Assembly (NCBI GenBank): GCA_905233945.1
Contig: CAJOFY010000019.1
Span: forward strand, 1 to 64,000
From: an uncultured bacterium
GTDB lineage: Bacteria > UBP6 > UBA1177
Length of the DNA stretch: 64,000 nucleotides
Direction: 5' to 3'
The notes beneath the pieces were generated by a model. That model was not told the DNA's origin. It saw only the letters and a program-made list of their open reading frames with translations, and ran no database searches. How positions within the stretch are numbered: position 1 is the stretch's first letter; each line of letters opens with the position of its first letter. Below, one piece after another: positions 1 through 64,000 of this stretch. The position numbers and the translations under genes are program-made.

Positions 1-690
1 GTATATTCCGAAGGTGCTTCCGACGAATTTGTCGATCTCCGATTTTGTGTAGATTTCGGAAAAAGGCTCTTCTGTGATGCGGCTTTCTACAAAGCGCGAA
101 ACAAGGAACTCGCGAAGTCCGTGACGCTTGTGACAGTAAGCCAAAAGATACCATTTTCCAGAATAATTTATGAGCTTTATAGGTTCTATCGCTCTGGAAG
201 TTATATCGCCTTTTGAGTCAAGATACTTTATTTCAAGCCGCACTTTCAAGAGCAGTGATTCCAGAATATTTCTGAAATTGGTCAGCTCCATAGTGTCCAG
301 ATCGGAAGAATCGTAAGAAATTTTATCAAGCAGTTCCTCAAATTCCGCCGGAATGTAACTTGAGATTTTTGAAAGGATTTCTTTAGAAATAACAGGTACA
401 TAAGGGATTCCGTCCAGATTCATCGAATCGCTAAGCTGCTTCACGAAAATATAGTAGAAAACAGCGTCGTCAAATGAATCGAAAAGCATCTCGAAAGGCG
501 ATTCGTAAACATATCCGCCAAGCTCGCGGCTGTATTTTATCGGCGCGGAAAGATAGTCCCGCATATATCCGATGTCCCTAAGAACCGTATCGATGTGGAC
601 TTCAAAGCGTTCCGCAACTTCCTGACGCGTAACAAAACCGCGCGTCTTGATCCTGTGGTTTATGTAAGCAATTCTTTCTAAATTCGCCAT
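1..690 (-). CDS. HTH/WYL-domain transcriptional regulator (3' end truncated by window edge)
   Basis: Reverse-strand reading from ATG at 690 gives MANLERIAYINHRIKTRGFVTRQEVAERFEVHIDTVLRDIGYMRDYLSAPIKY..., closely similar to the complete protein at 30917-31882. Confidence 0.8.
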   Translation of the reverse strand, partial: MANLERIAYINHRIKTRGFVTRQEVAERFEVHIDTVLRDIGYMRDYLSAPIKYSRELGGYVYESPFEMLFDSFDDAVFYYIFVKQLSDSMNLDGIPYVPVISKEILSKISSYIPAEFEELLDKISYDSSDLDTMELTNFRNILESLLLKVRLEIKYLDSKGDITSRAIEPIKLINYSGKWYLLAYCHKRHGLREFLVSRFVESRITEEPFSEIYTKSEIDKFVGSTFGIY

Positions 691-933
691 TTTACTCTCC
701 AAAAAACAGTGCAGATCCGGCAGTTATTATTTCAACGGACAGTTTTTTTTCAAAGAAAATTTAAGGAAAGGGGAGGCGGTGGCCCTGAGCTGCTCGATTT
801 TTAGCCACTAAATTTGATTTTTGTGAAATAAAATCGTCTTATTTAATGTTGTTTACGCGGTTTTTTGGTCTGTTTCGCGTGAGGCTGATTTTTGTTATAG
901 TTTTTCTGAGTTTTTCAGTTTTTGAGGTTGATC

Positions 934-1920
934 ATGTTTCCGCTTGAGCCTCTTTTTCTCCTTTTGTGGATTCCGCTCGTTTTTCTTGCGGTTGGACTCA
1001 TCAAATCAAAGACCAGAAGAAATTCAGTGGCTTTCACCAATTTTCATTTTCTGCGCAGCAAAGCAAACGCAAAATATTTTCTGACGCAGTTTTTTGATTT
1101 TCTTGCACTTTTCATCCTTGTTTTCGCTTTGGCGAGACCTGTAACACTTGAAAAAACGGTGACTCCGCCTGTCGAAGGAAAGGATATAATGATTGCGCTC
1201 GATGTTTCGGGTTCTATGGAAGCTCTCGACTTCCAGCCGAAAAACAGGATTACGGCGGCAAAAAATATAATCGAAGAATTTGTCAAAGGGAGAAAAAGCG
1301 ATAGATTGGGGCTTGTTTTCTTTGCGAAAGAGAGCTTCCTGCAGGTTCCGCTCACGACAGATTATGATATTTTCAACGAACTTCTTGCGAGAGTTACGAC
1401 CGGCGTGATCGAAGACGGAACGGCTATCGGAAACGGTCTGGGACTTGCGCTCTCGCGTCTTGAAAGCAGCAAGGCGAAAAGCAAAGTGATAATTCTTCTC
1501 ACCGACGGCGACAACAATTCGGGCAACATCAGCCCTGAAACCGCGGCAAATCTCGCTGCCGAACAAGGGGTAAAAATCTATTCGATCCTTATCGGAACGA
1601 ACGGTCTGGTTCCTTTTCCTGCCGGCAAGGATATTTTCGGGCGTGACACTTTCCAGAAAGTGCAGATGAAGGTAAATCCTGAACTTTTAAGGAATATTTC
1701 GGATAAATCGGGCGGAAAGTTCTATCAGTCTATTTCAACCGAAGAGCTTCAAAAAGCGTTCAAAGACATTGACGAGCTTGAAAAAAGCCCGATCCCGGCA
1801 AGAAAACTTAAAATCTACAACGAATATGCCCCCGATTTCATAATCCTTGCAATGATTTTTATTCTTCTTGCCAGAATTTTCTCAATGATATTCAAAATTT
1901 ATCCGGAGGTGGAAAGATGA
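934..1920 (+). CDS. batA: BatA-like VWA-domain membrane protein
   Basis: N-terminal TM segments, MIDAS-like DVSGSM, C-terminal TM; followed by BatB/C/D/E-like ORFs. ORF track starts at a TTG (922); ATG at 934 preferred. Confidence 0.85.
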   Translation: MFPLEPLFLLLWIPLVFLAVGLIKSKTRRNSVAFTNFHFLRSKANAKYFLTQFFDFLALFILVFALARPVTLEKTVTPPVEGKDIMIALDVSGSMEALDFQPKNRITAAKNIIEEFVKGRKSDRLGLVFFAKESFLQVPLTTDYDIFNELLARVTTGVIEDGTAIGNGLGLALSRLESSKAKSKVIILLTDGDNNSGNISPETAANLAAEQGVKIYSILIGTNGLVPFPAGKDIFGRDTFQKVQMKVNPELLRNISDKSGGKFYQSISTEELQKAFKDIDELEKSPIPARKLKIYNEYAPDFIILAMIFILLARIFSMIFKIYPEVER

Positions 1921-2900
1921 GGTTCTATGACTGGAAAATTCTTCTTTCCGCCGTTGTATGGATCCCGCTAATTGTTTTCTGGATCGTCTATTGCACAAAA
2001 AAACGCAATGATTTCAAGAAGTTTTTTGCAAAATCCCAGTTGAAGAAAGCTGTGGTTGCAGGAAGTAAGAACCTTGTCCTGAAACGGATACTTATGTTTA
2101 CGGCTCTTTCGCTTTTCACAGTTGCGGCGGCGCGGCCGATGACAGGAGGCGAAGAGATAAACACAAACTCAACAGGCATCGATATCGCAGTCGTTTTCGA
2201 TGTGAGCCTCAGCATGTTTGCCGAAGACGAGAACGGGCCGCGTTTCGAGAAAGGAAAAATGATGCTCATCGATGTTCTGAATTCCCTCGGAGGCGACCGC
2301 GTTGCGATAATTCCTTTTGCCGGAGCCGCTTTCCTGCAGCTGCCGCTCACAGATGACTATGAAACTCTGCAGACTGTTGTTTCGGTGCTTGAACCGGGAA
2401 TGATAGAGCGTCAGGGAACCGCTTTGGGAACGGCGATGGAACTTGCCGCCGACACTTTGAAATCTTCGCCCGAAACTTCGGATAAAATGATAATCATAAT
2501 TTCTGACGGTGAAGACCCGTCGCTCGATTTCGGCAAAATGAAGGAGCTGGTTGAAAAAGAGAATATCCATCTCGCGCTCCTTCCGCTCGGAACAGAGGAC
2601 GGTGCTCCGGTCAAAATCGGTGACAGTTATCTGAAAGACAAAAGAAATCAGGCGGTTATTTCAAAAATCGATAAAGGTTTCTTTGATAAGTGCATCTCGG
2701 TTTTGGGTGCAGTTGAAATCAAAAAAGGGGACACTCTGAGCTCTTACATCAAAAATTTCAAAAAGAGTTCTCGCGGCGAAAGCAGAATCGTGAACATCTA
2801 CAAGGAACGGTTCCAGATTCCGCTTCTTTTCGGAATAATCGTCTTTTTTGTCTACTATCTTCTCTCTTTTGCGGGACGTGGAGGCAAACATGAAAAATAG
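1917..2900 (+). CDS. batB: BatB-like VWA-domain protein
   Basis: VWA motif DVSLSM, flanking TMs, overlaps batA by 4 nt. Confidence 0.85.
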   Translation: MRFYDWKILLSAVVWIPLIVFWIVYCTKKRNDFKKFFAKSQLKKAVVAGSKNLVLKRILMFTALSLFTVAAARPMTGGEEINTNSTGIDIAVVFDVSLSMFAEDENGPRFEKGKMMLIDVLNSLGGDRVAIIPFAGAAFLQLPLTDDYETLQTVVSVLEPGMIERQGTALGTAMELAADTLKSSPETSDKMIIIISDGEDPSLDFGKMKELVEKENIHLALLPLGTEDGAPVKIGDSYLKDKRNQAVISKIDKGFFDKCISVLGAVEIKKGDTLSSYIKNFKKSSRGESRIVNIYKERFQIPLLFGIIVFFVYYLLSFAGRGGKHEK

Positions 2901-3807
2901 GTTTTCATTTCTCTTGATTTTAGTGTTTATGCCCTTGTTTTTACAGGCATTTTCTCTTTTTGAAAAAGAGGCTCCCGAAAGCCGTGAAGGGAGAAAAAAG
3001 TATGCCGTAGGAGAAATGGCGGAAGCCGAAAAAGAATTTGATAAGGCATCAAAACGCCTGGAAAACAATGCCGAAGCATATTACGACCTGGGAAACGCGC
3101 TCCAGAGCCAGCAGAAATTCGAAGAGGCTTTAAGCGCATATCAGAAGTCGCTTGAAACAGGAAAAACGACCGAAAATCTCCGCTCGAAAATATTCCACAA
3201 CATGGGAAACTCATTAGCAGGGCTCGGAAAGTATCAGGATGCCGAAAAATTCTATATGAAGTCGCTTGAGGAGGAACCGAGCAAGGAATCTGCCGAAAAT
3301 CTTGAAATCGTGCGCAGGATCATCGAGCAGCAGCAAAAGCAGGAAGAACAGCAGAAACAGCAGCAGGAAAACCAGGACAAACAGGAAAATCAGGATCAGC
3401 AGGATCAAGAGAATAAAGATCAGGATAAGGATCAGCAGAACCAGGAGAATCAGGAACAGGATCAAGAACAGCAGGATCAGGAAAAAGAGGAGCAAAATCA
3501 GGAAAATAAAGATGGAGAGCAGCCTGACGACGAGCAGAAAGAGCAGCCTGAAAATCAGGATGAAGATAACGGCGAAGGAAACGACGACGAGCAGAATTCC
3601 GGCATGAACGACGAAGACAACGAAACTCAGGACGAAGAAAACCAGAGTTCAACCGCAGAAGCCGAAGAACATGATGACGAGCAGCAAAACGAAGATAAAC
3701 CTAAGGAAAGCTCTGTTCTGAAGCAGTTCAAGCAGCGGAAAAATTTGCAAATATCTCCTTTCATGCTAAAGAAGGAGCAAAAGTCGGATAGTGATCAGAC
3801 TTGGTGA
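2890..3807 (+). CDS. batC: BatC-like TPR protein with long Q/E/N/D-rich C-terminal region
   Basis: Signal peptide MKNRFSFLLILVFMPLFLQAF, TPR motifs, low-complexity QQENQDKQEN tail; position in operon. Confidence 0.75.
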   Translation: MKNRFSFLLILVFMPLFLQAFSLFEKEAPESREGRKKYAVGEMAEAEKEFDKASKRLENNAEAYYDLGNALQSQQKFEEALSAYQKSLETGKTTENLRSKIFHNMGNSLAGLGKYQDAEKFYMKSLEEEPSKESAENLEIVRRIIEQQQKQEEQQKQQQENQDKQENQDQQDQENKDQDKDQQNQENQEQDQEQQDQEKEEQNQENKDGEQPDDEQKEQPENQDEDNGEGNDDEQNSGMNDEDNETQDEENQSSTAEAEEHDDEQQNEDKPKESSVLKQFKQRKNLQISPFMLKKEQKSDSDQTW

Positions 3808-5585
3808 TTTTTGAGGGAAAATTGAGTAATTCCATTATAAAAAAACTGGTTTTTACGGCATTGATTTTGTTGCCGTTTTTCTCTTTTTCGCAGACTATAA
3901 CTCTTTCTGCCGACAGCGAAATAGTTCAGACAGACGCTCTTTTCGGATTCGTTCTCACGGCAGAAGGCTCCTTTGATTCCATTGAAGAACCTGATTTCGC
4001 CAATTTTACGGTAGAAAACCGCTCGCAGTCGCAGTCAAATTCGATCAGCATAATCAACGGAAAATTCGAGAAAAAAAGCTCGATCACTTATTCTTATGTT
4101 TTGAGAGCCAACAAAGCGGGCGTTTTTGAAATCGGCCCGGCGTCACTCAAAGCGAAAGGCAAAACGATAAAATCGAACAAAGTTACTATTACCGTAACGG
4201 GGCAGGGCGGCGGCAGTGCGCAGACAAATTCAAACAATGCTCAGAATGCACCTCAGAACGAATCAAAACCCGATGCAATAAATGAAAATTATTACGAAAA
4301 ACGCGCAAGCTCGCTGATGGGTCCGCTGAGCGAATGGGAAAAGAAAACGCCGAATTATTTTATCCGGACAGTCATAAATCCGTCTAACGACCTTTATGCC
4401 GGCGAACCGCTGAGTGTCAGTTACTACCTCTTTGTAAAGCCGAATTCGATAAGCGATGTCAATTTCTATAAACTGCCGGTTTTTGAAAACTGCTGGAAGG
4501 ATGAGAAGTCTGAAACTCGGCTCAAATTCAACAGAATAAGCATTGACGGTATAGTTTATGAATATGCGCCTCTGAAAACTTACATTCTGATTCCCGACGG
4601 AACAACCGATACGATAGAAGGAACCCAGATGATAATGGATGTCATCACAGGTTCGTTTTTCTCGACAAGAAAAGCGACGATTTCCTCTGTCGGCGTGAAA
4701 ATTCCGCTCAAGCCGATGCCTGAAAAAGAAATGCATAAAAACGGAATCTTCGGTGATTTTACTGTTTCGACTGACAAGAAAAGTCTTACGCTTGATAAAG
4801 ACAATATGCTGGAAACACTTACTTTTTCAATCAAAGGCTGCGGAAACTTCCAGGATGCCGAAATAGCGCTTGAAAGCAATCCGAATCTCAAAATATTCTC
4901 ACCCGAAATAACCTCTTCGGTTTCGGTAACTCCGAAAGGCTACTGCGGAACAAAAACCTACAAATTTATGGTCAAAGGTCTGAAAAAAGGGGAAACTTCG
5001 ATAAAAGTGAAAGCATTCGAGTTTTTCAGCCGCGAAAACGGCTGGCAGAAACCGGACCTTGCAGAAATAAGAGTGAATGTCAAAGAAACAAGCGGTGTCG
5101 AAGATAACTCCGCAGAGGAAAAGAAAGCCGTTTCTTTCGAGCTTTTGAAAGAACTTCCGGCAAACGTGAAAGAATATGAAATAAGTCCTCTTACTGAAAA
5201 AAAATGGTTCCGAATTCTTCTTGTAATTCCGTTTTTTATGGTTTTTGTCTCGTTTTTCATCTGGATTTCGAAAAATCTTATGGCGAAACGTGCCGGTTCA
5301 AGGAGTGCCAGAATGGAAAAATGGAACGGAAAAATCAGAAATTCCAAAGACTGCACCGAACTTCTGAACAATTTTTATGATGCGCTCGACGAACTCTACA
5401 ACATAAAAATCAAAGGAGAGAGAATAAATATGATGAAGCATAAATATGAAGGAAAAATCGATAAAATAACTGATTTTATCAGGAAAATCGAGCAGCTTTC
5501 ATATTCCGGAATGTCAGAAATCGATATTTCGTCCTTGAAAGACGAAGCGATCAAACTTCTGGATCCGAGAGGAATGAAAAAATGA
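3801..5585 (+). CDS. batD: BatD-like protein
   Basis: Signal peptide, Ig-like regions, C-terminal TM; between batC and batE-like ORFs. Start codon uncertain (TTG 3801/GTG 3804). Confidence 0.75.
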   Translation: MVIFEGKLSNSIIKKLVFTALILLPFFSFSQTITLSADSEIVQTDALFGFVLTAEGSFDSIEEPDFANFTVENRSQSQSNSISIINGKFEKKSSITYSYVLRANKAGVFEIGPASLKAKGKTIKSNKVTITVTGQGGGSAQTNSNNAQNAPQNESKPDAINENYYEKRASSLMGPLSEWEKKTPNYFIRTVINPSNDLYAGEPLSVSYYLFVKPNSISDVNFYKLPVFENCWKDEKSETRLKFNRISIDGIVYEYAPLKTYILIPDGTTDTIEGTQMIMDVITGSFFSTRKATISSVGVKIPLKPMPEKEMHKNGIFGDFTVSTDKKSLTLDKDNMLETLTFSIKGCGNFQDAEIALESNPNLKIFSPEITSSVSVTPKGYCGTKTYKFMVKGLKKGETSIKVKAFEFFSRENGWQKPDLAEIRVNVKETSGVEDNSAEEKKAVSFELLKELPANVKEYEISPLTEKKWFRILLVIPFFMVFVSFFIWISKNLMAKRAGSRSARMEKWNGKIRNSKDCTELLNNFYDALDELYNIKIKGERINMMKHKYEGKIDKITDFIRKIEQLSYSGMSEIDISSLKDEAIKLLDPRGMKK

Positions 5586-6289
5586 TGAAAAGAATATTTT
5601 TGACTATTATCCTTCTTTTTTCTGCCGCTCTTTTTGCCGATGACGGATTTTCGCTTTATATCAAAAAGGATTATTCCGGCGCATACAACGCTTTTTATTC
5701 AAAATTTGCCACTAACAACAACGATCCGCTTTATTCCTACAATCTCGGAGTAACGTCTGAAGCCTTGGGCAGAAAAGGGGAGGCGCTCTATTTTTATTTG
5801 CAGGCTCTCCAGAATGCCCCTGATTTTCCAGAGGCGAAAAACAACCTCGGCATCGTGGCGAAAGATCTGGAAATTTCGATCCCGAAAGCTCTGACGACTC
5901 CTGTTTTCGCAGTCGACGCCCTTCTTGTCATTTTCTTTATCTCGCTTTATGCATTTGCCGCGATACTTTCGATTCTCTGCTTTAAAAGCGACTGGCGGCT
6001 AAAGATAATGCTTCTTCCTGTTTTTCTTGTCATGTGTGTCAGCGCAACTCTATATTATCTAAATTACAACGAAAATCTTAAAGAAAACTGGGCTGTTGCT
6101 GTAAAAGGCGAAATTCTCAGAAGCGGCCCCGACTCGTCACTCAAGGAAATAGGGAAGATCAAAGAGGGCGAAATAATAAACGTCGTTTCGTCAAGCGGCT
6201 CATGGTACAAAGTAAAAGGTTTTCAGGACAATGTCGAAGGCTGGGTCGAACTCGGCTCTATCCGCGCAGTCAAGAGAGGAACTTTATGA
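5582..6289 (+). CDS. batE: BatE-like TPR/SH3 membrane protein
   Basis: TPR, two TMs, C-terminal SH3-like GWVELGSIRAV; overlaps batD. Confidence 0.7.
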   Translation: MMKRIFLTIILLFSAALFADDGFSLYIKKDYSGAYNAFYSKFATNNNDPLYSYNLGVTSEALGRKGEALYFYLQALQNAPDFPEAKNNLGIVAKDLEISIPKALTTPVFAVDALLVIFFISLYAFAAILSILCFKSDWRLKIMLLPVFLVMCVSATLYYLNYNENLKENWAVAVKGEILRSGPDSSLKEIGKIKEGEIINVVSSSGSWYKVKGFQDNVEGWVELGSIRAVKRGTL

Positions 6290-7050
6290 TGAAAAAAATA
6301 TTTTTTACACTTCTTCTTACCGCACTTTCCGCGGTTCTTTTTTCGTGCAGCAAAACTCCGGTTATCCGCAGCACCGAATCCGACGCCGACAAAATTTATC
6401 AGGAAGGTTTGTTCTATCTTGAAAAAGGCGACCTGACCAATGCAGAAAACCGTTTCATGAAAGTCATTTCAGATTTCAGTTACAGTAAATACGAGCCTTT
6501 TGCAACTGTTGCGCTCGGCAAAACCTACTATAAAAAAGAAGAGTATATGTCGGCGATAACAGTTTTCGAGACTTTTCTGAAGCGTCACCCTAACCACGAA
6601 TCGGCTCCGGAGGCGCTTCTTTACAAGGCTCACAGCTATCTGGCGCAGAAACCGTCCGACTTTTTTATTCTGCCGAATCCTGCAGAACGCGACATTTCGG
6701 TAGTGGAAACGGCGGTTGTGCTTTACAGGGATTATCTTGAAAAGTATCCGGAGGACAAAAACCGGGAAGAAGGAGAGAAAAAACTTGAGGAAGCTGAATT
6801 GATTCTGATTGAAAAAGATCTCAGAGTCGCTGAATTTTATGCGAAAAAGAAAAAATGCGCCGGTGTTTTCCTTCGTTTGCAGCATATTGAAAGCAATTTT
6901 AAGGTCACGACTGACAAGAATCGGCAGAGAATAGATGAACTCAACAAAAAATGTCCTCCGAAATCGAAAGAGGAATATTTCAAAATAGAAAAAGAAGAAG
7001 AAAAGAAAGAAACCGAAGATGAAGAAACCGGCGATGAAAATGATAAATAA
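6286..7050 (+). CDS. bamD: BamD/ComL-like outer-membrane assembly lipoprotein
   Basis: Lipobox (LSAVLFSC), tandem TPR-like YQEGLFYLEKGDLTNAENRF; ATGA overlap with batE. Confidence 0.7.
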   Translation: MMKKIFFTLLLTALSAVLFSCSKTPVIRSTESDADKIYQEGLFYLEKGDLTNAENRFMKVISDFSYSKYEPFATVALGKTYYKKEEYMSAITVFETFLKRHPNHESAPEALLYKAHSYLAQKPSDFFILPNPAERDISVVETAVVLYRDYLEKYPEDKNREEGEKKLEEAELILIEKDLRVAEFYAKKKKCAGVFLRLQHIESNFKVTTDKNRQRIDELNKKCPPKSKEEYFKIEKEEEKKETEDEETGDENDK

Positions 7051-7849
7051 AATCAACATCTTATTTTTTGCGGCACTCTCTTTGGCATTTCTTTTTTCAA
7101 GTTGTTCCATGCCGGAAGACGAAAAAAAGGATGCTCTTAAAATCCTTGAAATAAGGGAAGAACTTCTGAACAGTGGCAAAATAAACAAGCTCGCGGTTTT
7201 GCTGACCGATAATTTTCCGAAACGGAAAGAGTATCTTGATCAGCTCGCATACCGGAATTTTTATTTTACAGAGTACGCATATACAATAAATTCAGTCGAT
7301 TTTCTTTCTTACAGTTTTGTGACGAAAAAGGCTGCCATTATAGTCAATTTCGATCTTTTGTTCAAAGTTCCGGAAGATCCGGCAGAGACTGTTTTTCTGG
7401 GAAGAATGGAAAAAGTAACTCTCGAAAAAGAGAAAATCGGCTGGAAGATAGCTGCAGTTGAAGAAATCGGCGACAGCGGCAGAAAAATAGAACCGCAGCT
7501 TGTCCACGATATTTTTTATCCTCTGAATGCGAGGAAAACGGCTATTTCAAACGGAGATGCGGCACTGTTTGAGAGTGTTGTTCATCCCGATTTTGCCGCG
7601 AGAGAAGAGCTTTTATCTGATTTCAGTAAAAATCTTACAGCTTTTTCCGAGATAAACTATGAATTGAAAGGACGCAGGCTGATTTCCGTGTCGGAAGACA
7701 GAAAAAATGCCGAAGTTCTTCAATATTACAACCTTTTTTTCAAAACAAGAGAAGGTAATATCTCTGAAAAAATCGAAAATCAGAAAGAAATCATATCATT
7801 GAAAAAAGTTGATGACGAAAACTGGAAGATAATCGGCGGACTAAGATAA
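7034..7849 (+). CDS. Putative lipoprotein of unknown function
   Basis: Lipobox LAFLFSSC; overlaps bamD 3' end, translationally coupled. Confidence 0.6.
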   Translation: MKMINKINILFFAALSLAFLFSSCSMPEDEKKDALKILEIREELLNSGKINKLAVLLTDNFPKRKEYLDQLAYRNFYFTEYAYTINSVDFLSYSFVTKKAAIIVNFDLLFKVPEDPAETVFLGRMEKVTLEKEKIGWKIAAVEEIGDSGRKIEPQLVHDIFYPLNARKTAISNGDAALFESVVHPDFAAREELLSDFSKNLTAFSEINYELKGRRLISVSEDRKNAEVLQYYNLFFKTREGNISEKIENQKEIISLKKVDDENWKIIGGLR

Positions 7850-7851
7850 GT

Positions 7852-8385
7852 TTAGTTGAAAACCAGTCCGAAAATTATTTCAGCAAAATCGTCGGGAAGT
7901 TTTTCGCCTTTGCTTTTGCAGTTGATGATGTCGGCAGCCATGAGTGCAAGGTAACGGTACATCGCGTGCTGCGAAGTAAGTTTGAAACCTTTTCTGCTCT
8001 TTACATAAGCATCGAACATCTGTGCGAATTTTTCCCTGAATTCCTTGAGAAGAATCGGTCTGTCCTTGGGATCTTCAATAAGATAGAACGGTGGAACGTC
8101 GGTTTTCATAAAGTATTCCGCAATCTGGCCTGTCGTTGTGAGAATTTTCATTTCAGCAGGAATTGACGGGGGGAATTTAAGGGAGATGATAGCGTTTACT
8201 TCGGTTGTTACCAGAGCCTGTGCAGCGGAAATAAGCTCGTCTTTACCTTTGAAATAATGGTAAAGCGTCGGAGCCGTGATGCCGAGTTCTTTGGCGATGA
8301 GATTCATCGTGATGTCTTCTTCCGAGGATCTGAAAAGGAGATCTCTTGCTTTTTCGATGATTTTGTTTTTAATGCTTTCTTTCAT
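7852..8385 (-). CDS. TetR-family transcriptional regulator
   Basis: N-terminal HTH: IIEKARDLLFRSSEEDITMNLIAKELGITAPTLYHYFKGKDELI; ATG at 8385 has an upstream GGAGG. Confidence 0.88.
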   Translation of the reverse strand: MKESIKNKIIEKARDLLFRSSEEDITMNLIAKELGITAPTLYHYFKGKDELISAAQALVTTEVNAIISLKFPPSIPAEMKILTTTGQIAEYFMKTDVPPFYLIEDPKDRPILLKEFREKFAQMFDAYVKSRKGFKLTSQHAMYRYLALMAADIINCKSKGEKLPDDFAEIIFGLVFN

Positions 8386-8735
8386 TTTTTCCTCCTTGGT
8401 TAAAAAAAATAAAGCCCGTTTAACGTCGTTTTTATAAAAAACTTCTTTTTGTAAAGAACAATAAATTAAATCAACCACAAACATCGGGAATCTAATATAA
8501 AAAATATAAAAAGTAAACAAAAATTCGCTATAGTAATTTTTTTCTTAATTTGACAAATGCAGGATTATGCAGATAGAAAGTGGTTAAAGATGGATTTTTT
8601 AGCGTTTTTTCAAATTATGATTTGTAATATTTGTATAAATTAGGGTTCGATTGCAGGTTGAAATAAAGCGATAAAAGTTGACTCTTGTACAATAGAAAAT
8701 ATATTTGGCTGCAATGTTTTTCCGGAGGTAGGAAC

Positions 8736-9455
8736 ATGTCGAAAAAAATGGTTTCAATAGTAATTCCTGTTTACAATGAAGAGAAAATTCTTGAGTCTGC
8801 TGTCGAAAATCTGAAGAAAACTCTTGCTGAGTTCGCGGAAGATTTTGATTTCGAGTTGATTTTGGCGGAAAACGGAAGCAAAGACAATACTCTGGCTAAA
8901 GGCGGTGAGCTCTCGGAAAAAGATCCGTTTGTTACGATTTTTCATCATCCGGAACCTGATTACGGGCTTGCGCTTCAGGCAGGAATCCGCCGTGCCAAAG
9001 GTGAAATTGTCGTCTGTGATGAGATAGATTTGTGCCTTCCAGAGTTTTACAGAGACGCTCTTAAAATTTTCAAAGAGGGCGGGGCAGAAATGGTTGTAGG
9101 ATCTAAAAGGGCTAAAGGCGCCAACGACCAGAGACCGCTCGGACGCAGGTTCGCGACATTCATTTTAAATATGTTGCTCAAAATCCTTCTCGGGCTCAAA
9201 GGAACGGATACCCACGGCGTGAAAGCCTTCGTCAAAGAGCCTCTGATGCCGGTTATGGACAAGTGCCTCGTCGGCAAGGACATTTTTGCAAGTGAATTCG
9301 TAATACGTGCAGAACGCGCCGGAATAAAAATCGCCGAAGTTCCGATTTCACTCGATGAAAAACGGGCGCCTTCCATAAACCTTATAAAAAGAGTGCCTAA
9401 GGTTCTTTCCAATCTGGCATATCTTTTCTGGAATATCAGAATTAAAAAAGATTAA
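8736..9455 (+). CDS. Family 2 glycosyltransferase
   Basis: MVSIVIPVYNEEKILESAVENL...ENGSKDNT; RBS GGAGG before ATG 8736. Confidence 0.88.
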   Translation: MSKKMVSIVIPVYNEEKILESAVENLKKTLAEFAEDFDFELILAENGSKDNTLAKGGELSEKDPFVTIFHHPEPDYGLALQAGIRRAKGEIVVCDEIDLCLPEFYRDALKIFKEGGAEMVVGSKRAKGANDQRPLGRRFATFILNMLLKILLGLKGTDTHGVKAFVKEPLMPVMDKCLVGKDIFASEFVIRAERAGIKIAEVPISLDEKRAPSINLIKRVPKVLSNLAYLFWNIRIKKD

Positions 9456-10591
9456 ATTGCAAAATCTTCTATTTCTTTAATAAAATCAGATATTTCTTCA
9501 ATTGATGAAGGCGGCTTGAGTCCGCTGAATCTTGCGGTTGCGGCTTGAACTGTCTGATGGATTCCCCTTACTTTGATTTCGCCTTTGAGGAACTTTGAAA
9601 CTGCTGTTTCATCCGAGATCGCGTATGCGACCATGCCGGAGAAATCGCGGTTTCTCAGGAGTTCGAAAGCGGTTTTTAAAAGCGGATATTTGATAAGGTC
9701 GGGCTTTTGAAAAGTCATGTTTTTGCCAGTAAATTCAAAGTTCATTTCGGGAAATTTTTCGGCGACATCAAGCATTTCTGGGTAGGAGAGTGCCGCCGCG
9801 ATCGGGACAAGCATGTTTCCTACGGCATTCTGCGAAATTGCCGAGCCGTCTTTGAAAAGGAGCGCCGCGTGAACGTTTACGCTCGGGTGGACAAGGACAT
9901 CAAGTTTTTCCGGTTCAACGTCGAAAAGCCAGAACGCTTCGAAAAGTTCCAGGCCTTTGTTCAGCATTGTCGCGCTGTCGATTGTCACTTTCTGGCCCAT
10001 GCTCCAGACCGGATGTCTGAGTGCTGCAGCCGCGTCGGCGTTTTCCATTTCAGCCGCGCTCATATCACGCAGAGCTCCGCCGGAAGCGGTGATATAGACT
10101 TTAGCTAAAGTTTCGCGGTCGCATTTTTCAAGAAGCTGCATGAGGGCCGCGTGCTCGCTGTCGATAGGGATTATTTTGGTGCGGTCGGAAGTGACTTTTT
10201 GACCGAGATAGTATCCTGCGATAACTAAAGATTCTTTGTTCGCAAGACATACTGGAATTCCGCGTTTTATCGCTTCGATCGTGATTTTCCAGCCCGATTT
10301 CCCAGGAAGAGCCATGACGATCTTATCGGGGGCTAGGTCGAGAAGGCGTATGATTCCTTCTTCGCCGGAATATATTTCGCCGCTGAATTTTACTTTTTCC
10401 GCATCAGCCGCATCAGAAACAGCTACAGCCTTCAACGATTGGTGGCGCAGAATAATTTCGTTTAGAAGCGTGATGTTTTTTCCTGCCGAGCAGCCGATTA
10501 TTTCAAATTTGTCGCTGTAAGCTCTGACGAGGCGTTCGGTGTTCGTGCCGATCGAGCCAGTGATACCGAAAATTACGATTTTATCCGACAT
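9452..10591 (-). CDS. dxr: 1-deoxy-D-xylulose 5-phosphate reductoisomerase
   Basis: GITGSIGTNTERL NADPH motif, LANKESLV, IDSEHAAL, HPVWSMGQKVTIDSATMLNKGLE. Confidence 0.95.
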   Translation of the reverse strand: MSDKIVIFGITGSIGTNTERLVRAYSDKFEIIGCSAGKNITLLNEIILRHQSLKAVAVSDAADAEKVKFSGEIYSGEEGIIRLLDLAPDKIVMALPGKSGWKITIEAIKRGIPVCLANKESLVIAGYYLGQKVTSDRTKIIPIDSEHAALMQLLEKCDRETLAKVYITASGGALRDMSAAEMENADAAAALRHPVWSMGQKVTIDSATMLNKGLELFEAFWLFDVEPEKLDVLVHPSVNVHAALLFKDGSAISQNAVGNMLVPIAAALSYPEMLDVAEKFPEMNFEFTGKNMTFQKPDLIKYPLLKTAFELLRNRDFSGMVAYAISDETAVSKFLKGEIKVRGIHQTVQAATARFSGLKPPSSIEEISDFIKEIEDFAI

Positions 10592-11471
10592 AACTTTTTA
10601 CGAGAAGTGAGACAAAAACAACAACTGCCGAGACGAGAAGTGAGTCTATGCGGTCGAATATTCCGCCGTGGCCAGGAATCAGGTTGCTTGAATCCTTGAC
10701 TCCCGCGCCGCGTTTGATGAGCGATTCGACAAGGTCGCCGAACTGAGCAAAAATGCCGTCAAGAAGCGCGACTGCAAGGACGAACCACATATTTTCGTTT
10801 TTAAGAGCCGTAAGGGCGAAGACAAGACCGGCAATAACCGAGAAAATCATGCCGGAGACTGCTCCTTCCCAAGTCTTTTTGGGGCTTATGGCCGGAGCAA
10901 ATTTGTGCTTTCCGAGCGCTTTGCCGCCGAAGTATGCCGCGCTGTCGCAGACCCACGGAATTACGAGCATGAAAAGAAGCCAGTGGTAGTGCGGCCCGTA
11001 GTGGCGTATCAGCGGGAAAAGCCCGAGAGTGAGACCGAAATAGAAAAATCCGAAGAAATAGACGTTCATTCTTCTGAATTTCACTTCGATCGGATCCTTG
11101 CCAGTGAGAGCGATCATCGGAATAAGTGCGACTCCGCCGAAAAGTGCCGCAAGAAACTGCTTGAGCGGCATATTCAGCCGCCACAGGATTTCACCTGTTT
11201 TAGCCATCTCAGCGATATTTGCAGTCGCAGGATCTGACGCTGGAAGAAAGATTGCGTCCATCCGCATGATCGAATTCGCCATCGAAAGCATAAGGATCGC
11301 CGCGATGATGAAAAGCGGGTGGTTCCTCTCTTTGAACATTGAAAGGTATTCGGCAAAAGCGAAAAACGCCAGCGCGATTATGACATAGTTGAAAATGTAG
11401 GGCGGCAGATAGTAGATCATTCCGACTGCCGCTACGATCAGGCATGCCGCCGTGATGATGCGTGTTTTCAT
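10581..11471 (-). CDS. cdsA: Phosphatidate cytidylyltransferase
   Basis: Multi-TM; signature SPKKTWEGAVSG...FGDLVESLIKRGAGVKDSSNLIPGHGGIFDRIDSLL. Confidence 0.95.
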   Translation of the reverse strand: MKTRIITAACLIVAAVGMIYYLPPYIFNYVIIALAFFAFAEYLSMFKERNHPLFIIAAILMLSMANSIMRMDAIFLPASDPATANIAEMAKTGEILWRLNMPLKQFLAALFGGVALIPMIALTGKDPIEVKFRRMNVYFFGFFYFGLTLGLFPLIRHYGPHYHWLLFMLVIPWVCDSAAYFGGKALGKHKFAPAISPKKTWEGAVSGMIFSVIAGLVFALTALKNENMWFVLAVALLDGIFAQFGDLVESLIKRGAGVKDSSNLIPGHGGIFDRIDSLLVSAVVVFVSLLVKSYVG

Positions 11472-11489
11472 AAAGGACTCCGTTTGTGG

Positions 11490-13874
11490 TTAGTCACCGC
11501 TGATTTTCCAGCCTGCGTTTCTGAGAGCTGCAAATACTTTCTGCTGCGTTTCCTTCATCTCATCGATCGTGAGAGTGCGCTCTTTCGCATTGAGAACGAC
11601 TCTCATCGTGATGCTTGCAAAGCTGGGAAGGATCGGGAAACCTGTGAATTTGTCAACAAGTTTGGTCTCGATGAAAATTTTCGGATCGACTGCTTTTTTG
11701 ACGACATTCAGAAGCTGCGAACTTTCAGTTCTTTCGGGAACGATCGCCGAAACGTCGAAACTCGTCGAGGGGAATTTGAGAAGCTGCTCGAATTTTGTAT
11801 TCCTTTCAGGCAGGTCAAAAAGCATCGTCTGCTCGATCTCGATGTATGCGACGGGAACGTTGATGTCGCATTTTTTGAGTATCGCCGGATGAACTTCGCC
11901 GAAAATCGCAATCGGATCTTTTCCTGCAAGGACGACTGCCGACTTGTTCGGGTGAAGGAATTCCGTTCCGCAGAGGGCGTTGCCCGTGATCCTTTCAAAA
12001 CGAAGCGGCGGAGTTCTGAGCTCTTTCGCGATAGAAACCATGATCCTCTTCGTGTATTCAAAGAGTTCAGGTGTTCCGACTGCGATTATGCCGATTCTCT
12101 TTCTCTCGTCGTCGACTGTGAAGATGCGTCCAAATTCAAAGAGAGTGAACTGCTTGAAATTTTTAAGGTTTTCGTGAACATTCTTGACCAGACCCTGGAA
12201 AAGTGAGTATCTGAGGTAAGGTGTATCTCTTTCGTCAACTGTTTCGACGATTTTTTCTTTCGGGAACGGAACGAGCTCGAGGTCGTTTGCGCCGTAGAAC
12301 GAGTAGTTCATAACTTCGTTCGCACCGAATCCTTTTGCAAGAAGGTTCTTCAGAATCTCGGTTTTTTCCATATCTTTGTTGCGTGCCGGACGTTCGACTT
12401 CAAAGTATGGACTCTGCGGCTTGATGTTGTTGAAGCCGTAAAGTCTGCCGACTTCTTCGACGATGTCTTCTGCGATAGAGACATCCTTGCTTCTTCTGTG
12501 AGCCGGAACTTCGATCGTGAGTTTTCCGCCCTCGTTTTTAACACCGAAATCGAGGTAGGTGAGCATCGAAACGATCTTTTCATCGCCGAGGTCTTCTGCC
12601 GGAATGCCGAGAAGCGAGCGGATCCTGTCGGTCGTGATGACGATGTTTCCTTTGAAACCGTAACCCTCGCTGTTATCGGCCGTTGCAAGTTCCGAAGTGA
12701 TGACTGCGCCCGGAATTATCTCTTTGATGAGAGTTACGATGCGCTCCATTGCAAGGTAGCAGTTTTCGACCCAGAGCGATTTTTCGTATCTGTTGACCGC
12801 GTCGGTCCTGAGGTCGAGCCTGTTTGCCGTTCTGCGGACGCTTGCCGGCGAGAAAAGAGCCGACTCGATGAAGATCTCGGTCGTATCGTCCTTGATCTCG
12901 CTGTTGAGACCGCCCATGACGCCCGCGATCGCAAGGCTTCTCGTTTCGTCCGCGATGACTGCGTCTGTCGATTTGAGAACTCTCGGAACGTTGTCAAGGG
13001 TCGTGAAGTTTTCGCCTTCGAATGCATCACGGATCACGATTTTGTTTCCCGCGATGTCGCGTCTGTCGAAGGTGTGAAGCGGATGGCCGACTTCATACAT
13101 GACGTAGTTTGCAATATCGACGATGTTGTTTATCGGACGGAGCCCGACATTTTCCAGTCTTGCCTTCATCCAGTCAGGCGAAGGAGCGGTTTTGAGGTTG
13201 CTGACTTTGAGACCGAGATAGTGGAGGCAACGCGGAGTTTTGATCTCGATTACAAATTTTTCGTCAACTCTGTCGGCTTTGATGCCAGTGTATTTGAGCT
13301 CACGCTTCCACGGAAGTTCGAAGATCGCCCTGATTTCACGCGCTATTCCGTAGTGACCCCAGAGATCGGGCCTGTGGTTTATAGTCTTGTTTTCGATTTC
13401 AATTACGAAATCCTGTCTGTTGAAGATTTTTTTGAGGGGAACGCCGATCTCTGTTGCCGGATCGAGAACCATGATGCCCGAGTGGTCTGTTCCGAGGCCG
13501 AGTTCGTCTTCAGCGCAGATCATACCGCAGCTTTCGACTCCGCGGATTTTTGCAGGTTTTATCTCGAAATTGCCCGGAAGAACTGTTCCCAGCGGAGCGA
13601 ATGCGACAGTCTGACCTTCTGCGATATTCGGCGCGCCGCATACGACGGTCTGCTCTTTTTTGCCGTCAAAAACGGTGGCAAGATGAAGGTGATCCGAATT
13701 CGGATGGTTCTCGACTTTCATTACTTTCGCCGTGATGACCTGGTCGAAGTGCTTGAAAAGCCACGCGTAATCCTCGACTTCCGCCGATTTCATCGTCAGC
13801 TGTTTAGCGATCTCTTCCGCGGCGATTCCGCTGAGATCTATGTAGTCGTTAAGCCAGTTCAAAGATAATTTCAT
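11490..13874 (-). CDS. pheT: Phenylalanyl-tRNA synthetase beta subunit
   Basis: MKLSLNWLNDYIDL..., tRNA-binding domain, B3/B4, C-terminal anticodon-binding-like domain; about 794 aa. Confidence 0.95.
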   Translation of the reverse strand: MKLSLNWLNDYIDLSGIAAEEIAKQLTMKSAEVEDYAWLFKHFDQVITAKVMKVENHPNSDHLHLATVFDGKKEQTVVCGAPNIAEGQTVAFAPLGTVLPGNFEIKPAKIRGVESCGMICAEDELGLGTDHSGIMVLDPATEIGVPLKKIFNRQDFVIEIENKTINHRPDLWGHYGIAREIRAIFELPWKRELKYTGIKADRVDEKFVIEIKTPRCLHYLGLKVSNLKTAPSPDWMKARLENVGLRPINNIVDIANYVMYEVGHPLHTFDRRDIAGNKIVIRDAFEGENFTTLDNVPRVLKSTDAVIADETRSLAIAGVMGGLNSEIKDDTTEIFIESALFSPASVRRTANRLDLRTDAVNRYEKSLWVENCYLAMERIVTLIKEIIPGAVITSELATADNSEGYGFKGNIVITTDRIRSLLGIPAEDLGDEKIVSMLTYLDFGVKNEGGKLTIEVPAHRRSKDVSIAEDIVEEVGRLYGFNNIKPQSPYFEVERPARNKDMEKTEILKNLLAKGFGANEVMNYSFYGANDLELVPFPKEKIVETVDERDTPYLRYSLFQGLVKNVHENLKNFKQFTLFEFGRIFTVDDERKRIGIIAVGTPELFEYTKRIMVSIAKELRTPPLRFERITGNALCGTEFLHPNKSAVVLAGKDPIAIFGEVHPAILKKCDINVPVAYIEIEQTMLFDLPERNTKFEQLLKFPSTSFDVSAIVPERTESSQLLNVVKKAVDPKIFIETKLVDKFTGFPILPSFASITMRVVLNAKERTLTIDEMKETQQKVFAALRNAGWKISGD

Positions 13875-14077
13875 AGTAAATCTCCTGAAAATTATAAAAA
13901 TTCATTTGTTATAGCACAAAAAAACGGGAGTTTTATAGTCAAGTGCGTCCGAAATGCAAGAAAGTTGGCAAAGCGCGAAACTCTTAACAAATTTTAAAAA
14001 AAGTAATTCTTAAAAATAGTTTTTTATTTGACTTTAAAACTTCAGGACTAATAATGCGGCGGTTGTTTGAGGTCGCA

Positions 14078-14896
14078 ATGCGGATTATAGAAGGTTTAGC
14101 CATAAAAGAGGCCGTGAAAGAGCTTTTTATCAAGCTCAATTATTCGCCTGTTTCGCTTGAAAACGTTGTTTTTGCCGATTCCGGCATGGATTCTTTCGAA
14201 AAGCAACTTGCAGAAATAATTGATGAAAACCGCAAAATGGCAAAAACGGAAAAACGTCCGCTCTGCCAGGACTGCGGTGTGGCGCAGGTTTTTGTGAAAA
14301 TGGGCAAAAACGTCACTTTCAGCGATTCTCCCTCGCTTGAGATCCTCATAAACAAAGGGGTAGAGGAGGCTTACAGCGAAGGTCTGCTCAGAAAATCGAC
14401 AGTCGCCGACCCGTTCGAGCGGAAAAACGAAGGTAAAAACCTTCCCGCTTTCATCCATTACGAACTTTGCGACGGCGACACTTTCGAGATCTGCGGCATC
14501 GCAAAAGGCGGCGGCAGCGAGAACGTGAGTGCGCAGAAGATGCTTGTTCCGGCAGTAGGACGCGAGGGTGTTGCGGAATTTGTTTTTGAAACGCTGAAAA
14601 ACGCCGGCGGAAAGGGCTGTCCGCCTTATTTTGTCGGTGTCGGAGTCGGCGGAACATTCGATTCAGTAGCAGTTTTAGCGAAAAAAGCACTTTTAGAGCA
14701 GGTCTGCGAAGACAAGGAACTGCTTGAAATGATTAATGAAAAGATAAAAGATTTAGGTTTCGGAGTCCTCGGCTTTCCAGGAATTTGTCCGGTAAAAGCA
14801 GTTTATGTGAAAAAGGCTCCGACGCATATTGCAATGATGCCTGCGGCCGTTGCTCTCAACTGTCACAGTTTCAGAACCGGCAGGGTTGAACTATGA
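14078..14896 (+). CDS. Class I fumarate hydratase alpha subunit (Fe-S)
   Basis: LCQDCGVAQVFVKMG, GCPPYFVGVGVGGTFD signatures. Confidence 0.92.
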   Translation: MRIIEGLAIKEAVKELFIKLNYSPVSLENVVFADSGMDSFEKQLAEIIDENRKMAKTEKRPLCQDCGVAQVFVKMGKNVTFSDSPSLEILINKGVEEAYSEGLLRKSTVADPFERKNEGKNLPAFIHYELCDGDTFEICGIAKGGGSENVSAQKMLVPAVGREGVAEFVFETLKNAGGKGCPPYFVGVGVGGTFDSVAVLAKKALLEQVCEDKELLEMINEKIKDLGFGVLGFPGICPVKAVYVKKAPTHIAMMPAAVALNCHSFRTGRVEL

Positions 14897-15384
14897 TAAG
14901 CGCGGATAAGGAACTTAAAGCGGGAAACATCGTGAATTTAAGCGGAGAAATGTTCACTCTGCGCGACAATTCCGCAAAAAAACTCGCCGCAATGCTTGAA
15001 AACGGCGAAAATCCTAACTTTCCGCTTGAAAATTCCGCTGTTTTCTTTGCCGCTCCGACTCCCGGATTCGAGGAAGGACGCGCCAGCATAGGTCCTACGA
15101 CGAGCGCGAGAATGGCGGCGTTTATTCCGAAACTGATTGAAAAAGGTGTGAAATATTTTATCGGCAAAGGGGCTCTGCCTGAAGCTGCGAAAAACGTGGT
15201 TGTTGAAGGAAAAGCCTTTTATTTCCAAGCACTCGGCGGCATCGGTGCATACTACGGGAGCAAAGTCTCGTCAATGGAACTCATGCTTTTCGAAGAGTTC
15301 GGCCCCGAGGCGGTTTACAAAGTTGAGGTATCGGATTTTCCGGTAATAATTTCAATAGATTCAGATGGTGGCATATTTTTTTAA
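14893..15384 (+). CDS. Class I fumarate hydratase beta subunit
   Basis: GPTTSARMAAFIPKLIEKGVKYFIGKGAL; overlaps alpha subunit by 4 nt. Confidence 0.92.
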   Translation: MISADKELKAGNIVNLSGEMFTLRDNSAKKLAAMLENGENPNFPLENSAVFFAAPTPGFEEGRASIGPTTSARMAAFIPKLIEKGVKYFIGKGALPEAAKNVVVEGKAFYFQALGGIGAYYGSKVSSMELMLFEEFGPEAVYKVEVSDFPVIISIDSDGGIFF

Positions 15385-15400
15385 CTTGTGAGGTTTGGAC

Positions 15401-15634
15401 ATGGGAAAAAGAGAATTTCAGGAAACGAAGTATGAAGGTGAAAAGTGCGTGCTGACGGTTCGTCCCGCGCTTTGCAAAGGCTGTGAAGTCTGCATCGAAT
15501 TCTGCCCGAAGAAAGTTCTTTCGCTTGAAAGAAAACAGCAGGTAGTCGTTGCCGACCACATCGAAAACTGCATCGCTTGCGGAATGTGCGAGCTGAGATG
15601 CCCCGATTTCGCTATTTACATTGAGAAAAAGTAG
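15401..15634 (+). CDS. korD: 4Fe-4S ferredoxin-type subunit of 2-oxoacid:ferredoxin oxidoreductase
   Basis: Two CxxCxxCxxxC clusters (CKGCEVCIEFCP, CIACGMCELRCP) directly upstream of korAB. Confidence 0.85.
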   Translation: MGKREFQETKYEGEKCVLTVRPALCKGCEVCIEFCPKKVLSLERKQQVVVADHIENCIACGMCELRCPDFAIYIEKK

Positions 15635-15643
15635 GAGAGAGCT

Positions 15644-16777
15644 ATGGCAAATCCAAAGTACGAATTTATTCAGGGAAACCTTGCCTGCGCTAAAGGCGCG
15701 GCTTATGCCGGCTGCAAGTTCTTCGGAGGATACCCCATCACTCCGTCGACCGAAATAGCCGAATTCATGTCAGAATATCTTCCGCAGCACGGCGGAAAGT
15801 TCATCCAGATGGAAGACGAAATCGCGTCAATCGGCTCGATCATCGGCGCATCGCTTACCGGCGCGAAGGCAATGACGGCTACAAGCGGCCCCGGTTTCTC
15901 GCTTATGCAGGAGCTTCTGGGTTACGCATGCATCGCCGAAGTTCCGATAGTTGTGGTTGACGTAATGAGAGGCGGCCCCTCCACAGGTCTTCCGACTTCT
16001 CCGGCTCAGTCCGATATTCTCCAGGCAAAATGGGGAACCCACGGCGACCATCCTTCGATCACGATCGTTCCGAACTCTGTCGAAGAGATGTTCACAGAGA
16101 CAGTCAGAGCTTTCAACCTCGCTGAATTCTTCAGAACCCCCGTTATAATCCTTGGCGATGAGATCATCGGCCACATGAGAGAAAAAATCAGAATTCCGGA
16201 ACCGGGAGAGCTCGAAGTCATCAACAGAAGCCTTCCGAACAACGACGGCGTATGCAAAACCCCGTATGCATCCGATCTCAACAAGCCGGTATGCCTTCCG
16301 AACTTCGGAAAGAGCAGGATCCACGTCACCGGTCTCAATCACGACGACACCGGTTTCCCGACCATGGATCCGAAGATCGTTGCAAGGGAAAACGAAAGAA
16401 TTTCCATGAAGATCTATCATCAGAGAAATCTGATCGACAAGTTCGAAGCTCTTCACTGCGACGACGCAAAAGTCCTTTTCCTTGCTATCGGCAGTGCGGC
16501 GAGAGCGGCTGAAGAAGTCGTCAATGTTCTCCGCGAGAGAGGCGTAAAAGCAGGTCTTTTCAGACCGATCACACTGTGGCCTTTCCCGAAGGACGAGTTC
16601 GCGAAGTATGCGGCAAACGCTGACTACATCGTTGTTCCCGAAATGAACCTGGGACAGCTCAAGACTGTTGCGGAAAGATTCACGAAACGCACGAAAATCA
16701 TTCCGATAAACCTTGTCAACGGCGAGCCTCTCGGACCTGATACCATTATTTCGGCCGTCAATCACCTTAATATTTAG
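15644..16777 (+). CDS. korA: 2-oxoacid (2-oxoglutarate-type):ferredoxin oxidoreductase alpha subunit
   Basis: GYPITPSTEIAEFMS, ATSGPGFSLMQELLGYA. Confidence 0.9.
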   Translation: MANPKYEFIQGNLACAKGAAYAGCKFFGGYPITPSTEIAEFMSEYLPQHGGKFIQMEDEIASIGSIIGASLTGAKAMTATSGPGFSLMQELLGYACIAEVPIVVVDVMRGGPSTGLPTSPAQSDILQAKWGTHGDHPSITIVPNSVEEMFTETVRAFNLAEFFRTPVIILGDEIIGHMREKIRIPEPGELEVINRSLPNNDGVCKTPYASDLNKPVCLPNFGKSRIHVTGLNHDDTGFPTMDPKIVARENERISMKIYHQRNLIDKFEALHCDDAKVLFLAIGSAARAAEEVVNVLRERGVKAGLFRPITLWPFPKDEFAKYAANADYIVVPEMNLGQLKTVAERFTKRTKIIPINLVNGEPLGPDTIISAVNHLNI

Positions 16778-16788
16778 GGGAGGAGAAA

Positions 16789-17616
16789 ATGTTTGATTAT
16801 TCGCAATATTTAAGAAACGAAAAACTTCCGCACATCTGGTGCCCTGGCTGCGGTCACGGAATAGTTCTCAAATCGCTCATCAGAGCAGTCGCAAAGGCAG
16901 GCTGGAACAAAGACGAGATCGTTCTTGTCAGCGGTATCGGCTGCGCTTCAAGACTTCCGGGATACGTTGATTTCAACACGCTCCACACAGCTCACGGCCG
17001 TGCTCTCGCTTTCGCAACGGGCATCAAGCTCGCGAAACCCGAAATGCACGTAATCGTAGTTTCCGGTGACGGCGACTCCCTTGCAATCGGCGGAAACCAC
17101 TTCATCCACGCTTGCAGAAGAAACATCGACATCACGCTCATCTGCTTCAACAACGGAATTTACGGCATGACTGGCGGTCAGTATTCTCCGACCACGGCAA
17201 GCGGCGACAAAACGGCCACATCTCCTTTCGGAAACGTTGAGCCGCACTTCAACGTCGCTGAACTTGCAAAAGGTGCAGGCGCGACATTCGTTGCAAGAGG
17301 CACGAGCTACGGCGTTCCGCAGCTTGACAACTACATCTACCAGGGTCTCATGCACAAAGGCTTCTCGGTAATCGAGGCGGCTGAAGCATGCTTCACGACT
17401 CACGGCAGAAAGAACCGCAAAAAATACGGTCCCAGCAACCTTGACATGCTCAAATGGCAGAGAGACCACGCTGTTTCCGTTGAAAAGGCGGCAGGAATGA
17501 GCGAGGAAGAACTTCAGGACAAGATCATCACAGGTGTTCTCCATAATGTTGAAAAACCTGAATTTACCGAACAATATCAGAAACTTATTGATTCTTTCGG
17601 TGGAGGGGCAAAATGA
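16789..17616 (+). CDS. korB: 2-oxoacid:ferredoxin oxidoreductase beta subunit (TPP-binding)
   Basis: WCPGCGHGIVLK, GDGDSLAIGGNHFIHACRRNID. Confidence 0.93.
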   Translation: MFDYSQYLRNEKLPHIWCPGCGHGIVLKSLIRAVAKAGWNKDEIVLVSGIGCASRLPGYVDFNTLHTAHGRALAFATGIKLAKPEMHVIVVSGDGDSLAIGGNHFIHACRRNIDITLICFNNGIYGMTGGQYSPTTASGDKTATSPFGNVEPHFNVAELAKGAGATFVARGTSYGVPQLDNYIYQGLMHKGFSVIEAAEACFTTHGRKNRKKYGPSNLDMLKWQRDHAVSVEKAAGMSEEELQDKIITGVLHNVEKPEFTEQYQKLIDSFGGGAK

Positions 17617-18152
17617 GAAAAGAGATAAGATTTTCAGGCAGCGGCGGTCAGGGTGTAATCCTTGCATCCGTAATTTTGGGAACCGCAGCAGCTCTTTACG
17701 AGAACAAACACGCGGTACAGAGCCAGTCCTACGGCCCTGAAGCACGCGGCGGCGCGTCAAAAGCTGACGTCATCATCAGCGACGAACCAGTAAAATACCC
17801 GAAAGCGAGAAACATCGATTTCATGCTCTGCCTTACGCAGAAAGCAGCCGACAAATACCTTCCGGATCTCAAGGAAGGCGGCCTTGTCCTCATTGACAGC
17901 GACTATGTCGATGTTCCCGAAACAGACAAATACAAAGTCGTAAAACTCCCGATTTCTTCGACGACCTACGACAAACAGGGCAAACTCATCGCCCTCAACA
18001 TCGTTTCGCTTTCCGCATTTGTCGAAGTCACGAAACTCGTTTCCGAAGATTCCCTTGAAAAAGCAGTTCTTCAGGCTGCACCGAAAGGAACCGAAGATTT
18101 CAACATGGAAGCTGTCAAAATCGGAAGGGAACTGGCGAAGACTCTGAAATAA
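17613..18152 (+). CDS. korC: 2-oxoacid:ferredoxin oxidoreductase gamma subunit
   Basis: FSGSGGQGVILAS, QSYGPEARGGASKADVI. Confidence 0.92.
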   Translation: MRKEIRFSGSGGQGVILASVILGTAAALYENKHAVQSQSYGPEARGGASKADVIISDEPVKYPKARNIDFMLCLTQKAADKYLPDLKEGGLVLIDSDYVDVPETDKYKVVKLPISSTTYDKQGKLIALNIVSLSAFVEVTKLVSEDSLEKAVLQAAPKGTEDFNMEAVKIGRELAKTLK

Positions 18153-18258
18153 AAATCTGAAAATTTCTTTGTGAAATCAACCAGTTAGTTTTCTTACATA
18201 TATTTCTTTGAATTTTTATATGCCGGTTTCCTGAATTCGGGATTATGCAGGGAAATTC

Positions 18259-19614
18259 TTACTTATCTTCTTTGGTTTCTTCCCAGAGGAAATCGAACGC
18301 GCCGCTGAGTGCGAGAGCGATTGCGTGGGTGTTCAATGATTCAGAAACGGTTTCATTCTTTTCGCCGTATCCGTGGAAGGTTGTTTTGTTGAAATCATAG
18401 TCAAGTTCGATTCCTGCGTAGTCGCAGAAGTTGTAGATTATTGCGATATTTACGCCGAGATTCGAATTGTCTTTGCTGACGATGTTTTCTTCGTAGAAAG
18501 GAGCCTTGAAGTATGAAACTCTCGCCATCATGTCGACATCCCAGAGTGTCGCGTAAGGCATTGCGAAAAGTCCCCATGAGGTGTATGACGAGCCCGCTTT
18601 GTCAACGCCGTCGGAGATGAGTTTGCCGTTTTCGAAATCGGGGTTGTAAAGAGCTCGGTGCGTGAGGCCGAATTCGCCTTTGAAGCCGACTGAAATATCG
18701 TCGTTTACGTTGTAGCCGAGATCTGCGCCGATCGCCATGAGGACGTTGTTTCTGCTCTGGTCGAGATCTTCGCCGTTTTTGTAGGAAACGATCTCGTCAT
18801 CTTCGACATTGTAAACATCGAAACCGTAGTTTCTGTAAGCCTTGCCGACAACGAGAGAAGCTGCGGCAGTCGCATAGAAATCGCCCGTTTTGTTGAAGCG
18901 GACGTCAACGCCGAATGCCGGAGCGCGGAAGAGATTTTTTTCTCCGTCAAGCATCGTTTCGTTTGCGCCGTTGAATGTGAAAAGGGTGATTGCTAGGTCG
19001 GATTCTTTCGAAAAAATGAGGTCAACGCCGAGCGAAACGCCGAGATCGTTGAAGGCTCCGCCGAAAAAGTCTTCTTTTATCGCCGAATTTGCGAAAGCGA
19101 CTTCATGGTCGTAACCGTTTTCGATTCCGAACGGCATCGAGAAAAGACCCGCTTCAAGGTTTACATCGAGCCCGAAAGTTCCGGCTGAGTTCCTGAAAGA
19201 GGGGTGCTGCATCCTGAAAGAAACGTTTTTGATGACATCGAGCGTCATTCTGCCTTCGTCATCGACCGAGCCGAAATCGACAACTGCGCGGCCGTTGAAC
19301 ATCCTGTCGCCGCCCTGCAAGTCAAGGATCAGGTTGTCAAGACCGATTTCGTAGCTTTCTTCCTTGTTTACATCGCCGTCTTCGATGTTGATACCTGCAG
19401 AAACTCCGCCGAAAACAGTCGCATTGAAGTAGGGGTTACGCTCGAAAGCGAGTTTGTCTTCCTCTTCTTCAGCTTCTGCTGCTTCTCCTTCAGCGGGAGC
19501 TTCAGCAGCTTCGACTGTTGATTCTTTTGTTTCTTCGTTTGCCTGAGATTCCTGAGCAAACAATGAAAAAGATACTGCGCAGCAAATCATTGCTGCAAAA
19601 AAGAAATTACGCAT
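18259..19614 (-). CDS. Outer-membrane porin-like protein with acidic N-terminal segment
   Basis: Signal peptide ending FAQE, E/A-rich linker, beta-barrel-like alternating pattern, C-terminal barrel. Confidence 0.7.
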   Translation of the reverse strand: MRNFFFAAMICCAVSFSLFAQESQANEETKESTVEAAEAPAEGEAAEAEEEEDKLAFERNPYFNATVFGGVSAGINIEDGDVNKEESYEIGLDNLILDLQGGDRMFNGRAVVDFGSVDDEGRMTLDVIKNVSFRMQHPSFRNSAGTFGLDVNLEAGLFSMPFGIENGYDHEVAFANSAIKEDFFGGAFNDLGVSLGVDLIFSKESDLAITLFTFNGANETMLDGEKNLFRAPAFGVDVRFNKTGDFYATAAASLVVGKAYRNYGFDVYNVEDDEIVSYKNGEDLDQSRNNVLMAIGADLGYNVNDDISVGFKGEFGLTHRALYNPDFENGKLISDGVDKAGSSYTSWGLFAMPYATLWDVDMMARVSYFKAPFYEENIVSKDNSNLGVNIAIIYNFCDYAGIELDYDFNKTTFHGYGEKNETVSESLNTHAIALALSGAFDFLWEETKEDK

Positions 19615-19716
19615 GAAAAACCTCCAATAAATTGAAATTATTAAAAAAACATGCCAAAAAGAAAAAGCTCAAACTAATTTCATAATAAAAAATTAAGTTT
19701 TTAAAGAACAATTAAA

Positions 19717-19730
19717 TTAGCGATAGCTAA
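19717..19730. promoter_or_regulatory. TTAGC-GATA-GCTAA inverted repeat overlapping porin -10 (minus-strand TTGACA 19751-19756, N16, TATGTT 19729-19734)
   Basis: Perfect 5-bp arms; same motif upstream of feo and heme operons. Confidence 0.75.
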
Positions 19731-19801
19731 CATAGTTGGAATTTTTTATTTGTCAACAGAAAAATCACCATAACTAAAAAAATTTTTGCATAGAGATTTT
19801 T

Positions 19802-19815
19802 TTAGCATCATCTAA
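19802..19815. promoter_or_regulatory. TTAGC-ATCA-TCTAA imperfect copy upstream of exbB
   Basis: 4/5 arm match to the TTAGC-N4-GCTAA motif. Confidence 0.55.
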
Positions 19816-19903
19816 TTTAATTGACATATCTCTAATGATTTGGCAGAATCAGCCGCTTTTTGGTTTTTGAGTTTTGATTATTGTTATATTTTAGGAGTTG
19901 GAA

Positions 19904-20512
19904 ATGACGGAACTTATCGAAAAGGGCGGATTTATGATGTATCCCATCATGCTTTCCTCGGTAATTGCCCTTGCTGTTTTTATCGAAAGACTTTTTGTTT
20001 TTGCCTCTGTCAAACTGCCGAAAAAGGAGATCTCTGATGAATTTCTCTCTTCACTTGAAAAAGAGGGTGTAAAAGGGGGAATCTCTTTCATTTCATCGTG
20101 GAAAGGGGCTTTCAAGGATTTTCTTGCGGCGGTCCTGAACGAAAAATCGGAAGAATCGTGCGAAAAAGCGGCTTCTTCTGCCGGAGACGACATTCTTTTC
20201 AATCTTAATCGCAGACTCGATTTTCTTTCGATGCTCGGAAGCGTCACCCCCCTGATGGGACTTTTGGGAACCGTAATCGGTATGATCAAAGTCTTTTCAA
20301 GAGTCGCTGCTGCCGGCGAGATGAGCGACATCAGCATTCTTGCAGGGGGAATCTGGGAGGCTCTTCTTACGACTGCTGCGGGACTTGCGGTAGCGATCCC
20401 GATACTTTTCGCACACAACTACCTTGAAAGGAAACTTGATAAGATCACTCATCTGATGATGCAGACCGCGCAGAAAACTGTCGCTTTGATGAAGGCAGGG
20501 GATTTCAAATGA
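19904..20512 (+). CDS. exbB: ExbB/TolQ/MotA-family proton channel protein
   Basis: Three TMs; LGSVTPLMGLLGTVIGMIKVF, GGIWEALLTTAAGLAVAIP. Confidence 0.9.
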   Translation: MTELIEKGGFMMYPIMLSSVIALAVFIERLFVFASVKLPKKEISDEFLSSLEKEGVKGGISFISSWKGAFKDFLAAVLNEKSEESCEKAASSAGDDILFNLNRRLDFLSMLGSVTPLMGLLGTVIGMIKVFSRVAAAGEMSDISILAGGIWEALLTTAAGLAVAIPILFAHNYLERKLDKITHLMMQTAQKTVALMKAGDFK

Positions 20513-20946
20513 TAAAGTTCGGTCAAACTATGCGGAAAAAGACATCGAGAGAGGTAAACCTCACTCCGATGATCGACATAATCTTCAATCTTCTGATATT
20601 TTTCCTTATTACGGCAGTTATTTCGCAGAAAGGGCTCAACATCAAGCTGCCGAACGCCGAAACTGCCGAAAAAAGACCGCAGAAAACTCTTGAGATCACG
20701 GTCACGGCTGATAATCTGATAACTTTCAACGGAAATGTCGTGAAAAAAGAGGATGTTTTTGAGATGCTCAAGGCTGAAAAGGAGCGTCCAGATACTGAAA
20801 AACACGATGTTATCACTCTGAAAGCCGACGAAAAGGCGCATTTCGGACTTTTCATTTTCGTGATGGATACAGCGCGCAAGCTCGGTTTCGAGAATCTTGC
20901 TATTGCCGCTGAAAGAAAGCTGGAGAGCGAAGTTGAAGAACACTGA
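20509..20946 (+). CDS. exbD: ExbD/TolR-family protein
   Basis: SREVNLTPMIDIIFNLLIFFLITA. Confidence 0.9.
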   Translation: MIKFGQTMRKKTSREVNLTPMIDIIFNLLIFFLITAVISQKGLNIKLPNAETAEKRPQKTLEITVTADNLITFNGNVVKKEDVFEMLKAEKERPDTEKHDVITLKADEKAHFGLFIFVMDTARKLGFENLAIAAERKLESEVEEH

Positions 20947-21619
20947 TTCGATTTTTGTTTTTGCCGTGATTTTTTCGATTTTTGCGCACGGGCTCTTCTT
21001 CCTTTCGAGAACCGATATTTTTAAGGAAAATCAGGTCGTTATGACAACAAAAATGCTCCTTAAAATGGAAACTCCGAAACCTCCTGCGCCTGAAATCCCC
21101 AAACCTAAGGAACTGCCGAAACCTAAACACAAACCGGCAAAAAAAGAGGCACTTCCCGAAAAACCTGCCGAACTGCGCGAAGAGATCAAGGAAGTTGTCG
21201 CACCTGAGAGCGGTCTTCGCATGGCCGAAATGACAGATGCGGAAGCCGGAACCTACGAAAAAGGGAAGGGAAGCGGCACCGGAAACGCGGAAGTTGCCGA
21301 AGCACCTAAAATCGACACAAAAAAGATAGTTTCGGAGTTCAACAAAAAAGTGAACGAAGAAATCGCGAAAAACAAGGTCTATCCCCGTTTCGCGCAGCAG
21401 CACGGCCTTGAAGGAGTTGTCAAAATATCGTTTTCAGTCGATTCGGAAGGCGTTTTTCAGGATATAAAAGTCGCCCTTTCATCAGGCGAAGCGATTCTTG
21501 ACAAAGCGGCACTCGAAAGCGTCGAAAAAAGTAGCGGAAAAATCAAAAAACCAAGTGAAATCAAAAGTATAAAAATCAAAAGAACAGTCGTCATAAGGTT
21601 CGAACTGAAGAATTTGTAA
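20897..21619 (+). CDS. tonB: TonB-like energy transducer (start uncertain)
   Basis: N-terminal TM, PKPPAPEIPKPKELPKPK-type linker, C-terminal YPRFAQQHGLEGVVKISFSVDSEGV. Confidence 0.85.
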   Translation: MLLPLKESWRAKLKNTDSIFVFAVIFSIFAHGLFFLSRTDIFKENQVVMTTKMLLKMETPKPPAPEIPKPKELPKPKHKPAKKEALPEKPAELREEIKEVVAPESGLRMAEMTDAEAGTYEKGKGSGTGNAEVAEAPKIDTKKIVSEFNKKVNEEIAKNKVYPRFAQQHGLEGVVKISFSVDSEGVFQDIKVALSSGEAILDKAALESVEKSSGKIKKPSEIKSIKIKRTVVIRFELKNL

Positions 21620-21626
21620 CGTTCGT

Positions 21627-22667
21627 TTATTTAAGCTTGTCGAATCTGAATTTAAGTGAGGAATATCCGTTTTCTGACGGATTTGTGACTTCAAGCGGGT
21701 AGAATTTGAACCAGTTCCGGCCGTTTCCTGTGCGGATGATGTAGTAAAAATCGGGATACTCTACGGTTTCGCCGTCAAAAACGCCCCACCTGTCGATAAC
21801 GGGGCGGATTCTGTCTTCTTCGAAGGCGCTTTCATCGGGAATGTCCGCGCTTGTTACTGCATCAAAATCGGTTCTTGAAAGTTTTACCCCTTTGACTTCG
21901 CCTTTGCCTGAAACACCGCTGTTGAGATTGATGTTGAAGCGTTTGAATTTCATGTCCCATTCAGTTGAATCGCCTGCTGCTTTGTCTGTGAGGTCGAGGA
22001 TCCCGTTTTCAAATGAGAAGTATGCGCCGTCTCCTTTTGCCTCGGTGCCGCCTGCTGTCGCGTTGATGTTTTCTACAGTCTGAACTTTTTCGGGGGTGTC
22101 AAGATCGGCGAATTTTATGGTGTAAACCGCTGAAACCGGGCTTCCCTGAGCCTCGCCGTAGTATGAAACCACCGAGACTTTGTAGGTTTTTTCCCCTTTT
22201 TTCACGAGATAGACGAATCCTTTTGTCGAAATCGTGAAGGTGTCGGTCATGTCGGCATCGTACCAGTTGTCGAAAACGCTTCCGAGGTTGTCGGTGAAGA
22301 CCATTCCCGGAACGTTCACTGCCGAAATTTCGTCGTAGTGGTCGGCTTTCATGTAGACTCCGCCGCCTGCGTTTTTGCCGGAAATCCCGCCGTTTGTGAA
22401 AATGAACCAGTTCTCGAATTTCAGATCCCACTCTTTTGAATTCTGTTCGCATTCGATGACTTTGCCTTCGTTGAAACTGAAGTAAACGGTCTCTTTTCCG
22501 TCAAAACTGATTTCGCCGTTTGCTTCGAGATCGTCACGTTCCGTCGAATAGACCGGATCTCCCATCATCTCCTCGTTACCGTCGATACCGCCTTTGTTCA
22601 CCGTGCCGCTGTCGCACGAAACTAGAAAGAATAGGGCAGAGGTGAGAATAAAAAATGCTTTTTTCAT
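21627..22667 (-). CDS. HmuY-like heme-binding lipoprotein with two tandem HmuY-like domains
   Basis: Lipobox ALFFLVSC; repeated pattern EWDLKFENWFIFTNGGISG / EWDMKFKRFNINLNSGVSG and YLVKKGEKTYKVSVVSYYG / YYIIRTGNGRNWFKFYPLE; adjacent to TonB-dependent receptor. Confidence 0.72.
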   Translation of the reverse strand: MKKAFFILTSALFFLVSCDSGTVNKGGIDGNEEMMGDPVYSTERDDLEANGEISFDGKETVYFSFNEGKVIECEQNSKEWDLKFENWFIFTNGGISGKNAGGGVYMKADHYDEISAVNVPGMVFTDNLGSVFDNWYDADMTDTFTISTKGFVYLVKKGEKTYKVSVVSYYGEAQGSPVSAVYTIKFADLDTPEKVQTVENINATAGGTEAKGDGAYFSFENGILDLTDKAAGDSTEWDMKFKRFNINLNSGVSGKGEVKGVKLSRTDFDAVTSADIPDESAFEEDRIRPVIDRWGVFDGETVEYPDFYYIIRTGNGRNWFKFYPLEVTNPSENGYSSLKFRFDKLK

Positions 22668-22671
22668 TGTA

Positions 22672-24831
22672 TCACTCCTTTGTTTTTTCCGCTTTTTTCC
22701 ATGAGTAATCCCAAGAGATACCGCCTAAGACTTCTATTCCGGGTTGAGGACGCAAGTCATTGATATCTCGGGCGTTTCTTTTGACATTTGTCAGGTTGTT
22801 GCCGCATATATAGATACGGAGAGTTTCATCGAGGAAGCTCTTTTCAAGGTAGGCGTTGAGAAGGAAAAACTGGGACGACTTGATATTGTTTTCGGCATCG
22901 GCGAAGACATCGCTCTGATACATTCCCGAAACTGTCGCCGTGACCCCCCATTTTTTGTGGTAAAAACGGAATGCACCCTTGGCCTGATGCATCGGTCTGT
23001 GGGGAAGTTTCTTGCCGGAATCCATGTTTTCGGCAAAAAGAAGGACATATCCGCCGTTTATTGCAAAGTAGTCTGCAAACGGGAATTTGAACTGTCCTTC
23101 GAAGCCGTAAGTCCGTGCTTTGCTTATGTTTTTGTAGGTATAGTAGCTGTTTCCGCCGATCCATTCTGCATTGTCGTAGTCGATGTCGATGAAGTCGAAA
23201 TACTGGTTGAAATAGCCGTTCAGAGCGATCAGACTTTGATCGCCGTAAGGAACCGCCTCGATCCCTGCGTTAACGCTGTGCGAAGTCTCAGGTTTAAGGT
23301 CGGGATTGCCGTTCACGCCGATGATATGGCCGAAAACAGAGTGCTCGAAAGTGTAGTAAAGATGCTTTAAAGTAGGTGTTTTGTAACCCATTCCGTAGGA
23401 TGCGTTGAGCGAAACTCTGTCGTGAACGAAGAATTTGAGGGCGAGTTTCGGGGTGAACATGTAGCTGAAAATCTCGCTGTAGCTGAATCTGATTCCGGGA
23501 ATTATCGTCCACCATTCGAAAGGAGTCATTTCGTCCTGCGCGAAAACGGCGGTGTTCCAGATGGTTTTGTTGTCGATATCGCTTCCTTCGCTGTCTTCCG
23601 AAGTCTGCTCATCGATGATTTCTACTGATTTTTTGGAATTGTCGAGCCATTCGTGGTTGAACGAAAATCCGGCCGAGAGGTAGTTCCATGTGCCCAAAAG
23701 CACTTTACCCGACAAGTTTGCCTCGGCGAAGTTGTTGTCTGTAAATTTTTTAGTAATTTCAGGACTTTTCTGCAAGTCCTCGGTATAATTCTTGCGGAAA
23801 TAGTTGTCGTAGATCCTGAGTTTTATCGAATCAGTCTTATTGAAATCGTACCCGAGCCAGATTTCGCCGCCGCCGCGGAAAGTCTCGTTTGAGAGCTTCG
23901 AAAGGTATTCTTTCGGGTTGTCGCCTTTCGTGAATGCGGAAAAACGGCTTTTGTTCTCGTAGAAAAAATCGCCGTCGATCCCCAGATTCCACCCTTTTTC
24001 AGGGCGGAAAGTGAAGCCGAGAGCAGCCTTTGCCGAATTGATCTTCTCGCCGTCAGTCGTTTTGTCGGACTTGTCGAGGTCGTATCCTTCCGTTCCGAAG
24101 TATCCGGTGTCGAGTTTGATATCGGCTTTTTTGCCAAGAGCATGCTTCAAAGTCGCGTCAAAAACCCGGTGGTGGTACATGCCGTATTCCGCTTTTCCGC
24201 TGAAATTGTTCTTTCCTTCGTTCTTTTTCGTGATGATGTTGACAACTCCGCAGATAGCGTCGCTTCCGTATTCGGCGGATGAAGAACCTTTAATGATTTC
24301 GATCTTTTCAACATTGTTGAGGGGAAGTTGCGAAGTGTCCACGATTCCGTCGGAAGAGCCGATCACCTTTTTCCCGTCGACCAGGATCAGAACTCTGCTC
24401 GGTTCGCATCCCTGGATCTGGATCCCTTGCGGAGAGCCGCGCTTGCTGTAAGCCTGCTTGCTTACCTGGACTCCAAGCTGTGTACCGACAGCTTCTCCGA
24501 CATTTCTCGCGCCGCTTTCCCTGATTTCGGTTTCGCCGACAACAGTTTTCTTTTCGGGCTGATAAATTTCGGATTCATTGATTTTGTCTGCTGTGACGAT
24601 GATTTCATCCTCGTCCGCAGTTACTTCGGCAGGCGTTTCCGCGGGAGTTTCGGAAGAGTCGGGAGCCGCTTCACCTTCAGTTTTGACAGTTTCAGATTTC
24701 GCGGGTTCTTCGATTTCCTCTTCCTCGACTTCTATCACTTCCTCTTCAGTTGTTTCCGTCGTTTCTTCGGCAAAACACGGAAAAAACACCGTGAAAGCAA
24801 CTGCTGCAAGAACTATTTTGTATTTTTTCAT
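22672..24831 (-). CDS. TonB-dependent outer-membrane receptor (HmuR/heme-type likely)
   Basis: Plug domain ESGARNVGEAVGTQLGVQV, GIQIQGCEPSRVLILVDGKKV, STSAEYGSDAICGVVNIITKK-like segment; C-terminal barrel; Glu-rich N-terminal extension. Confidence 0.88.
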   Translation of the reverse strand: MKKYKIVLAAVAFTVFFPCFAEETTETTEEEVIEVEEEEIEEPAKSETVKTEGEAAPDSSETPAETPAEVTADEDEIIVTADKINESEIYQPEKKTVVGETEIRESGARNVGEAVGTQLGVQVSKQAYSKRGSPQGIQIQGCEPSRVLILVDGKKVIGSSDGIVDTSQLPLNNVEKIEIIKGSSSAEYGSDAICGVVNIITKKNEGKNNFSGKAEYGMYHHRVFDATLKHALGKKADIKLDTGYFGTEGYDLDKSDKTTDGEKINSAKAALGFTFRPEKGWNLGIDGDFFYENKSRFSAFTKGDNPKEYLSKLSNETFRGGGEIWLGYDFNKTDSIKLRIYDNYFRKNYTEDLQKSPEITKKFTDNNFAEANLSGKVLLGTWNYLSAGFSFNHEWLDNSKKSVEIIDEQTSEDSEGSDIDNKTIWNTAVFAQDEMTPFEWWTIIPGIRFSYSEIFSYMFTPKLALKFFVHDRVSLNASYGMGYKTPTLKHLYYTFEHSVFGHIIGVNGNPDLKPETSHSVNAGIEAVPYGDQSLIALNGYFNQYFDFIDIDYDNAEWIGGNSYYTYKNISKARTYGFEGQFKFPFADYFAINGGYVLLFAENMDSGKKLPHRPMHQAKGAFRFYHKKWGVTATVSGMYQSDVFADAENNIKSSQFFLLNAYLEKSFLDETLRIYICGNNLTNVKRNARDINDLRPQPGIEVLGGISWDYSWKKAEKTKE

Positions 24832-25142
24832 TTCGCTTTCTTTATACAGTAGCTGCCCATCATGGATTTCAAGCAGGTGTGATCCTTGGGGCAGGTCGAA
24901 TCGTCACCTTCTTTACAGTCTTTAACAACGCAGTAACCGGTTTCCTTGATTTTAGGATGCATTTTTGCCATCCACGGCAGACATTTAGTCCCGTCACAGC
25001 ACTCTTTGCTCTTTTTGCAGGGCTGGTCGTAGCATGCGGGCCATACAGTCTGTCCCGGCTCTGTTTTTTTCTGACCTTCCTCGGCGGAAAGTGTCAGGGA
25101 AGCAAGAAAAACAGCTGAAAATAAGTATATAACTATTTTCAT
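24828..25142 (-). CDS. Small secreted Cys-rich protein
   Basis: Signal peptide; WPACYDQPCKKSKECCDGTKCLP...YCVVKDCKEGDDSTCPKDHTC...YCIKKAK. Confidence 0.7.
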   Translation of the reverse strand: MKIVIYLFSAVFLASLTLSAEEGQKKTEPGQTVWPACYDQPCKKSKECCDGTKCLPWMAKMHPKIKETGYCVVKDCKEGDDSTCPKDHTCLKSMMGSYCIKKAK

Positions 25143-25143
25143 C

Positions 25144-26004
25144 TTAATTCTTTATGCAGTAGGTATTGCCGCCCATTGCCGAAATGCATCTGTGATCAGC
25201 CGGGCAGGTCGAATTGTCACCGACAGTGCAGACAGTGATTACGCAGTAGTTTGTTTCATCGATTTCAGGGCTCATCGCCGCCATTGCCGGAAGGCATTTT
25301 GTCCCTTCGCAGCATTCGTCGGAGCTGTCACAGTGGTTGTCGTAACAAGCCGGCCAGTTGGATTCTTCCGGTTCATCGGTATCCGGCGTTTCATTATCCG
25401 GTGTTTCAGTGTCCGGAATTTCGTTGTCAGGCGTTTCTGTGTCCGGCGTTGTGTCGCTGCCGTCAGGAGCTGAATCGGAATCATCGGCACTGTCTGTTGT
25501 ATCGTTATCCGTGACATCGGTATCCGGATCTGTGTCGTTGGAATCGGTGTCGGTGTCATCTGCCGGAACAGCGTTTCTCATACAGACGCTTTCGGTTCCT
25601 TCAGGGAAGTATTCCTTTGCCATCGTGAGAGCCCAGCATTCGTAAAATTCAGATTCCATGCCGGTGTCGGGACATGTCGAATTGTCGGAAACATCGCAGT
25701 TGAGAGCTGTGCAGCGTCCTGCGTTGAGCGGGCCTGTTCCAGGCATCGGTCTGATGGCTTCCGGCATACAGAATGAAGCGTCGCAGGTGCAGTCTGCATC
25801 TGTTGTGCATGAATTTCCGGCACATGTGAAATTCTTTTCTTTCGGTGTCGCACCGGTGTCGGCATCGGTTTCAGAGCCGGAATTATCTCCGTCTGAAGCC
25901 TCGTCTCCGTTTTCAGGTTTCGGGTCGTCGTTAGAACTGCCGCAAGATGCGGTTACAAATACAAACATTGCAAAAAGTACGAAAAGTGCAGAAATTTTTT
26001 TCAT
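25144..26004 (-). CDS. Lipoprotein with D/T/E/P-rich linker and C-terminal Cys-rich domain paralogous to 24828-25142
   Basis: Lipobox FVTASC; WPACYDNHCDSSDECCEGTKCLPAMAAMSPEIDETNYCVITVCTVGDNSTCPADHRC. Confidence 0.72.
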   Translation of the reverse strand: MKKISALFVLFAMFVFVTASCGSSNDDPKPENGDEASDGDNSGSETDADTGATPKEKNFTCAGNSCTTDADCTCDASFCMPEAIRPMPGTGPLNAGRCTALNCDVSDNSTCPDTGMESEFYECWALTMAKEYFPEGTESVCMRNAVPADDTDTDSNDTDPDTDVTDNDTTDSADDSDSAPDGSDTTPDTETPDNEIPDTETPDNETPDTDEPEESNWPACYDNHCDSSDECCEGTKCLPAMAAMSPEIDETNYCVITVCTVGDNSTCPADHRCISAMGGNTYCIKN

Positions 26005-27659
26005 TTTATTCCTCCTTTAATATGAAAAATAATATCGCTTTTTGAAGCAACCGATTCGCGGTGAGTCACCGTTACAACAGTTTTTTCCTTCATTGTCTCC
26101 CTTATTGTTTTCAGGATCGCGCTTTCATTGAGCGCATCAAGGCTTGAAGTCATTTCGTCAAGCAGAACTATGTCGGAATTGCTTAAAAGTGTTCTCGCAA
26201 TGCCGATACGCTGCCTTTCTCCACCGCTCAGTCTGCCGCCGAGTTCGCCGACAAGCGTGTCGTAACCCTCAGGCAGAGTCATTATGAAATCGTGGATCTC
26301 GGCTTTTTTCGCAGCTTCTTCTATTCCTTCCTTGGTCGCGTTTTTCCGCCCTAAAGCGATGTTTTCTGCGATCGTCGTGTTGAAAAGATATGTCTCCTGA
26401 GAAAGAGTAGCCGTATTTTCGCGCAGAGATTCAAGAGTGACATTTCTCACGTCTTCTCCCTTCACTTTGACAGCTCCTTTGTCAACATCCCAGAAACGCA
26501 GGAAAAGCCTGAGTAAAGTGGTTTTGCCCGATCCGCTTTCGCCGGTTATCGCGATTTTTGTTCCTGGTTTTATGAAGAGTGAAAGATCTTTAAGGATCGC
26601 TTTTTTATTGTAGCCGAAAGAGACTCCGCAGCATTCGAGCGACGGTTCCGAACCTTTCATTTCCCTTGCACCGGCGCGGTTTTTGATGACCGGAATTTCG
26701 TCAGTCACATCGAAAATCCTCTCGGCTGCAGCAAAAGTTCCCGTCAAAGTGTTTGAAAGCGAGGAAAGTGCTGCGAAAGGGGCGAATGAACTTACGAAAG
26801 TTATGAATGATGCAAAAAGTTCTGTTTCTGCAAGTGATTGATTTTTATAAAGAAAACAAGCTAGAACAAGAAATGCCGCAGAAAACAGGCTTATGATGAG
26901 AATACTTGTTCCGGTGATAAATCCTTCCTGTTTTTTGATATCCGAATTTATTTTCTGGAGAGAAACGGTGTCACGTGCAATTTTTTCAAAAGCCTCCTTT
27001 TCGCGTCCGAAAAGAATGAGTTCCTTCATTCCCTGAAGCGAATCGGTAAGGCCTGAATTGAGCTGCGACATCGTGCCGCGGTAAATGCGGCCGCTCTTTC
27101 TGGAAAGGGTGAAGCCGAGATATGGAACAGCGATCCCTTCCGCCAGATAGGCAAGGGAAGCAGTCAGGCCGAGAAGCGGATGAAAGCCCGTGAAAAAGGC
27201 GGAAAGGATCAGGAACATTGCCGCCGCGATAGTTGCCGGAGCTATCGTGTGGGCGAAGAAAACTTCAATGATTTCGATGTCAGACATTAGAGAAGTGACA
27301 AGGTCGGCACTTTTTTTGTCTACAAGTTTGGCAGGAGAAAGTGCCCGGAGTGAATCAAAGAGTTCGGCTCTGATCTTGGCTAAAAGTCTGAAAGCTATCT
27401 CATGCCCTTTATACTGCTCAAGATAGTGCAGAATCCCGCGCAGAGCCGCAAGAATAAGCATCAGGTATCCCCAGAAACGCGTTCCGTAAGGGACCGTTTT
27501 GCCGGCCGCACCGCAGAGAAAGAGAGCTGCCGCGCTCATCATTCCGATTGCCGCTGCGTGTCCTGTGATTCCTGCCGAAATCGAAAAAAGCATTTTGAAA
27601 ACGAGCGGACGGACGAATTTGAGAAGTCTCAGCGATATTTTAAAAAAACTCTTTTTCAT
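26001..27659 (-). CDS. ABC transporter permease/ATPase (CydC-like)
   Basis: TM domain plus Walker A GESGSGKTT, LSGGERQRIGIARTLL. Confidence 0.85.
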   Translation of the reverse strand: MKKSFFKISLRLLKFVRPLVFKMLFSISAGITGHAAAIGMMSAAALFLCGAAGKTVPYGTRFWGYLMLILAALRGILHYLEQYKGHEIAFRLLAKIRAELFDSLRALSPAKLVDKKSADLVTSLMSDIEIIEVFFAHTIAPATIAAAMFLILSAFFTGFHPLLGLTASLAYLAEGIAVPYLGFTLSRKSGRIYRGTMSQLNSGLTDSLQGMKELILFGREKEAFEKIARDTVSLQKINSDIKKQEGFITGTSILIISLFSAAFLVLACFLYKNQSLAETELFASFITFVSSFAPFAALSSLSNTLTGTFAAAERIFDVTDEIPVIKNRAGAREMKGSEPSLECCGVSFGYNKKAILKDLSLFIKPGTKIAITGESGSGKTTLLRLFLRFWDVDKGAVKVKGEDVRNVTLESLRENTATLSQETYLFNTTIAENIALGRKNATKEGIEEAAKKAEIHDFIMTLPEGYDTLVGELGGRLSGGERQRIGIARTLLSNSDIVLLDEMTSSLDALNESAILKTIRETMKEKTVVTVTHRESVASKSDIIFHIKGGIK

Positions 27660-29398
27660 GCTTCAACTCCTTCAGTTTCAAGTTCCGACTGTTCTGTAAA
27701 CATCCGGAAGTAAATTCCTCTGTTTTCGAGAAGTTTTTCGTGCGTTCCCGATTCGGCGATATGTCCTTTGTCAAGCACGATTATCTTGTTGCAGTTTTTG
27801 ATCATCGAAAGCCTGTGAGTGATTATGAGAGAAGTTTTGTTTTGCGAAATTTCCTTAATGTTTTTCCATATTTTTTCTTCGTTTTCGGCATCGAGATTTG
27901 AAGTTGCTTCGTCAAAAATATAAAGAGAGCTTTCTTTAAGGACCGCTCTCGCTATGGCTATGCGCTGCTTCTGTCCGCCCGAAAAAAGTGAGCCCCATTC
28001 GCCTGTTTTCGAGTCGAGCCCCAAAGGTAGCGATGTCACGAAATCTCTGAGACCCGCTATTTCAAGCGCGTCGAGCATTTCTTCATCGGTGGCATCGCTT
28101 TTGGCAATCAGAAGGTTTTCGCGTATCGTCGAATTGAAAATGTATGTGTGCTGCGAAACGAGTGCAATTCTGCTGCGAAGTGCCTGAATGTCGAAATCTG
28201 AAATGTCGCGCCCGTTGATCAGGATTTTTCCGGCAGGCGTGTCAAAAAGTCTTAAAATCAGTGAGCCGATCGTCGATTTTCCTGAGCCTGAACTGCCTAT
28301 AAGCGCAACAGATTCACCTTTTCCGATTTCAAAAGAGACATCATCGAGAACATCCCTTTTTCCATCGTAGGAGAATGTCAGGTCTTTGACGACGACCGAC
28401 TCAATGCGTTCCGGCTTGGCATTTCCGGAACAACGGTATGAGGAGGAGGTTTGGTCTAAAAAAGCTGAAATGTTTTCAAATGCCGCGACACCGTTCATTC
28501 CTGCGTGGAAAAGCGCTCCGAGCATACGCATCGGAAGGAAGAACTCGGCTGAGATCATCAGAATGACGATTGTTCCTTTCAAGTCGGCATTTCCGTTCAT
28601 GAAAGAGTGGATAACGATAAAAATTCCGGTCGCTGCACCGACAAGCGAGAAAAAGTCCATAATGAAAATAGAAGTGAGCTGGAGCGATAGGACTTTCATC
28701 GTTCTCTGGCGGAATGTTTCCGAATTTTTCCGCATATTTTCTGAGACATCACCGTCGCGGTTGCAGAGTTTCAGCGTTACAAGTCCTTGAATATTCTCAA
28801 GAAAACTGCCGTAAAGCTCTTCGTAAGTATTACGGAAACGCTGCATCGTCTTTTTCGCTCTTTTCATAAAGAAAACTATCGAAACAGGGATGAGCCAGAC
28901 TGAAAGCAGCATCGCTGTCGGAGCTGAAATGCTGGTTTTAAAAAGTATCGCAAAAAGGATGAAAGGCACTGTCACGCTGTAAAGAAACTGCGGGATATAG
29001 TGCGCAAAATATACTTCAAGCATCTCTACGCCTTCTATTGCAAGCGAAACAAGCTGCGAAGTGCCCGATTTTTCAAGGTATCCAGCGCCGAGATCGAGAA
29101 TTTTCGCGTAGATGTCCTTGCGTATGGCATTCTGCACTTTTTTTGTTATTGCAAAAGTGTTCCGGCTCGTACACAAACTTGCAAGAAACCTTGTTACAGC
29201 CGCAATGAGAGCCGCTGCGATGAAAAATGAAAGCCTTTCAGAAGAGTCAGCGTTTCCTTTCAGAACTGACTCAAGAAGTGATGCAGCGGCAAATACAAAG
29301 AGCAGGTTCGCGAAGAAAAAAACATATTTCAGAATAACGGCGATACAAAGCTCCGATTTTACTTTTGCCGCATATTTCAGAAGTTTTTTATTTATCAT
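27656..29398 (-). CDS. ABC transporter permease/ATPase (CydD-like)
   Basis: TM domain plus Walker A GSSGSGKST, FSGGQKQRIAIARAVL; overlaps the adjacent ABC gene by 4 nt. Confidence 0.85.
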   Translation of the reverse strand: MINKKLLKYAAKVKSELCIAVILKYVFFFANLLFVFAAASLLESVLKGNADSSERLSFFIAAALIAAVTRFLASLCTSRNTFAITKKVQNAIRKDIYAKILDLGAGYLEKSGTSQLVSLAIEGVEMLEVYFAHYIPQFLYSVTVPFILFAILFKTSISAPTAMLLSVWLIPVSIVFFMKRAKKTMQRFRNTYEELYGSFLENIQGLVTLKLCNRDGDVSENMRKNSETFRQRTMKVLSLQLTSIFIMDFFSLVGAATGIFIVIHSFMNGNADLKGTIVILMISAEFFLPMRMLGALFHAGMNGVAAFENISAFLDQTSSSYRCSGNAKPERIESVVVKDLTFSYDGKRDVLDDVSFEIGKGESVALIGSSGSGKSTIGSLILRLFDTPAGKILINGRDISDFDIQALRSRIALVSQHTYIFNSTIRENLLIAKSDATDEEMLDALEIAGLRDFVTSLPLGLDSKTGEWGSLFSGGQKQRIAIARAVLKESSLYIFDEATSNLDAENEEKIWKNIKEISQNKTSLIITHRLSMIKNCNKIIVLDKGHIAESGTHEKLLENRGIYFRMFTEQSELETEGVEA

Positions 29399-29756
29399 TT
29401 TTCACCGTTTTAAGCATGAGAAGGTGAGTGGTGACAGCGATAAGAACGACGGCGAGGAAAATTCTGATGTAGAAAAGTTTGTTCGGATCGATATCTTTCA
29501 TCGCAAAGAAGAAAGTGTATCCGATCCCGGTCCAAAGAAGGGCGAGACTCTGTATTTTATGACGCAGAAGCATCCCTTTTTTCTCTTTGTAGTTGCGGAT
29601 ATATTCGCCGAAGATCCTGTGGTTGAGCAGCCATTTGTGGAATTTTTCGGAAGAACCGGCGAAAAACCACGCCGCAAGAAGCAGCGGCAGAAAAACTCCC
29701 ACCGAAGCCAGAGTGACAAAAACAAAACCGAGAACTATGTAGATCCTTCTTTTCAA
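29388..29756 (-). CDS. DUF454 (YbaN-like) inner-membrane protein
   Basis: GFVFVTLASVGVFLPLLLAAWFFAGSSEKFHKWLLNHRIFGEYIRNY, typical of the family. Confidence 0.8.
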   Translation of the reverse strand: MKRRIYIVLGFVFVTLASVGVFLPLLLAAWFFAGSSEKFHKWLLNHRIFGEYIRNYKEKKGMLLRHKIQSLALLWTGIGYTFFFAMKDIDPNKLFYIRIFLAVVLIAVTTHLLMLKTVKNDK

Positions 29757-29801
29757 AGCAGCCTCCGCACGTCAAAAAACGATTTGCAGACTAAAATCAA
29801 A

Positions 29802-29842
29802 TTAGCCTATTGTAAAAATATTTAGATTAAGCTAATTGTCAA
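29802..29842 (-). promoter_or_regulatory. Heme operon promoter with two TTAGC-type boxes (29822-29835 in the -35/-10 spacer; 29802-29815 just downstream of -10)
   Basis: Minus strand TTGACA A TTAGCTTAATCTAA A TATTTT then TTACAATAGGCTAA. Confidence 0.7.
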
Positions 29843-29920
29843 CAAAAATTTTCAGAATTTTTTCAGGTTATGAATTTGCGGCTTTGTAGGAACGCTGGGC
29901 GGTTTGCCCTGCATCAAGGC

Positions 29921-29951
29921 GTAGAGACGTGACCTGACACGTCTCATTTAC
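29921..29951. repeat. Palindromic GTAGAGACGTG-ACCTGA-CACGTCTC element
   Basis: 8-bp perfect inverted arms; near-identical copy at 55452-55479. Confidence 0.8.
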
Positions 29952-30826
29952 AATCTGAAGCCTAATTCCATCGTGATAAATTCGTGGTGACTGTATAACC
30001 CCTTTTTGGATTTTGAATTGGGAAAGAAAATAGCATTTTTAGCGTGCCCGCTTCCAGCATCTCCGCCTATAGTTGTGATGACAACAAACTTTTCTTTAAA
30101 AATCACATTCAGTCCAAGTCCCCAGGCGAAGCTGCATTTATATGTTGCCAGCTGGTCGTCATCATACCTTTTTTCTTTACTGATATCGAATGCAAAAAAA
30201 TTGTTATTGAACCCTAATGAAAGTTTAGGACCGATTTCTGTTATAAGATCCGATTTAGTCTTGAATTCATAGGACAAATTCACCATCAGCGGCAGTCTCA
30301 TATAGTGCATTTTCATTTTTATGTCATAGTGATAGTCGTCCTCGTCATCTTCATCATAGAAGTAATCTCTGTAATCTGCGCCGTCGTATGTTGATGTCGG
30401 CATCCAGTATTGAAATCCCACACCGAAACCAAGTAGCAGTTTACCGTCAATATTTTTACTTTTATAAATTACCCAATCAAAATCCAAGCCGATGGATAAT
30501 CCGAATTGATTTTTCATCTCCTGTTCTTCATAAAGATAATAAAGATCCCACAATCCTGGAGCACCGCTGAAATCTGCCCCGAATCCGATCTTCGGCATAA
30601 TATAAAAGTTTCTTTTTGCTGAGCTCTTCAATTTTCTGATCTCAGCTTCAGCTTCAAAAATACAACTGCCTTCCGGAAAATTTTTACGATACTTTTGCCA
30701 GACTTCAGTAGTTCCGGCCCTTCTTGCATACTCGCAAGCCTGCTGGTCCTGAACATCTCCGGAAGTTTCTGCAAAAACACTTACTGCCGCAAACAGTACG
30801 GCGACAAAAACAAAAAACTTTTTCAT
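29948..30826 (-). CDS. Outer-membrane beta-barrel-like protein
   Basis: Signal peptide MKKFFVFVAVLFAAVSVFAE, alternating beta pattern, terminal aromatic residue (ELGFRL). Confidence 0.65.
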   Translation of the reverse strand: MKKFFVFVAVLFAAVSVFAETSGDVQDQQACEYARRAGTTEVWQKYRKNFPEGSCIFEAEAEIRKLKSSAKRNFYIMPKIGFGADFSGAPGLWDLYYLYEEQEMKNQFGLSIGLDFDWVIYKSKNIDGKLLLGFGVGFQYWMPTSTYDGADYRDYFYDEDDEDDYHYDIKMKMHYMRLPLMVNLSYEFKTKSDLITEIGPKLSLGFNNNFFAFDISKEKRYDDDQLATYKCSFAWGLGLNVIFKEKFVVITTIGGDAGSGHAKNAIFFPNSKSKKGLYSHHEFITMELGFRL

Positions 30827-30916
30827 TCTCTCCTCCAAAAAGTAAAAAAACTAAAGCATGGAGGATTATACCCGCCATATCAGGCACATACTGCCGAAGA
30901 TGAAAAAAAATGAAAA

Positions 30917-31882
30917 TTATTTACAGAATTTTTCGTGGAGTTTTCTGATGTTCTGAAGCCACTGTTCGCGCAGTTCAACTGGAGAAACGATCTCGCAGTC
31001 CGGAGAATGGGCCATGACGCGGGCAATTATCTCATTGTGGCGTTCTCCCACCGGCAGCGTTATTTCGAGGCACTTTTTGCCGTCGATGACAAGTTCTTTC
31101 GTGATCTGGTTTTTATGCCATTTCTGCTTTACGACATGGTAGTATGCCGGCTCGTAAACGCGGATAACGGCAAGTTCGGAACTGGTCGACTTGAACATTC
31201 CGAAGCAGCTTTCGACATAGCTGTCGATCTCCGATTTTGTGAATATCTGTTCGCAGTTTTCCTTGAGCAATTCACTTTCAACGAAACGCGAAACAAGGAA
31301 TATGCGCAGTTCGTTTCTTTTGCGGCAGAAAGCCAGGAGATACCACTTTCCGAAATAATTTATGAGCCTTATCGGTTCTATCGTTCTCGTGGTTTCATCG
31401 CCTTTCGCATCGAGATAGGTGATGTGAACGCACTTTTTCATTATGAAAGATTCGAGAATGTTCCTGAAATCCTTGAGTTCAAGAATGTCGGTATCGGAAG
31501 AATCATAGGTTATCTTGTCAAGCAGAGCATCGAACTCCTCCGGAATGAAACTCGATATTTTTGACAAGATTTCTCCTGAAATTATCGGCACATAAGGAAT
31601 TCCGTTCAGCTTGAAGGAATCGGAAAAACGCTTGACGAAAATATAGTAGAAAACTGCATCGTCAAACGAATCAAAAATCATCTCGAAAGGCGTTTCGTAA
31701 ACATATCCGCCTTTGCCTTTTTTGTATTTCAGCGGCGCGGAAAGGAAAGTCCGCATATATTCGATATCGCGCATAACCGTGTCGATATGAACTTCAAAAT
31801 GATCCGCTACCTCTTTCCTCGTCACGAAACCCTTGACTTTGATTACATGGTTTATGAACGCCACTCTTTCAAGATTTGCCAT
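30917..31882 (-). CDS. HTH/WYL-domain transcriptional regulator
   Basis: N-terminal HTH (VTRKEVADHFEVHIDTVMRDI), WYL region (EPIRLINYFGKWYLLAFCRKRNELRIFLVSRF). Confidence 0.85.
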   Translation of the reverse strand: MANLERVAFINHVIKVKGFVTRKEVADHFEVHIDTVMRDIEYMRTFLSAPLKYKKGKGGYVYETPFEMIFDSFDDAVFYYIFVKRFSDSFKLNGIPYVPIISGEILSKISSFIPEEFDALLDKITYDSSDTDILELKDFRNILESFIMKKCVHITYLDAKGDETTRTIEPIRLINYFGKWYLLAFCRKRNELRIFLVSRFVESELLKENCEQIFTKSEIDSYVESCFGMFKSTSSELAVIRVYEPAYYHVVKQKWHKNQITKELVIDGKKCLEITLPVGERHNEIIARVMAHSPDCEIVSPVELREQWLQNIRKLHEKFCK

Positions 31883-32167
31883 CTTACGCCTCCCAAAACA
31901 AAATAATCGGAGTTATCATACTCGCGAAGTCAGGCATATACCGCCTGAGTTGAGAAAAACCATACTTTTTTCGGTGATTTTTTCAAAATCTGCTGTTGTT
32001 TGCTATCCGTTTTCCATCTTCAAAAACTAAAAACAAGTTTTTTGACAATATTGTTGCGATTAAATTTTAGAAATTATCAATAAATTTTGCAATAATAATT
32101 TTTTATTGATTTTATAATTAAAATTTTTAGCATTAAATTTGACGGTTTGTTAGTGTGGAGAAAATAT

Positions 32168-33730
32168 ATGGCATTGCCGACAAATATTCACACCTTGCTT
32201 TCGGGAAATGTTGTTGAATGGGCAAGAATAGAATTCAAGGAATCATGGAAACCAGAAGCGTCACTCAAAACAATTACCGCTTTTGCCAATGATTTGGATA
32301 ACTGGGGCGGCGGCTACATTATTCTTGGTGTAGAGGAAGAAAACGGAATTCCGAAATATCCGGTTAAAGGACTGAATTTGTCTGAAATCGACAATATTAT
32401 GAAGGATTTGCTCAACAAGTGCAAACTTATCAGCCCCGATTATCTGCCGATAGTTGAACCTGTAGATTATGATGATCACACAAAACTGATCGTTATATGG
32501 TGTCCTGGCGGAGTTTTGAGACCTTACCGCTCTCCGGCGGATTTTAGTTATGACAAAGGAACGGCAAAGCACTCAAAGGAAACGGTTTACTGGATAAGAA
32601 AGATGGCAAGCACGGTGCGTCCTTCTGAACAAGAAACGACAGAACTTTTTTCCTTGTCGAATCAGATCCCGTTCGATGACCGGATATGCCACAAAGCCGA
32701 CATGACCGATCTGAATATCACTTTGATCAAGGCTTATCTTAAAGAGATCGGGAGCGATTTAGTCAACGATGTCGATAAAATGGATTTTAATCAGCTGTGC
32801 ATGAAAATGGATATATCCAATTCGATGCCGGAGTATATGAAACCGAAAAATGTCGGGCTTCTTTTTTTCAGCATGGAACCCGAAAAGTATATACCGTGCA
32901 CCCAGATTGATATAGTTGAATTTCCTGACGGTGTCGGAGGCGACGATATCGTTGAAACAATATTCAGAGGTCCGTTGCATCAGCAGCTGAGGGATGCGCT
33001 AAGATATATCCGGAACAATGTTATCAAAGAAAAAATAGTGAAACATCCGGATCGTGCCGAAGCAGACAGATTCTATAATTTTCCTTACGCGGCGATAGAA
33101 GAAAGTCTTGCCAACGCTGTTTATCACAAGGCTTACGACATCCGAGAGCCGATAGAAGTGCGTGTTACCAGAGAAAAAATAGAAATATTGAGTTTTCCCG
33201 GACCTGACAGATCTGTGACAGTCGATGCATTGAAAACTTTTTCTGTCTGCGCAAGAAGATACCGCAACAGACGCATAGGCGACTACCTGAAAGAACTTCA
33301 TTTGACAGAGGGAAGAAATACAGGTTTTGGAAAAATATTGAGGGCGTTGGAAAAGAACGGATCTCCTTTGCCAGAGTTCATTACTGATGCAGACCACAGT
33401 TATTTTGTGACAAGGCTGTTTGTAAAAGAGGGTTTTGACGATGTGACAGAAGATGAAAGTTATCTCCTTTCTGAAAAAGGCGATAAAAAAGGCGATAAAA
33501 AAGGACTTAAGAAAAATGATGAGATTCTACAAAGAATGGACGCTGTTCTTCTGCTTATTTCCTCAAAAAATGATATAACAATCCCAGAGATAATGACATC
33601 TTTGGATATAACAAAAAAACAAACTGAAATAGCTATTAAAAAACTTAAAGAAACAGGCAGAATACAAAGAAAAGGTGAATCAAACGGCGGTCATTGGGAA
33701 ATAAATAATCCGCAAAAATCAGACGAATAG
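32168..33730 (+). CDS. AlbA_2/Schlafen-like DNA-binding domain plus GHKL-type ATP-binding protein
   Basis: EWARIEFKESW...TITAFANDLDNWGGGYIILGVEE; YAAIEESLANAVYHKAYDIREPIEVRV; C-terminal winged-helix region. Confidence 0.8.
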   Translation: MALPTNIHTLLSGNVVEWARIEFKESWKPEASLKTITAFANDLDNWGGGYIILGVEEENGIPKYPVKGLNLSEIDNIMKDLLNKCKLISPDYLPIVEPVDYDDHTKLIVIWCPGGVLRPYRSPADFSYDKGTAKHSKETVYWIRKMASTVRPSEQETTELFSLSNQIPFDDRICHKADMTDLNITLIKAYLKEIGSDLVNDVDKMDFNQLCMKMDISNSMPEYMKPKNVGLLFFSMEPEKYIPCTQIDIVEFPDGVGGDDIVETIFRGPLHQQLRDALRYIRNNVIKEKIVKHPDRAEADRFYNFPYAAIEESLANAVYHKAYDIREPIEVRVTREKIEILSFPGPDRSVTVDALKTFSVCARRYRNRRIGDYLKELHLTEGRNTGFGKILRALEKNGSPLPEFITDADHSYFVTRLFVKEGFDDVTEDESYLLSEKGDKKGDKKGLKKNDEILQRMDAVLLLISSKNDITIPEIMTSLDITKKQTEIAIKKLKETGRIQRKGESNGGHWEINNPQKSDE

Positions 33731-33824
33731 AAACCTTGCATTTTCTGCATATTCTCGGCATGGGACGAGTTCAAATGCCGATGAGCTTAGAAAACCGGGC
33801 ATCAAACTGGTAGCAGTCGATTTT

Positions 33825-33873
33825 AATTGTGCAGACACTGTTTGCACAATTTGGCAATCAGTGATTGCCAAAT
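33825..33873. repeat. Paired palindromes AATTGTGCAGAC-ACT-GTTTGCACAATT / AATTTGGCAATC-AGT-GATTGCCAAAT
   Basis: Direct reading; same word pairs recur at 40292-40341 in opposite orientation. Confidence 0.85.
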
Positions 33874-33967
33874 ATTTGTGTTGGAGCGGGGCTTTAACTT
33901 GCATTTTTCAGGGAAACAAGGCAATATCCAAGTGTTTTTTTGATCAATTATATAGGAGGAAAAATCA

Positions 33968-35749
33968 ATGGAAGGTTTCAGAAAACAAATAGCGGAAGAC
34001 ATAAAGGTATATCAAGAAGAAAATCCAAATATGCCCAATATATTAAAGGATGAGTGGGCTTTTAATTATTGGATTCTTGATAAGCTTTTTTATGAAGATG
34101 AAGAACTTATTGAGGAAAAAATCATTGATTATCGCGATATGGGTATTGATGCATATGAGATATATGAAGATACAAAGGAAATATATTTGATCCAGAATAA
34201 GTATTATGAAGATACGAGCAAGATAACGGTTGATTATGTACAAAATAACTTTTTGCTTCGTGCAATTACTGCTTTGGAGAATGGCACATATAAAAAATCA
34301 AATGAATTACAATCCTTTTTTACAAAACATAAGGGAGAAAGTGATTTTGCAGTTTACTTGCAATTATTTGTAACAAACAATAATTACGTGCCAGCAGCCG
34401 AAGAATATGTGAAAAAGTTTAATTTAACTCATCCTAAATATCATGCAAAAATATTTTACCTCAAAGACATTGAGGAAAGATATTTTGGTGAAGTTAAGCA
34501 GATAAAGAAGAATATTACGGTTACCATTGAGAGTGTTAATAATGGAACTATTCTCAATATAAATTCCAAAAACTATAAATTGGCAAATGTAATTGATGCG
34601 AAATATGTGTTTACACCTGTTGTTTCAGTATATCGTTTATATCGAGACTCTATTGAAAAAGGATATCCTATTTTCGATATGAATATTCGAGAGTATCTTG
34701 GAAACAAGGGCGTAAATAAAGATATTTACGCAACTCTTTTGGATGAAAATGAGAGAAAGAATTTTTTCTATTATAACAACGGAATTACTATCATCTGTGA
34801 TAAAATAGGTAAAATAGACACGAGAACTTCTTCTGCAAATAACATGAATGCGTGTTTTAACATAGATAATCCGCAAATTGTCAATGGTTGCCAAACTGTA
34901 AATTCAATATATGAGGTTTTAAAGAATGTTCCGCCGGAGAGTCTTGAAAAAGAGTTCAAGGATTCATTCGTTATGCTGAAAATTCTCGAAATAGATAGGG
35001 AAAAATCAGATCAAGGTATTTTGTATCGCAATATTGTGAAGTATAACAATTCACAAAATGCAATAGATGAAAAAACATTTGTGGCAAATGCTACGGAATT
35101 TACACGTGTTCAGCGAGAATTGGAAGGCAAAGGATTTCTGTTGTTAATTAAACAATCTGACAAGAATTCTTTCTTTGAAAAATATAATAGGAAGATTAGT
35201 GTGTTAAAAGAATTAAATGCTGAGCGACTTAAAAAGTTTGGATTGGATGAAATGAAGAGACCTGTAGATGTTTATATTCCATTGGAAAAACTCTTGCAGA
35301 TTATTAACGCATTTATGTCTGGTGGGTATGTTGCATACAAACATAAAAACAATATGTTGAAATTCAATAGTACAGAATACAATACTGCGGTCAAATTTAT
35401 AAAGGAAACAACAACAGAACGTATATTAGAATTGTATTTGTTGTATAAAAGAGCTGAAAAAACGAAAAAGGATAGTCCTCAGCGCAGATTCCCAGTGCCA
35501 TATTATCTAATAGACGGATTTGCAAAATATGAATGTGAAAACAGAAACAAGGACAAGATATGTGATGCTCTATCTGACAACGGTAAAGTAGAGCAAATTA
35601 TAAAATTATATTCTGCGGTTACGACATTGTATCAAAAGGATTATGAGAAAAAAGGACTAAATAGAGATTATAATCACATGATTAAAAATCCTATAGATTA
35701 TGAAATGTTCGATGCAATGAGAGACACCGTTATTTCTGTTGTGCTATAA
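33968..35749 (+). CDS. AIPR-family (abortive infection phage resistance) protein
   Basis: FFYYNNGITIICDKI...NPQIVNGCQTVNSIYEVL, characteristic of AIPR proteins; AT-rich gene. Confidence 0.8.
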   Translation: MEGFRKQIAEDIKVYQEENPNMPNILKDEWAFNYWILDKLFYEDEELIEEKIIDYRDMGIDAYEIYEDTKEIYLIQNKYYEDTSKITVDYVQNNFLLRAITALENGTYKKSNELQSFFTKHKGESDFAVYLQLFVTNNNYVPAAEEYVKKFNLTHPKYHAKIFYLKDIEERYFGEVKQIKKNITVTIESVNNGTILNINSKNYKLANVIDAKYVFTPVVSVYRLYRDSIEKGYPIFDMNIREYLGNKGVNKDIYATLLDENERKNFFYYNNGITIICDKIGKIDTRTSSANNMNACFNIDNPQIVNGCQTVNSIYEVLKNVPPESLEKEFKDSFVMLKILEIDREKSDQGILYRNIVKYNNSQNAIDEKTFVANATEFTRVQRELEGKGFLLLIKQSDKNSFFEKYNRKISVLKELNAERLKKFGLDEMKRPVDVYIPLEKLLQIINAFMSGGYVAYKHKNNMLKFNSTEYNTAVKFIKETTTERILELYLLYKRAEKTKKDSPQRRFPVPYYLIDGFAKYECENRNKDKICDALSDNGKVEQIIKLYSAVTTLYQKDYEKKGLNRDYNHMIKNPIDYEMFDAMRDTVISVVL

Positions 35750-36021
35750 AAAAGCAAGCACTTAGAATTATGGATAGTGAAGTGATTTGTGCTTAAAGTA
35801 AAAAATTATAGATGGCAATGAAAGGTGTTATTGAAAAACTGCCTAAGATTGAGTTCTAAATCCTAAGAAAGACAACATATTGCCTTTATATCAATTTTCT
35901 TCCACAACATCTTGACTTTTTCTTGATATTATGTAAACTAATCGCAATTTAATCCATTGGAGGGTGGCACATTGGAATTGAAGGTTAGTAAAGTGGTAGA
36001 ATTGATTAAGAGAGGTGAAAA

Positions 36022-36819
36022 ATGATTTTCGAGCAACCTGTTCTGGAAGAAATTTGTAAAGTTTTAGGCGATTATGCTTCAGGTTCTCAGATAACAACAT
36101 ATTTGAATCAGTTGAGTATAAGAGATGTCAATGGCCCTCAAGTAACTAAATGGAAAAGAATCTATAATGCTTTTGTTTTATACCAAAACACTTTCCAGTC
36201 TAATAATAAAATAATTGAATTTATACTCTTGGAATGTGCTCCTTCCAGATTTGTAAACAAGGAAGAAGATTTTGGTAAATTATTAGAACAAATAAACCTT
36301 CAATTAGCTTTTGTGGGATTAGAGTTGCTAGAGACTGGAAAAATACAGCCAGTGAGCAAAGCAGAAACAATTTCAGATGCTAAGAAAAAAGCAGAGAATC
36401 TAAAAATGAAGTTGGAGCAACGCAATGCACATCCTATGATTTTTCAATACTGCAAATCCGAATTGTTACAAAACAATTATTTTCATGCCGTTTTTGAAGC
36501 AATGAAAGGATTAATGCAACGAATGCGGGATATTTCAGGTTCCCATCTTGATGGAACCAATCTTATTGAAAATGTTTTCAGTAAAAATAACCCTGTAGTT
36601 ATTATAAATAATTTTCAATCACAATCTGAAAAAGACGAGCATAATGGATTTTGTAATTTGTTAAAAGGTTTGTGCAGCATGTTCAGAAACACAGAATCGC
36701 ATGAGCCCAAAGTGTTGTGGAATGTAACAGAGCAAGATGCCTTGGAAATACTCGCAATAGTTTCTTACTGTCATAGAAGATTGGATTCAGCACAAAAGAT
36801 AAGAATGATCGAACAATGA
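36022..36819 (+). CDS. TIGR02391-like (Ymh family) protein
   Basis: C-terminal YFHAVFEAMKGLMQRMRDISGSHLDGTNLIENVF...NGFCNLLKGLCSMFRNTESHEP. Confidence 0.65.
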   Translation: MIFEQPVLEEICKVLGDYASGSQITTYLNQLSIRDVNGPQVTKWKRIYNAFVLYQNTFQSNNKIIEFILLECAPSRFVNKEEDFGKLLEQINLQLAFVGLELLETGKIQPVSKAETISDAKKKAENLKMKLEQRNAHPMIFQYCKSELLQNNYFHAVFEAMKGLMQRMRDISGSHLDGTNLIENVFSKNNPVVIINNFQSQSEKDEHNGFCNLLKGLCSMFRNTESHEPKVLWNVTEQDALEILAIVSYCHRRLDSAQKIRMIEQ

Positions 36820-37089
36820 AAAAAGATATTCCAGCATAATTATGGCGAATTCGCCACAATTAAAAACCGTCCTCACCGCGGACGCAATTTGACCGCGCCC
36901 ATAACTCACCAAAATAATTCCCGTTTCCGTTCAAGGTCGAAATTTTGACCTCGATAAATTCTGAAAAAATAGAGTCTATAAATACGGGTTTTTAAATTCA
37001 AAAAAAACAGCGTTTTTAATGGTTGAAAAGGTGTCGTCCGTGCTTATAGATAAAAAACGGCTTTTTTATTGTTTTTTGGAGGTGCCAAG

Positions 37090-37536
37090 ATGTTTATTGA
37101 AGTAAATTGCAAAAACGGCTCAAGCCGTTGCTTTAAAGTAAAGTCTGTTGCTTTTGATCCAAAGAAAGGAATTTCTATTTACGGTGAAAAAGATAGAGTC
37201 TGCATATCAATGGCAGGAGACATAGAAACAGAGTTTTCAGCTCCGATTTCAGAATTGAATGAAGTCGAAAACTGCAAAATTCCTGGAATGATTTTTAAGA
37301 AAAACAAAGGCGAACTGGATGATTATAATGATGATTATGCCGATGATGATGAGTGTTTACTCCCGGAAAACGGCGGGTTATTGGGTAACCTTATGAATCC
37401 GGCGAATACAAAGGGAGAAGAAATACTTGTTGTTAGCACTGGGGAGATTTCGGGCAATATTCATGTCGGTTACGACTCTTATTGTAAAAGTGTCAAAGAA
37501 CTGTATGATTATTTGATAAGTCTCTTAATAATATAA
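37090..37536 (+). CDS. Hypothetical protein
   Basis: ATG 37090 preceded by GGAGG; no recognised domain. Confidence 0.5.
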   Translation: MFIEVNCKNGSSRCFKVKSVAFDPKKGISIYGEKDRVCISMAGDIETEFSAPISELNEVENCKIPGMIFKKNKGELDDYNDDYADDDECLLPENGGLLGNLMNPANTKGEEILVVSTGEISGNIHVGYDSYCKSVKELYDYLISLLII

Positions 37537-37593
37537 TTTTCCCTCTGTTCTTACGCTGTCTTTAAAGCGGGCAGACTGCCCGCGCTCCGACAT

Positions 37594-37784
37594 CGAAGAC
37601 CTATTTTTTTCTGATTTCGCGAGACGTTTCAGGAAACGCCTCTACCGATTTTAGGCTCACTGATGCAGGGGAGATGTCGCAGACAGAGGGGGCTGAGACG
37701 CCATGATATGACGTCTCTACAAATTCACGGACAAAAATTTTAAAATTTTATTAAAATAAAAATCTAAAAATAATTTGACTTTTT
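37594..37784 (+). repeat. About 190-bp interspersed direct repeat containing two GAGACG...CGYCTC hairpins (copy 1)
   Basis: CGAAGACCTATTTTTTTCTGATTTCGCGAGACGTTTCAGGAAACGCCTCTAC...GAGACGCCATGATATGACGTCTCTACAAATT...AAAAATCTAAAAATAATTTGACTTTT; recurs at 38945-39140. Confidence 0.85.
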
Positions 37785-37904
37785 AACGATTGCAATTAAG
37801 ATAACTCTTGTTGTTGAATTGTTTTTTTATCGGAGGCTGCATTGACAAATACTTTTTTTAATACTAAAATAGATGCTGAAAAACGTATCTTTTTGGAGGC
37901 TAAA

Positions 37905-38147
37905 ATGATCGCGTTAAGAGCAGTCGATGTAAAAACGAACTTTAAAGATGTCTGTGCAAAGGCTTTTGGCGGTGAAGTTATTTTGATTTCCCGCCCGAAA
38001 AATCAGAATGTAGTTCTGCTTTCTGAAGCTGAATACAACGAACTCAGTAAATCCGCTTATCTTGCGAAACTTGAACGATCGGTGGAAGAGACAAAGCAGG
38101 GGCGCACAGTCACAAAAACTCTTGAAGAACTTCGCGCCATGGAGTAG
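37905..38147 (+). CDS. yefM: Phd/YefM-family antitoxin
   Basis: MIALRAVDVKTNFKDVCAKAFGGEVILISRPKNQNVVLLSEAEYNEL; followed by YoeB-like toxin. Confidence 0.88.
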   Translation: MIALRAVDVKTNFKDVCAKAFGGEVILISRPKNQNVVLLSEAEYNELSKSAYLAKLERSVEETKQGRTVTKTLEELRAME

Positions 38148-38149
38148 TT

Positions 38150-38401
38150 TTGAAGTATTTGTTTTGGACGGATTATCTCTACTGGCAGCAGCAGGACAAA
38201 AAGACTCTCAAGAAAATCAACAATCTTTTGGAAAGCATTTCCCGGAACGGAGCCTTGGAAGGAATAGGAAAGCCTGAACTTCTCAAATATTCCAAAAGCG
38301 GTCAGTACAGCCGCCGCATTGACGAGACAAACAGACTTGTTTACCGTGTGGAAGGTGAAACGGTCATCATAGATAGTTGTCTCGGACACTACGAGAAATA
38401 A
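38150..38401 (+). CDS. yoeB: YoeB-family mRNA interferase toxin (TTG start)
   Basis: KINNLLESISRNGALEGIGKPELLKYSKSGQYSRRIDETNRLVYRVEGETVIIDSCLGHYEK. Confidence 0.92.
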   Translation: MKYLFWTDYLYWQQQDKKTLKKINNLLESISRNGALEGIGKPELLKYSKSGQYSRRIDETNRLVYRVEGETVIIDSCLGHYEK

Positions 38402-38707
38402 TAGTCTCGCCCATAACTCCCCAAAATAATTCCCATTTCCGTTCAAGACCTGAGATGTTTCGCGTTGCTCAACATGACGAGTTGCGGGCGAGCCGCCCGC
38501 GCTCCGACAAATGCAGTCGGGCCGACTGCATGCCGACAAATTTTTTGACCTTAGACGAAGACCTATTTTTTTCTGATTTAGCTCAATTAGGCAATCACCT
38601 TAATTTTGAACTGTTCGGAAATTCCGAACAACTCGATTTTTGGCAAGCCGCACTCGGCCAAAACAAGACACTGTAAAATAATTTTTTAAAATTTTTCTAA
38701 ATTAGTA

Positions 38708-38806
38708 TTGACAAAACAATATTCTTGAGTATATTACCGAACTAAAGAGTGGTCCTGCTCAGTGGACGATTCAAAATGAGGCTTTCTTAGGAAAGCCTTT
38801 TTTTTT
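38708..38806 (+). ncRNA. Candidate small RNA: promoter TTGACA-N16-TATATT, about 65-nt transcript, intrinsic terminator
   Basis: TTGACA 38708-38713, TATATT 38730-38735, hairpin AGGCTTTC-TTA-GGAAAGCCT plus T-run at 38779-38806; no ORF inside. Confidence 0.5.
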
Positions 38807-38944
38807 AGGTTCAAACTTCTTGAAGAAAAGAGCAAGGAATACAACACTAAATCATAGAAACCTGACGCATCTAACTCCCCAAAATAATTCCCGTTTCCGT
38901 TCAAGGTCAGAGATATTTCGCTTCGCTCAACATGACGAATTAGA

Positions 38945-39140
38945 CGAAGACCTATTTTTTTTTCTGATTTCGCGAGACGTTTCAGGAAACGCCTCTACAG
39001 TTTGTTTCCGTTCCATTCGCCACACTGGAGAAGGGTTAGGGATGAGGTTTGAGACGCCATGGTATGACGCCTCTACAAATTATCAGACAAAAATCTTAAA
39101 ATTGTATTATAACAAAAATCTAAAAATAATTTGACTTTTA
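38945..39140 (+). repeat. About 190-bp interspersed direct repeat (copy 2)
   Basis: Same word order and hairpins as 37594-37784. Confidence 0.85.
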
Positions 39141-39276
39141 TGCTGAAATTCAATATTATATTGTGTGGTTTTTTTGCTGTGTTTTATATTTTGTAGTAAA
39201 AAATTATTGTTTGTTTAAATGTGGAAAATTTAAGATCATTCGCAATAATATTGGTTTTTATTTTTGGAATGCTAAA

Positions 39277-39879
39277 ATGAGTAATCTGAATCAAATCGTT
39301 AAATGGATCGAACTTTTTATCGAAGGAGCCTCAAGTGTTTGCGATGACAACAAACTTATTGCAGAAAAAGCAAAGGAAAAATTCGGGAGGAATTATTCAA
39401 AGCTTGTTGATTATTTGCTTCTTTTGCGAACAGAAAAATTTACCGCAAAATCAATGGCTTTTTGTCTAAATAATCGTGACGATGAGGATGGTTTTTGCGA
39501 ATTTGAAAGAAAGTGCGCGGAGAGGAACGATCTTGTCATTGTATGCGGGCATTCTGATGATGTGATTGATTTCTATGGTGCCATATTTGCGGAAGGAGAC
39601 TGCTTTAACGGAGGTGTTTTCCATTTGGAACAAGAAGACGGTCATTGGATTCTTAAAGAAGGACTCGGCAACTGTAACAATATCTCGGCAAAATGGTATG
39701 AAAAAAGCAAAATCACCGATGATTGGGAAATCATTCCGTGGTCTTATGAAACGGATATTCCTCACACAACTTTTTATATGACTCATGAAGGAGAGCCCTT
39801 CTGCGAGGGGATAGTTTTTGATATAAAAAATTTGAAGAAAAATTGTGTGATTGAGGTCAGCGATGACAAAAAATATTGA
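39277..39879 (+). CDS. Hypothetical protein
   Basis: Continuous ORF from ATG 39277 with TTGACT/TATATT-like promoter upstream; no family recognised. Confidence 0.45.
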   Translation: MSNLNQIVKWIELFIEGASSVCDDNKLIAEKAKEKFGRNYSKLVDYLLLLRTEKFTAKSMAFCLNNRDDEDGFCEFERKCAERNDLVIVCGHSDDVIDFYGAIFAEGDCFNGGVFHLEQEDGHWILKEGLGNCNNISAKWYEKSKITDDWEIIPWSYETDIPHTTFYMTHEGEPFCEGIVFDIKNLKKNCVIEVSDDKKY

Positions 39880-40444
39880 TTTCAATCAACTTGAAAATTC
39901 GATAAATTCTCTCAACATTGTTTTTGAAGAGAACACTGCGAAAGCGATAAACAGAAATGTCACAGCGCGGAACTGGCTCATCGGCTTTTATATCGTAAAC
40001 TACGAGCAGAACGGCAAAGACAGGGCTAAATATGGAGAAAGAACTCTCCAAAAACTCGCGGAAGATTTGAATAAAAAATCTCTTTCATACAGGAATTTGC
40101 GCCTTTATCGTCAATTTTTTCTGGATTTCAGAACTCTTAAAAAACCGATTTTTGACTATGTCCTGAACGAGTTCAAAACAGATGAAAGGCTTATTCCAAC
40201 AATAGAGTTGAGCCTTGACAATACTGCAATCAGTGATTGCACAATTGGGCAGACAGCGTCTGCCCAATCAAAACAGGAACTCGTTGAAAGTAATTTGGCA
40301 ATCGGTGATTGCCAAATTGTGCAAACAGCGTCTGCACAATTAAAACATGATCTCGCTGAAAGTAATTTGGCAAACAGTGTCTGCCAAATTCAAGCACCAA
40401 TCAGGCAATCAGTGATTGCCCAATTCGATGACAAGCTTCAATAA
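39863..40444 (+). CDS. DUF1016 N-terminal domain (PDDEXK nuclease YhcG-type) protein, apparently truncated, with in-frame palindromic repeats
   Basis: ARNWLIGFYIVNYEQNGKDRAKYGERTLQKLAEDLNKKSLSYRNLRLYRQFF is DUF1016-like; C-terminal nuclease domain absent; tail is NLAIGDCQIVQTASAQLKHDLAESNLANSVCQI. Confidence 0.7.
   Translation: MTKNIDFNQLENSINSLNIVFEENTAKAINRNVTARNWLIGFYIVNYEQNGKDRAKYGERTLQKLAEDLNKKSLSYRNLRLYRQFFLDFRTLKKPIFDYVLNEFKTDERLIPTIELSLDNTAISDCTIGQTASAQSKQELVESNLAIGDCQIVQTASAQLKHDLAESNLANSVCQIQAPIRQSVIAQFDDKLQ
40225..40420. repeat. Array of six short perfect or near-perfect palindromes inside the DUF1016 ORF
   Basis: 40225-40241, 40244-40268, 40292-40318, 40315-40341, 40364-40390, 40404-40420; arms 7-12 bp, centre 1-3 nt. 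Confidence 0.9.
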
Positions 40445-40502
40445 AATAAGCATGATAACTGTGAAGACTTTGGATTTTACTAATATAAAACTTTGGAATT
40501 CC

Positions 40503-41300
40503 TTACCACTCGAATGTTGCCCAGCGGTCATTCATTTTGGGCAGCAGCAATGCGAACAGCTTTCCGCGTATGCTGTGTTTTTTCATTTCTTCATTGAAGC
40601 TGTGTTCTTCGGCAAGGCGGAATCCTTCGACGAGATAGGCTATCTCCTGACCTGAGTCGGTGCCTGAGACAAAATGGGCGTTCGTATTTTTTACGGTATC
40701 GTGAAATTTCTCGTTTTTTACCATGAGTTTGTTGTTCTGCTCTGCGATAAGTGTTCCGCCGCCGGGGAAATTTTCTTTCAGGACATTCAGAAAAGTCCGT
40801 ATCTGTTCCATTGTTAGATACATGAAAAGGCCTTCAGCAAGAAAGAGGGGCTTTGTTTTTCTCTCGGAAAGGGCTTCCTGAACGGGCTTGCACCAGTCTG
40901 AATCCAATATGTCTCCGGCGATCATTGTTACTCTTTCTTTTTCAGGGAAAGCCTTTTTTCTTGCCGTGATCACATCGGGCAGATCCAGGTCAAACCAAAG
41001 GATCTTTCCGTTGTCAACGCGGGAAAACCGGTCGTCGAATCCGGCTCCGAGATTGATGACCACAGTTTCTGGAGTTTTTCTGATGATTTCCTTAAGCTGC
41101 CTGTCGAGCATGATCGTGCGGGCAATAACTCCTTCGTGAGACATAAATTTGTCATACTTTGAGATGTCAATGCCGAGAGCTTCAACGATTTCCACGGCTT
41201 TTTTGTCGATTACACGCGGATTTTCACGCCTGCTTTCGCTTGCTTTTACCGCCAGCGGAATTAATGCAGTTGTCTGAACATCGCCTAACTGCAAATTCAT
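40503..41300 (-). CDS. Leucine carboxyl methyltransferase/PPM1-like SAM-dependent methyltransferase
   Basis: VVINLGAGFDDRFSRVDNGKILWFDLDLPDVI; ESRRENPRVIDKKAVEIVEAL. Confidence 0.85.
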   Translation of the reverse strand: MNLQLGDVQTTALIPLAVKASESRRENPRVIDKKAVEIVEALGIDISKYDKFMSHEGVIARTIMLDRQLKEIIRKTPETVVINLGAGFDDRFSRVDNGKILWFDLDLPDVITARKKAFPEKERVTMIAGDILDSDWCKPVQEALSERKTKPLFLAEGLFMYLTMEQIRTFLNVLKENFPGGGTLIAEQNNKLMVKNEKFHDTVKNTNAHFVSGTDSGQEIAYLVEGFRLAEEHSFNEEMKKHSIRGKLFALLLPKMNDRWATFEW

Positions 41301-41313
41301 CTTTGTCTCCTTT

Positions 41314-41958
41314 TTATGCCGGTTTTCTTACCACGCAGTGAAGCCGCATAAAGCCTCTTTTTTCAAAAAATTCCATTTTAAGCCCTGAGTTTTTGCAGAG
41401 TTTTTCTATATCGTTTTTCCAGTATATACGGACATCACCGAAACCGATAAGATTGAGAACCGGAAGCTCGATATGGTTTAGATACCAGCGTATCAATGAG
41501 TTGCTTGACGTCATGTCACGCAGGATCAGACGTCCGTTCGGGCGGAGGATCCTGTAAGCGCTGTCGAAAAATTTCTGCGGATTCGGATAGTGGTGAATAC
41601 TCTGGCAGCAGATAAGAACATCAAAAGAGTTGTCAGGGTAGGGCGGATTTTCGCAGTCACCGACAAGAAGTTCCACTCCCTGCATGTTTTTTGCCTTTGC
41701 GACTTCGATCATTTTGGGAGTCAGATCAATCCCTGCATAATGTTTGTCAGGATATTTCTCTTTCAGCAGTGTCAGCATCGGAGCGGTTCCGCATCCGCAG
41801 TCAAGCAAGTCGTTGAAATCCTCTTTTTCCAGCTCCGCAAGCACGTCCGGATAGTCTTTCTGGCACAGTTTGTAAACGCCGGCTTTGTCTGTCTCGTAAA
41901 CAGAGGCCGCTTTGGAAAATTCCTTGATTGATAAATCTTTGTAGTCGCTGTCTCTCAT
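41314..41958 (-). CDS. Class I SAM-dependent methyltransferase
   Basis: LLDCGCGTAPMLTLLKEKYPDKHYAGIDLTPKMI. Confidence 0.88.
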   Translation of the reverse strand: MRDSDYKDLSIKEFSKAASVYETDKAGVYKLCQKDYPDVLAELEKEDFNDLLDCGCGTAPMLTLLKEKYPDKHYAGIDLTPKMIEVAKAKNMQGVELLVGDCENPPYPDNSFDVLICCQSIHHYPNPQKFFDSAYRILRPNGRLILRDMTSSNSLIRWYLNHIELPVLNLIGFGDVRIYWKNDIEKLCKNSGLKMEFFEKRGFMRLHCVVRKPA

Positions 41959-42106
41959 GGTATCTCTTATTTGTTTTTCTATTGAAAATTTTAAAAGAGC
42001 AGATCAAAAAAACGAAGGGAAAGAATCAAGAGGGACGGTGCGGTTTATTAGTCCGAAAAGTTCTTTCCCTTTTATTACACGGAGGAGGTTGTTAGTTTTG
42101 TAAATA

Positions 42107-42469
42107 TCAACGTTTTGCAATGCTCTTTATTCCGTATCCTGTGCTTTTGATTACTTTCCTCAATTCTTCCTCATCGAGCGGCTCATCGCTTGTTATCTGC
42201 GTGAGGCCTGTTTTGTGCGACGATTTGACCTCTTTTACCTTGAAATTGTTGCGGATCGCGTCGTTGACATGACTTTCGCACATGCCGCACATCATTCCTT
42301 CGATTTCAAGGATTGTCAGGTGTTTTGAAGGGTAGCAGCTTCCTGACATCGGGCAGCAGCCGCAGTTGCATCCGCATGAGGATTTTCCCTGTTTCTTGTT
42401 TTTTACAAGATTGAGGATGATGGCGGCAACCACCGCCATCAATATTGCCAGCACAAGGATTGTTCCCAT
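42107..42469 (-). CDS. FeoB-associated Cys-rich membrane protein fused to an HMA-like domain
   Basis: TM, then KSSCGCNCGCCPMSGSC, then LEIEGMMCGMCESHVNDAIRNN. Confidence 0.8.
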   Translation of the reverse strand: MGTILVLAILMAVVAAIILNLVKNKKQGKSSCGCNCGCCPMSGSCYPSKHLTILEIEGMMCGMCESHVNDAIRNNFKVKEVKSSHKTGLTQITSDEPLDEEELRKVIKSTGYGIKSIAKR

Positions 42470-45001
42470 TATTTACCTGCCGTAACTGAAAGTTTTGTCG
42501 CTTCGCTGTATTGCTTGAAGAAAAGCATGTAGATCATTCCTGCAAGGCAAGCGAAAGCGGCTATCATGAATATTACATTGAAGAGAGAGAAGTTGCCTGT
42601 GAACAGGTTGCCGAACTGGTTGATCATAAGTGCGACTGCATAAGCGAAACCGCACTGGTAGCCGATTGCAAACCATGTCCATTTCGTGTTGTTCATTTCA
42701 CGCTTGATAGCACCGATCGCAGCAAAACACGGAGCGCAGAGAAGGTTGAAGACCAGGAACGAATATCCGGTGATTCCCGTGAATGCCTGAGCCATAGCTT
42801 CCCAAGCCGTCATATCGCCTGCGCCGTAGAGAATGCCCATCGTGCCGACGATGTTTTCTTTTGCGACAAGTCCGGTGACCGATGCGACAGCCGCCTGCCA
42901 GCTTCCCCAGCCGAGCGGAGCGAAGATCCATGCAATGCCTTTGCCGATATATGCTAGGATCGAAGAATCGAGCTGGTCTTCGGTGAGCATTCCGAAACCT
43001 TCGTCAGTCCAGCCGAAGAATGAGGTGAACCATACGAGGATCGTTGAAACAAGGATGATCGTTCCCGCTTTTTTGATGAACGACCAGCCGCGCTCCCACA
43101 TTGATCTGAGAACGTTTCCGAGTGTCGGCATGTGGTAGGAAGGGAGTTCCATTACGAAAGGAGCAGGGTTTCCTGCGAACATTTTTGTCTTTTTGAGCAT
43201 GATGCCGGAGATGATGATCGCTGCCATTCCGACAAAGTATGCGCTTGTAGCGACCCCATGCCGAGCCGTCAAAAATCGCACCTGCAACCATTGCGATGAA
43301 AGGAACTTTCGCGCCGCACGGGATGAAAGTCGTCGTCATGATCGTCATACGGCGGTCGCGCTCGTTTTCTATAGTTCTGCTTGCCATGACGCCGGGGATG
43401 CCGCAGCCGGTCCCGACGAGCATCGGAATGAACGATTTGCCCGAAAGTCCGAATTTTCTGAAGATCCTGTCAAGAACGAATGCGATACGCGCCATATATC
43501 CGCACGCTTCGACAAATGCGAGCAGGAAGAAGAGGACGAGCATCTGCGGAACAAATCCGAGAACTGCGCCGACACCGGCAACGATACCGTCAAGGATGAG
43601 TCCTTTGAGCCACTCTGCGCATCCGATCGCATCGAGGATTTTTTCAACGAGAACGGGAACGCCCGGGATCCATGCGCCGTAATCAGCCGGATCAGGTTCG
43701 TCGAATCCTTTTTCCTCGAAGTAGGAGAGAGCCTCTTTGAAAGACATTCCATTTGCTTCGTTTTCCGCGTCGTCTTCCGCCACTTTGACTTCGCCGTCGT
43801 AGAAAACGTTGATATTTGAATGTTCAAGAGTTTCCTCGTCTTCGACGTCGTAAGCTATATACTGTTTTTCGGGCTGGAGTTCTTTTGCGGCTTTCATCGT
43901 TTCTTCCGCATTGATTTCTTCTTCGCCTTCTTCATTTTTTGCTGTTACGATGACTTCGTAAGCGTCGAAAGCGTTGTGTGCGGCATCGTATTTTTCAGCT
44001 TCTTCCTCGTAGTCGCCTGTTCCGATTCCGAAGAGGTGCCAGCCGTCGCCGAAAAGACCGTCGTTTGCCCAGTCAGTAGCGTCCGCGCCGACCGTTACCA
44101 TTGAAATGTAATAGATAAGGAACATGACTATCGCGAAAATCGGAAGGCCGAGCCAGCGGTTCGTCACGATTTTGTCGATTTTATCCGAATTCGAAAGCTC
44201 GCCTGCATTCGCCTTTTTGTAGCTCGATTTCAGAATTTCTGCGATGTAGATGTAACGTTCGTTCGTGATGATGCTTTCCGCATCGTCGTCAAGCTCTTTT
44301 TCGGCAGCCTTGATGTCTGCTTCGATGTGGTCGAGAAGACCTTTTTCGATTTTGAGCATTTCAAGGACTTTGTCGTCACGCTCGAAAACTTTGATCGCAT
44401 ACCATCTCTGCTGTTCTTCGGGCATGCCATGGACGACTGCTTCTTCGATGTGGGCGATTGCGTGCTCGACCGGGCCCGAGAAAGAATGCTGCGGAAGGGT
44501 TTTTGTCTCTTTCGCCGCTTTGATTGCCGCTTCAGCCGCTTCCGTGATTCCGTCGCCTTTAAGTGCTGAAATCTCGACGATCCTGCATTTGAGTTGTCTC
44601 GAAAGTTCGGCAACATCTATTTTGTCACCCGATTTTTTGACGAGATCCATCATGTTAAGGGCGATTACGACCGGAATTCCAAGTTCGACAAGCTGGGTCG
44701 TAAGGTAAAGGTTTCTTTCAAGGTTTGTCGCGTCGACGATGTTCAAAATTGCATTGGGACGCTCGCCGATAAGGTAGTTTCTCGCAACGACTTCTTCCAG
44801 AGTATAAGGTGAAAGCGAGTAGATTCCGGGAAGGTCCGTAATGATAACGCCTTCATGTTTTTTGAGTTTTCCCTCTTTTTTCTCGACTGTTACTCCCGGC
44901 CAGTTTCCGACGAACTGGTTTGAGCCCGTGAGAGCGTTGAAAAGGGTGGTTTTTCCCGAATTTGGGTTTCCCGCAAGTGCGATCCTGATTTGTTCAGCCA
45001 T
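42469..45001 (-). CDS. feoB: Ferrous iron transporter FeoB, split by a frameshift near 43254-43257 (ORFs 43004-45001 and 42469-43287)
   Basis: G domain IALAGNPNSGKTTLFNALTG, Gate motifs; reading continues as DGSAW/VATSAYFVG only after a 1-nt shift at a GGGG run. Confidence 0.88.
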
Positions 45002-45010
45002 TTTTTCCTC

Positions 45011-45232
45011 CTACTCAACTTCGATCATTTCAGCATCTTCTTTTCTCAAAGAAAGCTCGTAGTTTCTGACAGTGACCTCGATCGGATCGCCTAAAGGAGC
45101 GACTTTCCGCACGAAAATTTCAACGCCTTTGGTAACACCCATGTCCATGATGCGCTTTTTTACAGCGCCTTCGCCGTGAAGTTTTACAACTTTCACCGTT
45201 TCGCCGATTTTTGCTTCGCGTAAAGTTTTCAT
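45011..45232 (-). CDS. feoA: FeoA-domain protein
   Basis: LREAKIGETVKVVKLHGEGAVKKRIMDMGVTKGVEIFVRKVAPLGDPIEV. Confidence 0.9.
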   Translation of the reverse strand: MKTLREAKIGETVKVVKLHGEGAVKKRIMDMGVTKGVEIFVRKVAPLGDPIEVTVRNYELSLRKEDAEMIEVE

Positions 45233-45256
45233 TTTATACCTCCAAAAAATTAGACT

Positions 45257-45481
45257 TTAAACCATGATTTTGCGGGCCATTTCCTCGTTGATTGCGACCC
45301 TGGACTCTTTGACTTTGACAATGATGTTTCCGGCAAGGGAATTTACGACCGTGACAGTCGCGCCGACTGTGAAACCTAAATTTTCAAGATGGTGCTTTAC
45401 TTCGTCGCTTCCGCCGATTTTCTTAATGACCTGTTCGTTTCCTGCATCCGCTAAAACTAATGGTATCAACTCTCTCTCCAT
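45257..45481 (-). CDS. feoA: FeoA-domain protein (second copy)
   Basis: HHLENLGFTVGATVTVVNSLAGNIIVKVKESRVAINEEMARKIMV. Confidence 0.85.
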   Translation of the reverse strand: MERELIPLVLADAGNEQVIKKIGGSDEVKHHLENLGFTVGATVTVVNSLAGNIIVKVKESRVAINEEMARKIMV

Positions 45482-45533
45482 TAAAAACTGCTTAATATTA
45501 TGAAACTCATTTTGTTAAAAGAGCAAAATCAAG

Positions 45534-45574
45534 TTAGCTGTAACTAACTATAATTAGCAACAGCTAACTGTCAA
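45534..45574 (-). promoter_or_regulatory. feo operon promoter with two TTAGC-type boxes (45554-45567 in spacer; 45534-45547 after -10)
   Basis: Minus strand TTGACA G TTAGCTGTTGCTAA T TATAGTTAGTTACAGCTAA. Confidence 0.78.
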
Positions 45575-45632
45575 GGAAAAAATTTAAGAAAAATGAAAAA
45601 TCGGAAAATTTTTTAAAGGAAAGAAGTTTTTG

Positions 45633-48038
45633 CTATTTGTCTGCCGCTTTTTCGATAAGGATTCCTGCTGCGAAAGCCGCGAAGTAGCAGAGAAGGCCTG
45701 TGAAGAACGTTGCCGAAATGCCGTAGAAAATCGATATTGCCGTGGCGACAACAGAACTTACGACACTTGCCGCGCCGTTTACGCCCCAGAACCACGGAGC
45801 CGATTCGCTGACTTTTTTGTTGAGGAGCGAAAGTCCGGTCGGGAAGGGCATTCCCATGAAAAATCCGGCAAGGGCCATTGTCGCGAAGCTGTAGATTATG
45901 CGCGGAGCAATCGGCCACGAACTGAAGTAGTGAAGAACAAACATATTTGCTGAGCCTACTGTCGCGACAACCAGAATAAGCATGATGAAAAGTCCTTTGA
46001 CACCGACTTTTTCACGCAGCTTCTTGCTTGCAAAACTACCCAAACCGCTGAAAAGAAGCATTGTGAAAAGAACAACAAGGATGCTGTATGTCGGATGTCC
46101 CAGAAATACGGCGAATTTCTGGATGAGTGAGATTTCGATCAGCATGAAGCCGATCCCAAGAGCCGTGAAATAAGCTGTGTAGCGGTTGAAAACGGCTTTT
46201 GCAACATCTGTTTTCATCTTCGAAATCAGCGGGATTATGATGAGGAAAAGCGAAAGGACGATGACTATCGCGATGAGCCAGAGAAGGTTGTGTATCGCCA
46301 TAAGGTTGGTTGAAAGAACACCTTCAGATTCTACTTTCAGTCCTTTGATGACGGCGGACGGTTTTAGCATGTTGAAGAAGAACGGGTTGTCGTCTGTCGG
46401 CGGAGTGAGATCCAGCGGGTAAGTAGCCATGAACTGCTCGCGTTTTCCCGGAGTTATGATGTCCTTAAAATCGGAATCCTGCTCTTTGCCGCCTGCGACA
46501 AGAAGCGTAAAGTGGTAAAGATCGGCAATGCTTTTTGCCCTGTCGATGATTTCCGGTTTAAACGGTTTTTTGGAAACCACAATTGTTCCTGAACCAAAGT
46601 GAAATTCCATGGGGGTTTCAGGGGGAATGTAGTCCATTGCGACGAGGATTATGTGTTTTGCAGGCTCTTGTACGCCTGATTCCAGCAGTGTCTGGTATGC
46701 AAGATTGACGAGACGGAGAAGTTCGCCCGGGCGTTTCGGGTAATACCAGCGGCTCATTGTTATCGCGCCGTTGTCGGAAAGGCGGGAGAAGAAAGTTTTC
46801 CACGCTTCGAGCGTGTAGAGCGAGTTTTCGGTGAGTACGAATGCGCCTGAAGCGGTCGCAGCCCACGAGTCGATGAGGCTGGCCTGAATAAGGTCGAACT
46901 GCATATCGTTCTTTTCAAAGAAATTCCTGGCTTCGTCCTCAACAAGATGAACATTCGGAAGTTCCGATATGTTGTAGGTGTAGCCGGAATAAACTTTTGT
47001 GAGTGCTTCCAGAATCCGACCGTTGATTTCAATTCCCCAGACCTCTTTCTGGTTGAAATGGAGTGCAGAGAGAATGTCCCTGCCGCCGCCGACTCCGATT
47101 ATTCCGACTTTGGAGCGCGGGAAAAGGTAGTGTGCGAAGTTCGTGATGTCGTAGCGCAGGTGAATGAGGCCCGAAACCGGCATTGTGTTCCCCGTGATTA
47201 CTGTCGCTGCGGCTGAATCTATTTTAAGGTTTTTCTGCTCAACGCGGTAATCGGGAAACTGCTCCCTCAATTTCCATGAGATTCCCCATCCGAAGCCGAT
47301 GTCGTTGGGAAGCGGCGCTACCGTTATGCGGGAAAACGGAGTCCAGCTTTCCCATTCAATATTGCGTTCGACGGTCGCTTCGAGGACTCCTTCGTCAACT
47401 TTTGTCCATTCTATTTTGAAAATTCTTCCGGTGTAGTTGAAAACGGAAAAAATAATGATGCAGACTGCCAGAACGAGATCCGATTTTTTCCTGGAAACTG
47501 CAAAAGCTGAGAAAAATCCGAGACTTGAGATAAAAATTATGGCGCTTACAGCATCGGTTACGGAAAGAAGCGAGAAAAATGCGAGCGAACCTGCCGCAGC
47601 ACCGGCAAGATCGGCTGCGTAGAGTTTGTTTGCCTGTTTTATGTACTTCGTGGCTAAAATCAGCGAGACAGCGACACCTTCAAAATAGAACGGAACCGCG
47701 GCAACAGCGTAGATGAGAGCAGTCGTGAAGTATCCGATACCGGTCGGACGCGGCACGAACGGAATCGAAAGGAGTGTAAGAAGTGAAATTATCAGTGAAA
47801 ACGAAAACAGCCGGCTGTATTTCGAGATCAGAGCCTCGAGTTCGTCATCTGTTTTTGATGCGAAGTCGGCTAAATAAACTTTGACTGCACCGGTACTCAT
47901 TCCGAGCATAGCTACTGAAATTGCCATAAAAGCGTAATGATACCACATTGTTATGCTGAAAATGCGGGTCAGGCTGTTTTCTAGTGCAAGACCGGCAAGA
48001 GAGAGCAGAAAAATTGCGTAATAAATAGATTTTCTCAT
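45633..48038 (-). CDS. Multi-TM protein with spermidine synthase-like domain
   Basis: N-terminal TMs, central VGIIGVGGGRDILSALHFNQKEVWGIEINGRIL SAM-binding region, C-terminal TMs. Confidence 0.78.
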   Translation of the reverse strand: MRKSIYYAIFLLSLAGLALENSLTRIFSITMWYHYAFMAISVAMLGMSTGAVKVYLADFASKTDDELEALISKYSRLFSFSLIISLLTLLSIPFVPRPTGIGYFTTALIYAVAAVPFYFEGVAVSLILATKYIKQANKLYAADLAGAAAGSLAFFSLLSVTDAVSAIIFISSLGFFSAFAVSRKKSDLVLAVCIIIFSVFNYTGRIFKIEWTKVDEGVLEATVERNIEWESWTPFSRITVAPLPNDIGFGWGISWKLREQFPDYRVEQKNLKIDSAAATVITGNTMPVSGLIHLRYDITNFAHYLFPRSKVGIIGVGGGRDILSALHFNQKEVWGIEINGRILEALTKVYSGYTYNISELPNVHLVEDEARNFFEKNDMQFDLIQASLIDSWAATASGAFVLTENSLYTLEAWKTFFSRLSDNGAITMSRWYYPKRPGELLRLVNLAYQTLLESGVQEPAKHIILVAMDYIPPETPMEFHFGSGTIVVSKKPFKPEIIDRAKSIADLYHFTLLVAGGKEQDSDFKDIITPGKREQFMATYPLDLTPPTDDNPFFFNMLKPSAVIKGLKVESEGVLSTNLMAIHNLLWLIAIVIVLSLFLIIIPLISKMKTDVAKAVFNRYTAYFTALGIGFMLIEISLIQKFAVFLGHPTYSILVVLFTMLLFSGLGSFASKKLREKVGVKGLFIMLILVVATVGSANMFVLHYFSSWPIAPRIIYSFATMALAGFFMGMPFPTGLSLLNKKVSESAPWFWGVNGAASVVSSVVATAISIFYGISATFFTGLLCYFAAFAAGILIEKAADK

Positions 48039-48129
48039 TAAAACGACCTCAAAAAAATCAAAAGCGGATGATGATACAAAAAAGAACTGTTTAGTCAATT
48101 ATGCCGGAAAGGTTTTGAAAAGCGGAGAA

Positions 48130-49401
48130 TTATTTGCCTTTTGCGTTTATGGAACCGTTGGTGATTTTGTAACATTTTCCATCAGGGACAGGGACACCTG
48201 TAACCATATCGACTTCCACAAAAACCGGCTGCTGGAAAGGCACTGTCGCTATGAAAGAACCATTCGGGTTTATTGACGGAATGTGAAGAAAACCTCTCTT
48301 GGCATAATAGAGTTTCGTGACAATTTCCCCGGTATATTCTTTGATGAATGCACATACACCGTATTCATTGTCGGGTTTTTCTCGTGTGCAGGTGTTGAAT
48401 GGATAGTGTGCTAAATCAATAGTAAGCGAAGCTGAGGAAGGTTTGGAAATTTTCAGAGAGAAATGATTCTTGCTGCTGCCGCCGTTCGGAGAGTATTCTG
48501 CGGCGTAGTCTAAAAAATTGTGTGCAGGATCTGCTGCTGATGTCAGGACAAGGTCGCTGAGTGTGATTGCGGTGCACTGAACTTCCAGACATTGTGTCTG
48601 ATCTGCACTGCAAATTTGATCGCGGCAGCCGTCTTTGCCGCTTTCAGCGTTGCCGCAGTAGCTGCCGCATTCGTTTATGCCGCAGACTTTTCCTTCGCAT
48701 GTGCACGGAACGCATTTGCCTTCCGCATTGCATCCCTGGCCGTCTCCGCAACCGCCGTTCCCGCAGAGTCCGCCGCAGCCGTCTGATCCGCATTCTCTTC
48801 CTTCGCACGAGCACTCGATGCACATGGTCTGGTCGATACTGCATCTTTCTTTGTAGTCACAGCCGCCGCACGGGTTGCCGAATTCGTCTTCTCCGCAGAT
48901 TTTTTCTCCGCATTTTGATTCAGCGCATTTACCGTTGTCGCAGAAAAATCCTGCGCCGCAGGTTCCGCATTTTCCGCCGCAACCGTCTTCTCCGCACTCT
49001 TTTTCTGTGCCGTCTTCGGCTTTGCAGTTAGGAGTGCACTTGCAGGTTTTTGTCTCCTGATCGCAGATTTTTCCTTCGCCGCAATTTCCGCATGAACCTC
49101 CGCAGCCGTCGCTTCCGCACTGTTTTCCTGCACAGTTCGGCTGGCAGTCGGTATCTGACGGAGTTGTGTCTGTTGGGTCTGAAGGGGTAGCGGAATCAGA
49201 AGTATCTGACGTATCTGAGGGAGTTTCAGAGCCTGTATCCGCCGCGGTACCGGTGTCGCCTTCTTTGCCGCTGTCGGCAGCTGTATCGGACGAACCTGTG
49301 TTCGCAGCTTCGTTTGTCTCTTCTTCGTCATCGTCAGTTACACAGGAAACAAAAAGAAACATTGAAAAAATCAGCAGTATAAGTGTCAAAAACTTTTTCA
49401 T
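48130..49401 (-). CDS. Array lipoprotein 1: acidic linker plus Cys-rich CGSDGCGGxCGxC modules
   Basis: Lipobox MFLFVSC; several Cys-rich repeats. Confidence 0.8.
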   Translation of the reverse strand: MKKFLTLILLIFSMFLFVSCVTDDDEEETNEAANTGSSDTAADSGKEGDTGTAADTGSETPSDTSDTSDSATPSDPTDTTPSDTDCQPNCAGKQCGSDGCGGSCGNCGEGKICDQETKTCKCTPNCKAEDGTEKECGEDGCGGKCGTCGAGFFCDNGKCAESKCGEKICGEDEFGNPCGGCDYKERCSIDQTMCIECSCEGRECGSDGCGGLCGNGGCGDGQGCNAEGKCVPCTCEGKVCGINECGSYCGNAESGKDGCRDQICSADQTQCLEVQCTAITLSDLVLTSAADPAHNFLDYAAEYSPNGGSSKNHFSLKISKPSSASLTIDLAHYPFNTCTREKPDNEYGVCAFIKEYTGEIVTKLYYAKRGFLHIPSINPNGSFIATVPFQQPVFVEVDMVTGVPVPDGKCYKITNGSINAKGK

Positions 49402-49409
49402 GAGAGCCT

Positions 49410-50552
49410 CTATTCATAGCTGAGGTTAGCGTCTTCAACGATGAGACAGTCGCCGCCCTCAACAAATTCCCTGGTTATTTTCAATCCGGGGTCTAGTATT
49501 GTTCCGGCTTCTTCAGTTTGTATTATTTCACCGAATTTTATTCCGGAAATATCAGCATTTATCTTTGCACCGTTTCCGGATATCTGGCTGCCTTCTTCAT
49601 ACGAGTTGACAGTAATAGTTCCTGTTTTCGGCAGGAATGTTTTGGGATTATTGTTTTTGTGGTCTTCAATGATATAAAAACAGAGAGTTTTGTATGTCGA
49701 GTTATCCACGTCGCAGTTGTCAATATTGCCTGAAAGATCGAACGGTGTTCCGGTTTCCGGCACGGTTGACGATTTGAAAACGATGACATATTTGTCATCC
49801 TTGGACGGGTCCCCGGTATTCGGAGTATACGCATCGGTTTCGGATCTGTAGTACAGGTATCCGTTGTTGTTTTTCGATGCTTTGACTGGAGAAAGAGTTA
49901 TGGTAGTGCAGCCTTTGCATGTCTGGGCAGCGGTGCAGACTTCATCTTCCTTGCAGCCGCCGTTGTATTCTCCGCAGAATCCGCCGCAGCCGTCAGGACC
50001 GCACTCTTTGCCTTCGCACTGGGGAGCGCATTCGCAGAGACCTGTTTCTTCGCCGCATGTTTCGTTTGATTTGCAGCCGCAGGGTTCTCCGCAGCCGTTA
50101 TCAGTTCCGGCGCCGCAGTGAATCCCGTCGCATGTTCCTGTGCACTTGCAGGTGAAAGTTCCTGCATCGCAGATTCTTCCTTCTCCGCAGGTTCCGCACT
50201 GTCCTCCGCAGCCGTCAGAACCGCATTCTTTGCCGTCGCACTGTGGAGTGCATCCGCCGGGAGTCGTGTCGCCTGTTTCGGCAGAAGTTGTGTCTGCCTG
50301 ATCTGACGGAGTCGTGTCGCCTGTTTCGGCAGAAGTTGTGTCACCTGTATCATCAGCCGGGTTTGTGTCGCCTGTTTCGGCAGGAGTCGTGTTACCGGTG
50401 TCAGACGGATTAGTGTCGCCGTTTTCCGACGGTGTTGTGTCTCCTGCTGGAGTGTTGTCACCGGAAACAGTGTCTTCCTCGTCGTCTTCAACGCATGAAA
50501 CAAAAACAAACATCGCTAGAATAAGGGAAATGATTGTCAGAAACTTTTTCAT
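49410..50552 (-). CDS. Array lipoprotein 2: D/T/P/A-rich stalk plus Cys-rich modules
   Basis: MKKFLTIISLILAMFVFVSC; CTPQCDGKECGSDGCGGQCGTCG. Confidence 0.8.
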   Translation of the reverse strand: MKKFLTIISLILAMFVFVSCVEDDEEDTVSGDNTPAGDTTPSENGDTNPSDTGNTTPAETGDTNPADDTGDTTSAETGDTTPSDQADTTSAETGDTTPGGCTPQCDGKECGSDGCGGQCGTCGEGRICDAGTFTCKCTGTCDGIHCGAGTDNGCGEPCGCKSNETCGEETGLCECAPQCEGKECGPDGCGGFCGEYNGGCKEDEVCTAAQTCKGCTTITLSPVKASKNNNGYLYYRSETDAYTPNTGDPSKDDKYVIVFKSSTVPETGTPFDLSGNIDNCDVDNSTYKTLCFYIIEDHKNNNPKTFLPKTGTITVNSYEEGSQISGNGAKINADISGIKFGEIIQTEEAGTILDPGLKITREFVEGGDCLIVEDANLSYE

Positions 50553-50574
50553 AGGATTCCTCCTTTAAATTGTG

Positions 50575-51996
50575 TTAATTTCCATGGAACGAGTCATTTG
50601 TTATTTCAAAACATTTTCCGCCGGCAACAGGAATGCCGTCAGTAGTGTTTATATTGACAAGTCTGATGCCGCTGAGTGCTGCTTCAAGTTTTCCGCTGCT
50701 GTCAAGTGTCGTAATGTTTATTGTTCCCTGGGTAGGGAAATAGAACTTGTTGCTGTCGCTGATGTCCTTTATGTAAATGCATACGCTGTTTTGTTCAGGC
50801 CAGCCGTCTGTTTTATCTCCGAGAGATGTTTCCCCCTTGCAGTTGCCGAGGAATGTCATGGTGGAAAGATCGGTTTCTTTCATCATCGAAAGTCCCTGAA
50901 GTCTGAGCCAGAAATCATGTCTTACTTCCGGACTGTCGCCTTCTTTGAAGGATGATACATAGAAAAATTCCTCATGTTCAAGCTGATTCGGTTTGCTGGA
51001 AAGGGAGAGGTCGTTGACTGTTATTTTGGTACATTCGTATGGAATACACTGGGTCTGATCCGCGCTGCAGCCTTCGTTTTCGCCTGTGCATGTTCCGCAT
51101 GATCCGCCGCAGCCGTTGCTTCCGCAGATTTTGTCCTTGCCGTTCTCTGTTTTGCAGCTCGGTTTGCAGAGATTGTCGAAAGCAGTTTCGATTTCAAGGC
51201 ATGCACCGTTAGGAACAGGTACAGATGCACCGTCACTTTCTGCGATTGTGACTTCTTCAAGTTTTGCGGTGAGAGAGCCTTTGATTCTGTTGGATTCGTC
51301 AACTTCTTCGACATTCAAAGTTCCCGATTTCTGGAAGAATTTCGGATCCTGTTCCCCGTCCTGGAAAACGCTTACGCACTCCAGACAACTGTTGTAATTA
51401 CGCTGTTTGTTGTTGTGTGCATCAGTTGTATTGGCCGGATCGTATGTCAGACTGTAGCTGCCGCTATTCAGAGTTTCATCGTCGTTGCGCCTGAACTTGA
51501 TCTCAAGTTCGTCCGTCTTAGAATCGCTTCCAAGAACTTCTTTTATTTCGGCGCGGTATATCCCCCATGTGCTTGTGGAATCAAACGAATCCGGCACTAT
51601 TGAAATTCCGGTGCAGTTTACCGGATCAGACGGCGTATTGTCGGTGTCGCCTGTATCGGCAGAACCTGTATCGCCTGTGTCTGCGCTGCCGGTATCAGCC
51701 GAGCCTGTGTCAGCAGAGCCGGTATCAGCCGAGCCTGTGTCTGCACTGCCGGTATCAGCAGATCCGGTGTCAGCAGAACCTGTGTCTGCGCCTGTATCTC
51801 CGCTGTGGTTGCTGTCGGATGTGTCCGTTGTGTCGGACGGAGTAGTGTCCGTATCGGTCGAGCCAGTGTCAGACGGATCGCTACCAGTGTCGCCGGAAAC
51901 TGTGTCTGTAGTATCTTCCTCTTCCTCATCTTCAAGACATGAAACAAAAAGAAACATTGCGAGAATCAGGGAAATGATTGTCAAAAACTTTTTCAT
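50575..51996 (-). CDS. Array lipoprotein 3: (ADTGS)n stalk, CxxC domain, Cys-rich module
   Basis: MKKFLTIISLILAMFLFVSC; DTGSADTGSADTGSADTG; NYNSCLECVSVFQDG. Confidence 0.8.
   Translation of the reverse strand: MKKFLTIISLILAMFLFVSCLEDEEEEDTTDTVSGDTGSDPSDTGSTDTDTTPSDTTDTSDSNHSGDTGADTGSADTGSADTGSADTGSADTGSADTGSADTGSADTGDTGSADTGDTDNTPSDPVNCTGISIVPDSFDSTSTWGIYRAEIKEVLGSDSKTDELEIKFRRNDDETLNSGSYSLTYDPANTTDAHNNKQRNYNSCLECVSVFQDGEQDPKFFQKSGTLNVEEVDESNRIKGSLTAKLEEVTIAESDGASVPVPNGACLEIETAFDNLCKPSCKTENGKDKICGSNGCGGSCGTCTGENEGCSADQTQCIPYECTKITVNDLSLSSKPNQLEHEEFFYVSSFKEGDSPEVRHDFWLRLQGLSMMKETDLSTMTFLGNCKGETSLGDKTDGWPEQNSVCIYIKDISDSNKFYFPTQGTINITTLDSSGKLEAALSGIRLVNINTTDGIPVAGGKCFEITNDSFHGN
51630..51800. 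repeat. In-frame 15-bp tandem repeat encoding SADTG units
   Basis: Repeated gtgtcagcagagccggtatcagccgagcct words. Confidence 0.85.
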
Positions 51997-52131
51997 TTTT
52001 TTAGTCTCCCAAAAAACAATAGATAAACAAAACAAGAAATAGTAGTGAAAAAAGAGATTAAAACAATTTTTGTGGAGACGCTTCAAAACGTCTATTTATG
52101 ATGACTGTGATTTAATGTGATTCGGATGACT

Positions 52132-53982
52132 TTATTCTGCTGTCAGATCCCAGGTGAAATCATCTACATTGTAGCATTTGCCGCCGGGAACAGGAATGTA
52201 TCTCGAGTCAACTTCCTCGAGTATGAAAGATGCGGATCCTGCTGATTTCATTGTTCCAGGGAGATAGCTTATATTACCAACAGTGAGTGTCGTGTTTACC
52301 AATGTCTTATAATTGTTAAGATATTCTTCAGTTGACGGATTATACATGTCTTCATAGAATTCAAACGTAATGGCAACTACATCTGCGAAATCGGTCGGGT
52401 AGAAGTAACCGCTGCTGTTTTGTCCGTAGAATTCCATAATAAGGAGATCATAAAGCGATGTGCTTCCAGCTTCGTTAGTTATAGCTGAATAGTACTGCTG
52501 GTTGGTTTGAGAGTTCTTTTCGAGAGAGACATACTGGCTGTCGAAAGTAAGATCGCTGCATTCATAATCAACACACTGTCCTTCAGCGCTGCAAGCCTGG
52601 CCTTCACATTCGCCGCAGGTTCCGCCGCAGCCGTTCGAACCGCAGACTCTGTCGCCGCACTCAGGAACGCATTCAAATGAACCTGATTCGATTTCAAAGC
52701 AGCCGCCGTTTGTCTTGAAAGTCGATGTCGCGTCATCAGCTATTTCTACTTCTGCAAATTTTGCGGAAATCGAGCCTTTGATTGCATTGGTATCATCATC
52801 GAAAGAATCGATTTTCAAGTTTCCTTCTTTCTGGAAATAAAATTTCGTGTAGGAATCATCAACAACATCTGCCCTGATCATAACGCATTCCGTGCAGGTC
52901 TTGTAGTTCTTATTGTCGCCGCTTCCTAAATCGTGGTCTCCTACAGTCGGAGCTGTTCTCCTGGAACCCCAGAATTCCATGGAGAGCTGCGGATCTTCAC
53001 CTACGTACCAAGTATAAGAAGATGAACCGAATGTAAATTGATCCCAGTCAAGCGAGAGTCCTGTGCATTCCTGCTCCAAACCAGTGTCGGTTGAGTCGCC
53101 GGAATCAGCTGGATCGCCGGAATCAGCTGGATCACCGGAATCAGTTGAATCACCGGAATCAGCATCGTCCTGGAAATTTGACCATGCCGCGCTATCTATT
53201 TCATAGCAGTCACCGTTAGGAGTGAAAGTCGACTCGTAGGTATTTTCATCGATTGTTACCTCAGCAAGTCTAACGGTGATAGTACCCTTATAATAAGGAT
53301 AGGAGTCGTCAGAAAAATCAGTTTTAGTGATCTGAAGTGTTCCTTTCTGCTGGAAGAAGCTTTTTACTAAAGCATAGCTGTCAGGATCATAGAGAGACAT
53401 ATCTACGCACTGATTACAGGTGGAATAGTTAGTATTGTTGCCTGCGCCCAAATCGTAATTTCCTACTGCTGCATAGTCCTTCCAGTTTCCGTTCTGATTT
53501 TCCGGATAGAAGGAGAATGAAAGCATTCCGATATAATTTCCAGGAATTCCTGTCAGATCAAGAGAAATAAGGTTGTTCGGATAATAATATTCTCCGTCGT
53601 CATAATAGTCCATCGCCGGATCGAAAGAAAGACCTGTACATTCTTTCTGTGAACCAGTATCAGAGGTGTCGCCGGTATCAGCCGGATCGTTGTTGTTTCC
53701 GGTGTCGCCGGTATCAGCCGGATCGTTGTTGTTGCCAGTATCGCCGGTATCAGCCGGATCGTTGTTGTTGCCAGTATCGCCGTTGTTGTCATTGTTTCCG
53801 GAATCGTTGTTGTTATCAGGCGTTTCGTTGTTACCTGAATTGCCGCCATCGGATGTCTCGTCATTGCCGCCCGGAGTATAGCCGGAATCGCCATTGTCTG
53901 GAATTTCTTCATTGTCTTCTGCGCATGAAACGAAGACGAACATCGCAAGAATCATAAGTGTGAGAGTCAAAAACTTTTTCAT
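52132..53982 (-). CDS. Array lipoprotein 4: stalks, two CxxC domains, Cys-rich module
   Basis: MKKFLTLTLMILAMFVFVSC; NYSTCNQCVDM and NYKTCTECVMI. Confidence 0.8.
   Translation of the reverse strand: MKKFLTLTLMILAMFVFVSCAEDNEEIPDNGDSGYTPGGNDETSDGGNSGNNETPDNNNDSGNNDNNGDTGNNNDPADTGDTGNNNDPADTGDTGNNNDPADTGDTSDTGSQKECTGLSFDPAMDYYDDGEYYYPNNLISLDLTGIPGNYIGMLSFSFYPENQNGNWKDYAAVGNYDLGAGNNTNYSTCNQCVDMSLYDPDSYALVKSFFQQKGTLQITKTDFSDDSYPYYKGTITVRLAEVTIDENTYESTFTPNGDCYEIDSAAWSNFQDDADSGDSTDSGDPADSGDPADSGDSTDTGLEQECTGLSLDWDQFTFGSSSYTWYVGEDPQLSMEFWGSRRTAPTVGDHDLGSGDNKNYKTCTECVMIRADVVDDSYTKFYFQKEGNLKIDSFDDDTNAIKGSISAKFAEVEIADDATSTFKTNGGCFEIESGSFECVPECGDRVCGSNGCGGTCGECEGQACSAEGQCVDYECSDLTFDSQYVSLEKNSQTNQQYYSAITNEAGSTSLYDLLIMEFYGQNSSGYFYPTDFADVVAITFEFYEDMYNPSTEEYLNNYKTLVNTTLTVGNISYLPGTMKSAGSASFILEEVDSRYIPVPGGKCYNVDDFTWDLTAE
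53660..53800. repeat. In-frame 36-bp tandem repeat (DTGDTGNNNDPA)
   Basis: Three consecutive units read directly. Confidence 0.85.
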
Positions 53983-54105
53983 TGGAACCTCCAAATTGTA
54001 AATAAACAAAACAGAATATTGTAGTGAAAAAAGAGATTAAAACAATTTTTGTGGAGACGCTTCAAAACGTCTATTTATGATGAGTGATTTTTTATTTTAT
54101 TTGAT

Positions 54106-55383
54106 TTATTTCGTGGTATCCCAGGTGAGGTTTTCTACTTCGTAGCATTTGCCGCCTGGAACAGGAACAACATGATTGTCGACTTCCTGAAGTCTGAAGG
54201 AGCCGTTGCCTTTGGATTTCATTCCGGACGTTACTTCGGTGAAATTGAGAGTTCCGCTTTCCTGGAAGTAGAGTTTTGTTGCATAACCTTCGCTGTTGAC
54301 GTCTTCGTAAAGAATTACGCACTTATCGCATGACTCTATATCGTTTGTGAGTGTAACTTCGCCCTCTGTAATAGTTGTAGCATAGGAATTGCCGCTGTAG
54401 AAGTCGATTTCAAGATAATCTGCAAGTGTTGTGCTTCCTGCCGTGTCACCTGTTACTTCAGCAAAATAATAGTATTTAGTACCGTAATCTGTGTCGGAAG
54501 AACCGAGTTCAACTTCGTCGAAAGAGAGCTTTGCACAGTTATCGAATGGTACACACTGAGCTTCTGCGCTGCAAGCCTGACCGTCGCATGAACCGCATGA
54601 ACCGCCGCAGCCGTCGCTTCCGCACTGTTTGCCTGCGCACTCAGGAATACATTCGCTGTCAAAAGATGCTGATTCGATTTCAAGGCATTCGCCGCCGGAG
54701 ATAGGAGTTGAAACCCAGTTTTCGTCCTGACCGCCGATATTGGACTCTATGAATTTTGCGGAAAGAGATCCTTTTATGTTTTCGTCTTCATCGACAGAAT
54801 CAATTTTCAGAGTTCCGCTCATCTGGAAATACTTTGCTTCGCCTTTTAATATTCTGAGACATTCGGTGCAGGTCGAATAGTTTGTGTTGGCTCCTGAGCC
54901 GAGGTTGAAAGTTCCTGCCTTGACATTTACGTCATCGTAAATGAATTCCATGGAAAGCTGCGGGTCTCCGGTCGTATAATAGTAACCGCCGTACTGTTCA
55001 TCTTTTGTAAAAGTGCTCCAGTCAAGTGAAAGACCAGTGCATTCCTGCTGAGGAGGAGTTGTGTCATTGTCGTTGTCAGGCGTTTCATTGTTTCCGGAAT
55101 CGCCGTTGTCGTGATCTGGAGTTTCATTGTTTCCGGAATCACCGTTGTCGTTGTCAGGCGTTTCATTGTTTCCGGAATCACCGTTGTTGTCATTGTTTCC
55201 GGAATCGTTGTTGTTATCAGGCGTTTCGTTGTTTCCTGAATTGCCGCCGTCGGATGTCTCGTCGTTGTTGCCGGGAGTATAGCCGGAGTCGCCGGTGTCT
55301 GGAATTTCTTCATCGTCTTCTACGCATGAAACGAAGACGAACATCGCAAGAATCATAAGTGTGAGAGTCAAAAACTTTTTCAT
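54106..55383 (-). CDS. Array lipoprotein 5: NNETPDNDNGDSG stalk, CxxC domains, Cys-rich module
   Basis: N-terminal region almost identical to lipoprotein 4; NYSTCTECLRI, ESCDKCVILYED. Confidence 0.8.
   Translation of the reverse strand: MKKFLTLTLMILAMFVFVSCVEDDEEIPDTGDSGYTPGNNDETSDGGNSGNNETPDNNNDSGNNDNNGDSGNNETPDNDNGDSGNNETPDHDNGDSGNNETPDNDNDTTPPQQECTGLSLDWSTFTKDEQYGGYYYTTGDPQLSMEFIYDDVNVKAGTFNLGSGANTNYSTCTECLRILKGEAKYFQMSGTLKIDSVDEDENIKGSLSAKFIESNIGGQDENWVSTPISGGECLEIESASFDSECIPECAGKQCGSDGCGGSCGSCDGQACSAEAQCVPFDNCAKLSFDEVELGSSDTDYGTKYYYFAEVTGDTAGSTTLADYLEIDFYSGNSYATTITEGEVTLTNDIESCDKCVILYEDVNSEGYATKLYFQESGTLNFTEVTSGMKSKGNGSFRLQEVDNHVVPVPGGKCYEVENLTWDTTK
55070..55215. repeat. In-frame 39-bp tandem repeat (GDSGNNETPDNDN)
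   Basis: Repeated ttgtcaggcgtttcattgtttccggaatcgccg. Confidence 0.8.
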
Positions 55384-55507
55384 TGGAACCTCCAAATTGT
55401 AAATAAACAAAACGCAATATTGTAGTGAAAAAAGAGATTAAAACAAATTTTGTAGAGACGTGACCTGACACGTCTCATTTGTGCTGAGCAAGGTTTAAAA
55501 TATTTGA

Positions 55508-57160
55508 TTAAATCATAAGAGCCGAGCAGCCGTCGGAGCTTTTTGAATCAGTTGAACTGTCGTCGGCGGTATCGCTTGAGCCGGAATTATCTGTATCGGT
55601 ATCGTCGAGATTGTCGAAGTAGCACCAGCAGCCGTCGGTACAACGGGTACCGAACTCGCAGTCGCTGTCGCTGTGGCAGCCCCAGAGTCCTTCATAACAC
55701 TCTGAACATTTGCCGTTTTCACAGTAATATCCCTGATCGCAGTCAATGTGTTTTTTGCATTCTTTCTGACTTTCGGAACCCGAATCTGTATCAGTTGAAC
55801 TGTCGTCGGCGGTATCGTTTGAGCCTGAATTATCCGTATCGGTATCACCAAGATTGTCGAATTCACACCAGCAGCCGATACAACGGGTACCGAAGTCACA
55901 ATCGCTGTCACTACGGCAGTCCCAGTTCTCTCCATAACACTCTGAACACTTACCGTCTTCGCAGCCATAACCCGGGTCGCAGTCGGCGTTGGTATCGCAT
56001 TCTTTCTGACTTTCGGAACCCGAATCTGTATCTGTGTCGTCCGGATTTGCGATGTAGCACCAGCAGCCGTCGCAGGCATAACCAGGATCGCAGTCGGCGT
56101 TAGTGTCGCATTCCTTCTGTTCGAAACATTCATCTGCAGGTTCTGTCGGATCGTGCGGATTTGCTACATCAAATGCCGCGGTTTCGATTTCAAGGCACTT
56201 CGTTCCTGCAAAAAAAGTGGTGGAATTGTCTTCCGCGATATCGGCTTCGACAAGTTTTGCCGTGATCGTTCCTTTGATCGTGTTCTTTTCGCCGACTGAT
56301 TCCACGGTGATGGTCCCGCCGTGCTGGAAATACATTTTCGTGTAGTCTTCAAGTTCTGAATCGTAGCCGGAATAGAGTCTCACAGCCTCGGTGCAGGTGT
56401 TGTAATTAAGGTTTTTGTCGTTTCCTAGGTCGTAAGTTCCCGGTTTTATCTTTGTTTCTGTTGAGTTTTCGGGGAAGAAAAATGTCATGTAAACATAAGG
56501 TCTTCCGCCGTCCATGCTTGTGTAGAAAGAATTGGAGTAATATTTTTTCAATGTGCCGAAATCGATCGAAATGCCGGTGCATTCGGAGAGATCGAGCGGC
56601 TGGCATTGCGACTGGTCGAGGCTGCATCCTTCGTTTTTGCCGCAAGTTCCGCATACGCTGCTGCATCCGTCGCTTCCGCAGACTTTGCCGGTGCAGTCGG
56701 GAATGCAGATGGTGTCCCAGGTCATATTGTCCACGTCGTAGCAGTTTCCGCCTGTTATCGGCGTGAAATAATCGTTGACTTCGACAAGTCTGAATGAGGC
56801 GTTTCCCTGAGATTCAAGTGTGCCTTCCTTGACTTTGGTGATATTGAAGGTGCCGCTTATCTGCGAATAGAGTTTTTGTCCGTTGTCTTCGTAAAGTATC
56901 AGGCATGTGTCGCAGGATTCTCGGTCGGTAAGAATTGTTGTTCCGACTTCAAGTTTGGAGAGAGCTTCTCCGCTGCTGTTCCAGAATTCGATCTGGAGAA
57001 GATCCTTGATTTTAGGGTCGCCTGCAGCGTTGCCGACTGCGTTTGCGAAATAAACTGTTGAATCGCGGTATACGTTTTCAAATTCGAGTTTCTGGCAGTC
57101 CGCGCCGTAGCAGACAAAGAAAAACATCGCGATAATAGTGAAAGTTAAAAATTTTTTCAT
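55508..57160 (-). CDS. Array protein 6: CxxC domains first, Cys-rich and acidic repeats at the C-terminus
   Basis: MKKFLTFTIIAMFFFVCYGAD signal; repeats QKECDTNADCDPGY...CWCYFDNLDDTDTDNSGSSDTADDSSTD. Confidence 0.75.
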   Translation of the reverse strand: MKKFLTFTIIAMFFFVCYGADCQKLEFENVYRDSTVYFANAVGNAAGDPKIKDLLQIEFWNSSGEALSKLEVGTTILTDRESCDTCLILYEDNGQKLYSQISGTFNITKVKEGTLESQGNASFRLVEVNDYFTPITGGNCYDVDNMTWDTICIPDCTGKVCGSDGCSSVCGTCGKNEGCSLDQSQCQPLDLSECTGISIDFGTLKKYYSNSFYTSMDGGRPYVYMTFFFPENSTETKIKPGTYDLGNDKNLNYNTCTEAVRLYSGYDSELEDYTKMYFQHGGTITVESVGEKNTIKGTITAKLVEADIAEDNSTTFFAGTKCLEIETAAFDVANPHDPTEPADECFEQKECDTNADCDPGYACDGCWCYIANPDDTDTDSGSESQKECDTNADCDPGYGCEDGKCSECYGENWDCRSDSDCDFGTRCIGCWCEFDNLGDTDTDNSGSNDTADDSSTDTDSGSESQKECKKHIDCDQGYYCENGKCSECYEGLWGCHSDSDCEFGTRCTDGCWCYFDNLDDTDTDNSGSSDTADDSSTDSKSSDGCSALMI

Positions 57161-57274
57161 AGCAATTATCTCCTGACTGAGAATAAACAAAACAGGGAAT
57201 GTTAAGGAAAATAGGGGGTAAATCAAATTTTGCAAAAACGCAGTTTGACGCGTCCCGTTTGTGATGAGATGCAG

Positions 57275-58684
57275 TTAGAAATTGATTTCCGTGTTTTTGA
57301 CTTTAAGGCATGAGCCGTAAGGAACCATGCTTGACGTGTGATCGTTGATTTCAACTTCTTCAAGCATTACATCAATAAAGTCTGCTTTGATTTTGTGGTT
57401 CGACGGGTCATAGCTTTTGACATCGACTGTTCCTTTTTTCTGAAAGAAGCGTCTTCCGCTGCCGCCGTCCTCGTAAACGACAAGGAAAAGTCCTTTGGGA
57501 TCACCGTAATTTGTTCCTTCAAACTCGTGAATATCGGCTACTTCATCGGAGTTGAGCGAACCGATCTCTATTGTCAAATAGTCAATCGCTGAAAAATTCA
57601 GAGTACTCGGTTTATAGCTCATCCTGTATCTCTTGTCGCTTGAGCTATAAGTTACATCGTTTTGGAGTTCGATTTCGAAGCAGTCTCTCGTACTTTTGAA
57701 TGTTTCGCCAGATTCGATTTCAATGCACCTGCCGTTTGTAAGCGGAGTGGAGTCGATATCGTATTCCGTACCGCTCAGTTCAACCTCGATGAGTTTTGCC
57801 GAAATCGTTCCCTCGATGTTGCCTTCCTTTGCGGTATCATCATCGTTTGCGGTGATGTTCAAAGTTCCGCTTTCCTGGAAGAAGTAGGCAGCACAGTTGT
57901 CAGGGTAGAATACATAAGGAGTTTCGCAGTCCATGTAAACCATGACACATTCTTTGCAGGTGAGATAGCTGCTGTTTTGAGGTGTTCCCAGATTGTATGG
58001 TCCGACATTGACTTTGCCGTTGGGATTGTGATCGAATTCTATCGAGAAACCGTCCTCTAAATCATTGTCCCCGATTGTTATGTCGGCATAGTAGGCGCCT
58101 TCGTAACGGGCAAAAGTATCCCATTCGAGTGAAAATCCGATGCAGTCCGATTCCGGATTCGTTGTGTCTGAATCAGTGTCAGCGTCAGTATTTTCTGAGT
58201 CGCTGTCGCCGTTTTCGGAATCGGAATCACCGTTTTCTGAGTCGCTGTCGTTGTTTTCGGAATCGGAATCACCGTCTCCCGGTTCAAGGTCAGATGCTTC
58301 AGAGTCTGTGTCGGAACCTTCTGAATCAGGGTTTACATTTTCTGAATCCGCATCCGTTTCTTCAGAGTCGATATCCGATGTTTCAGATTCGGAATCGGAA
58401 GTGTCAGTCGAGTCCGAAGTGTCAGTAGAATCAGTCGAGTCCGAAGTATCCGTTGAATCACTCGTATCAGTTGAGTCTGAACTGTCACTCGTGTCGGTGG
58501 AATCCGTTGTGTCGGCACTTGTGTCTGCTGAAGAATCCGAAGTATCAGCAGTGTCCGATGTGTCGGAAGAATCAGCGGTGTTGTCCGTGTCAGGGACTTC
58601 GATCAGATCATCAAGATTTTTGCCGCTGCATGAAGCAAATGTTGCAATAGCAAGAAGTGTAAGCAGAATCGTGAAGTTTTTCAT
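57275..58684 (-). CDS. Array lipoprotein 7: long S/D/T/E stalk plus CxxC domain
   Basis: Lipobox FASC; DTSDSTDSTDTSDS...DSENGDSDSENGDSDSEN; SYLTCKECVMVYMD. Confidence 0.8.
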   Translation of the reverse strand: MKNFTILLTLLAIATFASCSGKNLDDLIEVPDTDNTADSSDTSDTADTSDSSADTSADTTDSTDTSDSSDSTDTSDSTDTSDSTDSTDTSDSTDTSDSESETSDIDSEETDADSENVNPDSEGSDTDSEASDLEPGDGDSDSENNDSDSENGDSDSENGDSDSENTDADTDSDTTNPESDCIGFSLEWDTFARYEGAYYADITIGDNDLEDGFSIEFDHNPNGKVNVGPYNLGTPQNSSYLTCKECVMVYMDCETPYVFYPDNCAAYFFQESGTLNITANDDDTAKEGNIEGTISAKLIEVELSGTEYDIDSTPLTNGRCIEIESGETFKSTRDCFEIELQNDVTYSSSDKRYRMSYKPSTLNFSAIDYLTIEIGSLNSDEVADIHEFEGTNYGDPKGLFLVVYEDGGSGRRFFQKKGTVDVKSYDPSNHKIKADFIDVMLEEVEINDHTSSMVPYGSCLKVKNTEINF

Positions 58685-58731
58685 TTTCCTTTCCTAACAA
58701 AATAAAAAAAACGTGATTGTTTTGGTAGAGT

Positions 58732-59853
58732 TTACCATCCGTCACCAAAAAAAGCATCCAACAAATTATAGAACCAGCTGTAGGTCGGATCCGATTTCTC
58801 AAATGTTATTTTCGTAGTTTTAAGGTTAAGGCATGCGCCGTTCTCACCCAAAACACTTGTTAAATTGTTGTCACCGTCGAATTCGACTTTTTCAAGCATT
58901 ACGCCTGTAAATTTTACAGTGATCGTTTCCGTTTCATTCCATCCGTCATCTTCTGTGTCGTAAATTGTTTCTACTGTTCCGTCTTTCTGGAAGTAGGTTG
59001 GTTTGGTACTGTCACTGCCGTCTTCATTGACATAAAGGAAAAATCCGCTATCGGCGTCCCATTTTATATCCTCAAGATAAAATGTTCCTTGATAAGTCGG
59101 GAGGTTCGAAAACTTTACAAAGAAAGTATCAGCCGCGTCTGAACCTGTGTTGGGTGCATAGGTCGTCTTGAATACGGCAGATTCAGACGAATATGGGGAA
59201 TTATTATCCAGCGACAAAGGGGAGGTCAGTTCGATTTCTGTAACCGTATTACAGTGGGTCAGAACGCACTTGTATTCATAGTTGCAGAACTCATCCGCTC
59301 CGCATGGTTCGCCGCAAGTTCCGCCGCAATCATCATCGCCGCACAGTTTACCATCGCAGTTCGGAACGCAGACGGGAAGTGTATCAGCGTCGTCGCTTGT
59401 GTCACCGTCATCGCCGGAATCGGTTGTGTCGTTGCCGGAATCAGTCGAGTCATTGCCGGAATCGGTCGTGTCATTACCGGAATCGGTCGAGTCATTGCCG
59501 GAATCAGTTGAGTCGGTCGAATCAGTTGAGTCGGTCGAATCAGTTGAGTCGGTCGAATCAGTTGAGTCGGTCGAGTCAGTTGAGTCAGTCGAATCAGTTG
59601 AGTCAGTCGAGTCAGTTGAGTCAGTCGAATCAGTCGAATCAGTTGAGTCGGTTGAGTCGGTTGAGTCAGTTGAGTCAGTCGAATCGGTTGAGTCAGTCGA
59701 ATCAGTTGAGTCAGTCTGGGCAGCCGCTTCTGAGTCGTTTTGAGCTTCAGCGTCATCTGGATACTCGCCGTACCAATTTTCTTTTTCAGTGCCCTTGCAA
59801 GAAATAAAAGTTGCGATTGCAAGAATTGCAAGCATCATCATAAAGTTTCTCAT
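58732..59853 (-). CDS. Array lipoprotein 8: (TDS)n stalk plus Cys-rich module
   Basis: Lipobox FISC; about two dozen TDS units then GNDSTDSGNDTTDS; CVPNCDGKLCGDDDCGGTCGEPCG. Confidence 0.8.
   Translation of the reverse strand: MRNFMMMLAILAIATFISCKGTEKENWYGEYPDDAEAQNDSEAAAQTDSTDSTDSTDSTDSTDSTDSTDSTDSTDSTDSTDSTDSTDSTDSTDSTDSTDSTDSTDSTDSTDSTDSTDSGNDSTDSGNDTTDSGNDSTDSGNDTTDSGDDGDTSDDADTLPVCVPNCDGKLCGDDDCGGTCGEPCGADEFCNYEYKCVLTHCNTVTEIELTSPLSLDNNSPYSSESAVFKTTYAPNTGSDAADTFFVKFSNLPTYQGTFYLEDIKWDADSGFFLYVNEDGSDSTKPTYFQKDGTVETIYDTEDDGWNETETITVKFTGVMLEKVEFDGDNNLTSVLGENGACLNLKTTKITFEKSDPTYSWFYNLLDAFFGDGW
59440..59725. repeat. In-frame 9-bp/18-bp minisatellite encoding (TDS)n and (GNDSTDS)n
   Basis: gagtcggtcgaatcagtt 18-bp higher-order units. 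Confidence 0.9.
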
Positions 59854-59992
59854 TTTTCTCTCCTAAATTAGGCAGTTAAAAACTTTCTTATAACAAATTC
59901 CAATAATCAAAAAACGCTATATTATACTCATAATATTTTAAAAATAAAATTCGTCAAAAAACAATAGTTTAGTAGTAGCCCGGATCCCAGTC

Positions 59993-60868
59993 TCAGTTGC
60001 TGTCGCATTCATCTTCACCTTCTTCTTCGCAGGTTCCGCATGTTCCGCCGCAACCGTCGCTTTCACCGTTTTCTTTATCGCTGCAGTCTGGGACACAGAG
60101 AGTCCTGGCCTCGAAATCTGTTTCTATTTCTACACAGTCGCCATCTTCAATAGGAGTTGACCAGAATCCTTCGAGTTTTGATTCTATGAGGACAGCTGAA
60201 AAATATCCTCCGAAATTGTAGTCCGAATCAACTTTGTTTATGGTAATCGTTCCGCTATTCTGAAAATAAAACTTTTTTGAATCATTGTTGCTTGTATAGT
60301 CCTGATAGACAGAGATACATTCCCAACATGTCCAATAGTTTGAGTTTCTTCCGTTGTGTCCTGTGGCAAGATCGTAGGTTCCATCCGCTATATAAGGATC
60401 ACCTTCGGAACGGACATGGTCTATTCTCAGTTCCAAAATATCTTCATTCGAGTTGCCCAAAATGCCGTCAGCAATTTTTATTGTATAGGTTCTTGAGCGG
60501 AGATCTCCTGTGAGTTCGTCATTCGGATCAAGTGAAAAACCTGTGCAGTTGAGTGGTTTTTCTGTGTCTTCATCTGTTGTTTCATCAGGTTGGATAATGT
60601 CTGAATCTCCATTTTCAAGTTCATCTTCATCCTCTACGGCATTATTTGAATCTTCATCGCTATTCTCTGCATCTTTATCCTGTTCATCAGCCTGATTGTC
60701 GGAATCCTTGTCGGAAGAAGGCTCTGTTTTGTCAGTATCTTCTTGAATTCTGTTTACGGAGTCATCGTCAGCGGGATATTCGTCGTAAACACTCTCTTTT
60801 TTATCGCCGCATGAGGCAGAAACAATTGCAAAAACAAGCAAAAAGATGAATTTCGATAAATTTTTCAT
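59993..60868 (-). CDS. Array lipoprotein 9: D/E/N stalk, CxxC domain, short Cys-rich C-terminus
   Basis: Lipobox IVSASC; NYWTCWECISVYQDY; CGGTCGTCEEEGEDECDSN. Confidence 0.78.
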   Translation of the reverse strand: MKNLSKFIFLLVFAIVSASCGDKKESVYDEYPADDDSVNRIQEDTDKTEPSSDKDSDNQADEQDKDAENSDEDSNNAVEDEDELENGDSDIIQPDETTDEDTEKPLNCTGFSLDPNDELTGDLRSRTYTIKIADGILGNSNEDILELRIDHVRSEGDPYIADGTYDLATGHNGRNSNYWTCWECISVYQDYTSNNDSKKFYFQNSGTITINKVDSDYNFGGYFSAVLIESKLEGFWSTPIEDGDCVEIETDFEARTLCVPDCSDKENGESDGCGGTCGTCEEEGEDECDSN

Positions 60869-60993
60869 AAAACCTCCTCTGTTTTGAGAACAAAAACGCA
60901 AAATTATAGAAATATGATGAATAATATAAAGTTTTTATTGAACTTTTTGAGATTGTTTCCGGGAGTGGTCTTTAGATGCTTCGGAGAGGGCGG

Positions 60994-62736
60994 CTAGTCG
61001 CCGTAATCGTATTCTTCCTCTTCGATTGTGTAGGTGACGGTCGTGTCTTTTACGTTATAGCACGCACCGCCGGGAACAGCTAAGATGTTGTCGTCGTCAT
61101 CAACCTTGATTTCTTCAAGTCTGAGACCTGAAATTTCGGCTTTGACATTGGTTGTCTCGTCACTTTCCGTTATCGTGAGTTTTACGGTTCCTTTCTGCTG
61201 GAAGTAAAGTTTGTTGTAACCTTCATCTTCGTCATAGCCTTCGTAAATTACGAAAAAGAGCTCGCTTTCCTGCGGAGTTTTGCCGTAAAGATCGTAAGTT
61301 CCGTCTTTGTCAGTGTTCACGGTGAGCGAAATGATATCGTCTTCCTGGGTGTTCGGAGAGTAGGGCATATCAAAACTTCCGTACCAGTCATCGTAAGTTC
61401 CGTGTTCCGGATCAATTGTAATTTCGGTGCAGTTGAAATCGACGCACTGTTTCTGATCCGCGCTGCATGTCTGATCTTTGCCGCATCCGTCGCCGCATGT
61501 TCCGCCGCATCCGTCAGGACCGCAGACTTTGCCGTCGCACTGAGGAACGCAGATGGTATCCCATGTGACATTATTGAACTCATAGCATTTTCCGCCGGCA
61601 ACCTGAATCAGGTCGGTATCTACTTCCATAACTCTGAAAGAGCCGTTTCCCTGTGATTCCAGCGTTCCTTCCTTAACTTTTGTGAAATTAAGTTTTCCGC
61701 TTTCGTGGACATAATATTTTCCGACACTTTCGTTTTCTAGATCGTAATCTTCATACATGAGGATAGCGGTTTCATCATCTGCGTAGCTTTTAAGTGTTTC
61801 GGAACCTTCAAGTAATTCTGTTCTGTAAGACCATTCGTCTTCTTCTGCATCGTAGGTGTAGAAAGTCATCGCGAGCAGATCCGGAATCTCGGCGCTGCCG
61901 GGTTTGTTGTCCTTTACGTAAGCTTCATATCTTTTGTAAGAACTGAACCACGATTCGACTTTAGCGATCTCAAATTCTTCGACTTCAAGTTTGTCGCAGT
62001 TGAAAGGAACGCATTTGAAATCAGCGCTGCAAGCCTGGCCTTCGCATGTTCCGCATGCACCGCCGCATCCGTCGCTTCCGCACTCTTTGCCGTCACACTG
62101 AGGAACGCAAGGTTCTTCGTAACCGCTGTTGAAAGAAGCAGTTTCGATTTCAACACAGGTGCCGTCTGCGACAGGAGTTGATTCGAAGGTTTCTTCGTCA
62201 ATTGTAACTTCGACGAGAACAGCGCTGATGCTTCCTTTGATGTTGTTGGAATCATCGACAGCATCGATTTTCAAAGTTCCGCTCTGCTGAAAATAAATTT
62301 TTGCATAATTTTGTTCCTCTTCAAGGTAACCTGCGTAAACAAGGACACATTCCGTGCATTCTTTATAGTTTGCATTGAGACCTGCTGCGAGATCGTATGT
62401 TCCTTCAGATATAGAGCCTTGTTCGTCCTGGAAGAAAGAAATCAATACAACGGGATCAGAATCCTCATTGCTGGCGATGAACTGGTTGCTGTACTGGTAC
62501 TGAGCGAAATTTTCCCAGTCAACTGAAATTCCCGTGCAGTTCGACGGTTCTTCTGCATGATTGTCTGCCTCGTCATCCGGTTCCGTTTTGTCGGAATCGT
62601 CAGTGATTTCCGTCGAGTCCTCATCATTTACGGGGTCAGAGTCATTCTTGTTTTTTTTGCCGCTGCTGTTTCCGCCGCATGCAACAAAAGCAATCATTGA
62701 CACCATCAAAAGTGTCACAATCAAAAATTTTTTCAT
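60994..62736 (-). CDS. Array lipoprotein 10: short linker, CxxC-type domains, two Cys-rich modules
   Basis: Lipobox IAFVAC; NYKECTECVLVYAGY; CVPQCDGKECGSDGCGGACGTC. Confidence 0.8.
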   Translation of the reverse strand: MKKFLIVTLLMVSMIAFVACGGNSSGKKNKNDSDPVNDEDSTEITDDSDKTEPDDEADNHAEEPSNCTGISVDWENFAQYQYSNQFIASNEDSDPVVLISFFQDEQGSISEGTYDLAAGLNANYKECTECVLVYAGYLEEEQNYAKIYFQQSGTLKIDAVDDSNNIKGSISAVLVEVTIDEETFESTPVADGTCVEIETASFNSGYEEPCVPQCDGKECGSDGCGGACGTCEGQACSADFKCVPFNCDKLEVEEFEIAKVESWFSSYKRYEAYVKDNKPGSAEIPDLLAMTFYTYDAEEDEWSYRTELLEGSETLKSYADDETAILMYEDYDLENESVGKYYVHESGKLNFTKVKEGTLESQGNGSFRVMEVDTDLIQVAGGKCYEFNNVTWDTICVPQCDGKVCGPDGCGGTCGDGCGKDQTCSADQKQCVDFNCTEITIDPEHGTYDDWYGSFDMPYSPNTQEDDIISLTVNTDKDGTYDLYGKTPQESELFFVIYEGYDEDEGYNKLYFQQKGTVKLTITESDETTNVKAEISGLRLEEIKVDDDDNILAVPGGACYNVKDTTVTYTIEEEEYDYGD

Positions 62737-62877
62737 AAAAAACCTCCAAAAGTTAAAAAAACAAAACGAAAAATTATAGTGAAGTCTTGATTGAATGGAA
62801 TTTTTTTGATTGTTTGCAGAAAGTAAAAAAATTTTGTAATAAGTGTCTGCGGTATTGTTATGGTTCAGGAGGTAAAG

Positions 62878-63111
62878 ATGGAAAAGAAAAATAATCTGGC
62901 CTCAAAGATGAAAAGACTTGAGGAAATTGTCGAAAAACTCAATGAAAACCCAGAAATCGAGGAGGCTGTTAAACTTTACGAAGAAGGTGTCAAACTCTCG
63001 GTTTCGATCAAAACCTATCTTGAGGATGCCCAGACAAAAATCAGGGTTCTCACCGAGGAAGGGGAGAAAACGGTCGATGCCGATAAACTAGGAAGGAAAG
63101 ATTTCGAATGA
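62878..63111 (+). CDS. xseB: Exodeoxyribonuclease VII small subunit
   Basis: MKRLEEIVEKLNENPEIEEAVKLYEEGVKLS. Confidence 0.85.
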   Translation: MEKKNNLASKMKRLEEIVEKLNENPEIEEAVKLYEEGVKLSVSIKTYLEDAQTKIRVLTEEGEKTVDADKLGRKDFE

Positions 63112-63713
63112 TATCCTACGGCTTCATAAAAGAGCGCGACGCGAAGGCTGAAATCCGGCAGATCGAGGCAGAACTGAAACAGAAGTTCGGTTTAAGCACG
63201 CTCTGGCGGCCTCATCAGATCCACAGCGACACGATTTTTGTTGACGGTGACGGCGAGGGTGACGGAATAATCATTACAAAACCTTCGATCGCCCTTATCA
63301 GAACAGCCGACTGTATCCCTGTCGTCCTTTTTGACAGAAGCGCAGATATCGCAGGAGTTTTCCACAGCGGCTGGCGCGGAACCGAGCAGAAAATCGTCTC
63401 AAAAGGGGCGAAAATGATGCGTGAGCTTGGCTGCAAAGAGATTTCAGCGGTGATTTTTCCGGCAATCGGATTCTGCTGCTTCGAAATCGGAGAAGAACTT
63501 CGGGAAAGATTCGAAAATGCAGAAATTCCGATGAGTTATGTCAACGGGAAACTTCACGCCGATTTGAAAACTGCGATAAAAAACGAGCTTATAAAAGCCG
63601 GGATCACGGAAATCACCGACGATTCCGAGTGCACTTTCTGCGGAGAAGGCTACTTCTCATACCGGAAAAACAAAACCGAAAAACGGCACGCCACTTTTGT
63701 AGCTGTATCTTAA
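63108..63713 (+). CDS. Laccase-domain/YfiH-family (polyphenol oxidase/PgeF-like) protein
   Basis: RTADCIPVVLFD, GVFHSGWRGTEQKIVSKG, FPAIGFCCFEIGEEL. Confidence 0.88.
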   Translation: MISYGFIKERDAKAEIRQIEAELKQKFGLSTLWRPHQIHSDTIFVDGDGEGDGIIITKPSIALIRTADCIPVVLFDRSADIAGVFHSGWRGTEQKIVSKGAKMMRELGCKEISAVIFPAIGFCCFEIGEELRERFENAEIPMSYVNGKLHADLKTAIKNELIKAGITEITDDSECTFCGEGYFSYRKNKTEKRHATFVAVS

Positions 63714-63905
63714 AAATTCTTTCACTTGGGCAGCATACGCCCAGTCATAGCCATACAATAAAAATAAAAAGAAGCTGAAAAACGGCTTCCGGAAAAAATT
63801 TTTAAGTTTGAGAACTTTTTTTCGAAAATTTTCGGAAAAAGGGTTTTTCCAACGCTTTAAGGGGGTGTTGAGTTTGTTTTTTGAACTTTTTTTATGGGGA
63901 AAACA

Positions 63906-64000
63906 ATGAGAAAACTTTACGACCAGATGCTTGAGAACATCAGAAACAACAACCAGATTTTGGAAGATGCAAAAAGGGAACTTATGGAGACAATGCTTCA
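63906..64000 (+). CDS. Start of an ORF truncated by the window end (MRKLYDQMLENIRNNNQILEDAKRELMETML...)
   Basis: ATG after an AT-rich leader, open to the window end. Confidence 0.4.
   Translation, partial: MRKLYDQMLENIRNNNQILEDAKRELMETML

Follow-up and report, generated by a model that had tools for sequence, protein, structure and literature searches.

The window, by which we mean the entire 64-kb stretch of DNA analysed here, carries on its minus strand an iron uptake operon (feo1) in which two feoA copies are followed by feoB and by a gene for a FeoB-associated Cys-rich membrane protein, all downstream of a promoter that is overlaid by two inverted repeats (Table 1). Read directly from the sequence, the minus strand from 45574 to 45534 is TTGACA-G-TTAGCTGTTGCTAA-T-TATAG-TTAGTTACAGCTAA, with the plus-strand letters TTAGCTGTAACTAA at 45534-45547, TTAGCAACAGCTAA at 45554-45567 and TGTCAA at 45569-45574. 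Both repeats have the form TTAG-N6-CTAA, matching the single-dimer 14-mer of the DtxR/IdeR family, and operator 2 probably covers the transcription start. The preliminary description of this DNA had the promoter and dyad layout, the positions and the 20-bp distance right to the base, and its assignment of the promoter to feo is borne out by the FeoA, FeoA and FeoB genes, which all lie downstream of it on the same strand. The dyad behind its pattern TTAGS-N4-SCTAA is also real, although the TTAGS arm was drawn slightly too strictly, since C or T outnumber G at the fifth arm position.

The feoB frameshift (window 43254-43256, minus strand) breaks the gene between codons 582 and 583, as placed by tblastn, and could reflect either a mistake in the assembly or a recent disruption of the gene; the gene is intact in relatives (about 846 aa), and both window halves are about 99% identical to this intact gene. 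The window FeoB shares 71-83% identity with FeoB of rumen and gut Clostridia, Treponema and others, about 43% with the second FeoB of its own genome and 36-40% with FeoB of other genera of its family. Because it is closer to the Clostridia and Treponema proteins than to those of its own family, these identities suggest horizontal transfer of feoB among rumen bacteria. Elsewhere in the window (48130-52086, minus strand), three adjoining genes encode lipoprotein-like products with extended runs rich in Thr, Asp and Ser and with Cys-rich CGxDGCGGxCG repeats, and they appear to form a tandem family.

Table 1 Promoter elements, operators and genes discussed in the text, with their positions in the window.
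Feature	Position	Strand	Remarks
-35 hexamer TTGACA of feo1	45569..45574	-	direct reading; invariant in 10 genomes of the genus
Operator 1, TTAGCTGTTGCTAA	45554..45567	-	within the 16-bp -35/-10 spacer (45568-45553)
-10 hexamer TATAGT of feo1	45547..45552	-	direct reading; genus form TAT[A/T/C]GT
Operator 2, TTAGTTACAGCTAA	45534..45547	-	begins at last base of the -10, 20 bp from operator 1
feoA, first copy, 74 aa	45257..45481	-	PF04023, E 8.6e-15
feoA, second copy, 73 aa	45011..45232	-	PF04023, E 5.4e-22
feoB	42469..45001	-	frameshifted near 43255 in assembly; PF02421/PF17910/PF07670
FeoB-associated Cys-rich membrane protein fused to HMA domain	42107..42469	-	PF12669, PF00403
Outer-membrane protein gene	18259..19614	-	
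Operator TTAGCTATCGCTAA	19717..19730	-	starts at end of the -10 of the outer-membrane protein gene
Operator TTAGCATCATCTAA	19802..19815	+	directly upstream of promoter reading into exbB; conserved in L207
exbB	19898..20512		downstream of operator 19802
exbD	20509..20943		downstream of operator 19802
tonB	20897..21619		downstream of operator 19802
DUF454 gene	29388..29756	-	in the DUF454/two-ABC-transporter operon
Operator TTAGCTTAATCTAA	29822..29835	-	right after TTGACA of DUF454/two-ABC-transporter operon
Weaker operator TTACAATAGGCTAA	29802..29815	-	one mismatch; matrix score 6.1

Operator sites in the window and the genome

Other sites of the same form lie at two further places in the window. 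Operators 19717 and 19802 share the divergent region between the outer-membrane protein gene and exbB-exbD-tonB, with an HmuY-like gene and a TonB-dependent receptor adjoining tonB, and operator 29822 stands with its weaker partner at 29802 in front of the DUF454 operon, the two being exactly 20 bp apart in the layout of feo1. The whole 2.65-Mb genome has nine TTAG-N6-CTAA sites, five of them inside the window, which makes up 2.4% of the genome. In keeping with the role that the preliminary description had given to the dyad, the genome-wide scan did not find it equally common in coding or unrelated places: iron-gene promoters hold six of the nine sites, at feo1 (two), at a second feo operon (one), at the outer-membrane protein gene and exbBD-tonB (two) and at the DUF454-ABC operon (one). 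The other three have no clear iron link: one lies between genes (contig 22) and two lie in coding sequence (contigs 27 and 49). This list of regulon members rests on exact-pattern searches of the genome. The second feo operon (contig 10, L001) reads TTGACT-A-TTAGTCAGAGCTAA, followed by a conserved CTAATTTGATT half-site.

The five window sites compare with 0.51 expected, and none of 100 dinucleotide shuffles reached five. When the spacing between the arms was scanned from N0 to N24, N6 gave the five matches, N0 and N3 gave one each and all other spacings none. A weight matrix trained solely on other genomes likewise placed the five sites on top, with scores of 13.8-26.9 and the next match at 6.2, in a scan where the best of eight shuffles scored 18.7, so that single weak matches are not to be trusted. 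Genome-wide, a reverse-read control pattern has 91 sites against nine for the operator, and avoidance of the motif was considered and dropped: the same arms at N9, where the codon phase is kept, are equally rare (six genomic sites, none in the window or at the promoters studied), and the rarity is thus due to the words and not to the operator. An extended motif with a TTGATT tail and three allowed mismatches gave hundreds of background matches and was useless beyond the known sites.

Conservation in relatives and at feoB loci of other phyla

Across ten genomes of the genus, including that of the window, the feo1 promoter always has TTGACA, the TTAG/CTAA arms of both dyads and the distance of 20 bp between these dyads. 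The TTAG and GCTAA arms of operator 1 are invariant, its central bases are variable, and most central bases of both dyads drift; judged from the alignment, such invariant arms around varying centres are the pattern expected of a protein-binding dyad. Sites upstream of the outer-membrane protein and DUF454 genes are kept in relatives as well (in L189, L197, L207 and L208 for operator 19717, and as an orthologous site in L189 for operator 29822). At loci from further genera of the family and order (L057, L061, L063, L064, L068), TTGACA in the promoter is again followed by the operator, with FeoB only 36-40% identical.

The comparison was extended to 78 related FeoB loci from Clostridia, Treponema and others, in which 183 TTAG-N6-CTAA sites fall in the 75 kb formed by the 1 kb upstream of each feoB, as against 15 in the other 660 kb, and the spacing is essentially N6 only. 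Here too, the dyad is far from evenly spread over coding and unrelated sequence, 183 of 198 sites lying just upstream of feoB. At least one operator was present in 68 of the 72 loci with enough upstream DNA. A divergent DtxR-family gene stands upstream of feoB in 22 of 70 loci, every one of them (22/22) with an operator in between. A strict TTGAC-operator-TATA arrangement, always of one length, was present at 22 loci. The spacer in these other phyla is 17 bp and their operators are often about 30 bp apart, whereas the genus of the window has 16 bp and 20 bp. Because these latter values are found at feo1 and at the genus's own DUF454 operon alike, the window promoter follows the local style. 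Our search of the open literature gave no earlier description of a TTAG-N6-CTAA operator at Clostridia feo, although subscription papers or regulon databases may hold one. Many Firmicutes loci (L081:4954, L083:4960, L086:4964, L129:3317 and others) have an extra site some 40-60 bp ahead of the feoB start, which might serve as an internal point of control.

These counts bear on the simplest alternative, namely that the dyads are a product of chance or a general feature of promoters or base composition, with no regulator involved. The promoter region is indeed AT-rich, and TTAG and CTAA are words that belong to AT-rich sequence. However, the excess in the window, its restriction to the N6 spacing, the invariant arms with drifting centres and the concentration of sites upstream of feoB all speak against it; the site counts contradict this alternative, and its probability is negligible.

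The DtxR-family regulator and its metal site

The genome encodes one DtxR-family regulator, L010 (G000:C42:1405-1851), a two-domain protein of 149 aa with PF01325 (1.3e-13) and PF02742 (5.3e-16), whose gene lies outside the window, downstream of coaBC and on another contig than the feo1 operator. No operator was found in the 3 kb around this gene, where the best matrix score was below 0. A second PF01325 match (L011) looks like LexA by sequence (215 aa, with a LexA-like C-terminus) and was no candidate. A PF01475 profile search of the genome for Fur gave no match, the control responding in 13 of 14 genomes, and there is no full-length Fur across the genus; weak Fur matches in four genomes (G001, G002, G006, G010) were rejected as partial ones inside longer frames of 376-407 aa.

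Of the 14 other genomes in the genus, 11 encode an L010 orthologue of 92-98% identity and two (G004, G010) one of 62%, while one draft that is 93% complete (G001) has no match. Beyond the genus, identity falls to 60% in a further genus of this family and to 47-50% elsewhere in the order. Two of the order's genomes (L214, L225) have the orthologue in divergent orientation to a feoB-like gene, and the sequence separating the two genes contains TTGACAAG-TTAG..N6..CTAA-CTATATT. The three genomes of a distant family (f4: G025, G026, G027) all carry Fur; an L010 homologue is lacking in G026 and G027 and limited to a 29% partial match in G025, and the feo loci of this family (L070, L071) yielded no TTAG-N6-CTAA site.

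On these grounds, the two feo1 dyads are very probably the sites of L010, a predicted repressor that would, when metal-bound, block RNA polymerase. The preliminary description had judged the arms to be closer to DtxR/IdeR boxes than to a Fur box and had seen no DtxR-type regulator gene in the window. Both points are upheld by a genome that has no Fur and a single true DtxR-family gene, located elsewhere, by a dyad that equals the 14-bp single-dimer unit of the IdeR box, and by the regulator homologues divergent from feoB with the operator between, in the order and at the 22 other loci. Another protein, of the Fur family or of MarR/IscR type, might bind the sites and the DtxR link be coincidental, seeing that L010 is not adjacent to the operator in this genome and that DtxR binding is a prediction; but with the Fur gene absent, the 14-mer that of IdeR and the divergent DtxR-operator-feo order recurring in other phyla, we regard this as very improbable.

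Which metal L010 would respond to is a separate matter. In this protein family, a primary metal site of Met/Cys/Glu/His is that of DtxR (iron), and one of Asp/Glu/Glu/His is that of MntR. The predicted ligands of L010 are Asp16, Cys108, Glu111 and His112, so that the Mn-type set is broken by Cys108 in place of Glu. Among 29 aligned regulators, His85, Cys108, Glu111 and His112 are invariant, and position 16 is occupied by Asp in 15 proteins, by Met in 12 and by Asn in two, the 12 with Met all coming from feo-linked loci of Firmicutes type. The solved structures closest to L010 are MntR (best matches include 2h09 and 1on1) and SloR.

The sequence does not settle the metal because Asp/Cys/Glu/His is a mixed site, as in PgMntR of Porphyromonas gingivalis, which bound both metals, was activated by Mn and formed a DNA complex that Fe destabilised (PMC4805248). 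It is thus conceivable, though we consider it unlikely, that L010 uses Mn(II), or Mn(II) together with Fe(II), as co-repressor and that manganese affects feo no less than iron does, as the Mn-type ligand Asp16, the example of PgMntR and the MntR and SloR structures would allow. Against this stand the targets, since every one mapped in the window is a ferrous-iron or TonB/ABC uptake gene, as well as the DtxR set Met/Cys/Glu/His in the 12 feo-linked proteins and the invariant Cys108. Further, Faecalibacterium feoAABC is repressed by ferrous sulfate in a report that names no DtxR or MntR (PMC10781979); by analogy, this is the behaviour that would be expected of DtxR-type control of feo if that promoter carried the operator. 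The uptake-gene targets favour iron over Mn, and Fe(II) is the most likely co-repressor of L010.

Predicted iron switch and comparison with known systems

When Fe(II) is plentiful, metal-bound L010 dimers would occupy each TTAG-N6-CTAA, one on operator 1 filling the -35/-10 spacer and the other on operator 2 covering the edge of the -10 and the start site, and with both in place sigma-70 RNA polymerase could not bind. Since 20 bp is about two turns, the two dimers would sit on the same face of the DNA. As iron falls, the repressor would leave and feoA-feoA-feoB would be transcribed, and its release would also free the rest of the regulon, that is the second feo operon, the outer-membrane protein gene with exbBD-tonB and the DUF454-ABC operon. 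For L010 at feo1, we infer physical binding, repression rather than activation, and a co-repressor role for Fe(II) and not for Mn(II).

The IdeR/DtxR box is alike in its TTAG-N6-CTAA geometry, DtxR-family regulator, iron-uptake targets and overlap with the promoter. One IdeR dimer can bind a half site, and a redefinition of the consensus as the 14-bp TTAGGNNNNCCTAA has been proposed (PMC8464063). We find that the published IdeR 19-mer TTAGGTTAGSCTAACCTAA consists of two overlapping TTAG-N6-CTAA units at offsets 0 and 5, whereas feo1 has two separate 14-mers 20 bp apart, with no 5-bp offset and hence no full 19-bp two-dimer box; the sites described here correspond to this 14-mer, present alone or as two copies that do not overlap. 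They also differ in arm position 5, mostly C or T here and G in the published IdeR consensus, and in L010 itself, which is without an SH3-like domain.

The MntR proteins of Escherichia coli and Bacillus subtilis are two-domain members of the family, as is L010, and the E. coli MntR box, TAGC-N4-GCTA, has the same geometry as the sites here. They differ in having Glu where L010 has Cys, and instead of mntH the genes targeted here are those of ferrous-iron and TonB systems. PgMntR shares the predicted primary ligands of L010, but carries FeoA domains at its C-terminus, has a Mn transporter as its target and failed to bind the feoB1 promoter (PMC4805248). Treponema TroR, compared here by its family, target and metal response, is also a DtxR-like repressor of a metal-uptake operon, in this case troABCD, with an 18-bp dyad near a sigma-70-like promoter and a response to Mn and Fe (PMC2628430). 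Fur at enterobacterial feo is likewise an iron-dependent repressor placed over the feo promoter, but belongs to a different protein family, of which this genome has no gene.

As such sites are found at the iron-uptake genes of several phyla, the predicted iron switch is clear-cut but of a common type. This kind of control is already known, and what is added here by sequence comparison is a predicted regulator gene, a regulon and the linkage of operator and regulator across phyla. The natural sequences support the 14-bp single-dimer site as a real DtxR/IdeR recognition unit, as was proposed (PMC8464063), and suggest that many Clostridia of gut and rumen regulate feo through a DtxR-family protein. 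Tentatively, and with somewhat more doubt than confidence, the observations could be joined into one reading, in which a two-domain DtxR clade with an Asp/Cys/Glu/His site replaced Fur as the main iron regulator in this rumen lineage, the 14-mer doubled at 20 bp locks both spacer and start site, and a feo operator code common to UBP6-type bacteria, Clostridia and Treponema would have let a horizontally acquired feoAAB come under local control.

For a lineage in which we found no characterised regulator in the literature, the data give a concrete candidate iron regulon with operator, regulator and targets. In one relative, TTAGATAAAGCTAA at G006:C1:656538 (L189:1539) lies upstream of genes for an ArsR-like regulator and a His-rich, heavy-metal-ATPase-like protein, and this locus is a possible extra member of the regulon.
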